Assembly: GCA_027946365.1 (NCBI GenBank)
Contig: JAPEUQ010000004.1
Coordinates: 3,348,001 to 3,412,000 of the forward strand
Source of the DNA: Kalmusia sp. IMI 367209
Lineage: Eukaryota > Ascomycota > Dothideomycetes > Pleosporales > Didymosphaeriaceae
DNA length: 64,000 bases
Direction: 5' to 3'
Below are positions 1 through 64,000 of this stretch, one piece after another (the first letter of the stretch is position 1; each line of letters opens with the position of its first letter). The notes beneath the pieces are model-generated. The model saw nothing but the letters and a program-made list of their open reading frames with translations. It ran no database searches and was not told the origin of the DNA. The position numbers and the translations under genes were made by a program.

Positions 1-1076
1 CATGCGGTTAATGTCCGCGCATTCTCACAGACAGCTCTTGTTCACTTAAGAACAGTCACATATAGTCAACTAAATTATCTACCCTTACTAGACGCTATGC
101 TATATATATACATACCTAACGCCTTACTATCGTCTATAATCGTTCAAAGTAGATGTAATTACTCTTTATCCACACGCAAAACTCGCATGCATATGCTTGA
201 GTTTCATCATTTGATAGAGCGTTAGTATGATCGTGCCTTGACTAGTAATATTTATGAACCTATACCTAGCTATGCAGTAGGGTGTTCGTGAACACCGCCT
301 CGTTTCTTGCGCTACATCGTAAGGTTAAAAGCCGTACCACGAGCAGAGCCATATGCTACCTAATTGGTATGCCTCCTCGAGCGGGCATTGCACCATCATA
401 CTATGCGCAAATATCAGCATTGCTCTGAATAATTAGTGCATCACAAGCGAAGCAGATTTTCACAGTGTGGTACGAGGCATCGTTCGAGGCCGTCTCGAGC
501 TTCGTACCTTCTCCACTCCAATATTTCGCCTACACTCAACACCAAACGCCAAAGCGATTCACGATCCAATGCGACTCAAGCGAGTGCCTATGAGATCCCA
601 AATGAGAGCTTTACGCACCAAACGCGACTCGTATCGGGAAAACATCGGTTCTCCTGTGCCACATGCGACGAATAGGACCTGCGTCCGCGATTTAACGTTC
701 GGCGCTGCCACTAGACCGGCCTAGTTTCCGCCAGAATCGACACCATCTCGCTCGCAGGCCTTTCGCCACAGTACCGGATCCGGGGAAGTGCCCTGCAAAC
801 GCGCAAGCGTCCCGGAGATTTCGTGGAGCTGAAGCATGGCCGCAAGAACATTGCATGACATCCCCATATGGAGTCCCGCATCGCACCCGCATCGCCTCTC
901 CAGGTATAAAGACGAAGGTGGTTCTCCAGGTTTTAGAAGACCCACTGCTTTCGGACTCAGTACCACGGTGCTGGGTTGAGGTCTAGACCTACTACATCAC
1001 CATCATTCCATCTGTTGTTTGTTTCATTACCGAACGAGGTCTTGTTTGACACCTACAGCGACCAGACAAACAGACA
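1..1076. other. Intergenic region upstream of the sugar transporter
   Basis: No gene is supported. The first 300 bases are AT-rich with scattered stops in all frames. The last 170 bases are the probable promoter of the transporter that starts at 1077. Two overlapping short plus-strand frames around 436-724 show no domain and no splice support. Confidence 0.6.
905..910 (+). promoter_or_regulatory. TATA-like box upstream of the sugar transporter
   Basis: A TATAAA hexamer lies about 170 bases upstream of the transporter ATG at 1077. Position and sequence suit a fungal core promoter, but nothing else confirms it. Confidence 0.35.
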
Positions 1077-2810
1077 ATGACCACTGAAAAGACTTCCACC
1101 ATGGAGGTTAAGGAGAACATTGCACCGACCGCTGCAGAGACTTCTCACCTTGGCCATCTCGCCAACGCCGAGGATCACGAAGTCGGCAAACTTGCTTCAT
1201 TCCCGCAAGTACCCCTGGGCATGCGCCTGGAGCATCTATGCCGTGTGGGTCGTATTGCTGGTCAGCTTCGAAAACCAAGCTGCAGGCAATGTGATCAGTA
1301 TACCCGAGTTCAGAAAGGATTTTGGTCGGGCCTATGTTGATGCAGACGGGAATACAGCTTATGTGCTCGATGCGCAATGGCAGGCTGCTTTCCAGGGCGC
1401 ACCAGTAGCTTCGTAAGTCTCATGTTAAGTTGCCCCAAGGCAATGAATGTCTGCTCCGAGAGACTTATACTGACTGTCGCAGAGCTGTTATCGGTGCCTT
1501 AGGATGCGGACAGATTGCAGATTGGCTAGGCCGTCGCGCAGTGATCATGATCTGCCTTGTCATTTCTTTTGTTGCTATCACGATGGAATTCGTCGCTACA
1601 ACGAATGGGCTGTTCTTTGGAGGCAAATTCTTGAACGGTTTTGCTACCGGTGCTCTTGCTTCAGTCACAGTCACGTACATCGGAGAGGTGAGTCAACGAA
1701 TAGAAGGAAACTTGTCTTTCAATGTTAACACATAATTATAGATTGCACCACTGGCACTGCGTGGTATGCTAACCTGCCTGAGTGCTCTCGCCTACACATT
1801 CGGCCCCCTCGTCGTCGCACTCATCGTCAACTCCACCGGCACGTACACCAACCGCTGGGCCTACCGTGCTGTCTTCTGCGCGCAATACGGTTTTGCAGCC
1901 ATAGCCGCAATTTTAGTCCCCTTCATGCCCGAATCGCCCTGGTGGCTCGTCTCCAAGGACCGACCAGAGCGCGCCCTCAAAGCGCTCAACGGCCTCGGCC
2001 ACCGCGGCGTCGAAGGAGAGAAGAAACTCGCACTCATCACCACGACCCTTGAGGGAAGTGAGGCGCGAAACCGAAGGTGTTACCTATCTAGAATGCTTCC
2101 GCAAATCCAACCTCCGCCGGACCATCATTTCCATCGCCCCGCTGTCCATCCAAGCACTGTCTGGCATAGCATTTGCGGCTAGTTACTCGACGTACTACAT
2201 GCAACTCGCGGGCTTCTCCACGGCCATGAGCTTCAAACTGCAGATCGTGCAGCAAGTCATTTCCTTGGTCGGCAACGTCATGTCGTGGTACCTCGTCGAC
2301 CGCGTCGGCCGTCGCAACCTCACATTCTGGGGCCTCGCTGTCTTGACAGTTATTTTGTTTGCCATGGCTGGCTGCGCCGTTCCGGAGACACCGTCGGGTT
2401 CTAAAGCCGCCGTTAGCATGATCCTGCTGTACTGCTGGTGGTACAACGTCACCATCGGCGCGACGGCGTACACCATCTTGTGCGAAGTGTCTACCTCGCG
2501 GTTGCGTGTCAAGACTATCGCTATCGGTCTTGCTCTCCAGAATGCACTGAACACGATGTGGAGTTTCGTTCTGCCGTACCTTTTCAATCCTGATAAATTG
2601 AACTTGGGTGGCAAGCTCGGGTTCATTTTCGGCGGGTTGGCGGTTATCTGCCTGGTGTATCTTTGGTTTTATCAGCCTGAGACTACGGGAAGGACTTATG
2701 AGGAGTTGGATGAGATGTTCATTAAGAGGGTGCCGGCACGAAAGTTCAAGGACTTCCGTACAGATGCGCAGGCTATGGGGGAGGCTGTTAAGGAGAAGGA
2801 GGGTCTATGA
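1077..2810 (+). CDS. MFS sugar transporter (alpha-glucoside/hexose permease type), with two single-base frame breaks
   Basis: Sugar-porter family plasma-membrane permease. Visible marks are GRR loops (ADWLGRR, VDRVGRR), PESPWWL after the sixth membrane segment and PETTGRTYEELDEMF at the C-terminus. Exons are 1077-1412, 1483-1687 and 1742-2810, with introns 1413-1482 (GTAAGT...CGCAG) and 1688-1741 (GTGAGT...TATAG). The frame breaks twice. At CCC 1202-1204, the N-terminal frame (ending GKLASF) passes to the frame starting RKYPWACAW. At 2051-2055 (gaggg), TTTLE passes to VRRETEG. Each break behaves like one surplus base, and without both the exons total 1608 bases, a whole number of codons (535 residues), the normal length for the family. 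It may be a recent pseudogene or carry assembly indels. Family assignment is firm; the exact sugar is not known. Confidence 0.85.
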
Positions 2811-3637
2811 GCTGCATGCTTGGTTTTGTGATATGTATGCAGATATCACAATGTTTAAATGATCCAAAGTCAAAGCTGTTTCACTAATAGGCACTCTGAT
2901 AGCGCTATTGAACGCTATTTACAAACTCAACTATGCGCATGAAAGTTTCACACGTGAATTTACGACTTAATACTCATTGATTAGGATTGCATGGTGATTT
3001 TGCAAAGTCATTATGTGACATGATAAAATGGAGTTTGAGTGGGCAATATAGCAAAACATGGTTAAGAGGAAATGCGACTAAATGTTGTTTATCCGTACTT
3101 TGCGTAGACATTTGTTGAAGTCAAAAAGGCTTGAGTATTCAAAACAAGAAGGGCTTATAGATAGGGTTCTCCGTCGCGAGGGAAGTGATTAACGACGAAG
3201 TGGCGATCTTCACTACATCTAGCTTTGGCAGGACATTGAAAGATAATAGTGAAGTGGATGTGTGGTGAGCTATCAAAGAGGACTCTTGTCCCGCTATCGA
3301 GATGTTCGAGATTAAATGCATGAATTCATGTCGCGAGGAACCAGAGCGTAGGAACTTGACGTGGACTCGGAATCCGGAGTATGCGTAGACCTAGAAATAG
3401 AATTTTGACCAATTCTTGGTTGTCCATGTTAGTAGCCAGAGATCTGAGAAGCTTTCAATTTCAGTTCTCCACGCTATGTGTGCAGTGAGGCATCTGGTCA
3501 ACTTCTTATATGCTTTCGCCATATGCTTACAGTTAGACTTTCAAAATCAGATTGTTCTTCAAGGCTTTCCTCTCGATGCATGCAGTTAAATTGTTTGGAT
3601 CAGATAGCTTCACAACGCTTCTATTCTATTTCTATGC
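2811..3637. other. Intergenic, convergent 3' ends
   Basis: AT-rich spacer between the 3' ends of the transporter (+) and the tyrosine phosphatase (-). Nothing recognisable was seen; the short minus-strand frame at 3139-3321 has no features. Confidence 0.6.
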
Positions 3638-4792
3638 CTACACTTCTACGACCAAATTCCTCCTTAGTGCCTGCAACTCCTCATCCCCAAGCCCACAAAC
3701 ACTTCTCATATAGCCCTCCGCATTTCCCCACTCCCTCCTCAGCATCTCTAGGGCCCCCAGCATACTCTCTCTCTTCGCACCCAACATCCTCAGTGCAGCC
3801 TTGCGCCCCTCTTTAAGCTCTTGGTCTGTCAGTGGCGCATCTTTAGACTGCCCATCCTTCCTCTGGCCTAACATATACTTATCAAACGCCGGACTCGCCA
3901 TCAGCCTCGGCACAACGCGCTCATGGATATGAGCGAGGCCGCCTTCCGTGAGCTGGTACTCGTCCGCAATCTGCTGGTCGGACACACCCAGGAAACTGAG
4001 CAGCAGGCCAAAGAAGATGCCCGTGCGATCCTTGCCCGCCGTGCAATGAATCAACGCACCTACCTTCTCACTCTCCTGGTTTGCTGGAGGTGGAATGGAA
4101 GCCAGGTAGAGTAGGATGGCGCGAAACGCCGGGCCAGCATGCGAGAGGATGTCGTGGTAAGCCTCGATGAAGCCTTCAACGGCCTCGTCCATGTATTTCT
4201 GTGATATCCATAAGCCACGGCACAGGAGCCTTTAGAGAAGTGTGAATGAAGTACCATGAAGCGCTCAGCCAGTCTCTCAGGGCTATAATCGTCGTCCGCA
4301 AATACAGGGACCCAGCTCCTCGCCACCCCCACACTCTTCAGCGTTTCTTCCCAGTCTCTTTGGGCGTTCGAGACCCCCGCGTTGGCTTCACCGGTTATGC
4401 CTGCCCACCCCTTGTCTACTTCCGGCTTGGACCTTAGATCGAAAACATGTGCGACCTGCTTGTCTGTCAGTACGCTCCAAAATGCAGGGCCGATACGATA
4501 CGATCTCAGTCTAGCCAAACCAACACGAAGACCCTGAGAGAAAGCCCACGGGAAGGCCAGGAAATAAAAGCAAGCCAAAATAAAAACTCACCCCCAAACC
4601 ATGTATTTCCCTCCACCCTTCGCCTTCGACCCTACTAACCTCCGCACTCCTCCACAACACGCCCCTCCTAACACTCTTCCCGTTCGCGGTCCTCAGCCCC
4701 CCACAAGCCAGCGCCGCATCGCGAAAATTATCAAGCTTATCAATGGCGTAGAAAGGCGGGGAAGGAAGCCCCGTCCCGCTTGATTGCTCCAT
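3638..4792 (-). CDS. Tyrosine/dual-specificity phosphatase, Tyr_phosphatase3 family (SIW14/OCA-like fold)
   Basis: Cysteine-dependent phosphatase of the PF13350 type. Exons on the minus strand are 4592-4792, 4255-4533 and 3638-4198; introns are 4534-4591 (GTGAGT) and 4199-4254 (GTACTT donor, CACAG acceptor), both phase 0, giving 346 residues. The N-terminus has the family pattern of a short beta segment (NFRDAALACGG) followed by VLWRSAEVS and the HVFDLRSKPEV block. The catalytic P-loop is HCTAGKDRTG (HC-X5-R) in the last exon. It ends with the helical part typical of the family (DEYQLTEGGL). Start chosen at the ATG reading MEQSSG; longer upstream frames are compositionally odd. Substrate unknown; family members act on phosphotyrosine or inositol pyrophosphates. 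Confidence 0.85.
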
Positions 4793-6200
4793 GCTGACGC
4801 GCACACGAAGGCGACACGATACGTCCCGCTTCGAGGCCCAGCACTCAACCGTTTCGAGTGTCGGTAAAGCGTAGGTAGGTAGTAGGGGGGGATAGCTGCC
4901 TTGGCTCCCGCACAATCCCACACAACCGCGCAAATACTCGTCTTCCCCGTGTTCTCGCTGGATCCTTCGCCTGCCTGCCAGCAAGAGAGAGATTTGGGGG
5001 CACCGAAGGAAGCAGCGTGCAGCAAATCGCGCACGTACGTCTGGTGTGAAGATGCGGTGAGCGCGCAACCCCTCACTCTTACCTGCTGTCAAATGGTCGC
5101 AGTGCCAGTAGCCAGGTCTCAACTTTTTCGTCAGCGCGAAGGAAGAGCCAAAGGAACGGCTGCAGGGTGCATTAATTCAGGCACGCGATCGGGCGATGGG
5201 CTGCCTGTGCTATGGGCTTTGGTTATGGTCTTCTGCGGTCTTCTGCAGCCGCGCTTCGCTCCGAGCCTTGACCCCCCCCATCGCTTACTGGCCTGGCCTA
5301 GCTTTAGCTCGAGGGTCCTCCGTGCAAGCCGCCCACTTAAATCCACCCCCCGACTGGAAATGCCTCGTTTCGCCCCCCCGGTGTCTAGTTTAGGGGACCG
5401 TGACATCCATCGCCCCCCTCAACCCGCCCCGCGGCGACTCGATACTCAGAGTTGCTTGAGCTACGAGCCGTCTGCCAATCTGACCTGCATCGAGGACAGG
5501 CACCACGGCGATCCACAAAGGGAAAATGTAGATACGATGGATTGACAGCCAGCATTGCAGATTGGAGAGATGAGTGGGATACGCTAGATACGTCTCCGAA
5601 CAGGAGTGTTGGTCAGAAAACCACCCTTTTTGCAGAACCCCCACCCTGTCCAGTGTAAATGCAAATCCCACGACAAAATGAACGCCTTTACACCAACGCG
5701 AGCCCCTGGGAACACCCCATCAATCTCATTCGTCCAAATATCTTCGAAAAACCCGCAATTCCTTCGTCGCTGGTTGTCATCAAGGTGGCCAAGGGCAAAA
5801 CAAAGATCCTCCGGTGCGCCACTGATGCTCATAAAAGGAAAGAAAAAAGCTGTTCCCTAGCAGCGTTACTAAAACGATGTGGATAAGATAGTCGAACATG
5901 GATAAAATAGTCGGCTGTTTTGTGTCGCTTTTGGAACTGAAAACTTTTGGAGTGAAGATAGTGTTGGTACAACAGAAGCAGGAAGACGCTTTGTGCTTTT
6001 GGTCGTACGATGATAGAAGAAAAATTGAAAGATCTTCCGTGAACTTCCGAAGGGTCCATGGCTTGCAGAATGAACTAGATATGCGACCGATCGATGTCAG
6101 CATGGTCAAAATGCATTGTTTGACATGCTACTGCAGTCTGCAGCTCGGTGCAGGAAAAGGAGCGACAACCACGATGCAACACATTACTTCGTCAAATATC
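4793..6200. other. Intergenic, upstream of the phosphatase, C-tract rich
   Basis: 1.4 kb between the start of the phosphatase (-) and the end of the PQ-loop gene (-). No coding feature is supported. Between about 5270 and 5435 there is a cluster of C runs of 5-8, pyrimidine-rich on the plus strand and so G-rich on the strand of the phosphatase gene. Several overlapping open frames here have low complexity and no domain. Confidence 0.55.
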
Positions 6201-7824
6201 CTAATTGCGATTTTCGGCCGGATGTACTGCTTTCTCTGGAAATGCCAGCGTCTCGGCGGTCGATATGTTCGTATCACTCGCATTCGCATTCGTCGCTTCG
6301 TGTGCGAGGAATTCTGTTGATGGTCTGGAGATGCACTTCTCAGGAAGCTGTGGGCTCGTTGTGTGCCCTACTTCGACATCTACTGTCTCTAACGAATCTG
6401 TCCGTGATAGCTTCTTTGAGGGATGTGTGTCGATGTACTCGTCGTATGTCATACCCAGTTTCTTTGCTTCGCGGCGGATATGACGGACGCGCCATAGCCA
6501 GATAGCTTGGGAGAGAAAGATACCCGTTTCGAGAGTCATGCTAGTGGCTGTCAGTACCTCTTTGTATTTAGATAGCCGCATTTACTAACGCTACGATGTA
6601 CATGGAGCCACCGAGTGCATCGAAAGTGTGCTGAGCGACTAGATGCAGTCAGTTTGGTCTCTTTTACAATGTCAGCAAGATAGGTAAGGCCTACCTAGAG
6701 CCATCAACGAGAAGAAAGCACCGGAATAATCGATGGTAAGAAACCAAAAGTCTAGAGCTGTAAGCTACACTCTCACATCATGCACATTAAGAACTTACCG
6801 ATGCCAATGACGCGTCCTTGCCGCTTGGCCAGTTCGAAGTATGGCATCACTAGCCCAAGGCACTGCATGACCGATGCCAGGATAGCCATCATCATCATAG
6901 GCCATTCGATTCCCTTATAGTATGGTATCTAAGGTCCATTAGCTTAGGGACTATCCACGATCGGTGTGATATAGAATCGTACCCGAAGAGTAACGATGAG
7001 GATTGCTTCTGATCCAGCAAATACAGCGACCATGCCCAGAGTAGCTGCTGTTGCCGTCCAGGCTCTCCAACCACTATCTTTGGTCAGGGTTGCTGATTTG
7101 ATTTAAGCAAGCTCAACTACTCACTTGCCATAGTACAGCGTTTGGCCCCATGCAATAAGGGTCAGTCCGCCGAAACACTGCGGTTGTAATTGGAGAGCTA
7201 AACTAAATTTCTGCCAGTTGTCAGCACCCACGACCTTGTCTTATGCGGGGGCACTTACCTGAACGATGGCATAAACGCCAAAAGGTACAGCACCTAATAT
7301 TCTCAGCCCTTTGCGCAAGTTCATCCAAGATATGGCAACGCACAAGACGCCCACAGCATCAGCATCGTCCCCGGCAGTCCATCGGTATTCTTCCGTCGCC
7401 AGTTGTGCCATATTCTTTCTTTTGTGAGCGTTCGTTCGAATAGCAGAGATGCGAGCTTACTGTGGAAGTATCTACAATGAGTGAGCATTGATTCTTTGCC
7501 TCTCTAGGGAACGTAGGATCTTACTTGAATGCACCAGCAACTAAATCAGAAACTTGTCAGTGTCAGATTTCAATACGTGAGTCAGGTTGGGCTTACACTA
7601 CGGGGAATTAGCATACATCGTATCGTATCGTACAAGATCAAAACTTACCAGTACCGATGGTCTAGAATCATGGGCACACATGTCAGTGTCAATACGCTCG
7701 CTGCAGATAAAGGTGGTCCATACCCCGAGAACATCTGCTGCCTGTGCGTTGAGATCAGTGAACGTTAATCAGGAAAGCTTCGAGGTATACGCACCGGTGG
7801 AATCGATCCTTGAGGTTTCGTCAT
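6201..7824 (-). CDS. PQ-loop repeat membrane protein, 14 exons including a one-nucleotide exon
   Basis: Seven-helix PQ-loop protein (family members are vacuolar/lysosomal cationic amino-acid or sugar exporters). Minus-strand exons: 7795-7824, 7724-7741, 7649-7661, 7597 (single T), 7525-7540, 7461-7471, 7404-7414 joined through 7344-7414, 7259-7293, 7125-7210, 6983-7073, 6799-6928, 6695-6751, 6590-6638, 6201-6540. The sum is 948 bases, 315 residues. The first PQ motif reads VCWCIQILPQIWHNWRR followed by TDGLPGTML; the second area has QLQPQ and WGQTLYYG. Then come hydrophobic segments and ELAKRQGRVIGIDFWF, typical of the fungal branch. The last exon gives a hydrophilic tail rich in Ser and Thr. 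The valine codon before CWCIQ is assembled from three exons. Confidence is high for the family and most introns; the one-base exon is inferred from frame and splice sites. Confidence 0.85.
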
Positions 7825-9299
7825 GGTGTTGTGTCCTCCTTGTGTTGACGTGGGGGAGATATGGACTAGGAAACCAGAAAGAGGAACGAACTATTTAGAA
7901 GCTAAAATGAGGGGAAGCAAATAGTCCAGGAACGATTGACCAAAAAGTAGGCAGGGACAGGGCTGTGGCTTTATGGTGCAGGAGTAGATGACACTAAGAG
8001 CTGCTATAGCCGTACAAATTGTTTCGTAGCTGTATCACTATGACATCGGAGGGCCACGATGACAGCAAACAGGTGCAAAGTGGAGCCCACCCAAATATAT
8101 GAACGACATTGAATGCAGGCAACGAACCCACAGTCCCCACCAGAAAGCGGAGATCGCAACGATGCAGCAAGCCCTAGAGCATCGCACTCTTGGCGTGCTC
8201 CCAAATGCCATATGATTGCGATGTGTCGCAAGTGACGGCCAAGGAAGCGTGCATTTTGCTAGCTCGCCGCGAGAGTCGCGTGGAAAGATGTGGAGGCGGC
8301 AAATGTGCGCACGGTTGAGAAAGAGAGCACTCTAGGGGAGGATCGAGGTTCGGGGCAGGTTCCCCTGGTCCCGTTTTCGAGGTTGAGCTACGCTCGAGAG
8401 CCATGGCGCGCTCTTAGTGGTAAGTGGCTGGAATAGCGAGGAAATGAACATTCACCTTGCGTAGCCGATCTGCAACCCGATTGGCGAGCATATCAACGTC
8501 AGTGCGCGCTTCTGCTTCCGGCTGGGTAGTTTTCGCGCTTCTCCATGCTCAGCATGCACACGTGTGAAGTCGATTCAGCGACTACATCGCGGAAGACGTA
8601 CCTGTCTCCCCGATTACTGCCTGCATGAGGAACACGCAGCATGCGGGCGTTGTGCCAGGATTGCTGCGAGTAGACGTCGAGTAATGCCGGCTAGAAGAGG
8701 AAAGGATGACGGACTTTCAATGAATACCCTTGCACGAAATGTTCCTAAAGTAAGCCTCTCTCTGGCGCCGCAAGCGTCTTCAGCCGACCGGTTTGGGTGG
8801 CGCCAGGGAATCGCCTCCATCAACTTGCGAGCGCTCGGAGCTCAGCTCTGGTAGCCTTCGCTATCAGCTGATGCAATGCAAGTCGTCTGCGTGAAAATTC
8901 TGAAGGGACATGACTGCGGCTGCACGGCTGCCCGGTGCACAACTGTCATGTAGTCCGGAACGTCAACGCCAGGGGACACGGGCGGTACCACTGGTATCAC
9001 CTGGTATCCCAGAGCCGCGCCGGTGGACCCAGCCCTCCCAGGGATCGGCGCATAGGTTCAGTGCTGAGACCGTCTGGCCACTGCAGTTGGAGGCTCTGTT
9101 CCCCATCCGAGCGCTCGCTAACGTAAGCGTCATCGCCACTAGTAGCGTCAGGAGTCGTTGAAGACAAGACGCGGTAGGCCATTTTCCTCAACAATAGCAT
9201 GTGTACGCGCCATGTAGGGATTGCTTTCCTCTTTCGTAGCACACATGCGATGAGTGGAGAAATGGAGAGCGGCAAAGCACTGCTGCAACGGCCAGAACG

Positions 9300-9318
9300 G
9301 TGTGTGTGTGTGTGTGTG
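9300..9318. repeat. GT dinucleotide microsatellite
   Basis: Nine consecutive GT units plus one base, uninterrupted. It lies in the gene-free region. Confidence 0.9.
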
Positions 9319-11887
9319 AGGGGAGCGCACAGTTCCACTCCTATGCGCTACCTTTTACTAGGCACCGGTACCAGGCCGTTAGCCTATGTACTCCACTGCC
9401 CTTACCTTAGTCGAACACCTAGTGAACCCCTCTCCGATTTCTTCACTTAGGCGCGCAAACCGCGACAGCCATTCTCTGTTTCATATCGACGCGTAATTCC
9501 AATCGGGCCGCGCGGGGTCGAGGCTGTGCCATCCGAGACATAACGTTGAACGTGCCGATCGACGAACCTCCGTTCGCAACTCTCTATCCCACAGTATGCA
9601 GGTGGGGTCAGAAATGTGTTTCTGACAGTTAGCGACAAACCTATCATGCCTCACAGCAGCGATGCTATTGTCATCCAATCCTTCCAACTTGTACATCCGT
9701 CCCCTTGAATCTTGCCGTCTCACCTACTTTGATACCGCTGCAGTCAGCACGCCGCGTTTTCCGTCAACCCACGTCTCCTCTTTGGGACTGCGCGTACGCA
9801 GGTGGGCCCCCCACAAACCGGTCATCATATCGTGGAATCTTATATCCACCTCGAGTTCCAGTCAGGCCCAGCGCCGTTAAGAGGAAATGCCTCGAGTCTG
9901 ACCGCACGCCCAACTTTCGTGAGGGTAGCTTTGTGTTTCCATGCTACTTTGCTAGGGACCTCATAGTAAAGCTGACTGGTGATGCAAAAGCTGCGAGGCC
10001 GTCGACCGCCAATCGGGGAATTGTGCCCTCTTCGTAATTGTACCCTCGTGCATTCATTTCCTGGCAGCGGTAATGCAGGCGCCTGCACATATCCTTTCGG
10101 TAACAGCGCTACTTTATACCGAGGTAGTGCCACGATCGTTCGATAGACGTTCTCGCCCTTGGGACTTTCCAACTGTACTGGCTGGACCCATTCGATTATA
10201 ACAAGGTAGATTCTAAGTAGACTCGTAAGTGGACTCGGGAGGGCCGACAGCCTTCGGCATGCCGAACTTACAGGAGGACGTCTGGGCGGTCCGAAGGTGC
10301 ACTGCGTAAGATCATGATTCGCGAGGGTAAACGACCTGATCAGGAGCATAAACGACTCAGGTGATGGGCACTGATTTGATGTCTATTGGAGCGCTGTGGA
10401 CTCTTTGCGCGACCCTGGCCCCGCAATGAGCTGGTTCCAAGGCGCGTAACCGATGCGCCTTCTTCCGTTGCGGGAGCTATTCGCGGGGAGATGAGCTACG
10501 GCTTGATGGTGGTGGAGGCTTTTTCAGATCTGCATCTAGCCGAATGGTAGGAGATGATGCCTTTGACCTGCATACGCCGCCCGCGGTGGCAAAGGAGGGA
10601 CTCGGCTTTTCAAGCTATCCGAAGCTTGATGTGAATCGTCCATAGCTGCGCATCGCAGATATTGTGCCACGAACCTCCCGGACAGCGTTAGAAGTTATGA
10701 ATCTGTTGAGCGTATTTAGTGGGCTTTCGCTTTCGGGAGATGTTCTGTTCTAAAGGCTCAACTGTCGCTCGTCAAATTGAATATGGGGCAGTATCACCCC
10801 GGCTGAGAAGCAGCGTGTTGCATACCGCAGTGTGATGGTCTGCAATGGTGAGGTGGCAGCGTCCTTCCTCCTCAATCTAGGAAGTGGCATCCTTGTGTCT
10901 CGAGACCTGTGGAAGAAGTTTTGCACCTAGGCCCCCTCCATGTTCGGCATTTCGCCCAAGATACAGCCTCGATGGCGTGGACTGATAAGACTGGATCATA
11001 CTGCATGTGACGAAACCAGCGAGGGTTGCTCACCGATCATCCAGACACCCAAGAGCTTTGCGATGAAGCAAGCGCGGCGGGCGTCTATGCAAGTGTTCAC
11101 CGATGCGGGAACCCAGACGACCCCAAAACATTGTTGAAAGGATGGCCCAACATGGGAGCGAGGCCTTGCCGGTTTGCCTTGATATGCGGAAATCGTATCA
11201 ACCTTGCCTTGCATGCATCGCACCAGGATGCAGCGTTCACAGTAGTTGATAGCCCAGTCAATTCATTCAGGTAATTTCTTGCTTTCCTCTTGCAGGGTTT
11301 TAGCTGATCAGCCGATGAGGTAATTATCTCACTCTTCGTTGCTGCGAAGATAGCTGCGTCAAGGAAGCTTGGCCATGGCGTTATAGAAGTCACATTGTCC
11401 GTAATGAAGGACGCTGGTGTGTTGGTGTCGAGATCGACGGCACGATTGGAGTGGGTTTGTAATGATGGCTAGCACGGCAAACGGCAGGTGTGGTTGAGGA
11501 AGGAGCATCGGTTGAACCCAGTAATAGAGAAATTTCACTGCTCGTACTACATGTCGAATGAGTAGCGCAGCTCCCTTTCCGCATCTTATGACGCGAAGTC
11601 TTCAATCGGCCGCTCCTTTCAAATGGACAGTTTGAACCCTAGCGTATATTTGAATCGAGTCTGCACACTCGACATCCGTAACTTTCCGAATCTAGCGTCA
11701 CGGGGCGGAGTATGCCCAAGCAAATTATGAACGCGGAGTGCCTCATTCTGCTGGTCTCGATTGGGCCGTATACCTGACAGCATGTCGGAGATAACCCCGA
11801 TGGAGCCATACACTTGGGCGATAGGTAGGGACACAAGTAGGGGTATAGCGCAGAAGCGTCGGGCATCCTGTTGTGGTACGTGATTAT

Positions 11888-12290
11888 GCAGAGATGACGA
11901 TCTGTAGCTGTACGCGAGCCCACAATGCTGAAAGTGCTACTAATTCATGCCCCCTCAGGCCCTCTACTCACCAGGGAGGGACGTGGTATGCCAGGAAAAG
12001 TACAATGATAAGGCGTGCTCTCTCAACCGAAGAGGATCATGCTTTAGGTTGCGTCTAGGTTCTTAGTATAGTGAATCTTGTGCATCTTGGGCATCATGTG
12101 CGCAGCGACTATGATCTCGAGCCAATGCGAGTTCAGAATATCGAGAGTGCTCCTACATCATGCTTCCTGCCTTCCGCAAACAGGTTTGCTAGGGAAGATG
12201 CACCGTCTATGCGGTACTCCTATCATTCGATGAGGATCATGCTTCAGAGTGCTTTTGTTTCGTGGATCATACTTGTGCATCCACCAGGTT
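11888..12290 (+). repeat. Possible diverged tandem duplication, unit about 200 bp
   Basis: Two segments in direct orientation, about 11888-12086 and 12105-12285, share ordered patches: gaggatcatgctt (12032 and 12232), agtgct (11933 and 12146) and cttgtgcatc (12077 and 12272). Offsets of 195-213 bases suggest an old, indel-bearing duplication. Alignment was by eye only. Confidence 0.35.
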
Positions 12291-12904
12291 CCCCTCACAG
12301 GTAGGCGTGTATGCATCGCTCCGCGCTTGCCAAGTTCTGGCGCATGAGTCTATTTAATGAGTGGGTGATAGTGGCGTTGACAACGAAAGCGTGGAAGAAC
12401 TGACAAGGAGGATGGCGAACATTGCCTTCTGGACCTGAACGGAACAAGCTTGCGGTACAAGGTGAGATTTCAAGCTTGTTCTTATCAATAAGCACCTTAG
12501 ACTTGTAATTTTTATAGCTTGAGACATATACCAGTCCCAGGCAGCAAAGAGCAAACTTGACCACCGGGGTATTATTAGTTGATCAAAGTGGATTACTAAT
12601 TCCTACATGGAATGCCAAAGGGGGAATAGATATCGAAGAGTAAGAAAACATAAGAGAAGAGTGTCAGGTCAAGACGATTACCTGGTAGGAAACGTGAAAC
12701 CCTCGGGGCAAGAAGAAAAATATCCCCATGGCCTTCTGACCCCGTGCCCTTCGATATCTGCAGTACAAGCCGACCATTACCAACGCCCATTGCGGCACAG
12801 TTTTAATTCGTGCGTGGCTGCAGCAAACGAAGCCCGCATCGCACGCCTCTGCTGGTGGGAGCAGGTGGCGACTCTTTGTTGTTCACCGGTTGCAACGGCC
12901 TCGA

Positions 12905-14380
12905 TTATGCTTCGTCGGCCTCGTGCTCCTGCAGCTGGCCGCTCTGCTCCCTATGCATGCGGGCTTCAATTTCCTTGAGCTGGCTCTCACGAGCCAACAG
13001 CTCTTGTCGCTTCTCGTTGATTTCGCGCTGCACCTTGACCTCGATTTCGCGGAGCTTCTCCTCCTCGCGACGCAGCTGTTCCTCCTTTAGACGCACAGAC
13101 TGGCTTGCAAGATCTTCAGGGTTCATCGAAGAATCACTAAGGTCAAGTTAGCACATGAACTGCATCAGCGGGAAAGGAAACATACGCAGCAGCACCACCC
13201 TCAACGCTCTTGCTAAGTTTCTCGGTACGGTAGTTTTCGTACAAGAAATCATGCGTGATCTCCTTGAGATCGGCTAAATGGCTGTGGAGCAAAGCGCTCC
13301 GCACAGCCAAGAAGTCCGAGTGGCGTGGGTTGTCTACTTCGACGATACCCCACGGGTACTGTCGGGCACGCACCCTGCGGCCGTTAACCTCGATGACATC
13401 CTCTGAGCCAACGATGGCAAAGGGCATCAGGCCACGAAGCTCAGCATTCTCCTCGACGGTATCTTCGTCGTCTTCCTCGATATCGTATGGAAAGTTATAG
13501 ACGGGAATGCGGTAGTGCTCTATGTCCTCCATGACAAGCTTCTTCGACTCAGCGAGCTCAGCAGGGGTGAGCGAGTCGGCCTTGCCAATAACAGGAATAA
13601 CGTTGACGCGGGGGGACAGGCGCTTCATAAGCTCGATGTCGAGTTCGCGGAGACTAGAGCATGTTAGAGCGATCACGTTGGGGACAGCGCAGAACGTACC
13701 CATGGCCGGTAGGAGTAATGAAGTACAGCAAAACGTGCACACGATTGTCTCGGAACCGAGGGTTACGCTTGATACGGCTTTCCTCGGCAAGAATGTCATC
13801 GTACTGCCTCTCAAGGTATCCCACGATCTCTGAGAAACTGCATATCGTGTAAGCTAGATCGGTGCGCGATATTGGGGGTTTGCATACCTGGCCTCATTGT
13901 CGATCTGGTCGCCGAATCCGGGCGTATCAACAATGGTCAAAGAGATGCGGGTGCCTTCCTCATCAAGCTCTATTGGAAATCAGTATCAAGTCAATGGTCG
14001 AGGACAGGTGTGTGGACGGACCGACGGTGACGGGCTGGATCTTGACACCCTCCTCGAGGTGTGCCGTATTTGGGTCCTCGGTGTCCTTGTGCTCGAGCAC
14101 CTGCTTTCCGCAAAGCGTATTCACAAATGTCGTCCGGCCTGGTAGCAGCTGTATTAGCATCGTGTCTGGCCGTTGGGAACACATGTCGACAGGCACGCAC
14201 CTGTTCCTGAGGCACCACAGACCATCAGGCAGAACTGAATACCCTTCTTGACATTCTTCTTCCTACGCGTCTTGAGTATCTAGGATGGCATTAGCGCAGG
14301 CGCCCAATGGCTGAAGGCAAGTGTAGCAGCTTAGACGTGCCGCAGCCTCGCAGGGTATTGGGGGTGGGTACCGAAGACAT
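12905..14380 (-). CDS. aspA: Septin, Cdc11/AspA group
   Basis: Septin GTPase subunit that assembles into hetero-oligomeric filaments at hyphal septa and tips. Exons: 14201-14279, 14022-14138, 13888-13969, 13700-13837, 13186-13653 and 12905-13136, all with consistent phases, plus a short 5' exon. Motifs: P-loop GASGTGRTT with Arg in place of the usual Lys, as in yeast Cdc11; DTPGFGD (G3); GKADSLT (G4-type); the septin element YPWGIVEVDNPRHSDF; and a C-terminal coiled coil of about 60 residues rich in Glu, Arg and Lys (RLKEEQLRREEEKLREIE). The polybasic stretch RRKKNVKKG precedes the P-loop. The 5' end is uncertain: ATG at 14380 joined by a GTACCC donor (intron 14280-14371) gives 374 residues, but another start is possible. 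Divergent from hsv2. Assignment to Cdc11 rather than Cdc12 rests on the P-loop and coiled-coil sequence. Confidence 0.88.
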
Positions 14381-15349
14381 GCTGGGCGTTGAGCGTTCAG
14401 GTCTCTGTGTAGGTGAGTGTGCAGAGCAGGCAGCCCACGAGGTGTACGTGGAACGGGGCGGACGGGAGCGTGGTGTACGTCGGCGCGATGGACAGTCGTG
14501 TAGTGGTGTTGTCGAGGAAATTTGGGGCGCTGGCAGCTTCTCCTGCGCAATGCAAAGGGGCTCGCTAGCGGGCGGCACCCCGGTCGCCGCTCCCCATCCT
14601 AGCCTATCTTAGCCGCACCCACTGGCACCTCATCATGAAGCAGCAGTGGTCAACATTGACATGAGAAGCTTTGTCATGTTCTACATGTGCTCGCAAGAGT
14701 GCTAACGTATGCGAAAGTTATTTGAACATCTGCTCGAATCATTTGGGGCATTGGAAGCGCATCATACTTGTTAGAGGGCATCCTGACCAGGGATGATTCG
14801 GAGCAGGCAGCTTCCCCAGAGCACAAACGTTGAGAGGCGCGTTCAATCTTTGGAGACATACAACCACAGTATCTTATGTCAACACTCGAACGGCTCAAGC
14901 ACATGTGCCTAATAATATAGCAACACATCTGCGACGTTGCATCGCGCATTCAACCGACTTGAGACGGTCGACACCCCGTGATACAAGGTGAACCATGGTC
15001 GATAGCTGCGTCACGTGCGATAGCCGCACTCCCAGATAGGCTAGCATGAGGGAGCTTTGGGCGGATGACATGTGAGTGCTGCGGGATGCTTCACCCCACG
15101 GCCGCCTTCACGTCCCCGTGGACCCATCAATCACCACCGCACGCGCCCGCGACAGCTCCTCCACCGCTGGGGACATGGGCCTGCCATGAAGCCCTTTTCA
15201 ACCACTCCATTCTCCAAGCCGTGTTCCAGGCCACCTCAACCTCTCCCAAGGCGCACCGCCTCTAGGTGACCGCCACACTACCAGCTGACCGCACCCTCGG
15301 ATCATCAACGCAGCGATACGTAGTCTACGCAGTCTACAACTCGCTCGCA
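14381..15349. other. Divergent intergenic region, septin / hsv2
   Basis: Bidirectional promoter region between the septin (-) and hsv2 (+). No gene is supported. The minus-strand frame overlapping the septin start is proline- and arginine-rich and looks like GC-rich leader sequence. Confidence 0.55.
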
Positions 15350-16498
15350 ATGAATACTCGACCGGTCCTCGACCCGTATACGCGGCCCTTGGCCCTGTCG
15401 GCCTCGTTCAATGCCGACAACTCCTTCTTCTCCGTCGGCCTAGACACAGGCTTCAGAGTCTACAATTCTAAGACATGCGACATGAAAGTACATCGAGATA
15501 TGGATGGCGGTATCGGCTGTGCCGAGATGGTCGGTACTACTGCCTACCTTGCTCTGGCCGGGGGAGGCAATCCACCAAACATTCCGCCAAACAAGGTACG
15601 CCGGATACTTTGACATGCTTCTTACTACTCACACTAGTCTAACTCTAGCCAGGTGCACATCTGGAATGATGCCACACAACGCGTTGCTTGCACACTCGAG
15701 TTACCCGACTTGGTCCTTCGAGCCCGCGTCTCCCCAGAGAAATTGGTTGTGGCCACAACCACTAGCGTTGGGATATATCAAATGAAGAACCCACCAGTGA
15801 GGATTGCCCACTTCTCGACAGCAACCAATCCGTTCGGACTGTGCTCTCTAGAGAACAATATCGTCGCCATGCCCGGTAAGAACGCTGGTCAGGTTAAGCT
15901 CGTGGATGCCAACCAGAACACCACCATCATTCCGGCGCATAGCAGTCCACTACGTGCACTCGCATTGAACAAGAAAGGCGATATGCTGGCTACGGCAAGC
16001 GAGAAAGGGACCATCATTCGTTTGTGGGCCTACCCCAGCGGCCGGTTACTTGCCGAGTTTCGTCGTGGAATAGACGAGGCTGCCATCTTCTCTCTAGCAT
16101 TCTCTCCTCATGACTCGATGCTTGCCGTCACATCGGACAAGTCTACATTACACATCTTCGATATACCCAATGGTGCTAATGCTCCTGCGAACCCAGATCC
16201 CAAGACACACAAGTATGGCTTCCTATCCAAAGTCCCACTCCTCCCCCGCCAATTCTCGGATACATACTCTAGTGCGTCGACACATTTCGAGATGGGCGAG
16301 GGCTCAGTTAGCAGGACCGAAAAGTCAAGCCCCACAAGCCTACATCCAATGAAAGGTGTCCTTGGGTGGCTAGACGATCAGACCGTCTTGGTAGTTAGTG
16401 CCGGTCAGGATGCTCGATGGGAGAAGTTCATTGTGGTCGTGCACCAGACGGGACAAAAAGTGATATATAGGGAGGGGTGGCAGCGCTTCCTTGACTGA
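15350..16498 (+). CDS. hsv2: PROPPIN (WIPI family) WD40 protein, Hsv2-like
   Basis: Beta-propeller that binds PI3P and PI(3,5)P2 on endosomal, vacuolar and autophagic membranes. Exons 15350-15595 and 15653-16498, intron 15596-15652 (GTACGC...CCAG), phase 0, 363 residues. It opens with the family's FNADNSFFSVGLDTGFRVYN. The phosphoinositide-binding motif is FRRG (in AEFRRGIDEA), the variant of L/FRRG found in PROPPINs, preceded by ATASEKGTIIRLW. AHSSPLRALALN and AVTSDKSTLHIFDIP are further blade signatures. Length and the N-terminus fit Hsv2 (WDR45-type) better than Atg18. The ATG is the first in frame after an upstream stop-rich leader. Role in selective or piecemeal autophagy is known for the family, not shown here. 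Confidence 0.9.
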
Positions 16499-17247
16499 AT
16501 ACTTTCCTCTGATACCGACCAGATGACAAACATGAGATACGACACGTGACAGGCCATCACGAAAGATTGGCGTCTAGACTTGGCATTTCATTTCCAACCA
16601 TTGCCAAAACATCAACCTGCATGTCGTTTCGACATTTGGCTCATCTTATTTTAGGTTCTGGTGTTCATTGGGAGCTATATATCCACGCAGCACTTGACAA
16701 TACATGAATGTTCATCTTCTTCCACTTTAGTGCCTTTATTTTATTACGAATTGCTCTACGCTAGACAAATTCCAATGACTGAATTCTTTCGCAGTGTTAG
16801 CGCCTTAGCTGAGTGCATGTGCGATTGACACCTTGATCAAACGATTGTTCGGGACGGCAAAAGCCAGGGAATGGTTCATAGACGCCTAGGCGATTGGGGA
16901 AATAGTCCGACTTCTCCCCGGAATTGATTTCCAGGGGAGTTTCCCCACGTATCGGCCCTCTGGCTGCGATATTAATTTGGCTCGACAATTTATCATCTTC
17001 AAGCCTAGTGCCTACTCCAGCGCGCTCTTCAACACGATGATGCTAGAATTTCCTATTGGATCTGCATCGCTTGCGGTTATACTCTTCTACCATGGAAGTT
17101 GAATAGTGCATGTGTCAGAGGTATTTAAAGGAAACCTGTCCAGATGGGCTTTTGTAGTGTCAGGTTCCTACTAGTACGATCCATCTTCAAGGTAGACATC
17201 AACATTCAATGGAGAGCAGGCATTAAACTCCACTAAGCATTTCAGTT
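16499..17247. other. Intergenic, upstream of the GH43 gene
   Basis: AT-rich 3' region of hsv2 and promoter of the xylosidase; no gene seen. Confidence 0.6.
17122..17129 (+). promoter_or_regulatory. TATA-like box of the GH43 gene
   Basis: TATTTAAA about 120 bases before the GH43 ATG. Position is plausible; no independent evidence. Confidence 0.35.
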
Positions 17248-18837
17248 ATGATGTTCATTTCTAGTCTTTCTCTACTCGCCCTCGTCTTTGCGACCAATAT
17301 CTTCATTTCCACCGCCAACGCTCAACCCCGAGCATTCACCAATCCGATTCTATATGAAGACTTCCCTGACAACGATGTCTTCGTCGGTCCAGATGGCGCC
17401 TACTACCTCTCTGCGTCCAGCTTCCACTACAGTCCCGGCGCCCCCATCCTCAAGTCTCACGACCTAGTAAACTGGGCCTTCATCGGACACTCCGTTCCAC
17501 GCCTCGACTTCGGTGACGGTTACGACCTCGCACCTGGCACGCGCGCCTACCGCGGCGGCATCTGGGCATCCACAATGCGCTACCGGCCAAGCAACGGCCT
17601 TTGGTATTGGCTTGGCTGCACGAACTTCTGGAACAATTGGATATACAGCGCGCCGAATGTTACAGGGCCATGGACGAGAGCGGCGTACCTAGGCGGCGGA
17701 AACTGTTACTATGACACGGGGATGTTGATTGATGATGACGACACAATGTACGTTGTATATGGGAATCCAAACGTGCAGGTCGCGCAGCTCGCTCCTGATG
17801 GGAAGAGTCAGATCAAGTCAGCTAGCATCTTGAATGCGACGGATGTGGGCGTTGATGCTATCGAAGGGAATCGTCTCTACAAAATCAACGGCACTTACTA
17901 CATCCTGAACGACCATCCTGGAGATACCACATACATCTGGAAGTCGAAGAATATATGGGGCCCATACGAATCTAAAGTGCTCATTAAGAGCATCACTCCA
18001 CCCCTCGTGGGGGGAAGCTCTCCTCACCAAGGTAGTATCGTCCAGACGCAAAATGGCGACTGGTACTACATGTCTTTCACCTGGGCATACCCATCCGGTC
18101 GCCTACCTGTCCTCGCACCGATAGAATGGGGCGATGATGGATTTCCCGTTTTCGTCACGGGAGACAACGGCGGCTGGGGAGCGTCTTACCCTCTCCCTCT
18201 ACCGGCCGTACCAGCACCAAGTTGGACCATGGCATATACTTTCAACGGCACCACGCTCGATCCGCATTTCGAATGGAACCACGATCCAGACGTAACCAAA
18301 TTCGCCGTCAATAACGGCCTCACGCTCTCGACCGCTAGCATCACAACAGACCTCTACCAAGCGCGCAATACACTGACGCACCGCATCCACGGCGAATTTC
18401 CTAGTGCGACTATGAAGCTGGACATCGGGCGCCTCGCTGACGGCGATCGCACTGGTCTTGCCGCTTTCCGCGATCGAAGCGCATATATTGGCGTACACCG
18501 CTCGGCCAACACAAGCACCATCGTCGCCGCATTCAACATGACAATCGACGAGTATTCGGGTAATACTATCGACAACGGAACTATCATGGCGAGCGTTCCG
18601 GTGCCAGAGGGCAAGAAGGAGATTTGGTTCCGCACCAAGATGGATGCTAGGCCTAATGGGACAAATGATGCGACGTTTTATTGGAGTGTAGATGGGAGGG
18701 ATTTTTCGCAGCTTGTGGGAACGTATAAACTGTATACGGGGTGGGCTTTCTTTTTGGGATATCGGTTTGCGGTGTTCAATTTTGCAACACTGGGGCTTGG
18801 TGGAGAGGTGATAGTCGAGGAGTTTACGGTGGCTTGA
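17248..18837 (+). CDS. Secreted GH43 family glycoside hydrolase (beta-xylosidase/arabinofuranosidase type)
   Basis: Single-exon gene of 529 residues. Residues 1-25 form a signal peptide (hydrophobic MMFISSLSLLALVFA, ending STANA), so it is secreted for hemicellulose breakdown. The five-bladed propeller begins at NPILYEDFPDNDVF, carrying the likely catalytic base Asp41 in the position of the family's DPD motif, followed by YYLSASSFHYSPGAPILKS and DLVNWAFIG. Further GH43 marks are GGIWASTMRYR, YDTGMLIDDDDTMYVVYG (likely pKa-modulating Asp) and EGNRLYKINGTYY (likely acid Glu). After about residue 325 comes a beta-sandwich domain of the beta-xylosidase C-terminal concanavalin-like type. GH43 is certain; xylosidase versus arabinofuranosidase is not decided. 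Confidence 0.92.
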   Translation: MMFISSLSLLALVFATNIFISTANAQPRAFTNPILYEDFPDNDVFVGPDGAYYLSASSFHYSPGAPILKSHDLVNWAFIGHSVPRLDFGDGYDLAPGTRAYRGGIWASTMRYRPSNGLWYWLGCTNFWNNWIYSAPNVTGPWTRAAYLGGGNCYYDTGMLIDDDDTMYVVYGNPNVQVAQLAPDGKSQIKSASILNATDVGVDAIEGNRLYKINGTYYILNDHPGDTTYIWKSKNIWGPYESKVLIKSITPPLVGGSSPHQGSIVQTQNGDWYYMSFTWAYPSGRLPVLAPIEWGDDGFPVFVTGDNGGWGASYPLPLPAVPAPSWTMAYTFNGTTLDPHFEWNHDPDVTKFAVNNGLTLSTASITTDLYQARNTLTHRIHGEFPSATMKLDIGRLADGDRTGLAAFRDRSAYIGVHRSANTSTIVAAFNMTIDEYSGNTIDNGTIMASVPVPEGKKEIWFRTKMDARPNGTNDATFYWSVDGRDFSQLVGTYKLYTGWAFFLGYRFAVFNFATLGLGGEVIVEEFTVA

Positions 18838-19758
18838 GTTAGGATGATGGATGGGAAGGTGCATGTTGAGCTTAGTCATGCTCAGATATGTAATACATAA
18901 GAGGACGTGTATGTAGGCTCTCCACTTCGATCTGACAGGTTAAAGAGAGGTTGAAAACTGTTAAGAGGGAGATTTGCAGCAATACTGGAGTTGGTGGTGT
19001 AGAGAGCGCGGAAATGGAAACTGTGCGATTTCTTTACATTACGTCTTTATACTCCTTGTAAGTCTACAAAAGCGAATGTCATTGAAAATAGCAAGTTTGA
19101 GAGTGTGGTATCCACGTGATCTTATGGATAGTTGCCTAAAGACACATGGATTTCGTCCGCGATATGATATGCATGAGGGCTTCTGCAGTGTGACTGTTGG
19201 TGACCTTCACCGCCATTTGCTCTGAAATTACGGTTACAACATCGACAATCTGTCCACAGAGTTGACCACGAGTTTGATTTGCGGAATCGAAAGAGATAAG
19301 TACATATACACAGAAGGATGTCAGCCACAATATGGAATGTAAAGAAATCAAGATATGAATCATGGTGGTTGTGCTTCTCCAACACGCTTATCATTAAGCC
19401 CGTTGGCTATCTTAAATCCGTGATGGCGCTATTTCGTGGTCGAGAACACAAATTCCCACACTTCGCCATTACACCAACACTCGCATCGTTCTACTACCCA
19501 ACATCCTCATTCACGTACCCAGAACCAATCATGGCACTATTCATTCGATCTTTCTCCTCCAGTATGAGTGTCAGGGACATACGAAACTGACTACGCATTA
19601 TCCATCGTTTTTTAATTGCTACGCTTCCTTTGCATCATCGATTCTAACGGCTAATATTTCGAGGACGTTACACTACTCACTATAACATCGCTATCGTTTA
19701 AACATTTATATTGTATTCTCAATATTTGACTGTGAAAAGCTACCGACTTCGTTCAATC
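18838..19758. other. Intergenic
   Basis: 0.9 kb spacer between the GH43 gene and the SET-domain gene, AT-rich, with no recognisable feature. Confidence 0.6.
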
Positions 19759-20835
19759 ATGGGCCTCCCTCGCGGAGCACCCACCTCGAACCTCTTCGAA
19801 GTCCGTCACACGCCCCATTCCGGTCGCGCCGTGTTCGCTTCGCAAGATATTCCTGCTGGTACACTCGTTTTCCGATCCGACGATCTGACTCTCGATGTTC
19901 TACTCCGCGAATACCGCCGTGAAGTCTGCGGACAATGTTTTGAATACGATCGTGGCCGTGACCTGAAGATTCGGGACCAAACTGTGGGCTTTGCATTCTG
20001 TTCGGAGGAATGTCAGCTCAAGTGGCAGGAGAGAAATGGAGACGTAGGCGTCGAAGCCTGGACAATAGTGGAGAAACTAGTCAAGGGTCGGAGTAAGGAG
20101 GATGCGGAGATGGTGGATATCGGGTTGCCGCGCCCGAAGCCCAAGGAGATCAAGATCGCGTGGGAAGGGACAACTGATCAAGCTGCATTGATACGCATCG
20201 CTCGAGAGGGAGCCCGTGATACTGCGAGTACAAATGGTGCTGCTGAGGCCGACCAAGGCGTCAAGGTCACCAAACAACATCGCAAGGCCCTACACAAGGC
20301 GCTGATGCAGCCACTCTCTCCAGACGTAATGACCTTCTGCGTTAGCGGTCTGCTTTGGAAATACAAGAATCCGCAAGACTGGGAACGCGTGGTTGCCCTC
20401 GCCGTGGACGACACTCCCTACCACAACTCCGACGACCTTCGTGCCTTCACACGAACATATCTCCATCTCCTCGCCATCCTCCCCTTACCCCTCCTCCAAC
20501 ACATAACGCCTGAAACTCTCTTCCTCCTTTCGACCCGTGATTCCCATAATTCATTCGGCATTCGCTCCCTCGAAGATGACGGCTCCGAGTTCTTCGGCTA
20601 CGGATGTTGGCCTTCGGCGTCGTATTTCAATCATTCGTGCGGACCGAACATTGAGAAGAACAGAGTGGGTAGGATATGGCATTTCCGTGCGGGAAGGGAT
20701 ATTGAGATGGGGGAGGAGATTTGTATAACGTATCTAAGTGGTGAGGAGAGGAAGTTATCGAGGGGTAAGAGGATGAAGGTTTTGAAGAGGAATTGGGGGT
20801 TTGAATGTAACTGTGAGAGATGCGAAGAGTTATAA
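19759..20835 (+). CDS. SET-domain protein, SMYD-like, with a split SET and cysteine cluster
   Basis: Putative protein lysine methyltransferase, 358 residues, single exon. The N-terminal SET segment is SGRAVFASQDIPAGTLVF. A cysteine cluster follows (CGQCFEYDRG, then FAFCSEECQLKW), a shortened MYND-like zinc site. The core SET motifs lie near the C-terminus: YFNHSCGPN (AdoMet and substrate), GEEICITYL, and a post-SET CNCERC. A lysine-rich middle region (residues about 110-190) separates the halves. The start at MGLPRG is the first ATG in frame; an upstream extension would need a TTG. Histone versus non-histone substrate cannot be told. Confidence 0.88.
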   Translation: MGLPRGAPTSNLFEVRHTPHSGRAVFASQDIPAGTLVFRSDDLTLDVLLREYRREVCGQCFEYDRGRDLKIRDQTVGFAFCSEECQLKWQERNGDVGVEAWTIVEKLVKGRSKEDAEMVDIGLPRPKPKEIKIAWEGTTDQAALIRIAREGARDTASTNGAAEADQGVKVTKQHRKALHKALMQPLSPDVMTFCVSGLLWKYKNPQDWERVVALAVDDTPYHNSDDLRAFTRTYLHLLAILPLPLLQHITPETLFLLSTRDSHNSFGIRSLEDDGSEFFGYGCWPSASYFNHSCGPNIEKNRVGRIWHFRAGRDIEMGEEICITYLSGEERKLSRGKRMKVLKRNWGFECNCERCEEL

Positions 20836-21172
20836 ACTATATATAGAAATGGTAAACTGTAGAGGCTGTTTTCAGTTGTTGAGAGCCAGTAATCGACTCT
20901 CACAGTGAGACAAGCATTTTGCAGCCTTGTTGACTGTCACAGGAGTTCCTTCCTCACGTTAGTCGAGAATGAGCGCAGCTGCTGAGTCTGAAGCAGCTCT
21001 TTCCTGCAAAATTGCAGTAGAAAGCGACATCGTAGGGGCTTTCTTACTACCAGCGACTGTCAGCTCAGATTATTTACACATACACTTCACGTCACTTTAC
21101 ACAATTTGTCCACGCTTACTTGCGCGCCACCAATCATTCATCTATCCTTTGCACAGCGTATTTTAAAGTACA
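20836..21172. other. Intergenic
   Basis: Short spacer and probable promoter of the next gene; nothing else seen. Confidence 0.55.
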
Positions 21173-22620
21173 ATGCCTCGAAAAAGCAACCTTCGTAACC
21201 GCCGGAATGCTGAGAATGAGATCAACGTCCCGCCCGAAGCATTGAATGGCATTAACATTCGGATGAAGCCGACAAGACCGAGGACGCCTTGCAAGCATCA
21301 GAAAGCACCATACACAGAGCCTTGGAAGGCATATACACCGACAGAGGTGTACCATATTAACCGCGAGTATCCAGCTATGGTATACCCGATACTGCATCTT
21401 GAACGCAAATTTTGCAGAAAGCCGGTCCGTTTTTCCCATGCTTCTATAGTCCTCGAGTGAGCTATTGTTTGGCTGATTTCTTTTATTCCATGTAGGAGTC
21501 AGAAACGTTCCCCTTCATAAAGCTACCTGTTGAGTTACGACTGGAGGTATACCGCTACCATTTATTGCAAAACAACCCTATCGAGCTTTGGCCGTATGCG
21601 GCAGATAATACGACGTATATTGCGTAGGCCCACCCTTCATTTTCACTAAATTTTTGCACGCATTGCCGCCTTGGTCAATGGCTCATGTCTTACAGAAACC
21701 GACTTCGTCTACAATGCTTTCGCGACTACATGGGCAAAATCCGCCCGCTTCTCGGCCTTCTTCGCGTTAATTCTATTATCCACAAAGAAGCCTCCCAGGT
21801 GTTCTACGGTGAGAATCAATTTCGATTCTCGGGAATCAATGGCTGGATAGTACTCAGCGCTTGGCTCAACACTATTACTCCGCGCCATTACCAGTTCCTC
21901 CAGCATCTCACTGTTCATGTCCCATTCGAGGGCATTGATCACCTTTCTTTCCCAACACGCGAAAAGATAGGTTACAAGGAGCGTAATTGCACTCATGACG
22001 GCAAACAATTCAGCCACTTCAAAAGTCGGCTATTGCGCTTCGGGTTTCAATTACCCAGATCTTGGGGGTACGATTGGTGAGTAACGAGTCGGAGATTGAC
22101 TCGATCATTTGCCATGTCATTGCAGTCCCTCATAGCCTGTAGGTGCTTTAGAGATACGGTTTCGCGGCTTGCCGAAACAGACCTGAGAGTGTTTAGACTA
22201 GCACTGCCGCCATCGTACTACATCAATCATCGGGTTAGATATCTCGATTAGCAATGGGACAGTCTCCATAAGCTTAAACTAAACCTCGAAGACGTCCGCT
22301 CTCTTGCAAATCGCACAACTCCTCGATTCGAATTCGTCTTCATCAGACTGCACGAGAAGGATATTCAAATTCACGATGCATCAGTCTGGTCGCAGGCTTT
22401 TGCATTGCGTTATAAGGGCGACTGCAAGCGCATGATGGCAGCCCTGAAGCAGAGAAATTGGATCGAAAGTATCGAATATGGTATTCATGACGGAAAGGGG
22501 CAGTATTTTGTCGTTGGAAGGAAGTGGTGTGAGAGGTTGGCGGGTAAAGGTAGTTTGGAAAAGGAGGATCGGGTGGAGGAGACTTGGATGGGGTCGAACA
22601 CCGATGAGCACGAAGCATGA
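21173..22620 (+). pseudogene. Unknown fungal protein (2EXR/F-box-like), interrupted by an in-frame TAG
   Basis: Exons 21173-21424, 21496-21623, 21696-22076 and 22143-22620, joined by GTCCGT, GTAGGC and GTGAGT donors with correct phases. The second exon begins with a motif common in dothideomycete orphan proteins (PFIKLPVELRLEVYRY), resembling the 2EXR/F-box-like start, followed by LLRVNSIIHKEASQVFYGEN. TAG at 22249-22251 interrupts the last exon between RVRYLD and QWDSLHKL; translation would stop after 289 residues, whereas reading on gives about 412. CAG-to-TAG (a CpA to TpA change) is the simplest cause. An alternative is a 63-base intron 22189-22251 (GTGTTT...TTAG), which would keep the frame but remove coding-like sequence. 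Function unknown. Confidence 0.65.
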
Positions 22621-23111
22621 AGATAAGAACCTCGGCGTATCATCTTTGACTGGTTTAGATAGCACGTAAACACAATTTCTAGCCCCATTCCTTTTGGGTG
22701 CTTGTGAAAGTGAAATAACTTGAGTTGTGTTTGGTGCAGACGTTTAGCCAATAGCGCACAGGATGCCGAACTAGGTAAAGCGCACTTATCTCATCAGCTC
22801 CACAGGGGACCGTCACATAGCCACGCTAGACGTAAGCTCCCTCAGCCACCGCGTACTTTTTGTTCAAGTGCTTATCAACCATTCTTAAAGCCACAATGTG
22901 ATACCCACAGAGGCCTCGTTTTCCTGGCTGTAAATTTTTGTACACTCGTCGCGTCAGTGGAGGTGCACAGTGGAGTCACATTATAAGGGCACAGCGTCGA
23001 GCGAGCATCCCAAGTGGATCCAAACAGGAAGCGCTGAGTCGACAGCCAACATCTGAATCTTCATCTAGGGAGTAGTAAGACTCCAGCGGGGTAATCGCGT
23101 ACAAGCACAGT
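22621..23111. other. Intergenic
   Basis: Promoter region of the next regulator gene; no coding feature seen. Confidence 0.55.
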
Positions 23112-25236
23112 ATGGTGTATCGAGGGCGGCCGAGCACAGGATGTTTAAAATGTCGGCAGCGGAAAATCAAGGTATGTAGCGGACTACTTTATATATCCTC
23201 GGCTCGAACCCTTATGGTGTATACCCTATTTGTCTAATTTTGACGTGGCTGGGATATCGACGTGTCCTCGAGTAGTCCGCACAGGGCAATAGTTCTTGTA
23301 CATGTATTGCCTGTTTGGGTCAGCAGTGCGAGGCGGGAGGGCTTCGCATGCACCTGGTCAAGCCATACCCCGGACCCACAGTCCCCAGTCCCTCGGCAGC
23401 GGGTTCCATATTACTAACATACTGTCTGTAGTGCGATGAGAGACCTGAAGGCTGCGTCAAATGCGCAGATAAAGGCTTCCAATGCCCTGGATACGAACGA
23501 GCAATCGATCGCCTATTCCAGGATGAATCCGCCGCCGTTGAAAGGAAAACCCAGAAGGCAAAGGCAAAGGCTCTTATTGCTCGCGAAGAGCGAGAAAATG
23601 CGGAGAAGGCTAGGCGCGCAATCGTCAAAATGCAAGATGCGATAGGCGTCCCTTTACTTTGTCCACTGATCGACAAAGGTATTGCTTTCTTCATGATGCA
23701 TTACGCTGCCGGATTAGACCAACCGCCTATGTCATCTTCGGCATACAATCAGCATTTAAGCACATATGGATTTCACCCAATCGTAGCGACGGTCATGACG
23801 GCCCTCGGTCTTGCCGGTGTCGCGAACCTCTTCATGGATGGAGCAATGAAGCGGGAAGCTACGAAGTGGTACTCTGACGCATTGAATATGACAAACAAAG
23901 CTCTCACGAAGTCCTCGGAAGCCAAGTCAGATAACACTTTGTTGGCTACTATGCTACTTAGTGTTTTTGAAGCCACGAACAACGAAAGAAGTCTTGTTGG
24001 GTGGACGCAACACGTTACGGGCTCGGCATCTCTGCTTCGAATGCGTGGCAAGGCACAATTTGAAACCCCTGCAGGCCGCAGGATGTACATGCAGACCGTT
24101 GGCTTGCTGACGATGAAGTGCATGGGCATGGGCATTGCACTCCCTCAGTTCGTTCACGACTTCAATGAAGAGGTCACCAAGTGGGAAGACGCGGCCGATC
24201 CTGGGAACCGCTTCTTTCATATGCACATCGCAGCTATTGACTTCCGCGCACAGATCTTGAACCACCAACTTACAGACTTGAAAGAGATTGTGGAGCGCGC
24301 GCTGCAGATCGATGAGTTGGCTACGAACATCTTCGAGTCTGTGGGAAAGGAATGGGAATATGTCACAGAAACCTGCGATGAGGGCACACCGGGCGTCTTC
24401 GGTAACTCGTATCATATATACCCTCACCTCGCTGCAGCACAAACGTGGAACTGGGTCCGCTATAATAGGATCTATCTCCACGACATCATCCGCAACAGTC
24501 TCATCACCGGCTTTGGTAGCACGCCACCAGTCTTCGTCGGGAAGAAGTATATGCACCTTCTCGAATCATCCACTGAAACCCTTTACCAAATGCAAGCCGA
24601 CATCCTCGCTAGCATCCCACAGTACCTTCACGACACACCCAAAGTCCCTTCCAGCTTCGGCGGCGCATACACATACACCTACGCACCTACATCTACGAGA
24701 GAGGGCCTCTCCCCGCCTAGCGTAGGAGACAAACCCTCGCCTTCGCCAACGTGGAGCTCAACGGCAACCCCCACCACGCCTCCCGGAAGCCCTAAACTCT
24801 TTATATCAAACTTCCTTCTCCCCCTAGCACGACGCCCGAATTTCGTATTCCCGCCACCCCAACATCCAAACTCCCCGTCATCCGCGTCTCCGGTGGTTAC
24901 TCGTCCCTTTGGGGCCTCTTCATCGCCGGTTCTACCCCTATCGCATCACCTGAATCGCAAGCCTTCGTGTTGCGCTCTCTCGAACGCGCCACCACCGAAT
25001 TCGGCATCAATCAAGCCAAAGTACTCGCTAGTGCGCTGCGGACAAAGATTGAATTGGAGAAGAGAGGGATAAGCGAAATGGCGGAGAGAGAGATGATGAA
25101 CAACTGGGAGGGAGGATGGTATGCGGGTCTGGGCGAACAGCAAAAGATTACGATTAAGAATGCGGCGTTAAAGGGTGGGGAGGGAGGCATTGCGCCGGTC
25201 TATATGCCGAGAGTAGGCAGCCATGTTGAGGATTAG
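23112..25236 (+). CDS. Zn2Cys6 fungal transcription factor
   Basis: Nuclear DNA-binding regulator. Exon 1 (23112-23171) encodes GCLKCRQRKIK; a 260-base intron (GTATGT, branch TACTAAC, acceptor TGTAG at 23431) splits the binuclear cluster, which continues CDERPEGCVKCADKGFQC. The cluster spacing C-X2-C-X6-C-X6-C-X2-C-X6-C is complete. Then come a basic helical linker (KTQKAKAKALIAREERENAEKARR) and a fungal-specific middle domain to about residue 450. The reading frame shifts near 24750-24830. Intron 24751-24827 (GTGGAG donor, branch CTAAAC, pyrimidine tract, CCTAG) restores the frame and gives 595 residues; the alternative is one missing base in the T run at 24801. The C-terminus has LWGLFIAGSTP and ERATTEFGINQAKV. 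Target genes unknown. Converges with the next regulator. Confidence 0.85.
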
Positions 25237-25482
25237 ATGGGAGAGGGAGGAAGTTGGGCACAATTTTGAAGGCCACTTCCAAGTTCAAATGTGCGCATGC
25301 GAATTTTGCGCGTGAATTTAAAACTTGATAATGTTATCATTTTTTAATTATGAATGAATATTAAGCATGCAGCACAGTTATCTTCTTCCTCTTCCCTGCT
25401 TACATTCTCAAGCATCTTAGTTCACCTGTGCTCATCACTAAATCTTAATTGATTGATCTACCCAAATCGTTTTTCGAGCTAG

Positions 25483-26760
25483 TCAACTTTTCTCTGCTAT
25501 CCACCTCTCTGTTCGATCTAACCCATAAGAGATAAGCATAATAGCATGCCCAAACTCATCGACATGGTCGGGTTTTACATCAAGAAGTAGTTGACCCATA
25601 TTCAAACTTTGAACAAACAACTTATCCTCTCCTTTCTCAATCCTCTTCTCCCATTCGTGCGCAGATGGAGCATTCCATAAATCGTTCCCAAAGGTACAGA
25701 TTATGCCTCCAGGGCAAGACGAATACCTATCTCTTATAGTAGCGTAAACCGCTTGCAAGACACTGGTAGTAAGCCACGTTCGCCGTACACTTTCGAGGAA
25801 AAGCCACATGTTCCAGGGGCCCCAGACAGGGCCTTTTCCGGAGGGCATAACCGATCTGGGGTGTCCTGTCGTCATGTCTGCTTTGACTCTCTGCCACATC
25901 TGTTGGTTCCACGAATCGAGAGTCGACATGTGCGCCTCTGCCCGAGCACGCATACGTATGTCTCCGTCAAAAAGGCAGATTGTCTGGTAGACTAGAAGCG
26001 CTTGTACTCGAGCGAGGTGCTCTGCCAGCGTCAAATTTGTTGAGTCCAATTCCATGGCATAATCCTGAACTAGCTCATCGACCCGACTTTCAATAATGCG
26101 GAGTACGGTACTATGTATTGACGGCCTCTTGTTGAGATATGATGTGAGGATTGTGAAAGCATCTTGCATGCATCGTGGCATATGTATTCGATATAGTTGG
26201 CGATGTATCAGAGGACAGCTGTTTTCTATGGTCCACTGCTTGAACCAGGCTTGAACGGTCGCCACGTAAGCTTGAAGGGAGTCTTCGCCGAGCCATTCTG
26301 GCGTCTGGCCTGAAGAAGGATGTTCGATATTCCAGGAGTCCCATGCAACGAACCAAAGATTCGTTGAACTAGTAACCCGATCATCATCATCAGGCGTAAA
26401 TGCTAGCGAGGACATTTGGTTATCGTTTGTGTATAGAATATCGTCTACTCCGGGCAGACTTGCATCGAACGGTAAATCCTCTTCGGCCGGTTCGATACCA
26501 AAACCAAGTAGTGGGACGTCTACGACAGGTCCGACCACTTCAGTAGGTTCTATGCTGTCTTCTGCATTTCTGCCGATCTCAGGGAGATATACATCGTTTC
26601 GTCGAGTTGGCGGATAGATGCATTCGATTCCTCTTACTGCGCAGCGATTACATACTGGAATCTCTTTTGTGCAACGACGCTTAGAGGTAGTGCATGCGCC
26701 ACATGCCCTTCGGTAGGCTGTTGGAAGCCCTCCACTCGGAATCATTTGATAGTTCTGCAT
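25483..26760 (-). CDS. Zn2Cys6 fungal transcription factor
   Basis: Single-exon regulator of 425 residues when started at the ATG reading MQNYQMIPSGG; a start 44 codons upstream is open but adds an unlikely basic leader. The cluster is CGACTTSKRRC followed by TKEIPVCNRCAVRGIEC, with spacing C-X2-C-X6-C-X6-C-X2-C-X6-C. A short acidic linker follows, then a middle region with the pattern seen in fungal regulators of secondary metabolism or stress (VQAWFKQWTIENSCPLIHRQLY, then PRCMQDAFTILTSY). It converges on the other Zn2Cys6 gene 246 bases away and lies just downstream of the SDR gene on the same strand. Targets unknown. Confidence 0.85.
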   Translation of the reverse strand: MQNYQMIPSGGLPTAYRRACGACTTSKRRCTKEIPVCNRCAVRGIECIYPPTRRNDVYLPEIGRNAEDSIEPTEVVGPVVDVPLLGFGIEPAEEDLPFDASLPGVDDILYTNDNQMSSLAFTPDDDDRVTSSTNLWFVAWDSWNIEHPSSGQTPEWLGEDSLQAYVATVQAWFKQWTIENSCPLIHRQLYRIHMPRCMQDAFTILTSYLNKRPSIHSTVLRIIESRVDELVQDYAMELDSTNLTLAEHLARVQALLVYQTICLFDGDIRMRARAEAHMSTLDSWNQQMWQRVKADMTTGHPRSVMPSGKGPVWGPWNMWLFLESVRRTWLTTSVLQAVYATIRDRYSSCPGGIICTFGNDLWNAPSAHEWEKRIEKGEDKLFVQSLNMGQLLLDVKPDHVDEFGHAIMLISYGLDRTERWIAEKS

Positions 26761-27128
26761 TATATACGAATTGCGATGATCATAAAATCTAGAGCTAGCA
26801 ATAGAATCGAACAACTTGGCTCGCGGAAGGCAATGGTGAGGAAGGTCGTGCTTCGTTGAATCGGAATCTCGAACACAAACATGATGTCTCATCCACTTTC
26901 GTCCGATGGTTTCGTAATCATATGCGCCGTCACGCTGACTGATCTGCTAACGACCAATCCCAAGTGGTGCCGACGGCAGAGGCGAGCTCTTTTTCGATCT
27001 ATTAGTCAGCACCATCAAAGCTCAGGTCCATCCACGTGCCTATTAAAGCAGTAGAGTATTTGCAGGAGGAAATATCCTATGTCTGTTATGTAGATGCTCG
27101 TATCTAGGACAATTATGTAGAAATGTGT
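26761..27128. other. Intergenic between the SDR gene and the Zn2Cys6 gene
   Basis: 368 bases holding the 3' region of the SDR gene and the promoter of the regulator, both transcribed on the minus strand. Nothing else seen. Confidence 0.55.
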
Positions 27129-28166
27129 TCAAAGACCCCGTACTCCGACTTTCAAGTAGAATGGATCTTCATCGATCCTCTTCTTTATTGGTCCACTTTT
27201 CAACGCATCGACATCCCATTCAGTCCAGACGAAGCGCCCGTGTAAAAAGGTAGCTTCAGGAGAGGCAAGCCAAACTGCGAATTGGCCAGGAAGATCCGCT
27301 GTGTAATGATATTTCAAGATCAGCAATTTTTCAACAGGTAGATGCTAGGATCAAACTCACGATTGTTATACTGGTATGAATTCTCGTCATACCCAGCATT
27401 TCGGGCGTTCTGTGTGAACACACCTCCCGGATTCATATTAATGATTTGCATCTTCTCGGGTGGGATGTCTTGAGCGATTAGTTGGAAGGCGAGAGCTGCC
27501 GAGTTCTTGGTCAAGCCATAGCCTGGTCTCATTGCCGAAATGTTGTGGTCGTGAATGGCAAATGTTGAAACGTTGATGAGATACTATGGTTGTAGGATCA
27601 GAATGGAATTTTGTACGAGAGCACAGGGTGTGAAGAGAAAGAATACGAACCTTTCGCCCTGATATTTCCTCTCGTTGTTTGTAGAAGCGTTCCGTCATCT
27701 GCAACTGCGCACGCACATTCGCATCGAAGTCCTGCCAGACAGCTTCTATTCCGTTCTCGAGGATTGGTTTGGCATTTGGGACCTTGACGGCATTGAGGAT
27801 CAGCACGTCAATCGTCGTGCCCTCCTGCTCTAAAGAATCCCACAGCTCATCGACTGCTTTAGCATCGGACATGTCACAAGCAATTCCGATGGCTTGAGCT
27901 TGAGAATTGCTAGAAGCAAGCTGAACAGCGGCGTCTTTTGTCGCTTCTATACGTCGACCAGTCACTATAACTTTACGAGCAGAGGCTTGCAAGAATGCTT
28001 TAGCAATCGCATACCCGATGCCTGCGTTGCCCCCAGTCACGAGTACGGTCCTTCCAGTTTGGGCCAGCTCAGGGCGCTGCGGAGAGATGGCAGGGTAAGG
28101 AGAACGATGGAATGGATCGGTCAGTGTCCAAGCGGATTTACTGGTGTCTGCGAGGGTGGCGGCCAT
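27129..28166 (-). CDS. Short-chain dehydrogenase/reductase (classical SDR)
   Basis: NAD(P)-dependent oxidoreductase, 302 residues. Exons 27651-28166, 27361-27583 and 27129-27298; introns 27584-27650 and 27299-27360. The cofactor motif is TGGNAGIG near residue 44, with VIVTGRR ending beta-2, and CDMSD for the adenine-ring contact. The catalytic part reads YLINVSTFAIHDHN, then YGLTKNSA (Y-X3-K). NMNPGGVFTQNA is the family's PG motif. RR after the second strand hints at NADP preference (inference). The substrate is unknown. The gene lies upstream of, and on the same strand as, a Zn2Cys6 factor, but nothing shows co-regulation. Confidence 0.9.
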
Positions 28167-29327
28167 GGCGATCGTGCTAGAACGAAATCAAAGTGTGTTT
28201 TCGACCATATCAAATGCCGATGGAAGGCTTTATACGTATCCATGAGATGAGAACCATGCTAGCTCTCTTAGAAACCAGCAACAAAATGACCGGAATGCTT
28301 TAGAAACACTCGCACACTATCATCAGCAAGCTACGGAAGACCCACAATTCTCCGCGGGCCCGCCCGCTACATCCTAGGAAGCGGAAGAGTCATCTATTCT
28401 TGTGTATGTAACGTCTGTTCGGTACGTGATTATTGAATTGCAGGCGGCCCATAAATCTCCGCATTGTCGATTATGTGAAGGTGATCGGAGCAGCGGATGA
28501 ATTCTAAGTCAGCATCGCGACTTTAGAAGTGTCAGCGCCCAGATCACACGTGACACATAGGCCCCTTGTCTCCCTCTGGCTTCAGACTCATCCGTTTTGT
28601 TGCCATCTGAACTTTTCGATATCCGTGCTTTGTTCACGTCTATAAAATGCAACCTTTGGAGGCAAGAAGAGCGACCAAGCAGGGAGCAGTCTTCGCAACC
28701 GGTGACTAACATCGCATAGTCTCATATTCACCCGTTGTCGTTTTGATATTCGTTGTGTATGGAGACCACCGCATCTAAAAACGGAATCCTCTCAGCTCGT
28801 GCAACACTTGAGTTTGGGCAGTGATGTTTTGGATTTAGGGATAGTGCAGCGTGGCGTACAGCATTTGGTCAAGATCTGCGGTTTTCGCTCAAATAGGTGT
28901 AGTGTCCGCCTTGCCTCAACTCCTCGTTCTCACTACAGCTGCTGGAGCCTTTCGTGCTCTATACACTATGTCTATCAGTATATTGTCACACCTTTCTACT
29001 ATGAACCGCAGCAACGCTTGTGTTAGTCTGCCAATCAACGCGAATTATCGAGGCGGTCGCCGAAAGATGCTCGCCGAGGTGTTTACTTCGCCCTGTCGCA
29101 CAGCAGCCTTGCCCCGCCGTGCCTGGTAGCTTGCTGCAAATGAGAGAACGTAGCAGGGCACCAATACACGTTTTCGCCCCACTTTGAACCCTGTTACATT
29201 TACCCACGCTCTCTCGGGGTTCTCACTGTTGCGCACTTCCTTGCAGTCGCCGGTCTTCAAATACCAATGTTTAAGATGCGTGCAGCACACCCTTCAAATC
29301 ACTGAAGTGCTTTGCCCATCTAGACAC
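28167..29327. other. Intergenic
   Basis: 1.2 kb between divergent genes (SDR - and rhodopsin-domain protein +). No gene supported. Confidence 0.55.
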
Positions 29328-30544
29328 ATGCCTATCAATGTGATGCCACGGGACGGGCAGGGAAGCAAGTCAGGTCGCTTGGTCAGTATCGTCGTCCACG
29401 AGTTGCATTCAATCCAGTAATTAACAAAATCCAGGCTGCAATATGGCTGATCACCGCGATCACTTCGATTTCACTTTGCGGCAAACTCTACGCACGATAT
29501 CGAAGATTCAAACGCTTCTACTGGGACGACTTCTTCGTCGTGCTCTCCTGGTGCATTGCCATACCCATGGCTGTTCAAGCCACCATGTCGTACGGAAACG
29601 GTTATGCTGTAGTCAATAGCGTCCAGCGCAACCTATTCCTTAGTAAACCCGTTACGCAAGTGTTTTTTTATACCTCGCTATGGTGCATCAAGTTATCCTT
29701 TTTGATATTCTTTCGGAGCATCGGTGCATGTAGAATGCCTGGCTTAAGAAAATATTGGACTTGTGTCTTGTGGGTAACGATTATAACATACCTCGCAATC
29801 TGGGCAATCAATCCGTACCATTGCTGGGCTCAAATGGGCGTGGCGCGGTGTGAGATCGAACCTAGCGTAAAGACCATGAGACCAGTTTCGTTCAGTGTTG
29901 CGACGGCGCTTATTGTTGTGACAGACTGCCTCAGTAAGTATTAAAGTTATATCGCTGAATACCACTGACCGTTGACATAGTCATCGCCATACCATTCGCA
30001 CTTCTTTCAAACGTCAAAAAGCTCGCGACGCGAAAGAAAATAATTCTATACACACTTTTCTCGGTCGCAATAATCACTGTCATCGTGTCTATTGTTCGCT
30101 GCATAATTGCCACCAAGGGGCTCACTGCAGATAAAAACTTGCAAGTAAGCTTGATTCTGTTTCTGACTCACGTAGAGGCAAATATAGGTAAGCATTAACC
30201 CTTGCTCAAAGCACCGAGATCAGAAGAAAGGTCCACTAACATCCTCAAAAGCGATCATCATCGCGTGTCTCGGCTCTTTGCGAAGCCTGTTCACCCAAGA
30301 TGATCAGTCGAAATCAGGATCGTATCCTCCACCTAAACCGCAGCCTCCACGATTGAGCGGCAATGCGATCGGGACATCCATATCCTATCCTGTGAAGGCC
30401 TATTCTTCGACTCCATATGAACGCAATAATTCAATGACGATACCATTGTCACAACTTTCAGGGCCGCCATCAAGAACGCATAGTTTGGATTCGCCGGGAG
30501 TGCAGGGCATAGAGGAAAATCAGAAAGTGTTTGGTCATCTATGA
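29328..30544 (+). CDS. PTH11-like integral membrane protein (fungal rhodopsin domain)
   Basis: Seven-helix membrane protein of the fungal rhodopsin-domain family that includes PTH11-type receptors. Exons 29328-29381, 29435-29933, 29981-30187 and 30252-30544; the donors are GTCAGT, GTAAGT and GTAAGC, and phases agree, giving 350 residues. Family features: RFKRFYWDDFFVVLSW (the conserved WDD after helix 2), SLWCIKLSFLIFFRSIG (helix 3 to 4), then NPYHCW and IEPSVKT, and ANIAIIIACLGSLRSLF at the last helix. The C-terminal tail is Pro- and Ser-rich and cytoplasmic. The first exon is short, so the start is less sure. No CFEM domain. Ligand unknown. Confidence 0.85.
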
Positions 30545-30949
30545 CAAGTAGGCATAACTGGCATGGATCTGTAAGATCGAGAGAGTATCGTTAATGACAA
30601 ATGTGTTACCCGTAGCAAATGCTCTTCATATGCTGCAATAAAGAAAGCCGTGATATTTTAGAAGGTTAAGCTATGACGATTGTCTAGTATAGAAACATAT
30701 TCAATGGCATGCGCATGCACGGTTGCTCTTTCTAGGTGTTTGGACTGGGAGCAACTAGTGGACGCGACTTCTATATATATTTACTAAAATGGAAGTGAAG
30801 CGTATCGTGGCACCTTCCTTTTACCTACCTCATTTCGAAAAAGAACCCCTGAAACTTCTTATCTGTCTCACACACCCATTGCATCTGTTTATTATAACGA
30901 TCACGAGTCATTCTTTCATATCACCGTCACGAAATTGCTTACACGCAAA
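30545..30949. other. Intergenic
   Basis: Spacer and probable promoter for the next gene; a TATA-like run lies near 30772. No gene seen. Confidence 0.5.
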
Positions 30950-32364
30950 ATGAGCCATTCATCTGCAGACAGATCTGGTCAACGTCGAGCTAGGCCTATA
31001 GTCCGATTACCACCACGACAAGACGACAGAGCCAACATATCCCGAATACTTCCAGAGCCGGATTTGAATTCATACCCAGACGCGATGCCGCCTAAGCCCA
31101 CAGGGTTCCTCCCCACACAACCGACACATCTTGCTACCCCCCGGGCTTTACTAGATTTGGTACAATCATTCAAACAAGAAACGCTGGCGGTGACAAAAAG
31201 GCCTTTCATCATTGACGTGGTGTTACCCTTCCTTGAGATCGTTCGCAGCAGGCGAGAAACTAACGAAGCGGTGGATACAATGAAATGGATCAACAGAGTG
31301 GACAGTGTGGCTGTAGCGTTGGTATGTGCTTCACCTCTATCTTTAGCAGAAGAGTCACAGGGAGGTGACCGGCCTGATTGCTGATATACTTTAGGGGGAA
31401 GCGTATGCCGATCCTGATTTCCTGCAAAAGTGGTTCCGCACTTTGCAAGGCCAGAATGAAGGTTGGGGTCCGATTTATGAGGAGTTGGTGAAATGGAACG
31501 ATAAGAAGGTCATAATGCTGCTGGTGCTTCTTGGCAATACGAACATGTACAGGGACCTCGTATGCCCATGGTGGATGCCCTGCGAATTACGTGCTCGTGG
31601 AGCTGGGCTTTTGCCGATCGAAAAACACGAGGACCATTCTTAGCAAGAGGTCGAATTCTCGCAAACCCAGGGATACGATAATTCAAATGCACAAGCGTCT
31701 GCGTCGTCTACCCAACATTTGGGCGAGTCACATACGTATGAGACGGGGCCTTCGTTGGCCAATGATCAAAACCGGCCGCACGGGCGAGAAATCAGGAGAC
31801 AAATTGAAAAAGTACAGGCGCAAATTGAAAGGGAGATCGATGTAGATGGGCAAGTGATTGACCGCCTAACGATTCGAAGGACTGATCTGCAGCGTTCCTT
31901 GGATGCTATACAGCAAGACGTGCAAGTCAACCCAACACATACTGGATGCTTTCTCCAACAACCTGACCAACAACCTGATGCACTGGGCAGCAACGTCTGG
32001 CAGCGATCTGCTCCACCGGTAAGCTGCGTTCGCAGCAAAACATACTTGTAAATTTAATAAATCTATGGAGAACGCTAATGTATGGATCGTTTAGTGCGGT
32101 ATGGTGCCCGTCTCTAGAAGATCTTCTCTTTCGACGGTCGGTGTAGAGTCTTCACGGCCTCCTTCTCCACCACTAAGTATCATAACGCGTACTCGAACTC
32201 TATCAGACCCTCTATCCTGTCCGCGATTACTGGCCGAAATGATTCAACCCGATCCGATACTGCGAAAATGGGGGATAGATTGTGGAGATCCGGATGAGAA
32301 GGTGCAGCCGAAATTCATAGGACTGGACGGTTCTAGGAGATATGTAGAGGCAGAAAGCCGGTGA
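30950..32364 (+). CDS. Uncharacterised fungal protein with a coiled-coil segment
   Basis: Not recognised. Exons 30950-31321, 31395-31559, 31644-32018 and 32095-32364, with GTATGT, GTATGC and GTAAGC donors, all phase 0, giving 393 residues. The N-terminus is hydrophilic and Pro/Arg-rich (residues 1-60); residues about 70-180 look folded (LLDLVQSFKQETLAV, then WFRTLQGQNEGWGPIYEELV); residues about 210-255 form a likely coiled coil (REIRRQIEKVQAQIERE); the C-terminus is Ser/Pro-rich, then LLAEMIQPDPILRKWGID. No signal peptide or membrane segment. The consistent splicing argues for a real gene. An alternative donor at 31509 would shorten exon 2. Confidence 0.65.
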
Positions 32365-33784
32365 AATTCCCCCAGATAGAGACTGTAGGGCGATCGGCGG
32401 TAATAGTTGAAACGAAGATATTTGGTGGGGATGACCGGCCAACGACAGAGAAGAGGACACGGGTATTTTACTCTGGATACATCAGGGGTCGTCCTAGAGT
32501 TTATATACTTCGAACCTATCTCCTTCGTTCAATGTGTTTCTTGTGGTGTCGCTCGAGTACTCTAAATTGCCAAATCCATGTGCCCAAACGATTATTATCA
32601 GCATGCCGCCCTGCACTGCAATCTAGCACACGCTCACTAGCTTTTGAAAGCCACTTAACTCTATAGATTTCCGCCACATACCCTAATGTCCACTGAATCG
32701 ATCACTAGTCCTGTACTTTCTTTCACTATCACGTTCACTGGCGACTCGGTCGTCCCGGCTTCCATCACTAACGCCCAATCTTCCCCGCTCTGCAATTCTC
32801 TTCTCTGTCCCTTTGTCACTTTGTTGCACGAGGTGCTAATGCTCTAATGCTACTCAATGGGCAAGGCTACCTCTTGTTCTAGATTCCTCTATAGTTGGAC
32901 ATCGAAATGAGTGAAGAAGCGATGGAGCAGCAGAGAAGACGAATGAAAATGAGGATACCAAGACCCTGAAAGAACGGATGGGAAGAAGAAATATTGGGAT
33001 ACCAGACTCCTACGCTACGTGTAAAGCAAGCTACAGTCGCCGATAACAAGGGAACGAGCTCGGCTAGCAGCTTTCCCCTAAATTCTCGTCGGCTATAGTC
33101 TCAATTAGCTGCCAGTTCATCTCATTGCTCGTTAATGCTTACTGCAGAAGCAATACCGATCGCAAAAACAAGCACAAAAGAGATGGAACGATGATGAAAT
33201 GAAGCGCTGGAATAGCTGCTGTGCGGCCGAATAGGTGGACAAGAGGCTCACGCGACATATCGAAGTAGCTGAGCCAAGTAGCTGTACTCAGCCTCACGTC
33301 AGGCACAATTTCAATATCTTATGCGCGCCTTACACACCTGAGAGAAGTGTACATTTCGTTACCCTTTTCAGATACAGGTTGTCATCCAGCTACCGTCGCG
33401 CTAGTGAAAAGGCGGGATAGCGCGACGCCATAGCTCCTCGCAGTGCCTACAGTGCTTGCCGTGCTTGCTTCTAGCCAGGTCCCTCCAAGGCGCCGCGGGG
33501 CGAACAACGGCTTCACATCTCCACACCCTCGGCCCGGTTTTCAACTGCCGTAACGACCATGCGACGACCGCTGTCCGGGGCGGTGGGGTATTTAGGGTCA
33601 CCATGGGGTCCCTACACTGTCTGTCCCGCTGGGTAACACACGGAGGGACGCAACGTATTCGAAACCCCGCAGTTGAGCCACGCCCCACGCATCATATACA
33701 TATCTTGGGCTCCCAGTCGGACTTGAGCGGCAGTCGATATTGATCTCGGTTCTGTAGCGCTCGCGTGTATCCTACAACGACAAG
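32365..33784. other. Intergenic
   Basis: 1.4 kb with no supported gene; the last part, GC-rich, is probably the promoter and leader of the aldehyde dehydrogenase. Confidence 0.55.
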
Positions 33785-35351
33785 ATGGCCACCGACGCGT
33801 CATACACGGTTCCTCTCCTCATCAACGGCAAGGAGATCACTACCTCGACCACCTTCCCCGTCATCTCGCCTTCGTCGCACAAGCAGATATGGGACGCTTC
33901 TTCAGCCTCCCTCGAGGACGTCAAGAACGCCGTCGCAGCCGCTCAGGCTGCATTCCCCGCATGGTCTAAGACGAAGCCTGCTGCGCGGCGCGATATCTTC
34001 CTCAAGGCTTCTGAAATTTTTAAGTCGCGCGCAGATGAATTCGGCCGATACATGGAGGACGAGACAGGGGCTGCTTCGGCTTTCAGCTCTGGGTTCAATG
34101 TACCGTTGGGCGCTGAGATCTTGAAAGACGTGGCTGGCAGGTGTAGCTCGATTGAAGGCAGCATTCCCACTTGCGCGGATGATAACACGGCCGCCTTGGT
34201 TGTCAAGGAGCCGTATGGCGTGGTCCTGGGTATCGCCCCTTGGTAGGCAATCTGCAAAGTCATTGGCAACTTGTAGAAAGTACTAACGAGATGTCAGGAA
34301 CGCGCCCTATATTCTTGGTATCCGCGCCATCCTCTACGCCCTCGCCGCTGGCAACGCAACCATCCTCAAGGGCTCCGAGCTCTCGCCCCGCTGCTTCTGG
34401 GCCATCGGCAACATCCTCACAGAAGCTGGCCTGCCCTCGGGCGTACTCAATGTCCTCTACCACCGTCCTGAAGACGCCGCGCAGATCACAACTGCTTTGA
34501 TTGAGCACCCGGCAGTGAAGAAGATTAACTTTACCGGCTCCACAGCTGTTGGCCGCATCATCGCGTCAACGGCAGGCAAGAACCTCAAGCCGGTATTGAT
34601 GGAGCTTGGCGGCAAAGCGAGCGCCATCATCTTAGAAGACGCCGATCTGAACAAAGCTGCCGTTCAATGTGCGCTCGGGTCGTTCTTGCATTCAGGCCAG
34701 ATCTGCATGGCGACAGAGCGCATCCTGGTACACAAGGACATCAAAGCGAAGTTCATTGAAGCCTTCAAGGGGGCCGCGGAGGGCATCTTCGGCAGCAGCA
34801 AGCCCGCACCGATCTTGGTGCAATCGGCTGGGGTGGACAAGAACAAGCGCCTAATTAGTGAAGCTGTGAAGGCGGGCGCAAAGGTTGTGTTCGGGGATCA
34901 CGAAAAGGACGAGGCGCATCCCGAAACGAACGAAGCGTCGAAGACTAGACTGCGACCCATCATTGTCGATGGTGTGAATAAGGACATGGAATTGTACCAC
35001 ACAGAATCGTTTGGACCTTCCGTGTCAGTCATTGAGATCTCGAGCGAGGAAGAAGCGATTGAGATCGCGAACGACACTGAGTATGGTCTGACCAGCGCCG
35101 TGTTCACGGAAAACCTTGGTCGGGCTTTGCGAATCGCGAAGCAGATCGAGAGCGGGTAAGCTTGACATGTATCATCGAATTACGACGTAGCTAATCATCA
35201 TTGTAGCGCCGTCCACATCAACGCCATGACTGTCCATGACGAAACGAACCTGCCACACGGCGGTGCAAAGATGAGCGGGTGGGGGCGCTTCAACGGTAAC
35301 TGGGGCTTTGAAGAGTTCTTGAGGCTGAAGACCATTACGTACCAGGTCTAG
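33785..35351 (+). CDS. NAD(P)-dependent aldehyde dehydrogenase (vanillin/salicylaldehyde dehydrogenase type)
   Basis: ALDH-superfamily enzyme, 486 residues. Exons 33785-34242, 34298-35155 and 35207-35351; introns 34243-34297 and 35156-35206. The N-terminus PLLINGKEI and the block IAPWNAPYILGIRAILYALAAGNATILK form the cofactor-binding part. NFTGSTAVGRIIA is the Rossmann loop, MELGGKAS contains the general-base Glu, and GQICMATERI contains the catalytic Cys. ESFGPSVSVIE and the C-terminal VHDETNLPHGGAKMSGWGRF complete the family pattern. The closest class by motif is aromatic aldehyde dehydrogenase (vanillin or salicylaldehyde), an inference. It is cytosolic, with no targeting peptide. Confidence 0.93.
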
Positions 35352-37627
35352 GGTGGGCTTTCGACGTATCGAGCAGGCATATATACCCCTTGGAGGATTG
35401 ACATGTAGTCGGTAATCACATGCATGGAACACTGTCTTGTTGTGGTACCTTCGTTAATTACTTATTGCGTGATTTGTATGTTCTTTCGTATTGGCACTTA
35501 AAGGTTTCTCCACTCTTTGAAGTACCCAATCCATGCTTGCACTAAAATCGAAATATGAAGTTAGGGTATGAATACAATTTATAAAAAGCCTTATACGACA
35601 TGCTATCGATAGTCTGAATGGTTATTATTTAACAATCATTCAATAATCATTCAACAATCATTCAACAATCATTTAATAATCATTCCACAATTATTTAACA
35701 GCCATTCAACGATTATTTAGCAATTATTTAATAATTATTTATAATTATTTAAGGCTTGTTTAATGATCATATCAATAATCATATAACAACCATTTAAAAT
35801 AACATTAATAATTATTTAACGATCATTTAGCAATCATTCAATAATCATTTAATAATCATTTAATAATCATTTAATAATCATTTAAGGATTATTTAATAGT
35901 CATTCAACGTTTACATTAATGGTTCTGCAACGATCATATAACAAGCATATAAGAACGACACCTTAGTAAACAAGACAGCCATTGTTGTGAGGAGAGCGGA
36001 ACGCTTAGTCTATAGGATAAACTATGTACCTAATTGAAAAATATACAAGTCCCTCTTCGCTAGCTTATAGATATGTGAAGAAAAGGCTTTGAGACGTAGT
36101 GACTCGATCCTCGTGGAAGAGCCTATGGGAAAAAGCCTCTTCTAATAATTTAATCAAGGTATCTAAAAGTAGTAGAAGCACAGCGAATATTTATTATTAG
36201 AATATGGAGGGCCCGAATTCGGAGATTTACCATACTATGTCTGTGTCGGATGATGGTCTTCGCATTGCAAGAGTTTAAAATACATGGTGTGCTGCTTGTG
36301 AACTTATTTGAAATAGTAGATACCGATTGATGTCGGCACTTGTAGGCTCCGTTGGCGTAATTTTTTATCTTTCGGCCGCAGATGAGGTACGAACATCTAG
36401 CTTCCTGCAAACCTTCCCTTGTTTCCCGCTGCGATGGTTGTGCGTGGGTGGAATCGACCTTGATTACGAAGCAAAGCCAACATTCGGTGCCAAACACTCG
36501 TCGCTCCTAAATATCTATTCAATTATGAAAAAGCCAATTCGAGGAATCCAAGTGAACGAAAATAACGATTACGTAACATAGTGAGAACATGTTCCGGTCT
36601 TACTTGAAGCGTCCGAAACTACGCTGTAGAGGCGGCCGCCGTTCCCTATGCGCTAGACCTGAGACAGAATGTAGGGTCTATTTTGTATTTTGGAATAGAT
36701 TGGAACGAAATGCGAGAATGAAGACTTCATGTCTTAACCCTAATCGTGTGGGACAAAATAAGAAAAAGTGGAGACTACCGGGTACCGTTCATGCACAACA
36801 ACTGGCTAGGTAGAGGGAATTTTGAAAGAACGTTTTCTTGTAGATCAATGTAGATGTCAGTTTGAAATCCATGCAGCAAAGTTCTCAACAATACTATACT
36901 TCCCTCATGATGGCATGGCAATCGAGGGACACTGTGCCTCGTAAATTAGCTCATAAGTGCTCTTCTGGAATCTTTGCATAGTTTCGGAGTAGAAATTCGC
37001 AGTCAGTATGATGAAATATTTCGGATAAAGGAACGAAAGTGCTTATATTAGACACTCCCGCGGATCCTAGGGAGACGCGATAATTACGCTGGATGATCGA
37101 CATCATGTAATCCGCGAATAGCATTAGTGTAAATTGGATTATACTTGTTGAGAGATTGACTAGACCCGTAAAGGATTTTCTGGGCTTCGTGTCGTACAGC
37201 CTTCCGTTTTCGTCGCTCACAGTTGAAAGACGGCCGCCTAAGAAAGACCCTAGCTTGACCAGAAATTCGGAACCTCACCTCGAAATTAGCATTACAAAAG
37301 ATCCCTAAAGCATTTATTCCTCGGTAAACGTCCCAAAAACGCAATCGAGCATATTGCTTCTGCTGTCTCATATAGGACAGCTACCGGTCGGACACCCCGA
37401 TGCAAGCTATCGCGGGCCATTCATCAGCTAATATTCCAACGCGACAGTGAAATAACCACAGCCTTGGAAGGATGGTCTGCTGCTGCGCATACTCAGTCCA
37501 TAATGCGGGTGCACTTCCAAAGATGGATATGTAGCGCCTAGGTTCAATAGACGTCAAGATCGCCGTTCTGCAGCCACTTTGACAACCGATATTGTTCCCT
37601 TCACTTACATCTAGTTTGTGATTCGTC
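35352..37627. other. AT-rich gene-free region
   Basis: 2.3 kb, AT-rich, with an imperfect minisatellite at 35.62-35.95 kb. Open frames of up to 115 codons on both strands have no domain; a repeat-derived, mutated origin is likely but not shown. Confidence 0.55.
35620..35950. repeat. AT-rich degenerate minisatellite (unit about 11-13 bp, AATCATTTAATA-like)
   Basis: About 25 imperfect copies of a unit close to CAATCATTTAATA run head to tail, with C/T and A/G exchanges between copies (for example aatcattcaac, aatcatttaat, gattatttaac). A stretch of near-identical copies lies at 35840-35885. It sits about 270 bases after the aldehyde dehydrogenase stop. Confidence 0.85.
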
Positions 37628-38478
37628 ATGGAAGGCTTGGAGTCGAAATCACGTACTGCATCTTTGAGCAAGAAGCAAGAAGCCCCACCCGCTACAGTGT
37701 ATCAACAAGATCTCAATACGTGGAAGACGACAACCATCACCGTCCAAAGCATCGACGCTGGTCTTCTCAACGGCAAGCGAGCTTAGCTAATCTGCCTCAA
37801 ATTGCAATTCTCCTGTCCACATAATGACCGCTTCAAGAAAGCCAACATCATGCTCCAATTTGAGCAGAGCGAGACCAGCCTTGCAGATCAAAAGCCCCCT
37901 GTTGTGAAGCGATGGGCGCCGCAGTTTCTTACAGGTCGAAGAACAACATCTTCCGTCGAATGGACCTTCGAAGGTTCGCTCACAGCAGGGGTCGATATCC
38001 CCGGCAGCGCCCTCACCGCAAATGCATCCCTCGGCCGTAAAGAGACAGTCGTCCAAGAATATTCATGCAGCATTCTCAGCGACACATGGAAAGCACCGCA
38101 GCTTTCCGAGCCCAATGCCGTTCGCTTCTACATCCACGAAAACGAACAGTCTAAAGGCGGTATCCCCAATCGACTCAATGCTGTCCTCGTCATTCAGTCT
38201 GATGTCGCATGTCAAGGAAAGGCGACCGTGGAGACAAACGGAATCAAGGCGATGTATGCGAGAGGTCATCATAACCCGATTGAGCTGCAAGTGGATACGT
38301 CGTATCAGCCGAGGTTTCCAGCTGAGATGAAGGATTTTGCGATGTTGACGACGGCTGAATGGCAGATGTTGGCGACGCCGTCACTGCAGACGAGGTAAGA
38401 AAGTGAAAAGGAGCTTTTTTACGATGCGCATAGATGCTGACTGAATGCAGCGATAACATCGTTGGATCAAATCATTAA
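37628..38478 (+). pseudogene. Unknown fungal protein interrupted by an in-frame TAG (or read through)
   Basis: The frame opened by ATG 37628 (MEGLESKSRTAS) continues unchanged past TAG at 37784-37786 into a long open stretch. Sequence on both sides looks coding: TITVQSIDAGLLNGKRA before, LICLKLQFSCPHNDRFKKANIMLQFE after. The pattern resembles a group of uncharacterised ascomycete proteins with a beta-rich core. A final intron 38397-38449 (GTAAGA...TGCAG) leads to a short last exon ending SDNIVGSNH. Either the gene is dead, the stop came from CAG or TGG by transition, or the stop is leaky (it is followed by CTA). Function unknown; no signal peptide. Confidence 0.6.
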
Positions 38479-38742
38479 GACAAGCGCATTTTACAAAATC
38501 ATACTTCTAATGATGCCACTTATCTATAAATTGTAATCTGGAATGATATTCGGAAGGGGACTATCGATCCCTATTCATAAAGGGCTGTAAGACGCAATGG
38601 AGAAATTGGAATGTGCATATGAAGCCCTGGTTTGTTATATTAACTATTACCAATGCAAATTTGAATGGATGAAACCATATTATAATCTCGCAGCATTATA
38701 GTCCCGACTCTCATCCACACATCGTAACTCGATGCCCTTTTG

Positions 38743-39749
38743 TCATTGAGGAAACGAGCCATTAGGAACCCACCCCTTCAAAGCCTTGGTCTGCCAATAC
38801 CCCTCCACCCACGTCGCATCAGCTGGCGCTTCAAACGCCAAATCATTGCCCAATTTCCACGGCACCGCTGTCCGATTCTGCCAGTCCAGCAGCACCTCGT
38901 GATCCATGCACTTTCTCTTCACATTGAAATCCGGGAACGGCGCCTGCTCTTGCCCTTCCATCCACACGTACGTATGCATCTCGACGCTCATCTGGCACCT
39001 CAATGCATCCGCAATAGCCCCAATACAATGCGATCTATGGGCCGCATGTTTCGGCGGCATCTTGCTCATCGGACCCCATTGGTCTAGAAAATAGTAGTCG
39101 TAGTGTGCGTACTTTCGCAGCATGTTTACGCAATGAAGGAGGTGCTGCCCATTTATGATGCCCATATATTTGTCTGTGCCGTAGCCCCAATGCTCGGGAA
39201 AGCGCACGCTGTATGCGGGGTCTTTGCCCATGGCAAGAATGTCGGTGTGGGAGATGGCATGGATCGGGGAGTAAGCGATACGGTCCCAGGCGGCATCTAC
39301 AGACGGGGAGGGGTCTGCGCGGTAGATGCTGTATGGATCATTGAAGAGGCTGCCGTTCATTACGCGGTCGAGGAGTTTGAAAGAAAGGTCTGGGGTGTTG
39401 AGTAAGGGTGCTTCGTCGACGTTAATTAGGCCAAAGAGGTGTGGATGTAATGCGTACTGTAGACGTTAACCCGACGGAGCGCTTCCTTCGCGTCCATGGC
39501 GCGATGAAATAGACTATATGAAATCAAGAATGCGATTAAACCGCCAATAAAGAAACAGATCGAGAGACATAGAATCCATGTCGAGTGTTGCTTGATGAAT
39601 GAGCCATGGTAGCGGTCCACGTGGAAAGCTTTGTTCTGCAAACATGTAAGTAGCCGTCTAGAAGAAGAAATTAACGCACTCGCTACATTCGAATGACCTG
39701 CTTCACTACCATCATCAATTTTGACATAACGGCCTCTACCACTCATCAT
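38743..39749 (-). CDS. UstYa family (DUF3328) membrane-anchored oxidase-like protein
   Basis: Exons 39458-39749 and 38743-39389, intron 39390-39457 (GTACGC, branch TTACTCAAC, CCCAG). The N-terminal cytosolic part is short; one membrane segment follows (WILCLSICFFIGGLIAFLI), then a lumenal domain. Both diagnostic HXXHC motifs are present: HLLHC (in NGQHLLHCVNMLRK) and HRSHC (in HRSHCIGAIADALRC). UstYa proteins catalyse oxidative cyclisation or hydroxylation in fungal peptide (RiPP) and other natural-product pathways, at the secretory membranes. A 51-base stretch near 39637-39687 also looks like an intron (GTAGCG...TTGCAG) and would keep the frame, so the exact N-terminus is open. A 52-residue secreted-peptide gene lies about 1 kb away in the opposite orientation. 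Confidence 0.88.
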
Positions 39750-40707
39750 GAAAACCTTTGAAACCCCTCAGGATGTTTGGTGAGTGCGAGCGCTATGCTG
39801 GCGGTCAGACCAATAGACCGGTTCTTAATAGCCAACGTTTCCCAGTTCTCAAGCTTTGTCGTCTCAAAGGCTTGCCTGGCTTAATTAGATTACCTTCCTA
39901 TTCAGGTGGATCCTTATGCCTTGTATACCCGTGCTTCCTCATTTAGTCATGCTCACAGGATTCTTACTAGCTTATCTTGTCGATCTATCGTTCAGGAGGA
40001 TTGTTTAATCGAGCCCCAAGCTATTGCGATGATTCCATTAATTGGTGTGGTGCTTTCTCATTGCATATGTACGCGCGGTCCAGTGTTACATTTAGAAGTG
40101 CCTGGAGGAATTACCTTACGGCGGTGGAAAGTGATAGGCTGCGAAAACCGTCAAGACTCCGAAATTGATATAATACTGAAACCATAAGAGGATCCAATGG
40201 ATTCGCTGACGTGTACTCGCATGATTATTTGTCAAGTGAAGTACAATTTTCTGTACCCCACATTATGTAGCTCAATAACTAACCAATGCTTTGCGGGAAG
40301 GTTTCGTGAGATCTACATACCGAATGCCCAAGAACAGCTGAGGGTGCAAGTTCCAATATTGCTCTTGATGATTCTAACCCTCTCAATTGTAAATCGAGAT
40401 ATATCTCTACCAATTGCAGTGCGTTCCGAAGGTCAACTGTGCTTGTCGCGGTCCCTAAGAATTCTTTAGGAATGAGCTTCCTATTCAAGGCGCTCACGGA
40501 GTAGCAGACTATCTAACTTCAATAAGATACCCGAACGGACGTATACGAGGTTAAAGAAGCATTTGCAAAGGTAAGCGTGTGGGTAAAAACATTCATAAAG
40601 CATACCTTCTTGCCGTCAAGATTCTCAGCCCAATCCGACTTCCTCCTTTAAAACCACCTCTGAATCCGCTCAGTTGAAACGAATTCCTTCCAATATAATC
40701 TTGCAAT
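39750..40707. other. Divergent intergenic region, UstYa-like / small peptide
   Basis: 0.96 kb between the divergent starts. No gene is supported; a minus-strand frame at 40279-40497 looks somewhat protein-like but has no partner exon or domain. Confidence 0.5.
40647..40653 (+). promoter_or_regulatory. TATA-like box of the small secreted peptide gene
   Basis: TTTAAAA about 55 bases before the peptide ATG. Weak evidence from position only. Confidence 0.25.
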
Positions 40708-40930
40708 ATGAAGTTCTCGATCGTCTCCATTATTGCGACCCTCGTCGCTGTAGCTGTTGCCGCACCAGTGGGTACGTATGCACCTTGTCATTTATCGCAA
40801 CGCCTTGCGAGTTCTAACTGGGAGTCAATATGAAGCCAACCCTGAGGCTGCTATCGAAGTCAAGCCCCGAGATGACGATGGTCCAGTTGAGGTTCTTTAC
40901 TGCTCAGGTGCTGGTGGGAATATTTGCTGA
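40708..40930 (+). CDS. Small secreted peptide precursor, 52 residues
   Basis: Exons 40708-40771 and 40836-40930, intron 40772-40835 (GTACGT donor, branch CTAAC, acceptor GAAG), phase 1. Residues 1-20 form a clear signal peptide (hydrophobic SIVSIIATLVAVAVAA). The mature part is acidic, starts near VANPEAA, has a possible processing site KPR followed by DDDG, and ends VLYCSGAGGNIC with two cysteines, the last at the C-terminus. There is no repeat of a core and no dibasic KR. The intron, signal peptide and precise stop support a real gene; too short for usual ORF lists. Candidates are an effector, a signalling peptide or a RiPP precursor; none is proven. Confidence 0.6.
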
Positions 40931-42787
40931 GCAGGGTCTCTGAGACAGCTAGTGGGAAGCTACAGACCACGGCCATCTCTGAAAGTAGTAAGAAACAACG
41001 GCGAGGTACTGAATATGAGATAAAATTCTAGACTCGGCGTACGCTTGTTTAAAATGATCCGTGAAGTCGTTTTGATACTATGGCAGTCTTCCCACTCATG
41101 CTCCCAGAATTAGGTTGCCGAGTGTGTAATTCTATATTTCACTGTGTATTATTCTGTCTTCTCAACACATCTTTGTTGAAGTTCAGAGTCCTCCTTTTCC
41201 TTGCTCGATTCCACCGGCCTCGCGTTTTTGGCGAGCGAGAACCCATGATAAAGTTTCAACGTTTATAAAAGGCTGTCCTGAATAAGCCCAGCATCTCTAC
41301 CAATTCGCTAATGAAAGACTATATAACTCAGAATAGTTGACTCGCTATCATAATGGCAATGATGGATTGGCCTGCCTGCCTGGATGTGACGAGTCACGTG
41401 ACGTTTCGTTAATCGACAACGTTGAAGTGCATCGAAATTGAAAAAAGACCGCATTGGTACCGTATCAGCCTTTATAATGTATGTTTTTCTGATGCCTAAG
41501 TGCCATAGGTGATCGCGAACACTTGATGTAGCCCCATATTGAACGGTTTGGGCTTGGTGGTGGCAACCGCTAACTGTCAAGGCGTCGCGCTACCGGACGC
41601 CACCTCATAGTAACATTGCTTGCTAGCCATACGATCACCAAGTGACCCCAAGCTCACCTCTGTATCCATTGCAAATCTCTTGCGCGTGCGAATAACCAAC
41701 ACAAGGCAGGCTATTTGAGGAATGCGCCAGCCACAGGAGCGCCCACGGACGAGGGCCTCGCGATCTATTTCCTAACCGACGGTAGCATCGCATGTTCCCT
41801 GCATGGAAGGCTTGCAGGTCAGCCACATGCGATGGGTCGATTCATCCCGACCTTGGCACCGATTCTGCGTTCATCTGTCTACTGGCTTCGATGAAGACAA
41901 CTCGCCCCCCAGTTGCCTCGTAATTAAAGTGGTCTGAGTTGCTCACCGGTCAAAGAAAAGAGCCCGATTTGTCAAAAGACGGGAACCTCGGATTCGCATC
42001 TTCCCCCGCGGTCTCGTAAGCTTCGATGACCACAATCGCAGGCGTGAAAGCTTGATCTCGACGTGCTTCATTTCGCCATGGGCGCGGATGTGTACGTGCG
42101 TAGGTTGAAGGGGAGGCGGACGTTCATGCCGGAGCCTTGCCACTCGTGCGATTGAATTCCTGCCTGCATAATTGGCTGCTAATATGTCAGCGGAGGCCCA
42201 GGTAATGCATCTATCTGCAGAGACAGTAAGCGAGGGTCGAGAGACGCAGCCGCGAACCCGAAGAGAAGGGATGGGAGCTGAATCTCGGTGGTCGATCGGC
42301 CTTGGAACACCTTTGTGGGGTTTTGCGCAGATCGATGGGATTGACGTTCCCGAGACCTCGAACTCTGATAGCTGGCGAAGTCCAGGCTGCGAGTCAGAAG
42401 GATCATCGCCATCCATCTCGGCTGGGGAAGACGCGGCGAATCACCCGACCCGAAGCGAAAGAAGATTCCGCGGTCGGTTAGCCTCATGTGCGTGCATGTC
42501 GTATGCTACCAGGAACCCACAAGCTTTGGCCACTCAGCATCACGGAAAATTCATGGTAGGCGGGGTGTGCGATATGCACCTGGGGGCCATGTTGTTTCCA
42601 CCATGCGCCTGCCCTAAAACACCTCCCCTTCCCTGGTACGGCGAGGGCACGAAGCGCCAGTCCCACCTTTACGGACTCCGGCTCCACTTTCCTGAGCCAT
42701 CACTCCACCTCGCCTCACCTCACTTCGTCTTCTCTGCGTCCAACCTCGACAACGACACGTAGGCTTGGGGAAGCCGCCGCCGCCGCC
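40931..42787. other. Intergenic
   Basis: 1.9 kb without a supported gene. The plus frame at 42172-42762 lacks an ATG at its head and any domain; it is probably leader sequence of the next gene. Confidence 0.5.
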
Positions 42788-44028
42788 ATGGATCGCAGCA
42801 CACCGATGGCGCTTTCCGACCGGACTGTACACATCTCCAGGGAATTCGCCATCATCTCGACCACGCTCCTCGTAACCGCCACGCTTCTCTTTATCGCGAG
42901 GATATGGACCAGATGCTACCCGATCTATCGAATGCTGGCTGACGACTACGTCTGCATAGTTGCCTACGCACGTCACTGCTCGATCACCCATTGCCCATGC
43001 AAGGCTGACCCATCACACAGGTATTCGTGGTCATAAACACTTCCCTGTTCTTCAAGAGCATTGAATGGACTTTTAGTAGTTGGCATGGAGATCTGTCTAA
43101 GCTAACACTCGGTGACATGGAGAGATCAGCATTCCATGGGGTAATCGCGCAGCCATTCTGGGCATGGGCCATGGCATCTATCAAGATTTCCATTGGCTTG
43201 ATGCTCCTGCGCTTGGAGTCAGAGCAGCGATGGCGTAGGTTCCTTTGGGCCATGATCGGTTTCCAAGTGGTTCTCAGCATGTACAACATGATGTCCCAAC
43301 TTTTCGGATGTGTGCCTTTCCATAAAATGTGGGACCTTTCCCAGCACGTATCTGGAAAATGCTGGCCGTCTCATATCAGCACAGCCAGCCAGGTCACCGT
43401 CCAGGTCTTCGTCATCCTCACTGACTGGATCTTTGCCTTACTTCCCATATCATTTCTTCGCAAGGTCCAACGTCCGCTCCGTGAGCGCGTCATCATCGGC
43501 TTTTTGATGGGCCTAGGTGTCTTCACTGGCGTCGCTTCGATTGTCAAGATCAAGCAGATATTAGGGCTGCACAAGTCTGGAGACATTCGCGCGGAGCTCA
43601 TCGTCATCGAGATGTGGTGTTCCATTGAAGCGCTTATCGGATTCATCGCATCCTGTGTGCCATGCCTACGCGGACCTTTCCAGCGCACGCTGGAGCACTT
43701 CGGCATCGTTACGCTGCGCCAGACCACCACCTACACATACGGACATTACCCTGGGACACGATATGCGACACAGATTACAAGTGGACGAACTGTAAGCGTG
43801 AACGAACCTCCAATCCGCCTGAAGAGACCTGGAAGTTCTAGTGGAGAATCGGTGGAACAGATCATCACAAGCAATGAGGCACCTGTTAAGAACGGAGAGA
43901 TATGGTGTACGACTGAAGTTCTTATGGAAGAAGAAGAGAGATTGAAGACACCGAGAGCTGAGTATGGGAAAATACCTGGCATGACCTGGAGCGGCATTTC
44001 GACTTCACGACGATTGAGCGAAGGGTGA
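42788..44028 (+). CDS. PTH11-like integral membrane protein (fungal rhodopsin domain)
   Basis: Second rhodopsin-domain gene of the window. Exons 42788-42958 and 43021-44028, intron 42959-43020 (GTTGCC donor, weak; branch CTGAC; ACACAG acceptor), giving 392 residues. Helix 1 covers FAIISTTLLVTATLLFIARIW; LADDYVCI is the family's (W)DD segment; PFWAWAMASIKISIGLMLLR marks helices 3-4; LFGCVPFHKMWDLS with GKCW is the extracellular Cys loop; helices 5-7 follow to CSIEALIGFIASCVPCLRGPFQR. The tail of about 110 residues is hydrophilic. The intron donor is the weak point of the model. Ligand and pathway unknown. Confidence 0.85.
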
Positions 44029-45383
44029 AGTTTGAATTCTTCCACGCCGTGGCCTCGGGCTTGGCACGCAACCACCCCAACGATGAAATGCACCGATACT
44101 CACAGATGGAGACAGGTCGGCTTCAGATACAACAGGCCGACTCACTGCTCCCTTTGGTCAATTAGACGGCCGCTATCGGTTACCGCGGTTTCGACGGTTC
44201 CCAACGAAGCATCGGCTACATACCTACAATCCAGCCATCCGTTCTTCATCACGGTAGCAGACTCAGGGCCTCGTTCTGAGTATCATGTGTCGAGTCTGTG
44301 ACCATGAAAGCGGTTTTTGCAACTCGTTAACCGTACGTTGAAACGTTCCGGTTCATTCCACGACTTCAAAACGGCGAGCGGGATCAGAGAATGATGGGGT
44401 CATATTTGGTAACGATATAAGTCCCAAAGCATGCCATAGGAGGATCGTCTGGCACCGAGAGAGGCTAGAAGAGGGCAGGATAAAGCACGTGGTATGACCC
44501 AAGCCCGATCTCTCGAGAGGTATGCTGGTCTTGCGGAAAGCGAATGTAGTTTCACCCGCCGCATCCAGAAGATTTTATCACAATGTGATGACAAGTTCTC
44601 ATCTAAGGTAGCCGGCTATGTTGTCGTTGTCGAGCTGTGTCAGTATATTCAAAGTTGTCTCCACAATAAGTGATGCACAATGAGTATTCTAGCAGAACCA
44701 TCGCATTTCTGTTGATAGTGACAAATGTGTATGCAATTCGCCATAATGTGCAATGATATAAAACCGATACAGATCAACTAGCTGAAGCTGATTGATTATT
44801 GATCTTATATTGGTGAACATTATGGTGGATTAGATACACATTTGTTATAATATTCATTGATCTCGCGCACACCATATGCTTATGCTCACTTCTATTTGTT
44901 TTATTACGTGGCATGCGCATCTGACATATGCAACAGTCCAACATAATAGTAAGTCGAATCGAATACCAAGCAGATAGCGCAGTTAAGCAAAACGCACAAC
45001 GCATGGTTTGCCGATACTTTCCACTCACAGACTATTGCATGCGGCACTGTATTCCGTGCAATGTATGTGATATGTTGATGCTCGGCTAATCACAGCCTTG
45101 TATGGACCGTTGGTCTCCATTATCGGTGGCGAGCTTCCTGTTTGGGAGTGCCGCGGAAGTAGGAATAGCAGGGCTGGCCTGTATACTATATCACAAGGTC
45201 CCCACATCGAATAGATGTTTTGTATCTATTTGAGCATCGCGCTGTACCCATATGGCAGGTTGAGATTCCTTTGCTGAGCCGCGAACCCCACGCCAGAGAT
45301 GTATTTAAGTACTACAGCGCACCCGCTCACTTGCGGCGGTGGAATTTCGATCGTCGAATTTGTGTTTGTGTAAACCTTTCAGA
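44029..45383. other. Intergenic
   Basis: 1.35 kb, AT-rich in its second half, with no supported gene. It includes the promoter of the aminopeptidase. Confidence 0.55.
45302..45309 (+). promoter_or_regulatory. TATA-like box of the aminopeptidase gene
   Basis: TATTTAAG about 80 bases before the ATG at 45384; a plausible TATA-like element only. Confidence 0.3.
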
Positions 45384-46736
45384 ATGAAGTTTGCGATTTT
45401 TGTCACCGCGCTCGCAGCGTCCGAGGCGACTGCATGGAGCATACCGAAACGCGACGCAGAGTCGACCTTGCGCACCATTAAGCTTTCACCGACAGATATT
45501 AGACAAGTCACCGAAGATGAGAAATTCGAGCTACTCGCAGTACGTTTCTTTCGCATCTTTTTACAATTACCTCGAGATTAACTTATACAGCAAGGAACAC
45601 ACCTCATCGACATAACCGAGCATCCATCCCTCGACACCTCCTCAGCATTCACCGAGCAAAGCATCGCCGCAGTCACCTTTCCAGACGCAGTATCGCACCA
45701 AGACACCGTCAAATCCTTGATCGCAAACCTCAGCATCGACAACCTAAAGGCCACCCTCACCCCCTTCACCGAGTTCCAAAACCGCTACTACAAGTCGCCG
45801 TACGGCGCGCAATCATCAGAATGGCTCCTTAGCACCGTGCAAGCTCTCCTCGCCTCGTCTGGCGCCGTCAACGCATCCGCGTACGCGTTCAACCACAGCT
45901 TCGTGCAGAGCTCGGTCATTGCGACGATCCCTGGCCTCAGCGATAAAACGATCGTGTTGGGCGCGCACCAGGACAGCGTCAATTCGCGGGATGCGGACCG
46001 GGTGAATAACCGGGCGCCGGGGGCAGATGACGATGGGAGTGGGACGGTGACGATTCTGGAGGCCTTGAGGGTGGTGTTGGAAGACGAAGATGTCAAGGCG
46101 GGGAAGGCGCCCAACACGCTTGAGTTTCATTGGTATGTTCGTTTTGTTTCCCCTTGAGGCTTGGAATTGCTTCCAGGGAAGCTTTGCTGATAGCGCGCAG
46201 GTATGCCGCTGAAGAAGGCGGACTTCTTGGCTCCACCGACGTTTGGGCCAAGTACAAAGCGGACGGCAAGAACGCGAAGGCGATGCTGCAGCAGGATATG
46301 ACGGGATACTCTAAGGGTACGACGGACAAGGGGAAGCCGGAGATCGTGGGTGTAATCTCGGATTACGTCGACGAGGGGCTCACGACGTTCATCACAAAGG
46401 TCATTGATGCTGTGAGTTGGCCCCCTTTCATCTCCCTTCAGCTTTCAAATCCAATGGCCGAAGATCCCTACTCGGACATGATTTGCTGACTCGCGATAGT
46501 ATTGTGACATTGGATATGTTCGCACTTTATGTGGATATGCGTGCTCAGACCATGCATCTGCTTATAACAACGGATATCCAAGTTCGTTCGTGTTTGAGAG
46601 CGAGTTCGACGATGACAGTCCGTTTATTCATTCTAGTCAGGATACATTAGACACGGTGGATTACGACCATATGCTGCAACATGCGAAGCTGACGGTGGGA
46701 TTTGCGTATGAATTGGCGTTTGCTACTGAGCTATAA
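45384..46736 (+). CDS. Secreted leucine aminopeptidase, peptidase family M28 (LAP1 type)
   Basis: Zinc aminopeptidase secreted for protein degradation. Exons 45384-45539, 45591-46132, 46201-46411 and 46500-46736, with phases 0, 2 and 0, giving 381 residues. Signal peptide [17 protein letters not shown], then a propeptide with a possible Kex2 site (PKR). The metal ligands of M28E are all visible: His in GAHQDS, the bridging Asp in [10 protein letters not shown], Glu-Glu in YAAEEGGL, Asp in QQDMTGY and His in CSDHASAY. Length equals the known secreted fungal LAP1 enzymes. The last Cys pair (CGYAC) likely forms the conserved disulfide near the active site. Confidence 0.94.
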
Positions 46737-46828
46737 GGATTATAGCTATTTAGATAACGGCATCACAATGCTATCTCGTTAATACCAGATGCTAGCGTTA
46801 GTATCAAACACTGTCGTTGGTCGCCAAG

Positions 46829-48582
46829 CTACTCGTGCTTCGTATACACCTTCACATACCGGATGTGCTCCGCCCCCTGCTCGTCCTCATACCTCTCACT
46901 CACAATCTTATAACCACCAATTTTGGGCCAGATCTTCGTCCAAGCAACCCAGTACGCCACTCCGAGTAGCAAAACGCCGACACCAACGACAGGGAAAACA
47001 TAGTACGGGTAGCCCTCAGCATTCCAGTCGCCATCTGGTGGGATGAAGGGTACCAGAGCGAGAAAGATGTTGGCAGCAAGATAGAGGATAGAGATTGGGA
47101 GGTAAGTATGCCAGGGCGAAGACCAGCGCTCGCTTTTCGCGAAGTGCAAGTAGATGAGGCCAGCGACAACGAAGCCGTTGATCCAGGCACCAGGGTAGGT
47201 GTACAGATCTGTGATGAAGTTGTAGGCCGGGCCGGCAGGGGGGGCGACGAGTACGATCACAGTAATAAGCCAGTGGAGGAAGAGCTATGTCTTGTCAATG
47301 CTAATGCTCGTGTGTAAGGAGTGTAGGATCTTACCGCAGTGCTAGGCGAATTAAAGGGCTTGTTGGTAGCCCAGAATCGACTCCAAGGTAGTAAACCTTC
47401 CTTCGCGAACTCTTGATTCAATCTTGCGTGCGCAAAGCTCACAGCGAGCACGTTGCCCAAGTTACTCAGCGCAACAAAAGCAGGCAAACTTCGCGCGCCC
47501 GCGCTATCGCCGAAGACGTTCTTGAAAAACACACCTGCGACAATGACTTCGCTCGTAGCCAGTTCGGACTTGGGGATGGCCGCAAAATAGGCAACATTTG
47601 CCAGCACATAGAGTATAGTAACGCCGCCAATAGCAAGGGGAGCTGCGATAGACAATGTCTTCTTAGGATTCTTGACTTCGCTGAGCACATAGTTTGCGTT
47701 TTCCCAGCCTTTGTATGAGTAGATGATACGGAGGAGCGCCTGGCAATACGCATACGCGCCACCGCCTCCGTAACCCTCCCCAGTCTCCAAACGGAACGCA
47801 TTATCGAAGTTATGTGGCTTCTCAATTTTCAAGTGTCCAGCCAACGCCGCGAATCCGGAGAACACAATGAAGATCAAGATGACCACCTTGAACACGCCGA
47901 GCACGTTGAAGAGCCGAATTCCCCACTTAGGAAGGACAACGTGCAGACCCACAGCGAAGGTAACGCAGGCAATGGCGATTCCACGGGCTGCCCAGCCATC
48001 CGGCGCCTCGCTGCCGGAAGCGAAGAGCGCGTAACGGCCGAACGCGAGACTGTTGCCAGAGGAAAAGCCGAGGAGCAGCATTTGCGATGCCAAAACACAG
48101 GTCGCGACGTACTTTGGATGGCGGTATACGCGCTCGAGGTAATTCTTTTCGCCGCCGGAGCGGGGGATTGCGAGGCCGAATTCGAGGAAGACGGAAAGAC
48201 CGGCGAATGTGAGAATACCGCCTGTGTATCGAATTAGCGATATGTTCGTCTTGGTATGAATAATCGATTATCATACCAATGATCCATAAGAATAGCGAAA
48301 CACCAACGGATCCGGTTGCCGCAAAGATACCAGACGGGGTTGAGAAGACTGTAGTTTATTAGTTGCATATCTTACTGGGAGAATATCGTACGTACTGCCA
48401 GTGCCAATCATCTTGTTCAGTATCAAAAAAACGGACCCAGTGATTCCAAGCTTCCTCGAGTCATCATACTGGTACGTGTTCTCGACCTGCACGCTCGCAT
48501 TATCGTATTCAGGTAGTGCTTTTCCATCATCGTCCGCCACTGTCGTCGTCTTGTCGATCTCAGGATCCAGCTTTGTCGCCAT
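46829..48582 (-). CDS. High-affinity methionine permease-like transporter (MUP1/LAT type, APC superfamily)
   Basis: Twelve-helix plasma-membrane amino-acid permease. Exons 48396-48582, 48277-48348, 47335-48221 and 46829-47284; total 533 residues. The family mark is LNKMIGTGIFSTPSGIF across the first junction, followed by FLEFGLAIPRSGGEKNYLE and the substrate-gate region YSYKGWENANYVLSEVKNPKKTL. Later helices read SLPAFVALSNLGNVLAVSFAHARLNQEFAKEG. The N-terminus (about 40 residues) is acidic and cytosolic. Start chosen at MATKLDPEID; an ATG 10 codons upstream is open. Methionine (or cysteine) specificity is inferred from MUP1 relatives. Confidence 0.92.
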
Positions 48583-49658
48583 CTTGAATCCGAGATCAAA
48601 CCTTCGACTCAACCAAGAACAATACAGGCGTCAAGATAAGGTTGTCGATCACCACAATCACCGCTCAAAGGCGTCGTCGACAGTGGGACTTGCGAGTTCA
48701 GGACCCGCAGAAGCTATACCTCACGCCCCAACCCCGGACCCCTTCCCTTCATATATAAACCACTCTTTCGCGCGTAATACACCGCACGCGCCCCTTGCAG
48801 CACCGGTCTCGACTTTTCGCGTCATCGGGATATGAATTTGCGACTCTGTCTTGGAGAGTGCTTGACGGGCAGGTATAGAGAAGGCACTCGTTGGCCAAGC
48901 AAACGCCGTGCCGCTGACAAGAGGTAATATTTACCGGGTAGGAAGGTGCAGTCATGGACGCTTTGCTTGGAAGGAGCAGCATGGGGCTTAGCGCCATGTC
49001 GTGATTCTTGGCAGTAGCCTGCAGGATCGCTTCCAGAAGGTTGGTTGGCCTTCCCGAAGACAATTGTAAGTTGAAGGATTCCAATCAAGATATCAAGTGT
49101 ACTTTCGGAGGTTGCAATCATAATTGGCAATGTTCTGTGCACGAACTGGCGCTTCTGAATCCTTGGGAGAAGACACAGTAGTGGTGCTCCATCAGAAGCT
49201 ACTGTATGGTCATGTTCAAACGAGCTATTCAGAAAGAAAGAATCGGCCCCTGAAAGAAATTTTTTCTGGCGATGCTGATGGCGATGGTACATTACTTGCC
49301 GAAGAAGGAGAGAGGTCTCAAGACCAAGTACAGCAAAACAGATGAAACAGCTAGTAAAATGTATGTATCAATCTGGTGCCTGTAAGCTGAATGACGAACG
49401 TGATGGATCAAGCTTTGACTATTCACTCGTGAAGAGCTCCGTATCTAGCTACAAGTCCCATGAACGCACATGCGCCTGTCCCCGGATATTACTCTAGAAT
49501 CCAGCTTGCTAGTTCCCCCGCCCCAAGTCAATATCGTATTCTTGCACTCATTTCCAATGTGCCGCAAACGACAAATACAAGAGCGGTCTCTGTCAAAAGA
49601 GACCATTCCCTTCCTTAATCACACTTGCATCACCTTTGAGCGACTTAGATCGCTGCAT
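48583..49658. other. Intergenic
   Basis: 1.1 kb: promoter of the permease and 3' flank of the decayed MYND gene. No gene seen. Confidence 0.55.
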
Positions 49659-50484
49659 TTAAGTATTCATCTCCAGCTTTTTGCACATTTGTCTGTGCTC
49701 CTTCTTCCAATCCGCGGTCTGGCAATCCTTAGAGCAATACTGAGCAAACTTGCACCCTGTACACTTGAGGAGGGCTTGACCATTCTCAGACTGACGTGCG
49801 CCACATCCAAAGCACGTGCCTTTCTTTCCATTAAGGCTCTCGAATCCACCACCATTAGAATTCATTTGTCGAAAGCGATTCATTGGTTCTCCGGAACTTG
49901 GAAGAGAACAAGTAGAGTGAAGATCTTGACCGTCATCTCTATTGATGGGTGACAAGAAACAAATAGGAATTGCAACTCGGACGGCATGTTCAGCTATCTC
50001 GTGGAACCCTTGTGGTTCTTTGATGAAATTCTTGGGAAAGACGCCAAAGCCGCAGCTGCACACGACAATGTTCTCTGCGCCTTCAGTGCTAAATTTTGGC
50101 AGGTCGACTTATGCTTCTAGAGACGGCACCGCTCTACGAAGGTAGGAAGACTATGATTCCAAATTGTCATCTCGTCGCCGTGAATCCCTAGATACTCAGC
50201 CTCCGTATTTTTCGTCATATCGATAGCAGAATTCAACTCTATGCTTGAGCGGGTGTGAGATTTTGGTACAAGTGCGCTTCATTCCATAGCTGACTGGAAT
50301 AGTTACTACCTACCCCACTACCTGCATAGGCGGTAAACAAGATACTGCGGACATCTCCACAGCCAAGCAATAGTAGCTTCAAGTCTTAATCCTGAGGAGT
50401 ATCTTGCGTCAAGCAGACAGCAGATGTATTTCCTATTGGGAAATATTCGAACCGCGGCGATAGGGCGGCTGTCCTTAGCGACAT
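49659..50484 (-). pseudogene. Decayed DUF4470/zf-MYND protein gene
   Basis: Remnant of a fungal protein combining a DUF4470-type N-terminus with a C-terminal MYND zinc finger. The N-terminal piece starts at 50484 (MSLRTAALSPRFEYFPIGN, then TSAVCLTQDTPQD) but meets TAA at 50386-50388 and then continues DLKLLLLGCGDVRSILFTAYAG in the same frame; CAA-to-TAA fits a CpA transition. Most of the expected middle (several hundred residues) is absent. A short middle piece (near 50180-50230) has FVERCRL-type sequence. The C-terminal piece is intact: CFGCGARQSENGQALLKCTGC, then AQYCSKDCQTADWKKEHRQMC, with the full MYND ligand pattern. Overall a truncated, interrupted pseudogene; a small MYND-only protein (start near 49863) could survive. 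Confidence 0.65.
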
Positions 50485-50924
50485 CTTCGCGGGCGAACTG
50501 TCGCACGCATAGACAGAATCGTCCGGGGAAGCGATTCAAACTGAGGTTTTCGAAGTTTGCCACTTTTATGCGAAGGCAGAGGCTACGCTTGCGCCTCTAA
50601 TCGTTTTCAGTTGTATTTGTTCACTCTCACTTTCATTGGCGAGACAACAGGCTGCAGTAGTCCAGGTATACTGTTTTGACGACGTGTCAGTTGATACTGA
50701 GGTGGGCTGTTTAATAAGCTGACTCGGAGACTATTTTAATATTGTATTATGAATCATGGAGTAACTTGGCTTACAACCCCGGCGCAGCGTGACGCACTGC
50801 TAGGCCCATCCACAGGCATCCTCAATAACGCCCAGACTCCGATCTCTCTTAGCGTGACCACGCCTCTATAATTCCTAGAGGCCCATCTACTCAGTAAATA
50901 AAGATCCGATTGTACTAGCGTGCT
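50485..50924. other. Intergenic
   Basis: 440 bases between the broken MYND gene and the phosphatase gene, both on the minus strand; nothing recognisable. Confidence 0.5.
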
Positions 50925-51545
50925 TCACAGTCTGGCTTTCAGCCTCGCGTCTTCCACCCTTTTCTCCCATTCCCACCAAGTTCCTCTAAACCTATTCCGT
51001 TCCCACTCCTCATACACTCCCTTCCTCCCCGCTTCATGCTTCTCTTTAAGCATCCTCTCCCAAACCGCCAACTGCTCTTTAAACCCCGGATTAGGATCAC
51101 ATACTGGCCTCCCCTCCTCTACCTGCCTGAGCGCCTCCTCCCACCCAACCCCCAACTTCTCCATCAACCACGCCACCACAACCGTCGCACTCCGACTCTT
51201 TCCCATAGCACAATGCACAAACACGCCGCCACCCCCTTCCAGCCCCTCCCTAATGAATGACCCTGTCCTCGCAAACCACGCTAGCAAATCCGTATCCGGA
51301 TCATCTGCCGCATCAACCCACAACCCCTTCAATCCGCCCTCTCCTAAACTCTTGAACTTCTCTTTGGATTCCAGCCCCGGGTCGTAATCAATAACACTCA
51401 AGACATGCGTGATCCCCGCCTTTTGTATAAGATCTGTCTGATACAGTGCGTACAAGCCCCCAATGTACAGGCGGCCGGCGCGCGGTATCTGGTCGACCCA
51501 GCCCATGGCTGTGTGTGCAGTGCTGCCGTGGAGGAGATATGACAT
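50925..51545 (-). CDS. Small dual-specificity phosphatase (Yvh1-like DSP domain)
   Basis: 206 residues, single exon. The domain starts with RLYIGGLYALYQTDLIQKAGITHVLSV, the DUSP entry strand and helix; the general acid Asp is in WVDAADDPDTD; the P-loop is VHCAMGKSRSAT (HC-X5-R-S). It resembles the phosphatase domain of Yvh1, but the zinc-binding C-terminal domain of Yvh1 is missing, replaced by a charged Trp/Arg-rich tail. The ATG at 51545 is used; MGWVDQIPRAG at 51506 is equally possible and nearer the domain. Substrate unknown. Confidence 0.88.
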   Translation of the reverse strand: MSYLLHGSTAHTAMGWVDQIPRAGRLYIGGLYALYQTDLIQKAGITHVLSVIDYDPGLESKEKFKSLGEGGLKGLWVDAADDPDTDLLAWFARTGSFIREGLEGGGGVFVHCAMGKSRSATVVVAWLMEKLGVGWEEALRQVEEGRPVCDPNPGFKEQLAVWERMLKEKHEAGRKGVYEEWERNRFRGTWWEWEKRVEDARLKARL

Positions 51546-51957
51546 TCGGCTTCACATTGATTCGATCTTTCGTTGAGGGCTGCTGCGACACCTGGAAGGG
51601 GGATGAGATGAAGTGGGTTCGTGGGATGCCGAGGTTTAGGAGAAGCTTACCGAAATAGGCCGAGTGGCACTCTACAATAGATACCGGTATTGGATGTCTT
51701 CGTTCAAGCCATCAATTGCGTTCACGAGGTATGGTTTATGAAACATTGTAGCAATGTTTTGAAATCCGAAACATAAGATTTTGATGACTGCTTTGCTGCA
51801 TGCAAGCCCAAGTAACTCCCCTTGCAAGTGATATTGAACTGCTACCAAATATGCAAATAGGTATCCCACAGCAGACACCCAACCCCAAACCAATAATAAA
51901 CGCCCCGCTGTTGGAAATGAGAGTTGATACTGTTCAATGCTTTTCGCACTGTCACCA
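51546..51957. other. Intergenic
   Basis: Promoter of the phosphatase and 3' flank of rpd3; no gene supported. Confidence 0.5.
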
Positions 51958-54061
51958 TCACTCATCCCCTTTTGCCACTTCTGCACGGACTTCACCTTTG
52001 ATGTTCTCGGTGTCTCTCTCGGACTGCCCTTCTTCTTTTGCCTTTGATTTGTCATCGGCATCTGGCTGCTCCCCATTTGCACCTCCCATCTCTACATCGG
52101 CAGCCGGTGCCGCTGTCGTGGCAGGTTGTGCCGCAGGTGATTCTGGCGGGGTTGGCACCGCTGCAGGTGACGACTGTGTCCTCGGCTCGGTAGCTGGTAC
52201 AGCTTCGGAAGGGCCTGGTCAAAATGTTAGCCTATGATTCGAGGGTTCAGGCCGAGAAAGTGACTGACCGCTCGCAGCTGGGACAGTAGCCCCTTCGGCC
52301 TCATCCATTTCAATGTCGCCGTCTTCATCGGCATCTGCAGCATTGGCTGGTGTACGTGTTCGTGATTCAGTGCCGTTGGGTGGCTGTGCAGATGAAGTTC
52401 CAGAAACGGATCTTCGTCGCCGAGCGGACTCGCCATTGAGACCGCGAGTCCCGTTTGGAGTTTCATCACCATCATCCGCATTGGGATTCTGATAGTCCAA
52501 GATATTACGCCTCCTCCTAGCACCCGGTTGTCGCCGCACACCAAGGCTGTTTTTGTATTCTTCATCATCGCTCGGGTCGTAAAGCTCACCTTCAGCTTCG
52601 ATCTGTTGGTCACGTTGTCGTTGTGTTGCGCGTACGTCTTGGTTTTCATCAGCATCGAGATCATTCATCTCCTCCTCAGCGTCCGAGTCGTAGCCTGCAA
52701 GCTGTGGAGGATTGTCAGGAATGTTCGTGAAGGCCTCAACCGATGGCTTTCCGGTTCGCCTGATGCTTTCGATGACGGATGATTTGATCTTGTGAAGATA
52801 GTCGGACGAATTTGCGTTTTCCATATTCGATGGGCGAACGTCCAGTTCGTAGTCCGGAGCGAAGTACTACAGTTCATTAGCAAATACGGGCCGACACTAT
52901 GAATTGAAGTCTGACCTCGTAATAGTCGTTGAAAGGCAATTGCTTGGGCATGTGCTGCCCTACCAGTTGGCCGGTCTCATAAGCCCAGGTTCGCGCAACG
53001 TTTCTCATAGTGTAGCCGCCACCACCAAGTACAATAACAGGGATACCGAAGCTCTTGACGTATCGCACGCAATTAGCGTGGCCATCCATGCTCAGGTTGA
53101 AGCAACCAAGCCTGTCGCCGGACAAGCTGTCGCCACCGCACTGGAGAACAATAGCTTCCGGACAGTAGTAGGTCATGACAGCTTCAATGACAGGCTCAAA
53201 GATATTGCGGTAGGTCTCGTCGGTGATTCCATCGCGCAGGGGAAAGTTCACAGCGTAGTGCTTTCCACCACCCACACCAATGTCCCTAAGTTCGCCAGTA
53301 CCGGGAAAATATTCGCCGTACTTGTGGAAGGATACGGTCATAACGCGATCGGTCGTGTAGAAGGCTTCCTCAACTCCATCTCCATGATGGACATCAATGT
53401 CGATGTATAAAACACGCTGCTTGTATCGCAACAACTCGATGATGCCAAGGACGATGTCTGCGGGGTTAGTCGGAGTCCTCCCAGATACAAGTAGGAACAA
53501 TCTCACCATTCACATAGCAAAAACCACTAGCCTCGCTCTTCTTTGCGTGATGCAAACCGCCAGCCCAATTGACAGCCACGTCGCATTTGCCTCTGTTCAA
53601 ACGGGCAGCGCCCTCCATAGTGCCACCGGCACTGATGCCGCAGAATTCGAAGAGGCCGTCGAATACAGGACAGTCATCTCCGACGTTATACTTGCTCTGC
53701 TCTTTGGCAAAATTGTCCATATTGTCGGGAGTGACCTTGTGCAAGAAATCGATGTACTCGTCGGTGTGGAACTGCGTCATCTCGTACTTGGAGGCGGGCT
53801 TTGCGCGCTGCATTGAATTAGCAAGAATGCCGAGGGAGTGAGTGAGATGTGACGTACGTAGATCTCCATCTTGGTATACAGGCTGTAATTCATGATCAGA
53901 CTATGGGCCATCCGTATGCGGTGAGGCTTCATGGGATGGCCGGAAACGTATGCATAATTGCCCACATCGGAATCATAGAAGTATGCTACCTTCTTAGGCG
54001 AGGGTCCTGTCCCATTGAGTGAGTTGGAGGCGGTCGGCCCCGCGGCGTCGGGGTTGTCCAT
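51958..54061 (-). CDS. rpdA: Class I histone deacetylase, RPD3/RpdA type, with long C-terminal tail
   Basis: Zinc-dependent lysine deacetylase, catalytic part of Rpd3/Sin3 complexes in the nucleus. Exons 53858-54061, 53507-53807, 52916-53457, 52269-52866 and 51958-52214; phases agree, 633 residues. Catalytic marks: [21 protein letters not shown] (His-His pair), [16 protein letters not shown] (zinc Asp and His), [18 protein letters not shown] (zinc Asp), and [15 protein letters not shown]. The tail after about residue 400 is hydrophilic, with an acidic block ([18 protein letters not shown]), a basic block ([11 protein letters not shown]) and an Ala/Pro/Glu-rich end. Such a fungal-specific extension is known to matter in Aspergillus RpdA. 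Divergent from rpn11. Confidence 0.95.
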
Positions 54062-54460
54062 GGTGGGCGCACGAGGGGTGGGCAGCGCGCCGCGAATGCA
54101 CGTTACAGCGGGTTGAAGATGTTGTACAGTTTTTGGCTCGTGACAAAGTTGGACAAAATGCCAGCGATACGGAGAAACAGCGCGTGGCGGTGTTAGGGCA
54201 GCGAGAGGGTTGCCGGCGCTGAATGCGATTAGAAAGATGATGGCGAAGCTCAACGAACGATGGATAGCTCCAGTCCCCGCTAAGGATCCCTGTCCCGGCG
54301 CCGGCCGAACTATGCGCCGGTCGAGCTTGCCATCAACACCTCCGTCAAGTCGCCGCTGCCTCATCACCGCGTTCTTTATTGCCCTTCGCCGCACCCAGCT
54401 CTCCCTTTCTCTCGACAGACGAGTTTCCGAATATACCATTCCGATCGCAGAAACCCCGCT
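54062..54460. promoter_or_regulatory. Divergent promoter region, rpdA / rpn11
   Basis: 399 bases between the two divergent ATGs. No PACE element (GGTGGCAAA) was found by eye on either strand. No open frame of note. Confidence 0.5.
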
Positions 54461-55690
54461 ATGGACCGGTTAAGCAGGATGCTCGCCGCCGCCCAGAGCA
54501 TGGGCGGCATGGGTGGTCAACAGGGCGTATGTCTATCTTCACCACGTGTTACTTGCGCAGTGGTGTTTTGGCTGCTTTCTAGAAGATCAACTGCTTGAAA
54601 GCCGCTGCCTTGAGCTCCCGCGGAATGTAAATACCGATGCTGACAATTGCAGGATACCAACCTCATCGATAATTCGGAAACCGTCTACATCTCCTCGCTC
54701 GCTCTTCTCAAGATGCTGCGGCATGGTCGCGCCGGTGTGCCTATGGAGGTCATGGGTCTGATGCTGGGAGAGTTCGTCGACGACTACACAGTGCGCGTGG
54801 TGGATGTGTTCGCGATGCCACAGTCGGGAACCGGTGTTTCCGTCGAAGCTGTAGACCCGGTATTCCAGACCAAGATGATGGACATGTTGCGGCAGACAGG
54901 ACGGTGCGCATCATTTTGCAGTTGGCCTTTAGCGGAGTACTGACAAGCCTTAGGCAGGAGACGGTCGTAGGCTGGTACCACTCGCATCCCGGTTTTGGTT
55001 GCTGGCTTTCTTCGGTCGATATCAACACACAACAATCTTTTGAGCAGCTCACCCCCCGCGCCGTCGCTGTAGTCGTAGACCCTATACAGTCCGTCAAGGG
55101 CAAAGTCGTCATCGATGCGTTCCGCCTCATCAATCCCCAAACCCTCATGATGGGCCACGAGCCCCGCCAAACTACGTCCAACGTTGGCCACCTAAACAAA
55201 CCCTCCATACAAGCGCTTATTCACGGTCTCAACCGCCATTATTACTCTATCGGCATCAACTACCGGAAGACGGCGCTTGAAGAGAATATGCTCATGAACC
55301 TGCACAAGCACGTATGGACCGAAGCGCTGATGATGAACGATTTCCGAGACGAGGGCGAGCGGAATAAGGACAGCCTGCAGAAATTGGTGTCACTGGCTGA
55401 GGGCTACGAGAAACGGGTCAAGGAGGAGACGGAACTTACCAAGGAACAGCTCAAGACGCGTTACGTTGGCAAGGTAGATCCGAAGAAGCGTGCGTATTCA
55501 CATATACTAAGTTCATGCATGATTCTGACTTTAGACAGACCTCGAAGATGTAGGCCAGCGTCTCATCGAAGATAACATTGTCTCCGTCTCACGGCAAATG
55601 ATCGACAAGGAAGCATCAGTGCCAAAATCGAACGCGAAATCGAATGGACAACAGCCACCGGCGGAAGATGATGTTGACATGGAGGACTAA
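54461..55690 (+). CDS. rpn11: 26S proteasome lid deubiquitinase Rpn11
   Basis: JAMM metalloprotease that removes ubiquitin chains at the proteasome. Exons 54461-54526, 54653-54903, 54954-55489 and 55539-55690; total 334 residues, the usual size. N-terminus [19 protein letters not shown], then [27 protein letters not shown] sequence, [13 protein letters not shown] (catalytic Glu) and the JAMM motif [14 protein letters not shown] in [10 protein letters not shown]. The C-terminal helices [13 protein letters not shown] and [15 protein letters not shown] follow the last intron. First intron is 126 bases; the others are about 50. Identification is firm. Confidence 0.97.
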
Positions 55691-57708
55691 TTCCAGATGT
55701 TCGTCCTTGGACAGTCGCAAGTTTGATCACAATGGCAAGGTCTAATGTTCCTGGACGCACAACGAACCCCCGGCCTACTTTTGGACACTTCGGGGGTTTT
55801 CCACTATGAGGGCTCAAAGAGCTGCTTTGCATTAAGTGAAGCTGCGAAGATGTTTCAGCACGACGAATGCCGTTGCCACCTGGGATTAGGCACGATACGA
55901 GTGAGGGGCGAACCCTTGGTGTACGCTCCATTGTAGACTATCGAAAGCTAGTTCTGGTAAAGTAATGATAGAATACGAAGCACTATGACATCAACAATCT
56001 CCAATGCAATACATACCTATTCAGACACTCCCAATCCTACGTGCTGATCTAGACATATCGCCCTAGGGTTGAAGCAAGATGCCACCGGCAGAGAATTCCT
56101 CGACAGTAAAGTAACAAAACTAAACAACCCCAGCTCCAACAAAGGCATTCATCAACCCCTTCCTTTACTACACAACTGACCAAGCATTCAAGGCCCTGGC
56201 CTCGTTGCGAATGTCATCACATTATACTCGATATCAGGCTTATAATATTACCCACAAACGCCCTACGGGTGCATCTCAAGACCCGCGTAGTATTTTTGTC
56301 AATGTCGTGGTGCGATACTGCGTTGGGGAAGGTGAATGCGGAGGCATCAAGGAATGGGTGCTTAGTGATGTTGATGAAATGTCTTGCTTGCTGTCAATGT
56401 TACCCTCAAGCCCTCCATTAAAGACAGCCACTTTGTCGTTATTCACATAACTCACGAAAGAGAGCCCTATTTAAAAGCCTTTTGTGCTTGATGTCCTTGT
56501 ATAATCAACTACGCAAAGAAACTAACAACATTGTTTAACATTATTCAACATTTGGCTCATACTTTTAACTTCATCACCCGCACAAAGTCCAATAGTGAAA
56601 CCAATACTTAATCCTGATCAACAAGATAACGACTAAAAATCGGCTAACCATAGGAGAAAAGACATCGCGCGTTGCTACAATGCCGTATTATAACGTCGTT
56701 ACTCCTCACGTATAGCTTGATGCAGCGCCGTTGTATCGGAGAATAAAAAACAACGACAGACCCGGAAGTTCGGCACCGGTAGCGGGGTGAGAGTCTAGAA
56801 GATGCGGGCGCGCGGCCACGCTGTACCTCAGCATTGCAGCGGTCTAACGCAAGGCACCGACGGCGATCATCTTCCTGCTATTTTCCGATGCGTTTGATAG
56901 ACACACAAGCCCTGGTCGAAGTTTTCTCGCGAGCCGCCCGTTGGTCTCAGAACAGACTTGCCTGCGAGATGCGCAAAGGCCAAAGACGTGCCGATAGAGT
57001 ACCAATCTATTGAGTATAGCAATACGCTGCTTGGGCGACTTATTTTTCTCTATGCTACTCACGTCGGCATGCTCCTGCCCTCCCAATTTGCTGCGGGAGC
57101 AGATCCATCGAAGGATCCTCCGTGCGCATTTCATCAACTTTGCCCGCCATCACGGCGATAGGAAGCCATGCGGCTCCGCTGTCCCACCCCTCCTTGTTGT
57201 GCATCTTCTAGTCGCGCCCCAAAATGACCCCTCCGCCCATCTAGGCAAACAAACAAACACTGAGCCACCCCGCCCAAACCACATTAAGCCGCCCAAGACG
57301 TCGATACCATGATATTAGCTTCCCCAAAAACGCCCGCAAAGCACGCAAAGCGATCGATCGAGACGCGACAGATGCCGAAATGTACAATCAAATCAGACCC
57401 ACCACTTACTCCATGCGCAGATTGCCACCAGGCCGTAACCCGTGAGACGTGAAAGATGATGAAGGGGAAAAGAAAGAGCAGTAAATGAACATACAAGAAA
57501 TTTTTTGTGACAACAAACATTTTATGCAACAGGAAAAAATAAATAAAGACTTCCGTGAGAAACCACGCGTATCGATCAATGACGGGTTCTAATATCTCGC
57601 AATTGACTTTCGATATTGCAAGTCTTTTACGATACTTCGTAAAACACCCGCAACTGATACTTTCTGGTGTCATCATGGACGCTCCATTGATGACCTCTTG
57701 CTAGGAAA
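55691..57708. other. Intergenic, convergent 3' ends of rpn11 and hmt1
   Basis: 2 kb between two genes that converge. No domain or spliced gene found on either strand; frames of up to 122 codons are unsupported. Confidence 0.55.
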
Positions 57709-60700
57709 CTATGGGTGACCAGGGGGTTTACCATTGTCCTGGCTTTCACGAGACTCGGCCGGAGGCTGCGTTGATTTTGACTTCTTCGTTCGTTCGTCGT
57801 CGGAAGAAGATGGACTATGGCTACTGCTGTCATCGCCAAGACCGATGTTACCATCTTTGGACTCTCTGCGGAGTCGATCTGCCTTATCCTTGAGTGCCTT
57901 CGCCTGCTCAGCTGCCCTCTGAGCACGGATCTGCTTCTTCCACATAGCTGCATAGTGTCCGTTCTTCTCGAGCAGCTCTTCGTGTGTGCCACGCTCGGCT
58001 ACCTTGCCTTTGTGCAACACGAGAATCTGATCAGCATGGGTGATGGTACTGAGTCGGTGGGCAATGATAAGCATGGTGCGTCCCTGTGCCAGGGTAGTGA
58101 ACGCTTCTTGAATATGCTGTTCCGTTTCGGTATCAAGGGCAGCTGTCGCTTCATCAAGCATGATGATGCGAGGGTTCTTTAGGATCGTGCGGGCAATGGC
58201 TACACGCTGCTTTTCACCTCCTGAGAGGCGAAGACCGCGCTCGCCGACTTTGGTCTCGTATTTATCCGGAAAGGTCAAGATTTTATCATGGATACTTGCC
58301 GCACGGCAAGCAGCATATACCTCCTCATCTGTAGCATCTTGGTTTGCGTACTTGAGGTTATACATGAGCGACTCGTTGAAGAGAACCGTATCCTGCGGCA
58401 CAACGCCAATGTGGCTGCGGACAGAGTCAATGGTAAGGTCTTCAACATCGCGGCCGTCAATCTGGATGCTACCAGATTGTGTGTTATAGAAACGATACAT
58501 GAGACGGAAGACAGTTGATTTACCGCCACCAGATTCTCCGACAAACGCGGTCGTGGTTCCAGGAGGGCAAACAAAATCTAATCCAGTGAGGGCAGGCTTG
58601 CGCGCATCGTAGGAAAAGTGGACGTCGTTGAAGCGGAGGTCACCCTCACACGACGGAAGAGTCTTGGCACCTGGCTTGTCCACCACAGTTGGCTGCTCTT
58701 TGAAAAGCTCTAGCATACGCTCTGAGTTGATCAATGCCGACTGTATCATCCGGTAAAATGTGCCGAAGAAATTGAGCGGGCTCTGTAGTTGGCCCATGTA
58801 CGTTACGAGCGCAACAAAGTCACCAGTCCTTTGCTCTCCTTTGACAACCTGATGGGCGGCGATGAAGCAGACAACGAGCAGGCCTAGCATGAAAACCATG
58901 TTCTGGGAGACATTCATGAGGTTAAGCGAAAAGAGAACAGTATACTCTGCGTCTTGAAACTTGCGCACCGCGTTTCGATATCGGTTGAACTCGTACGCCT
59001 CGGCGTTGAAATACTTGACCGTTTCATACGAAACCATGGAGTCGTTCCTGGAAGACTTAGTAACCTGTTGCATAGCGTAGGCAGAAACTGTACTGACTTT
59101 ACCGCATCTTCTTCTCGGTCCGCATTGACCATTTCTCGGCGTATTTCAGCCCTCCATTGTGCCATGCGGATGGTCAGATAGATGTACCAAAACGTGACGA
59201 TGCAAAGAACTAGCGCGTAAGTAGCGTCGAACTTGTAAAGAAAGTAGCCAACAGCGACAGCGAGATCGACGAGCATGGGTACGACCTGGAAGGTCAACTG
59301 TTCCAAAAACGTGTTAATCGAGCTGCCCTTCCCTAGGGCGGATAGGACCTCGCCAGTCTTCTTGCCGAGATGAAAATCCAAGCTCAGGCTATGCACGTGC
59401 TCAAACGCGGCAACTGATAATTCCCGGTAGGAATACTGGCCCACCGGGATCCAGAGTGTCGATCGAATGGCACCAAGCAAGCCATTATTGCCTTGGATGA
59501 ATCGGAAAGCGATGAAGAGCATGATGGCCTTCCACGGGTTGCCTCTTTCCCGATCCTCGAGCCTGTCGGTTATACGGCCGATCTGATCTGGGACGAGCAC
59601 GTTGACTACGCGCTGGAGGAGAACGATGATAAAGCAGATGATGACCATGATCTGCAGGCGGCGGTCTTTCGACGGCCACAGATATGGAAAGAAGACCTTG
59701 TATCCCTTGAGATACTCCCACCAGCTGCGCGCGGGTGCGCCCGTCGGCCTGCTCCATGCGGGTGGAGCTCCTTCGGTATGTTGGTGTTTGCCACCGACAG
59801 GGTGGACCGAGCCATATGAGCCGTTCGCGTGACCGTTTCCCGCGCTACCCTCCCGGTCAGCGCCCGCGAGCAGCGACGTCGTCTCACCCGCGCTACCAGA
59901 GTCATGTGCGCTCCTTCGCTGCTGGAGCGTAACGAAGATGAGATAGAAGGCGACCAGCGACAGCAGAACCACGATGCGCAGAAAGTCTAGTACCACCTCG
60001 GCGGCCTCCCACTGCGTCATGCCCCAGCTGAGGTGCTCGTCCGAGGGATCCAGGGTGGGCTGCTTGTGGGTATGCGTGTAGAGAGCAATGGAGAGGCCGG
60101 CCAGGACTGCCTCGAGCACGGTGGCCACGGTCCATGTTGCAAGGTGGGCGGACGTGGGGGACGGTTTGGAGTCGATGAGCGAGATGAGGAACAGGCAGTA
60201 GACGAAGAAGGACCCGATGAGGTAGACCTGGACAGCAGTCAGCATAGGGCACGGCATGGACGGACAGACAGATGCCAATGGGCACGTACCACGACGTGGT
60301 TCCCAGCCCACCAGTTCTCGGTCTGCTTGATGACGGCATGTGCGACGCTCAGCGCAGCGCTCCCGACAAAGGTGGCGGCGGCAAAGACGGACAGCCAGGT
60401 GAAGAGCAGCTTCTGCGAGTGCGTGACGTCGTCGTGGTCCGTCTGCTTGACGAAGTTGCGGGTGGGATCGGTAGCGGGCAGCGGCTTGCCCCCGGGGCCG
60501 GTGGTGGTGGGTTTGGCGACATTAGAATTAGAATTAGAGGCGGCAATGCTGCGGAGGGTAAAGGCGAGCAAGAAGAAGAAGAGCAGAAAGACCGGGTACG
60601 CGTATTGCACGACGGTGAGGGCAGAGCGAACGGCGCCGGCGAGGGCCCACGGCTGCTGGTCGTGGTGGAGCGAGGCCGGCGGGAGCGGATGGTGGGCCAT
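57709..60700 (-). CDS. hmt1: ABC half-transporter, heavy metal tolerance type (HMT1/ABCB6-like)
   Basis: Vacuolar/organellar ABCB half-transporter; relatives export phytochelatin- or glutathione-metal conjugates into the vacuole. Exons 60290-60700, 59098-60227 and 57709-59047; introns 60228-60289 (GTACGT) and 59048-59097 (GTCAGT), total 959 residues. An N-terminal membrane extension (about five helices) as in HMT1/ABCB6 precedes a Gly/Ser-rich linker and the six-helix TMD, with ELSVAAFEHVHSLSLDFHLGKKTGEVL and KNDSMVSYETVKYFNAE. The ATPase domain has Walker A GESGGGKST, signature LSGGEKQR, Walker B IIMLDEATAALD and the H-loop AHRLST. The C-terminal tail is charged (KSTQPPAES). Divergent from rtc1. 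Confidence 0.95.
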
Positions 60701-61220
60701 GCTGGCTGGCGCGCCGCCTTGGAGGAGCGTCCCGGGTGCGAGGGCTCACCGGGAGGAGGCGGGCAGAGAGCGAGCGAGGACTGGACGGCGGGGAGAGAGG
60801 AGGGGAGGGGAGGGGAGAGAGAGGGTTACAGAGGACGCAGCAGCGCGGCATGGTGTTTTCATAGAGTCGTTTGACGGCCGGCCGACTGGGTGGAGCTTGC
60901 AGCTGCCTTTGCATCACCGGCAGCGCGCCACTGGCGGGGGCTCTCGAGCCTCGACCGCCGCCCCTGCAACTGGCATCGACGGGGCCCTGCCAGTGCGCCC
61001 TGCAAGCCTTGCATATAAATCACAGACTGCACCACGGGCGCGCAGGCGACGACGAGGCACGCCTGTCCCGACCCAGCGTCTCCGGGTCCTGGAGCCGCAG
61101 CGCGTTACAGCGTCGCGCGGCCACTCACAGCGCCCGTCGCCGCGCCCTCACCGCAACTCGCCCTGCCAGCCCGAAGACGTCGCCGCGCCATGCCACCGCG
61201 ACGATAGACACACGCCCTCG
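60701..61220. promoter_or_regulatory. Divergent promoter region, hmt1 / rtc1, with a G-rich tract
   Basis: Very GC-rich. A purine tract at 60791-60829 (gggagagagg, then repeated aggggagggg) fits the G-quadruplex pattern of four G runs with short loops on the plus strand. Open frames here are shadows. Confidence 0.5.
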
Positions 61221-64000
61221 ATGGAGCCACGACGCGCCTCGTCCGCCGCGCCCATCCCGCCGCCGCCCCCTGCCGCCCTCCAGGTCGTACTTCTCGCGCC
61301 TCGTCAACCAGGTACAGACGATACAGACCAGCGCCTATGGCAGTCGTCCGCCAAGTGCCCAAACCAATCGCCCCGACGGCGGGCGTCCCAACCCGCTAGT
61401 CCCGAAGCTGCCAGGGTAAGTTGGCCTCTACATACACTCATTTGTCCCTGTATGGTCTTGGGCATGGATGCGTCAGCCCTCGCGCAACCCGCAATGAAGC
61501 TGCTTCCGTCTCCTCCCGCCCTGTGTGTCGCCTGCTGAGTCGTCGCCTAGCGTGCGGACTGGCTCCTCGCAAGATGCAAGCCACAAGACGGGCCTGCCCA
61601 TCGAGGCCCTGGACATCAACCGCGACAGGACCCATGCCATCCTGGCCGGCAAGGAGATTCTCAAGACGGTGCGCGTCCAGCAGCAGGACGCCAGCATCGT
61701 CGAGGAGACCAACCTGCGGGCCGCCGTCATCCACTACGCCGACCACGCCCATGCGCGGCAGCGTGACGGACTCGGTATCCAGGACGTCAAGTGGTCCCAC
61801 GGCCAGTTCAATACGCACATTGCCACGGCTGCCGCCAACGGCAAGGTCATCCTGTATGACCTCAACCGGGCAGGCGTTGAGCTGGCGCGCTTGCATGAGC
61901 ATACCCGTCAGGTCCACCGTCTGGCCTTCAATCCTCACCAAGGCCACCTGCTGCTGTCTGCAAGCCACGACACCACGGTGCGCCTGTGGGACCTCCGTGA
62001 CATGAGGAAGGACATCACCACCTGCCGCAGCAGAGATCAATATGCCGGCATCAACGGCGGCATCTACGACGTTCAGTGGTCGCCTACCGACGCCGTAGAG
62101 TTCGCCTTTGGCACAGACAATGGCACCATTCAGCGCTGGGACTTTCGCCACACCAAGGCCTCCAAGCAAAAGATAACCGCCCACGACCAGAAGACATGCA
62201 CCGCCATCGACTGGCACCCGGACGGCAAGCACCTGCTCAGTGCCGGCGTAGATCGTACCGTCAAGGTGTGGGACTTCTCGGTAGGTGTCAGGCGCCAGAA
62301 GCCAGTATTCGTGCTCACCACTCCGTATCCCGTCTACAATGCGCGTTGGCGACCGCCCAATTGGTCCGAGGAAGGTGCGTATCAGTGTACTCAACTGGCG
62401 ACCGCATATGATCGTGACCACTCAGTCATCCACTTGTGGGATTTTCGACGCCCATTCTTACCTTTCCGGGAGATCAACAAGTTTCCTAGCGCTCCCTCTG
62501 ATATGCTCTGGCACTCGCGTGACACCTTGTGGACTGTCGGCCGAGAGGGCATCTTCCAGCAGAACGACGTCCATCACGCGCCCAGGGTCTTGGATCGTCG
62601 CAATCTGCAGGCAATCGCAGTATCACCGAATGGAGAGATTGGCGGGGTCGCCCAGAGAAGACCGCGACGTCGTCGCTCGACAGGTCTAGCGTATTCCGAA
62701 GACACGTACGGTGAGCCTCGTGACAAACGTAGTAGTCCGGAAAAAAGCAGTCTGCGTAGCTCGGCAGATGACAGTTTTGACGAAAGTTTCCTGCTGTCTA
62801 GAAGACATCATGGTCGCACCGCAAGTAACAGGTCCGCCAAATCATTCGGAAGCACCCCTTCCTCAGACACTGCACCCAAAGTCATGTTTCTTACCGATTC
62901 CATGGCCGTGCAACATGAATTCTCGAGGCCAAATCAGCTTGCGTTCCGGGGTCTACTTCCCGGGGCAATGAATGTCCAGGTTTTTGCATACTTAGCGCAA
63001 AAGTACAAGGCAATTCCGCTACCAGATCCGCCTACGTTGCAATCCTTCGAAGATCTGCAGCAGGTCTTCGAACAGAATGCGGAATACGCACAAAGAGCCG
63101 CATTCTACAGGCTTGCAACAACATGGAGGCTTGTTGGTGTGTCTGTCGCTAACAGCACGCAACGGCGAGCCCAATTGCATAGGAATCGCCGTCGATTGAA
63201 GGCGAAGCCCACAACACTAGCGTCGTCCGACGTCCAACCAAAGCCTCCCTCGGAAACCTTGGAGGCACATGACAAGCAGATAAGTCAGTTGGACCCCGCC
63301 ATCCGTGCTCCCGTGGACTTGATCCAGAAATCTTCATCGGCCTCTGACAGCACGGCCCATCCCATCGCCACCGTGGAAAGCACCTCGAATTTGGCCACAC
63401 CACTTGCGCGGCCGCTTGCTGGTACACCTCTCAATGAAAAGCAACGGTCTCATCTGCCTGATCCAGATCGAGATGAAAAGATTGAGCTACCGCCGGCGGT
63501 CGCGGGGCCTCATTCCAACCATGGTCTTCTCGCCCCAGGCAGCGCAAGCCACTCTCAAAATGCTAGCCGCCCTAGCTTCAAGGGGCCACAATGGTATCAC
63601 TCATCTAATGATCTTGATGAGCGTAGAGCGATGGTTGGTAGTTGGCGGGCGCCTCCCCGGGTGCCCCTTACTTTTGACCCTACCGAATCCAGAGGACTGA
63701 ATATTCAGGTACCGCCTCGACTGGACCGCCATGACTCTGACGAGAGTTTTGCTATGTTTTCTGCATCAACTGACTCACAGCGTGGTAACTCGGTGCCCAG
63801 CTCGCTAAATAGTGGCAATTCTCATTCACAAAGTCTCGACGCGACACTACCGGGAGAGTCAAGCTTTGGGAAGCCAGGGCCATCCATACACGGCACTGCA
63901 GATCAGCCTGAAGCGCTGGGGCGAAGTGTCCAAATCTCACCTACAACCATTCTCATTGGTAAGGATGGAGACACTACAACCACATCATCGCCCAATGGCG
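61221..64000 (+). CDS. rtc1: WD40 protein Rtc1/WDR24 (SEA/GATOR2 complex), 3' end beyond the window
   Basis: Subunit of the SEACAT/GATOR2 complex that regulates TORC1 at the vacuole. Exons about 61221-61415, 61581-62374 and 62426 to the window end, open for more than 2.3 kb without a stop. Junctions: GTAAGT donor at 61416, acceptor AAG at 61580, and a 51-base intron GTGCGT...CTCAG. WD blades are visible: VILYDLNRAG, TTVRLWDLRDM, GTIQRWDFRHT, RTVKVWDFSVG and VIHLWDFRRPF. After them come GIFQQNDVHHAPR and a long Ser-rich linker, as in Rtc1; the C-terminal RING lies outside. The 5' end is unclear: the frame reading SYFSRLVNQVQTIQTSAYG has no ATG, while the ATG at 61221 (MEPRRASSAAP) is one base out of phase, the shift falling near the C5 run at 61266-61270. 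Partial gene. Confidence 0.85.

Follow-up and report, generated by a model that had tools for sequence, protein, structure and literature searches.

We found that a single T at position 7597 (minus strand) is flanked by the AG and the GT of two complete introns in a gene of the plant-dwelling fungus cf. Kalmusia sp. IMI 367209, and we put at roughly 0.9 the probability that this T is a genuine single-nucleotide exon of the gene, which would encode a transporter-like PQ-loop membrane protein. The gene lies in the window, as we call the whole stretch of 64,000 nucleotides that was analysed, within contig C25 (3,928,139 bases) of a genome of 30 contigs and 42,784,582 bases; the genome paper gives 42.78 Mbp in 30 contigs, from 208x short and 27x long reads (PMC10027605). 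We infer the inclusion of the T in the mRNA, the order of intron removal and the ancestry of the arrangement from sequence.

Gene structure and reading frame

The whole PQ-loop gene spans 6201-7824 on the minus strand, the strand of all features described here, and consists of 14 exons (30, 18, 13, 1, 16, 11, 71, 35, 86, 91, 130, 57, 49 and 340 nt, from exon 1 to exon 14) separated by 13 GT-AG introns of 46-62 nt. It encodes 315 aa, from an ATG at 7824-7822 in exon 1 (7795-7824, 30 nt) to a stop codon at 6203-6201. Exon 2 (7724-7741, 18 nt) precedes exon 3 (7649-7661, 13 nt, ACCATCGGTACTG), which encodes TIGT and ends ACT-G, in phase 1. There follow intron 3 (7598-7648, 51 nt), with donor GTAAGT, branch site TATGCTAAT (GCTAAT, 7612-7607, branch A at about 7608) and acceptor CGTAG (CCCCGTAG); the putative exon 4, the lone T (7597-7597); intron 4 (7541-7596, 56 nt), with donor GTAAGC, two copies of the branch site CTGAC (7566-7562 or 7560-7556) and the acceptor end GATTTAG; and exon 5 (7525-7540, 16 nt, TTGCTGGTGCATTCAA), which reads T-TGC-TGG-TGC-ATT-CAA and encodes CWCIQ. 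The microexon 6 (7461-7471, 11 nt) encodes ILP and two bases of a Q codon, and exon 7 (7344-7414, 71 nt) completes the first PQ motif (PQIWHNW). An initial annotation of this DNA had proposed the lone T at 7597 between introns of 51 and 56 nt, and its coordinates and letters all proved exact.

Exons 2 to 6 form a run of tiny exons (18, 13, 1, 16 and 11 nt). The stretch 7824-7461 at the 5′ end of the gene accommodates the first six exons (30, 18, 13, 1, 16 and 11 nt), separated by introns of 51-62 nt, such that its 364 bases hold just 89 coding bases. Several relatives' models likewise appear to skip the 11-nt exon. The product matched the Pfam PQ-loop family PF04193 at 71.7 bits against a cut-off of 22, a score obtained with a 316-aa version carrying one surplus Ala; by eye, the 315-aa product contains two PQ motifs (PQIW and QPQC), and Pfam gives a single stretch.

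Since introns 3 and 4 lie at phase 1 and phase 2 of one codon, the codon of Val21 would be put together from three exons (G + T + T), as initially annotated, with the T as its middle base (G|T|T). With the T kept, the frame runs through 315 aa without a stop, while with the T skipped translation ends after 47 codons; this, and the models of relatives described below, bear out the view that the T is needed for the PQ-loop frame. At the level of the mRNA, ATCGGTACTGTTTGCTGGTGCATT would denote the one-nucleotide exon, ATCGGTACTGTTGCTGGTGCATT skipping of the T, and ATCGGTACTGGTAATTGCTGGTGC use of a rival donor. Introns 3 and 4 are like the other 11 introns of the gene in their length (46-62 nt) and in the G at donor position 5; the base preceding the second donor is a T, whereas G is commoner there.

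We enumerated the splice paths between the fixed ends 7661 and 7525, using canonical GT-AG introns, up to three per path and each of at least 35 nt. This gave 42 paths, three of which were open and in frame, and two of which kept both flanking motifs. TIGTVCWCIQ without an extra residue came from one canonical path only, that of the 1-nt exon, while the other motif-keeping path was a single intron (7644-7541, donor GTTTTG) that turns Val into Gly-Asn. The assertion that the conserved sequence can be read only with the T therefore stood as regards TIGTVCWCIQ itself, although it had overlooked this second path, which is in frame with an extra residue. GC donors contributed no further path when introns were limited to two and the product to 12 aa. 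As a chance control, we put the 108-nt interval through 20,000 rounds of dinucleotide shuffling, leaving six bases at either end in place: an AG-N-GT giving two introns of 40-80 nt, the inner AG being preceded by a branch site, arose in 14/20,000 shuffles, and in 13/20,000 the lone base was also a T. On both strands of the 64-kb window, the same structure was present in one of 66 intron-like stretches of 90-130 nt, namely at this site.

The codon in relatives and in database models

Val or Ile was present at the position in 21/21 sequences of an alignment (A1) whose first row is the window protein and whose other 20 rows were chosen by hand among sequences intact at the site, so that A1 shows the norm at the codon, not its frequency. 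The TIGT residues of exon 3 were invariant or nearly so across these 21 chosen rows. When products were scored on a profile built from these 20 relatives, that of the 1-nt exon reached 509.3 bits, that of a Gly variant 504.8 bits and that of the Gly-Asn rival 499.7 bits, as against 396.8 for the NCBI model and 23.0 for the T-skipped product; because the rows were picked as intact, the constant Val or Ile and the 9.6-bit gap to the rival are partly built in, and the small gaps among the V, Gly and Gly-Asn products lean on the choice of rows.

A PQ-loop paralogue in the same genome (L017, G000:C25:2584700-2586400), which shares the contig at a distance of about 768 kb, is intronless in its N-terminal half and has a full codon at this place, ACG-ATA-TGC (T-I-C). 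Bipolaris maydis P0142 is nearer to this paralogue (84% and 62% identical to its two halves) than the window protein is (59% and 43%), and was dropped from the Pleosporales count for that reason. Another paralogue (L018, G000:C12:3110900-3112600) has, by eye, an intron immediately ahead of the codons ATT-TGT-TGG; it sits one base upstream of the intron 3 position and may represent an independent gain or a slid intron.

The NCBI model of the gene, P0001, reads GTIGTV-AGAFKYFHS-AVPFGV; in this model 7649 runs straight on to 7540 with no T, and exon 7 is omitted, and these 1 + 71 = 72 nt account for the 24 codons by which it (291) falls short of 315. It gave no Pfam match at E 0.001. The public model thus lacks 24 residues, among them those completing the first PQ motif, and needs correction. 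The annotation was made with Funannotate, from ab initio predictors and from proteins and ESTs of related taxa, and the term "RNA-seq" is absent from the main text of the genome paper (PMC10027605). N. cava and Didymosphaeria variabile had their genomes assembled in that study too (PMC10027605).

Three protein searches (the best 120 of 413, of 510 and of 267 matches) provided 144 different sequences, which we classified. The matches listed included 55 named models (56 with P0142) that we take to be from Pleosporales, an assignment presumed except where families were looked up: one was intact (Periconia P0007), five kept the frame but had one or two odd residues, 21 were broken right after GTxGT, and 28 were without the GTxGT pattern, most of them starting downstream or jumping it. 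Among the named non-Pleosporales models listed, 37/43 were intact, two odd and four without the motif. A normal sequence at the site in 1/55 named Pleosporales models (among the matches listed) indicates systematic mis-annotation, in which the tiny exon of relatives has seemingly been overlooked by annotation programs, and tools that forbid 1-nt exons, both gene callers and RNA aligners, are expected to repeat it. Broken models alone prove nothing, since neighbouring exons of 11-16 nt hamper annotation.

The lgn/jgi/ena proteins among the matches listed reached the site in 20/45 cases and began downstream in 25/45, and none was broken. All 20 that reach it have V or I, then C, L or F, then W (19 intact by pattern, P0141 by eye). 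For nine of these 20 (P0002, P0006, P0008, P0010, P0013, P0014, P0018, P0019 and P0020), named Pleosporales were the closest relatives among the matches listed; the nine lie on contigs of 1.3-5.1 kb and, judging from their uninterrupted ORFs on such short contigs, would be spliced transcripts. P0084, P0088 and P0120, on contigs of 8.5-54 kb, are probably genomic rather than transcript. P0002, the nearest among the matches listed (81% identical), reads GTIGTVCWCVQ. No transcript and genome pair from the same species spanned the site, the best being P0020 with Epicoccum nigrum P0051 (96% identical), whose start lies downstream of the site.

One defect recurred in exact form. In 12 named models, which represent 11 species with Kalmusia among them (P0001, P0003, P0009, P0028, P0031, P0035, P0039, P0052, P0053, P0074, P0122 and P0124, among the matches listed), exactly two bases lie between ACT and TGY-TGG, and back-translation forces these to be GT in seven models, GC in four and AA in one. 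In the GC and AA models, Val or Ile is restored solely by a T between the two bases; in the GT models, either a T between them or any base after them restores it; and the Kalmusia sequence holds exactly such a T. Because two GTs or two AGs can never be one base apart, the choice of a neighbouring site in a canonical single intron cannot yield a two-base model, and with such a slip excluded the base must be missing from inside the annotated intron. In the five GC and AA models, the deduced bases imply that it must be a T at the junction, provided that the residue is Val or Ile.

Neocucurbitaria P0065, read as one unspliced stretch, allowed one parse: a G, a 49-nt intron, one base (T or C) and a 57-nt intron, continuing N-TGY-TGG-TGY; the two acceptors lie 13 and 18 bases from their branch sites. 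No single-intron parse gave a three-base codon among those tested, which were parses without an extra residue; in a modest control, 219/20,000 shuffled middles parsed likewise. The peptide stretches of Lentithecium P0012 and Massarina P0015 force AT|GTAYGT, and in Sporormia P0040, Boeremia P0050 and Pyrenophora P0054 GT|GTAYGY is possible in 8/32 back-translations each; these five models would fit the second of the two introns and, taken alone, would fit a single phase-2 intron equally well. The broken Pleosporales models P0026, P0061 and P0066 were not accounted for by the two-base pattern or by the intron traces.

The two-base defect or the P0065 trace occurs in Didymosphaeriaceae, Massarinaceae, Lophiotremataceae, Didymellaceae, Pleosporaceae and Cucurbitariaceae (families looked up, the last being that of Neocucurbitaria P0065), and also in Lojkania, whose family placement is uncertain. 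This evidence comes indirectly, through protein models that gene callers produced; searches for relatives' DNA at the locus found none in viral contigs (with the window protein and alignment A2), genome contigs (A2) or plasmids (tblastn). Taken together, the 12 two-base models and P0065 suggest that the one-base exon may be conserved in orthologous genes.

Five in-frame models have Gly or Arg in place of Val or Ile: P0091 (Mollisia scopiformis), P0016, P0017, P0021 and P0023. These residues could reflect n1-G-n2 codons, as if the cDNA had been aligned to the stretch with the junction one base off. Mollisia is a Leotiomycete (looked up) and thus outside Pleosporales; the Gly of P0091 is compatible with the same one-base shift, as for an exon predating Pleosporales, and would make the exon older.

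Alternative explanations

The single 104-nt intron (7541-7644), with donor AA|GTTTTG, joins 7645 to 7540 (ACTGGTAA|TTGC) and gives ACTGGTAATTGC, in which GN replaces V and the first helix would be one residue longer. It is the sole other canonical path with both flanking motifs in frame, and the annotation of Pleomassaria P0011 (GTIGT-GI-CWCVQ) is compatible with it. However, its donor lacks the G at position 5 that is present in all 11 other introns, its length stands against 46-62 nt in the rest of the gene, and it gives no account of why a complete acceptor, a lone base and a complete donor lie inside it. Its extra residue was present in 0/20 lgn/jgi/ena sequences that reach the site (among the matches listed), and its product scored lower, by the 9.6 bits given above, on the profile of rows chosen as intact. 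Of the two motif-keeping canonical paths, we consider the 1-nt exon the better and the 104-nt intron improbable. We also considered a [D1,2] stwintron, in which the intron 7648-7598 would split the donor of an external intron, G|TGTAAGC...TTTAG, that is removed second. Stwintrons are known from Pezizomycotina (PMC6616335), and the G-intron-T layout would be flagged by a naive stwintron scan. Its product was read directly, as the 42-path enumeration did not cover stwintron products, and proved to be ACT|TTGCTGG (ACTGTTTGC), which leaves one base in the codon and is out of frame; moreover, the external donor would be a poor GTGTAA, and we give this reading almost no credence.

Two further explanations would make the lone T an artefact or a coincidence. 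A one-base indel in the assembly, hiding a true gene with one ordinary intron and an intact frame, would be in keeping with an assembly built on Nanopore reads (Raven, 27x), but these were combined with 208x Illumina reads and Pilon polishing (PMC10027605). An indel would not produce a full acceptor and a full donor around one base, and such an error is very unlikely because the same two-base codon is found in the models of Bimuria and nine more Pleosporales species (10 besides Kalmusia), while the model of Neocucurbitaria, the eleventh, looks like a single base enclosed by two introns. We similarly give little weight to a decaying pseudogene with a frameshift, in which the lone T would be coincidental. 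The automatic model P0001, 24 residues short and without a Pfam match at E 0.001, could be taken to point that way, but the remaining exons stay open and are separated by canonical introns across the full 315 aa, the same base deficit is seen again in models of other species, and the structure arose in just 14/20,000 shuffles.

Proposed splicing and comparison with known systems

Fungal introns of about 50 nt are usually recognised by intron definition. We propose that introns 3 and 4 are two ordinary short U2-type introns, each of which would be recognised as a unit in this way. As the acceptor AG of intron 3 and the donor GT of intron 4 are one base apart, the introns would be removed in succession, simultaneous spliceosomes on both being hardly possible. 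Either order appears workable: with intron 3 out first, the donor would become CUGU|GUAAGC, and with intron 4 out first, the acceptor would become GUAG|UUUGC. The initial annotation had intron 3 leave first, which would be possible but, as far as can be judged from the letters, not required, the GTAAGC donor being intact before any splicing. It had also likened the arrangement to stwintrons, a kinship that does not hold in the strict sense, since GTAAGC is intact before splicing and removal of either intron leaves a usable site. Without the T, the frame shifts and translation terminates after 47 codons, so that, if the gene works, the T must normally be included. Traces in gene models of several Pleosporales families make the arrangement look old. 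We would go further only speculatively: the lone T could be an ancestral exon, from the common ancestor of Pleosporales or earlier, which could be the most widely conserved one-base exon outside plants and was maybe kept since inclusion or skipping tunes the level of the transporter via nonsense-mediated decay, but we consider this rather doubtful.

In the literature searched, outside which most subscription journals lay, we found no published report of a one-base exon in a PQ-loop gene, and no paper joining PQ-loop with microexon or micro-exon with Pleosporales. The initial annotation knew of no single-nucleotide exon in fungi, a statement overtaken by the report of one in Fusarium CYP621A by Nelson and Syed in February 2026, described as the first in a fungal gene, supported by RNA reads in two species and reported within Fusarium, in 20 orthologues (PMC12940212). 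Among the papers found, the PQ-loop exon would be the second case in a nuclear fungal gene. If it is genuine, it places such an exon in an Ascomycota class other than that of Fusarium, apparently kept in several families of one order, and offers a limit case of splice-site pairing that is testable in small minigenes.

The CYP621A exon resembles the one proposed here in being one base inside an apparent single intron of a nuclear fungal gene, missed by automatic models; in both genes, it is the central letter of a codon belonging to a conserved motif and is needed for exon phase, which is 1 before it and 2 after it (PMC12940212). The two genes are unrelated, and the lone base is a G there (AG-G-GT) and a T here; the CYP621A exon is supported by RNA and was reported within Fusarium, whereas the PQ-loop traces extend across several Pleosporales families and come from gene models (PMC12940212). 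One-nucleotide exons of plants, in APC11 (PMC4674806) and VPS55 (PMC8831610), are likewise old, conserved and not in annotations, and their flanking introns are absent in other copies or species; they differ in being in plant genes and in having been shown by RT-PCR or RNA-seq (PMC4674806, PMC8831610). For APC11, the intron stretch measures 422 nt, and splicing in Arabidopsis is indifferent to the identity of the base (PMC4674806). Stwintrons share with the PQ-loop introns the adjacency of fungal U2 introns and obligatory successive removal, but in them a splice element of one intron is interrupted by the other, whereas the PQ-loop introns are both complete and a coding base would be retained (PMC6616335). 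A parallel in layout outside nuclear genes is in fungal mitochondrial rnl, where adjacent introns also have one retained base between them, although these are group II introns in an rRNA gene, with no reading frame to be kept (PMC12308204).
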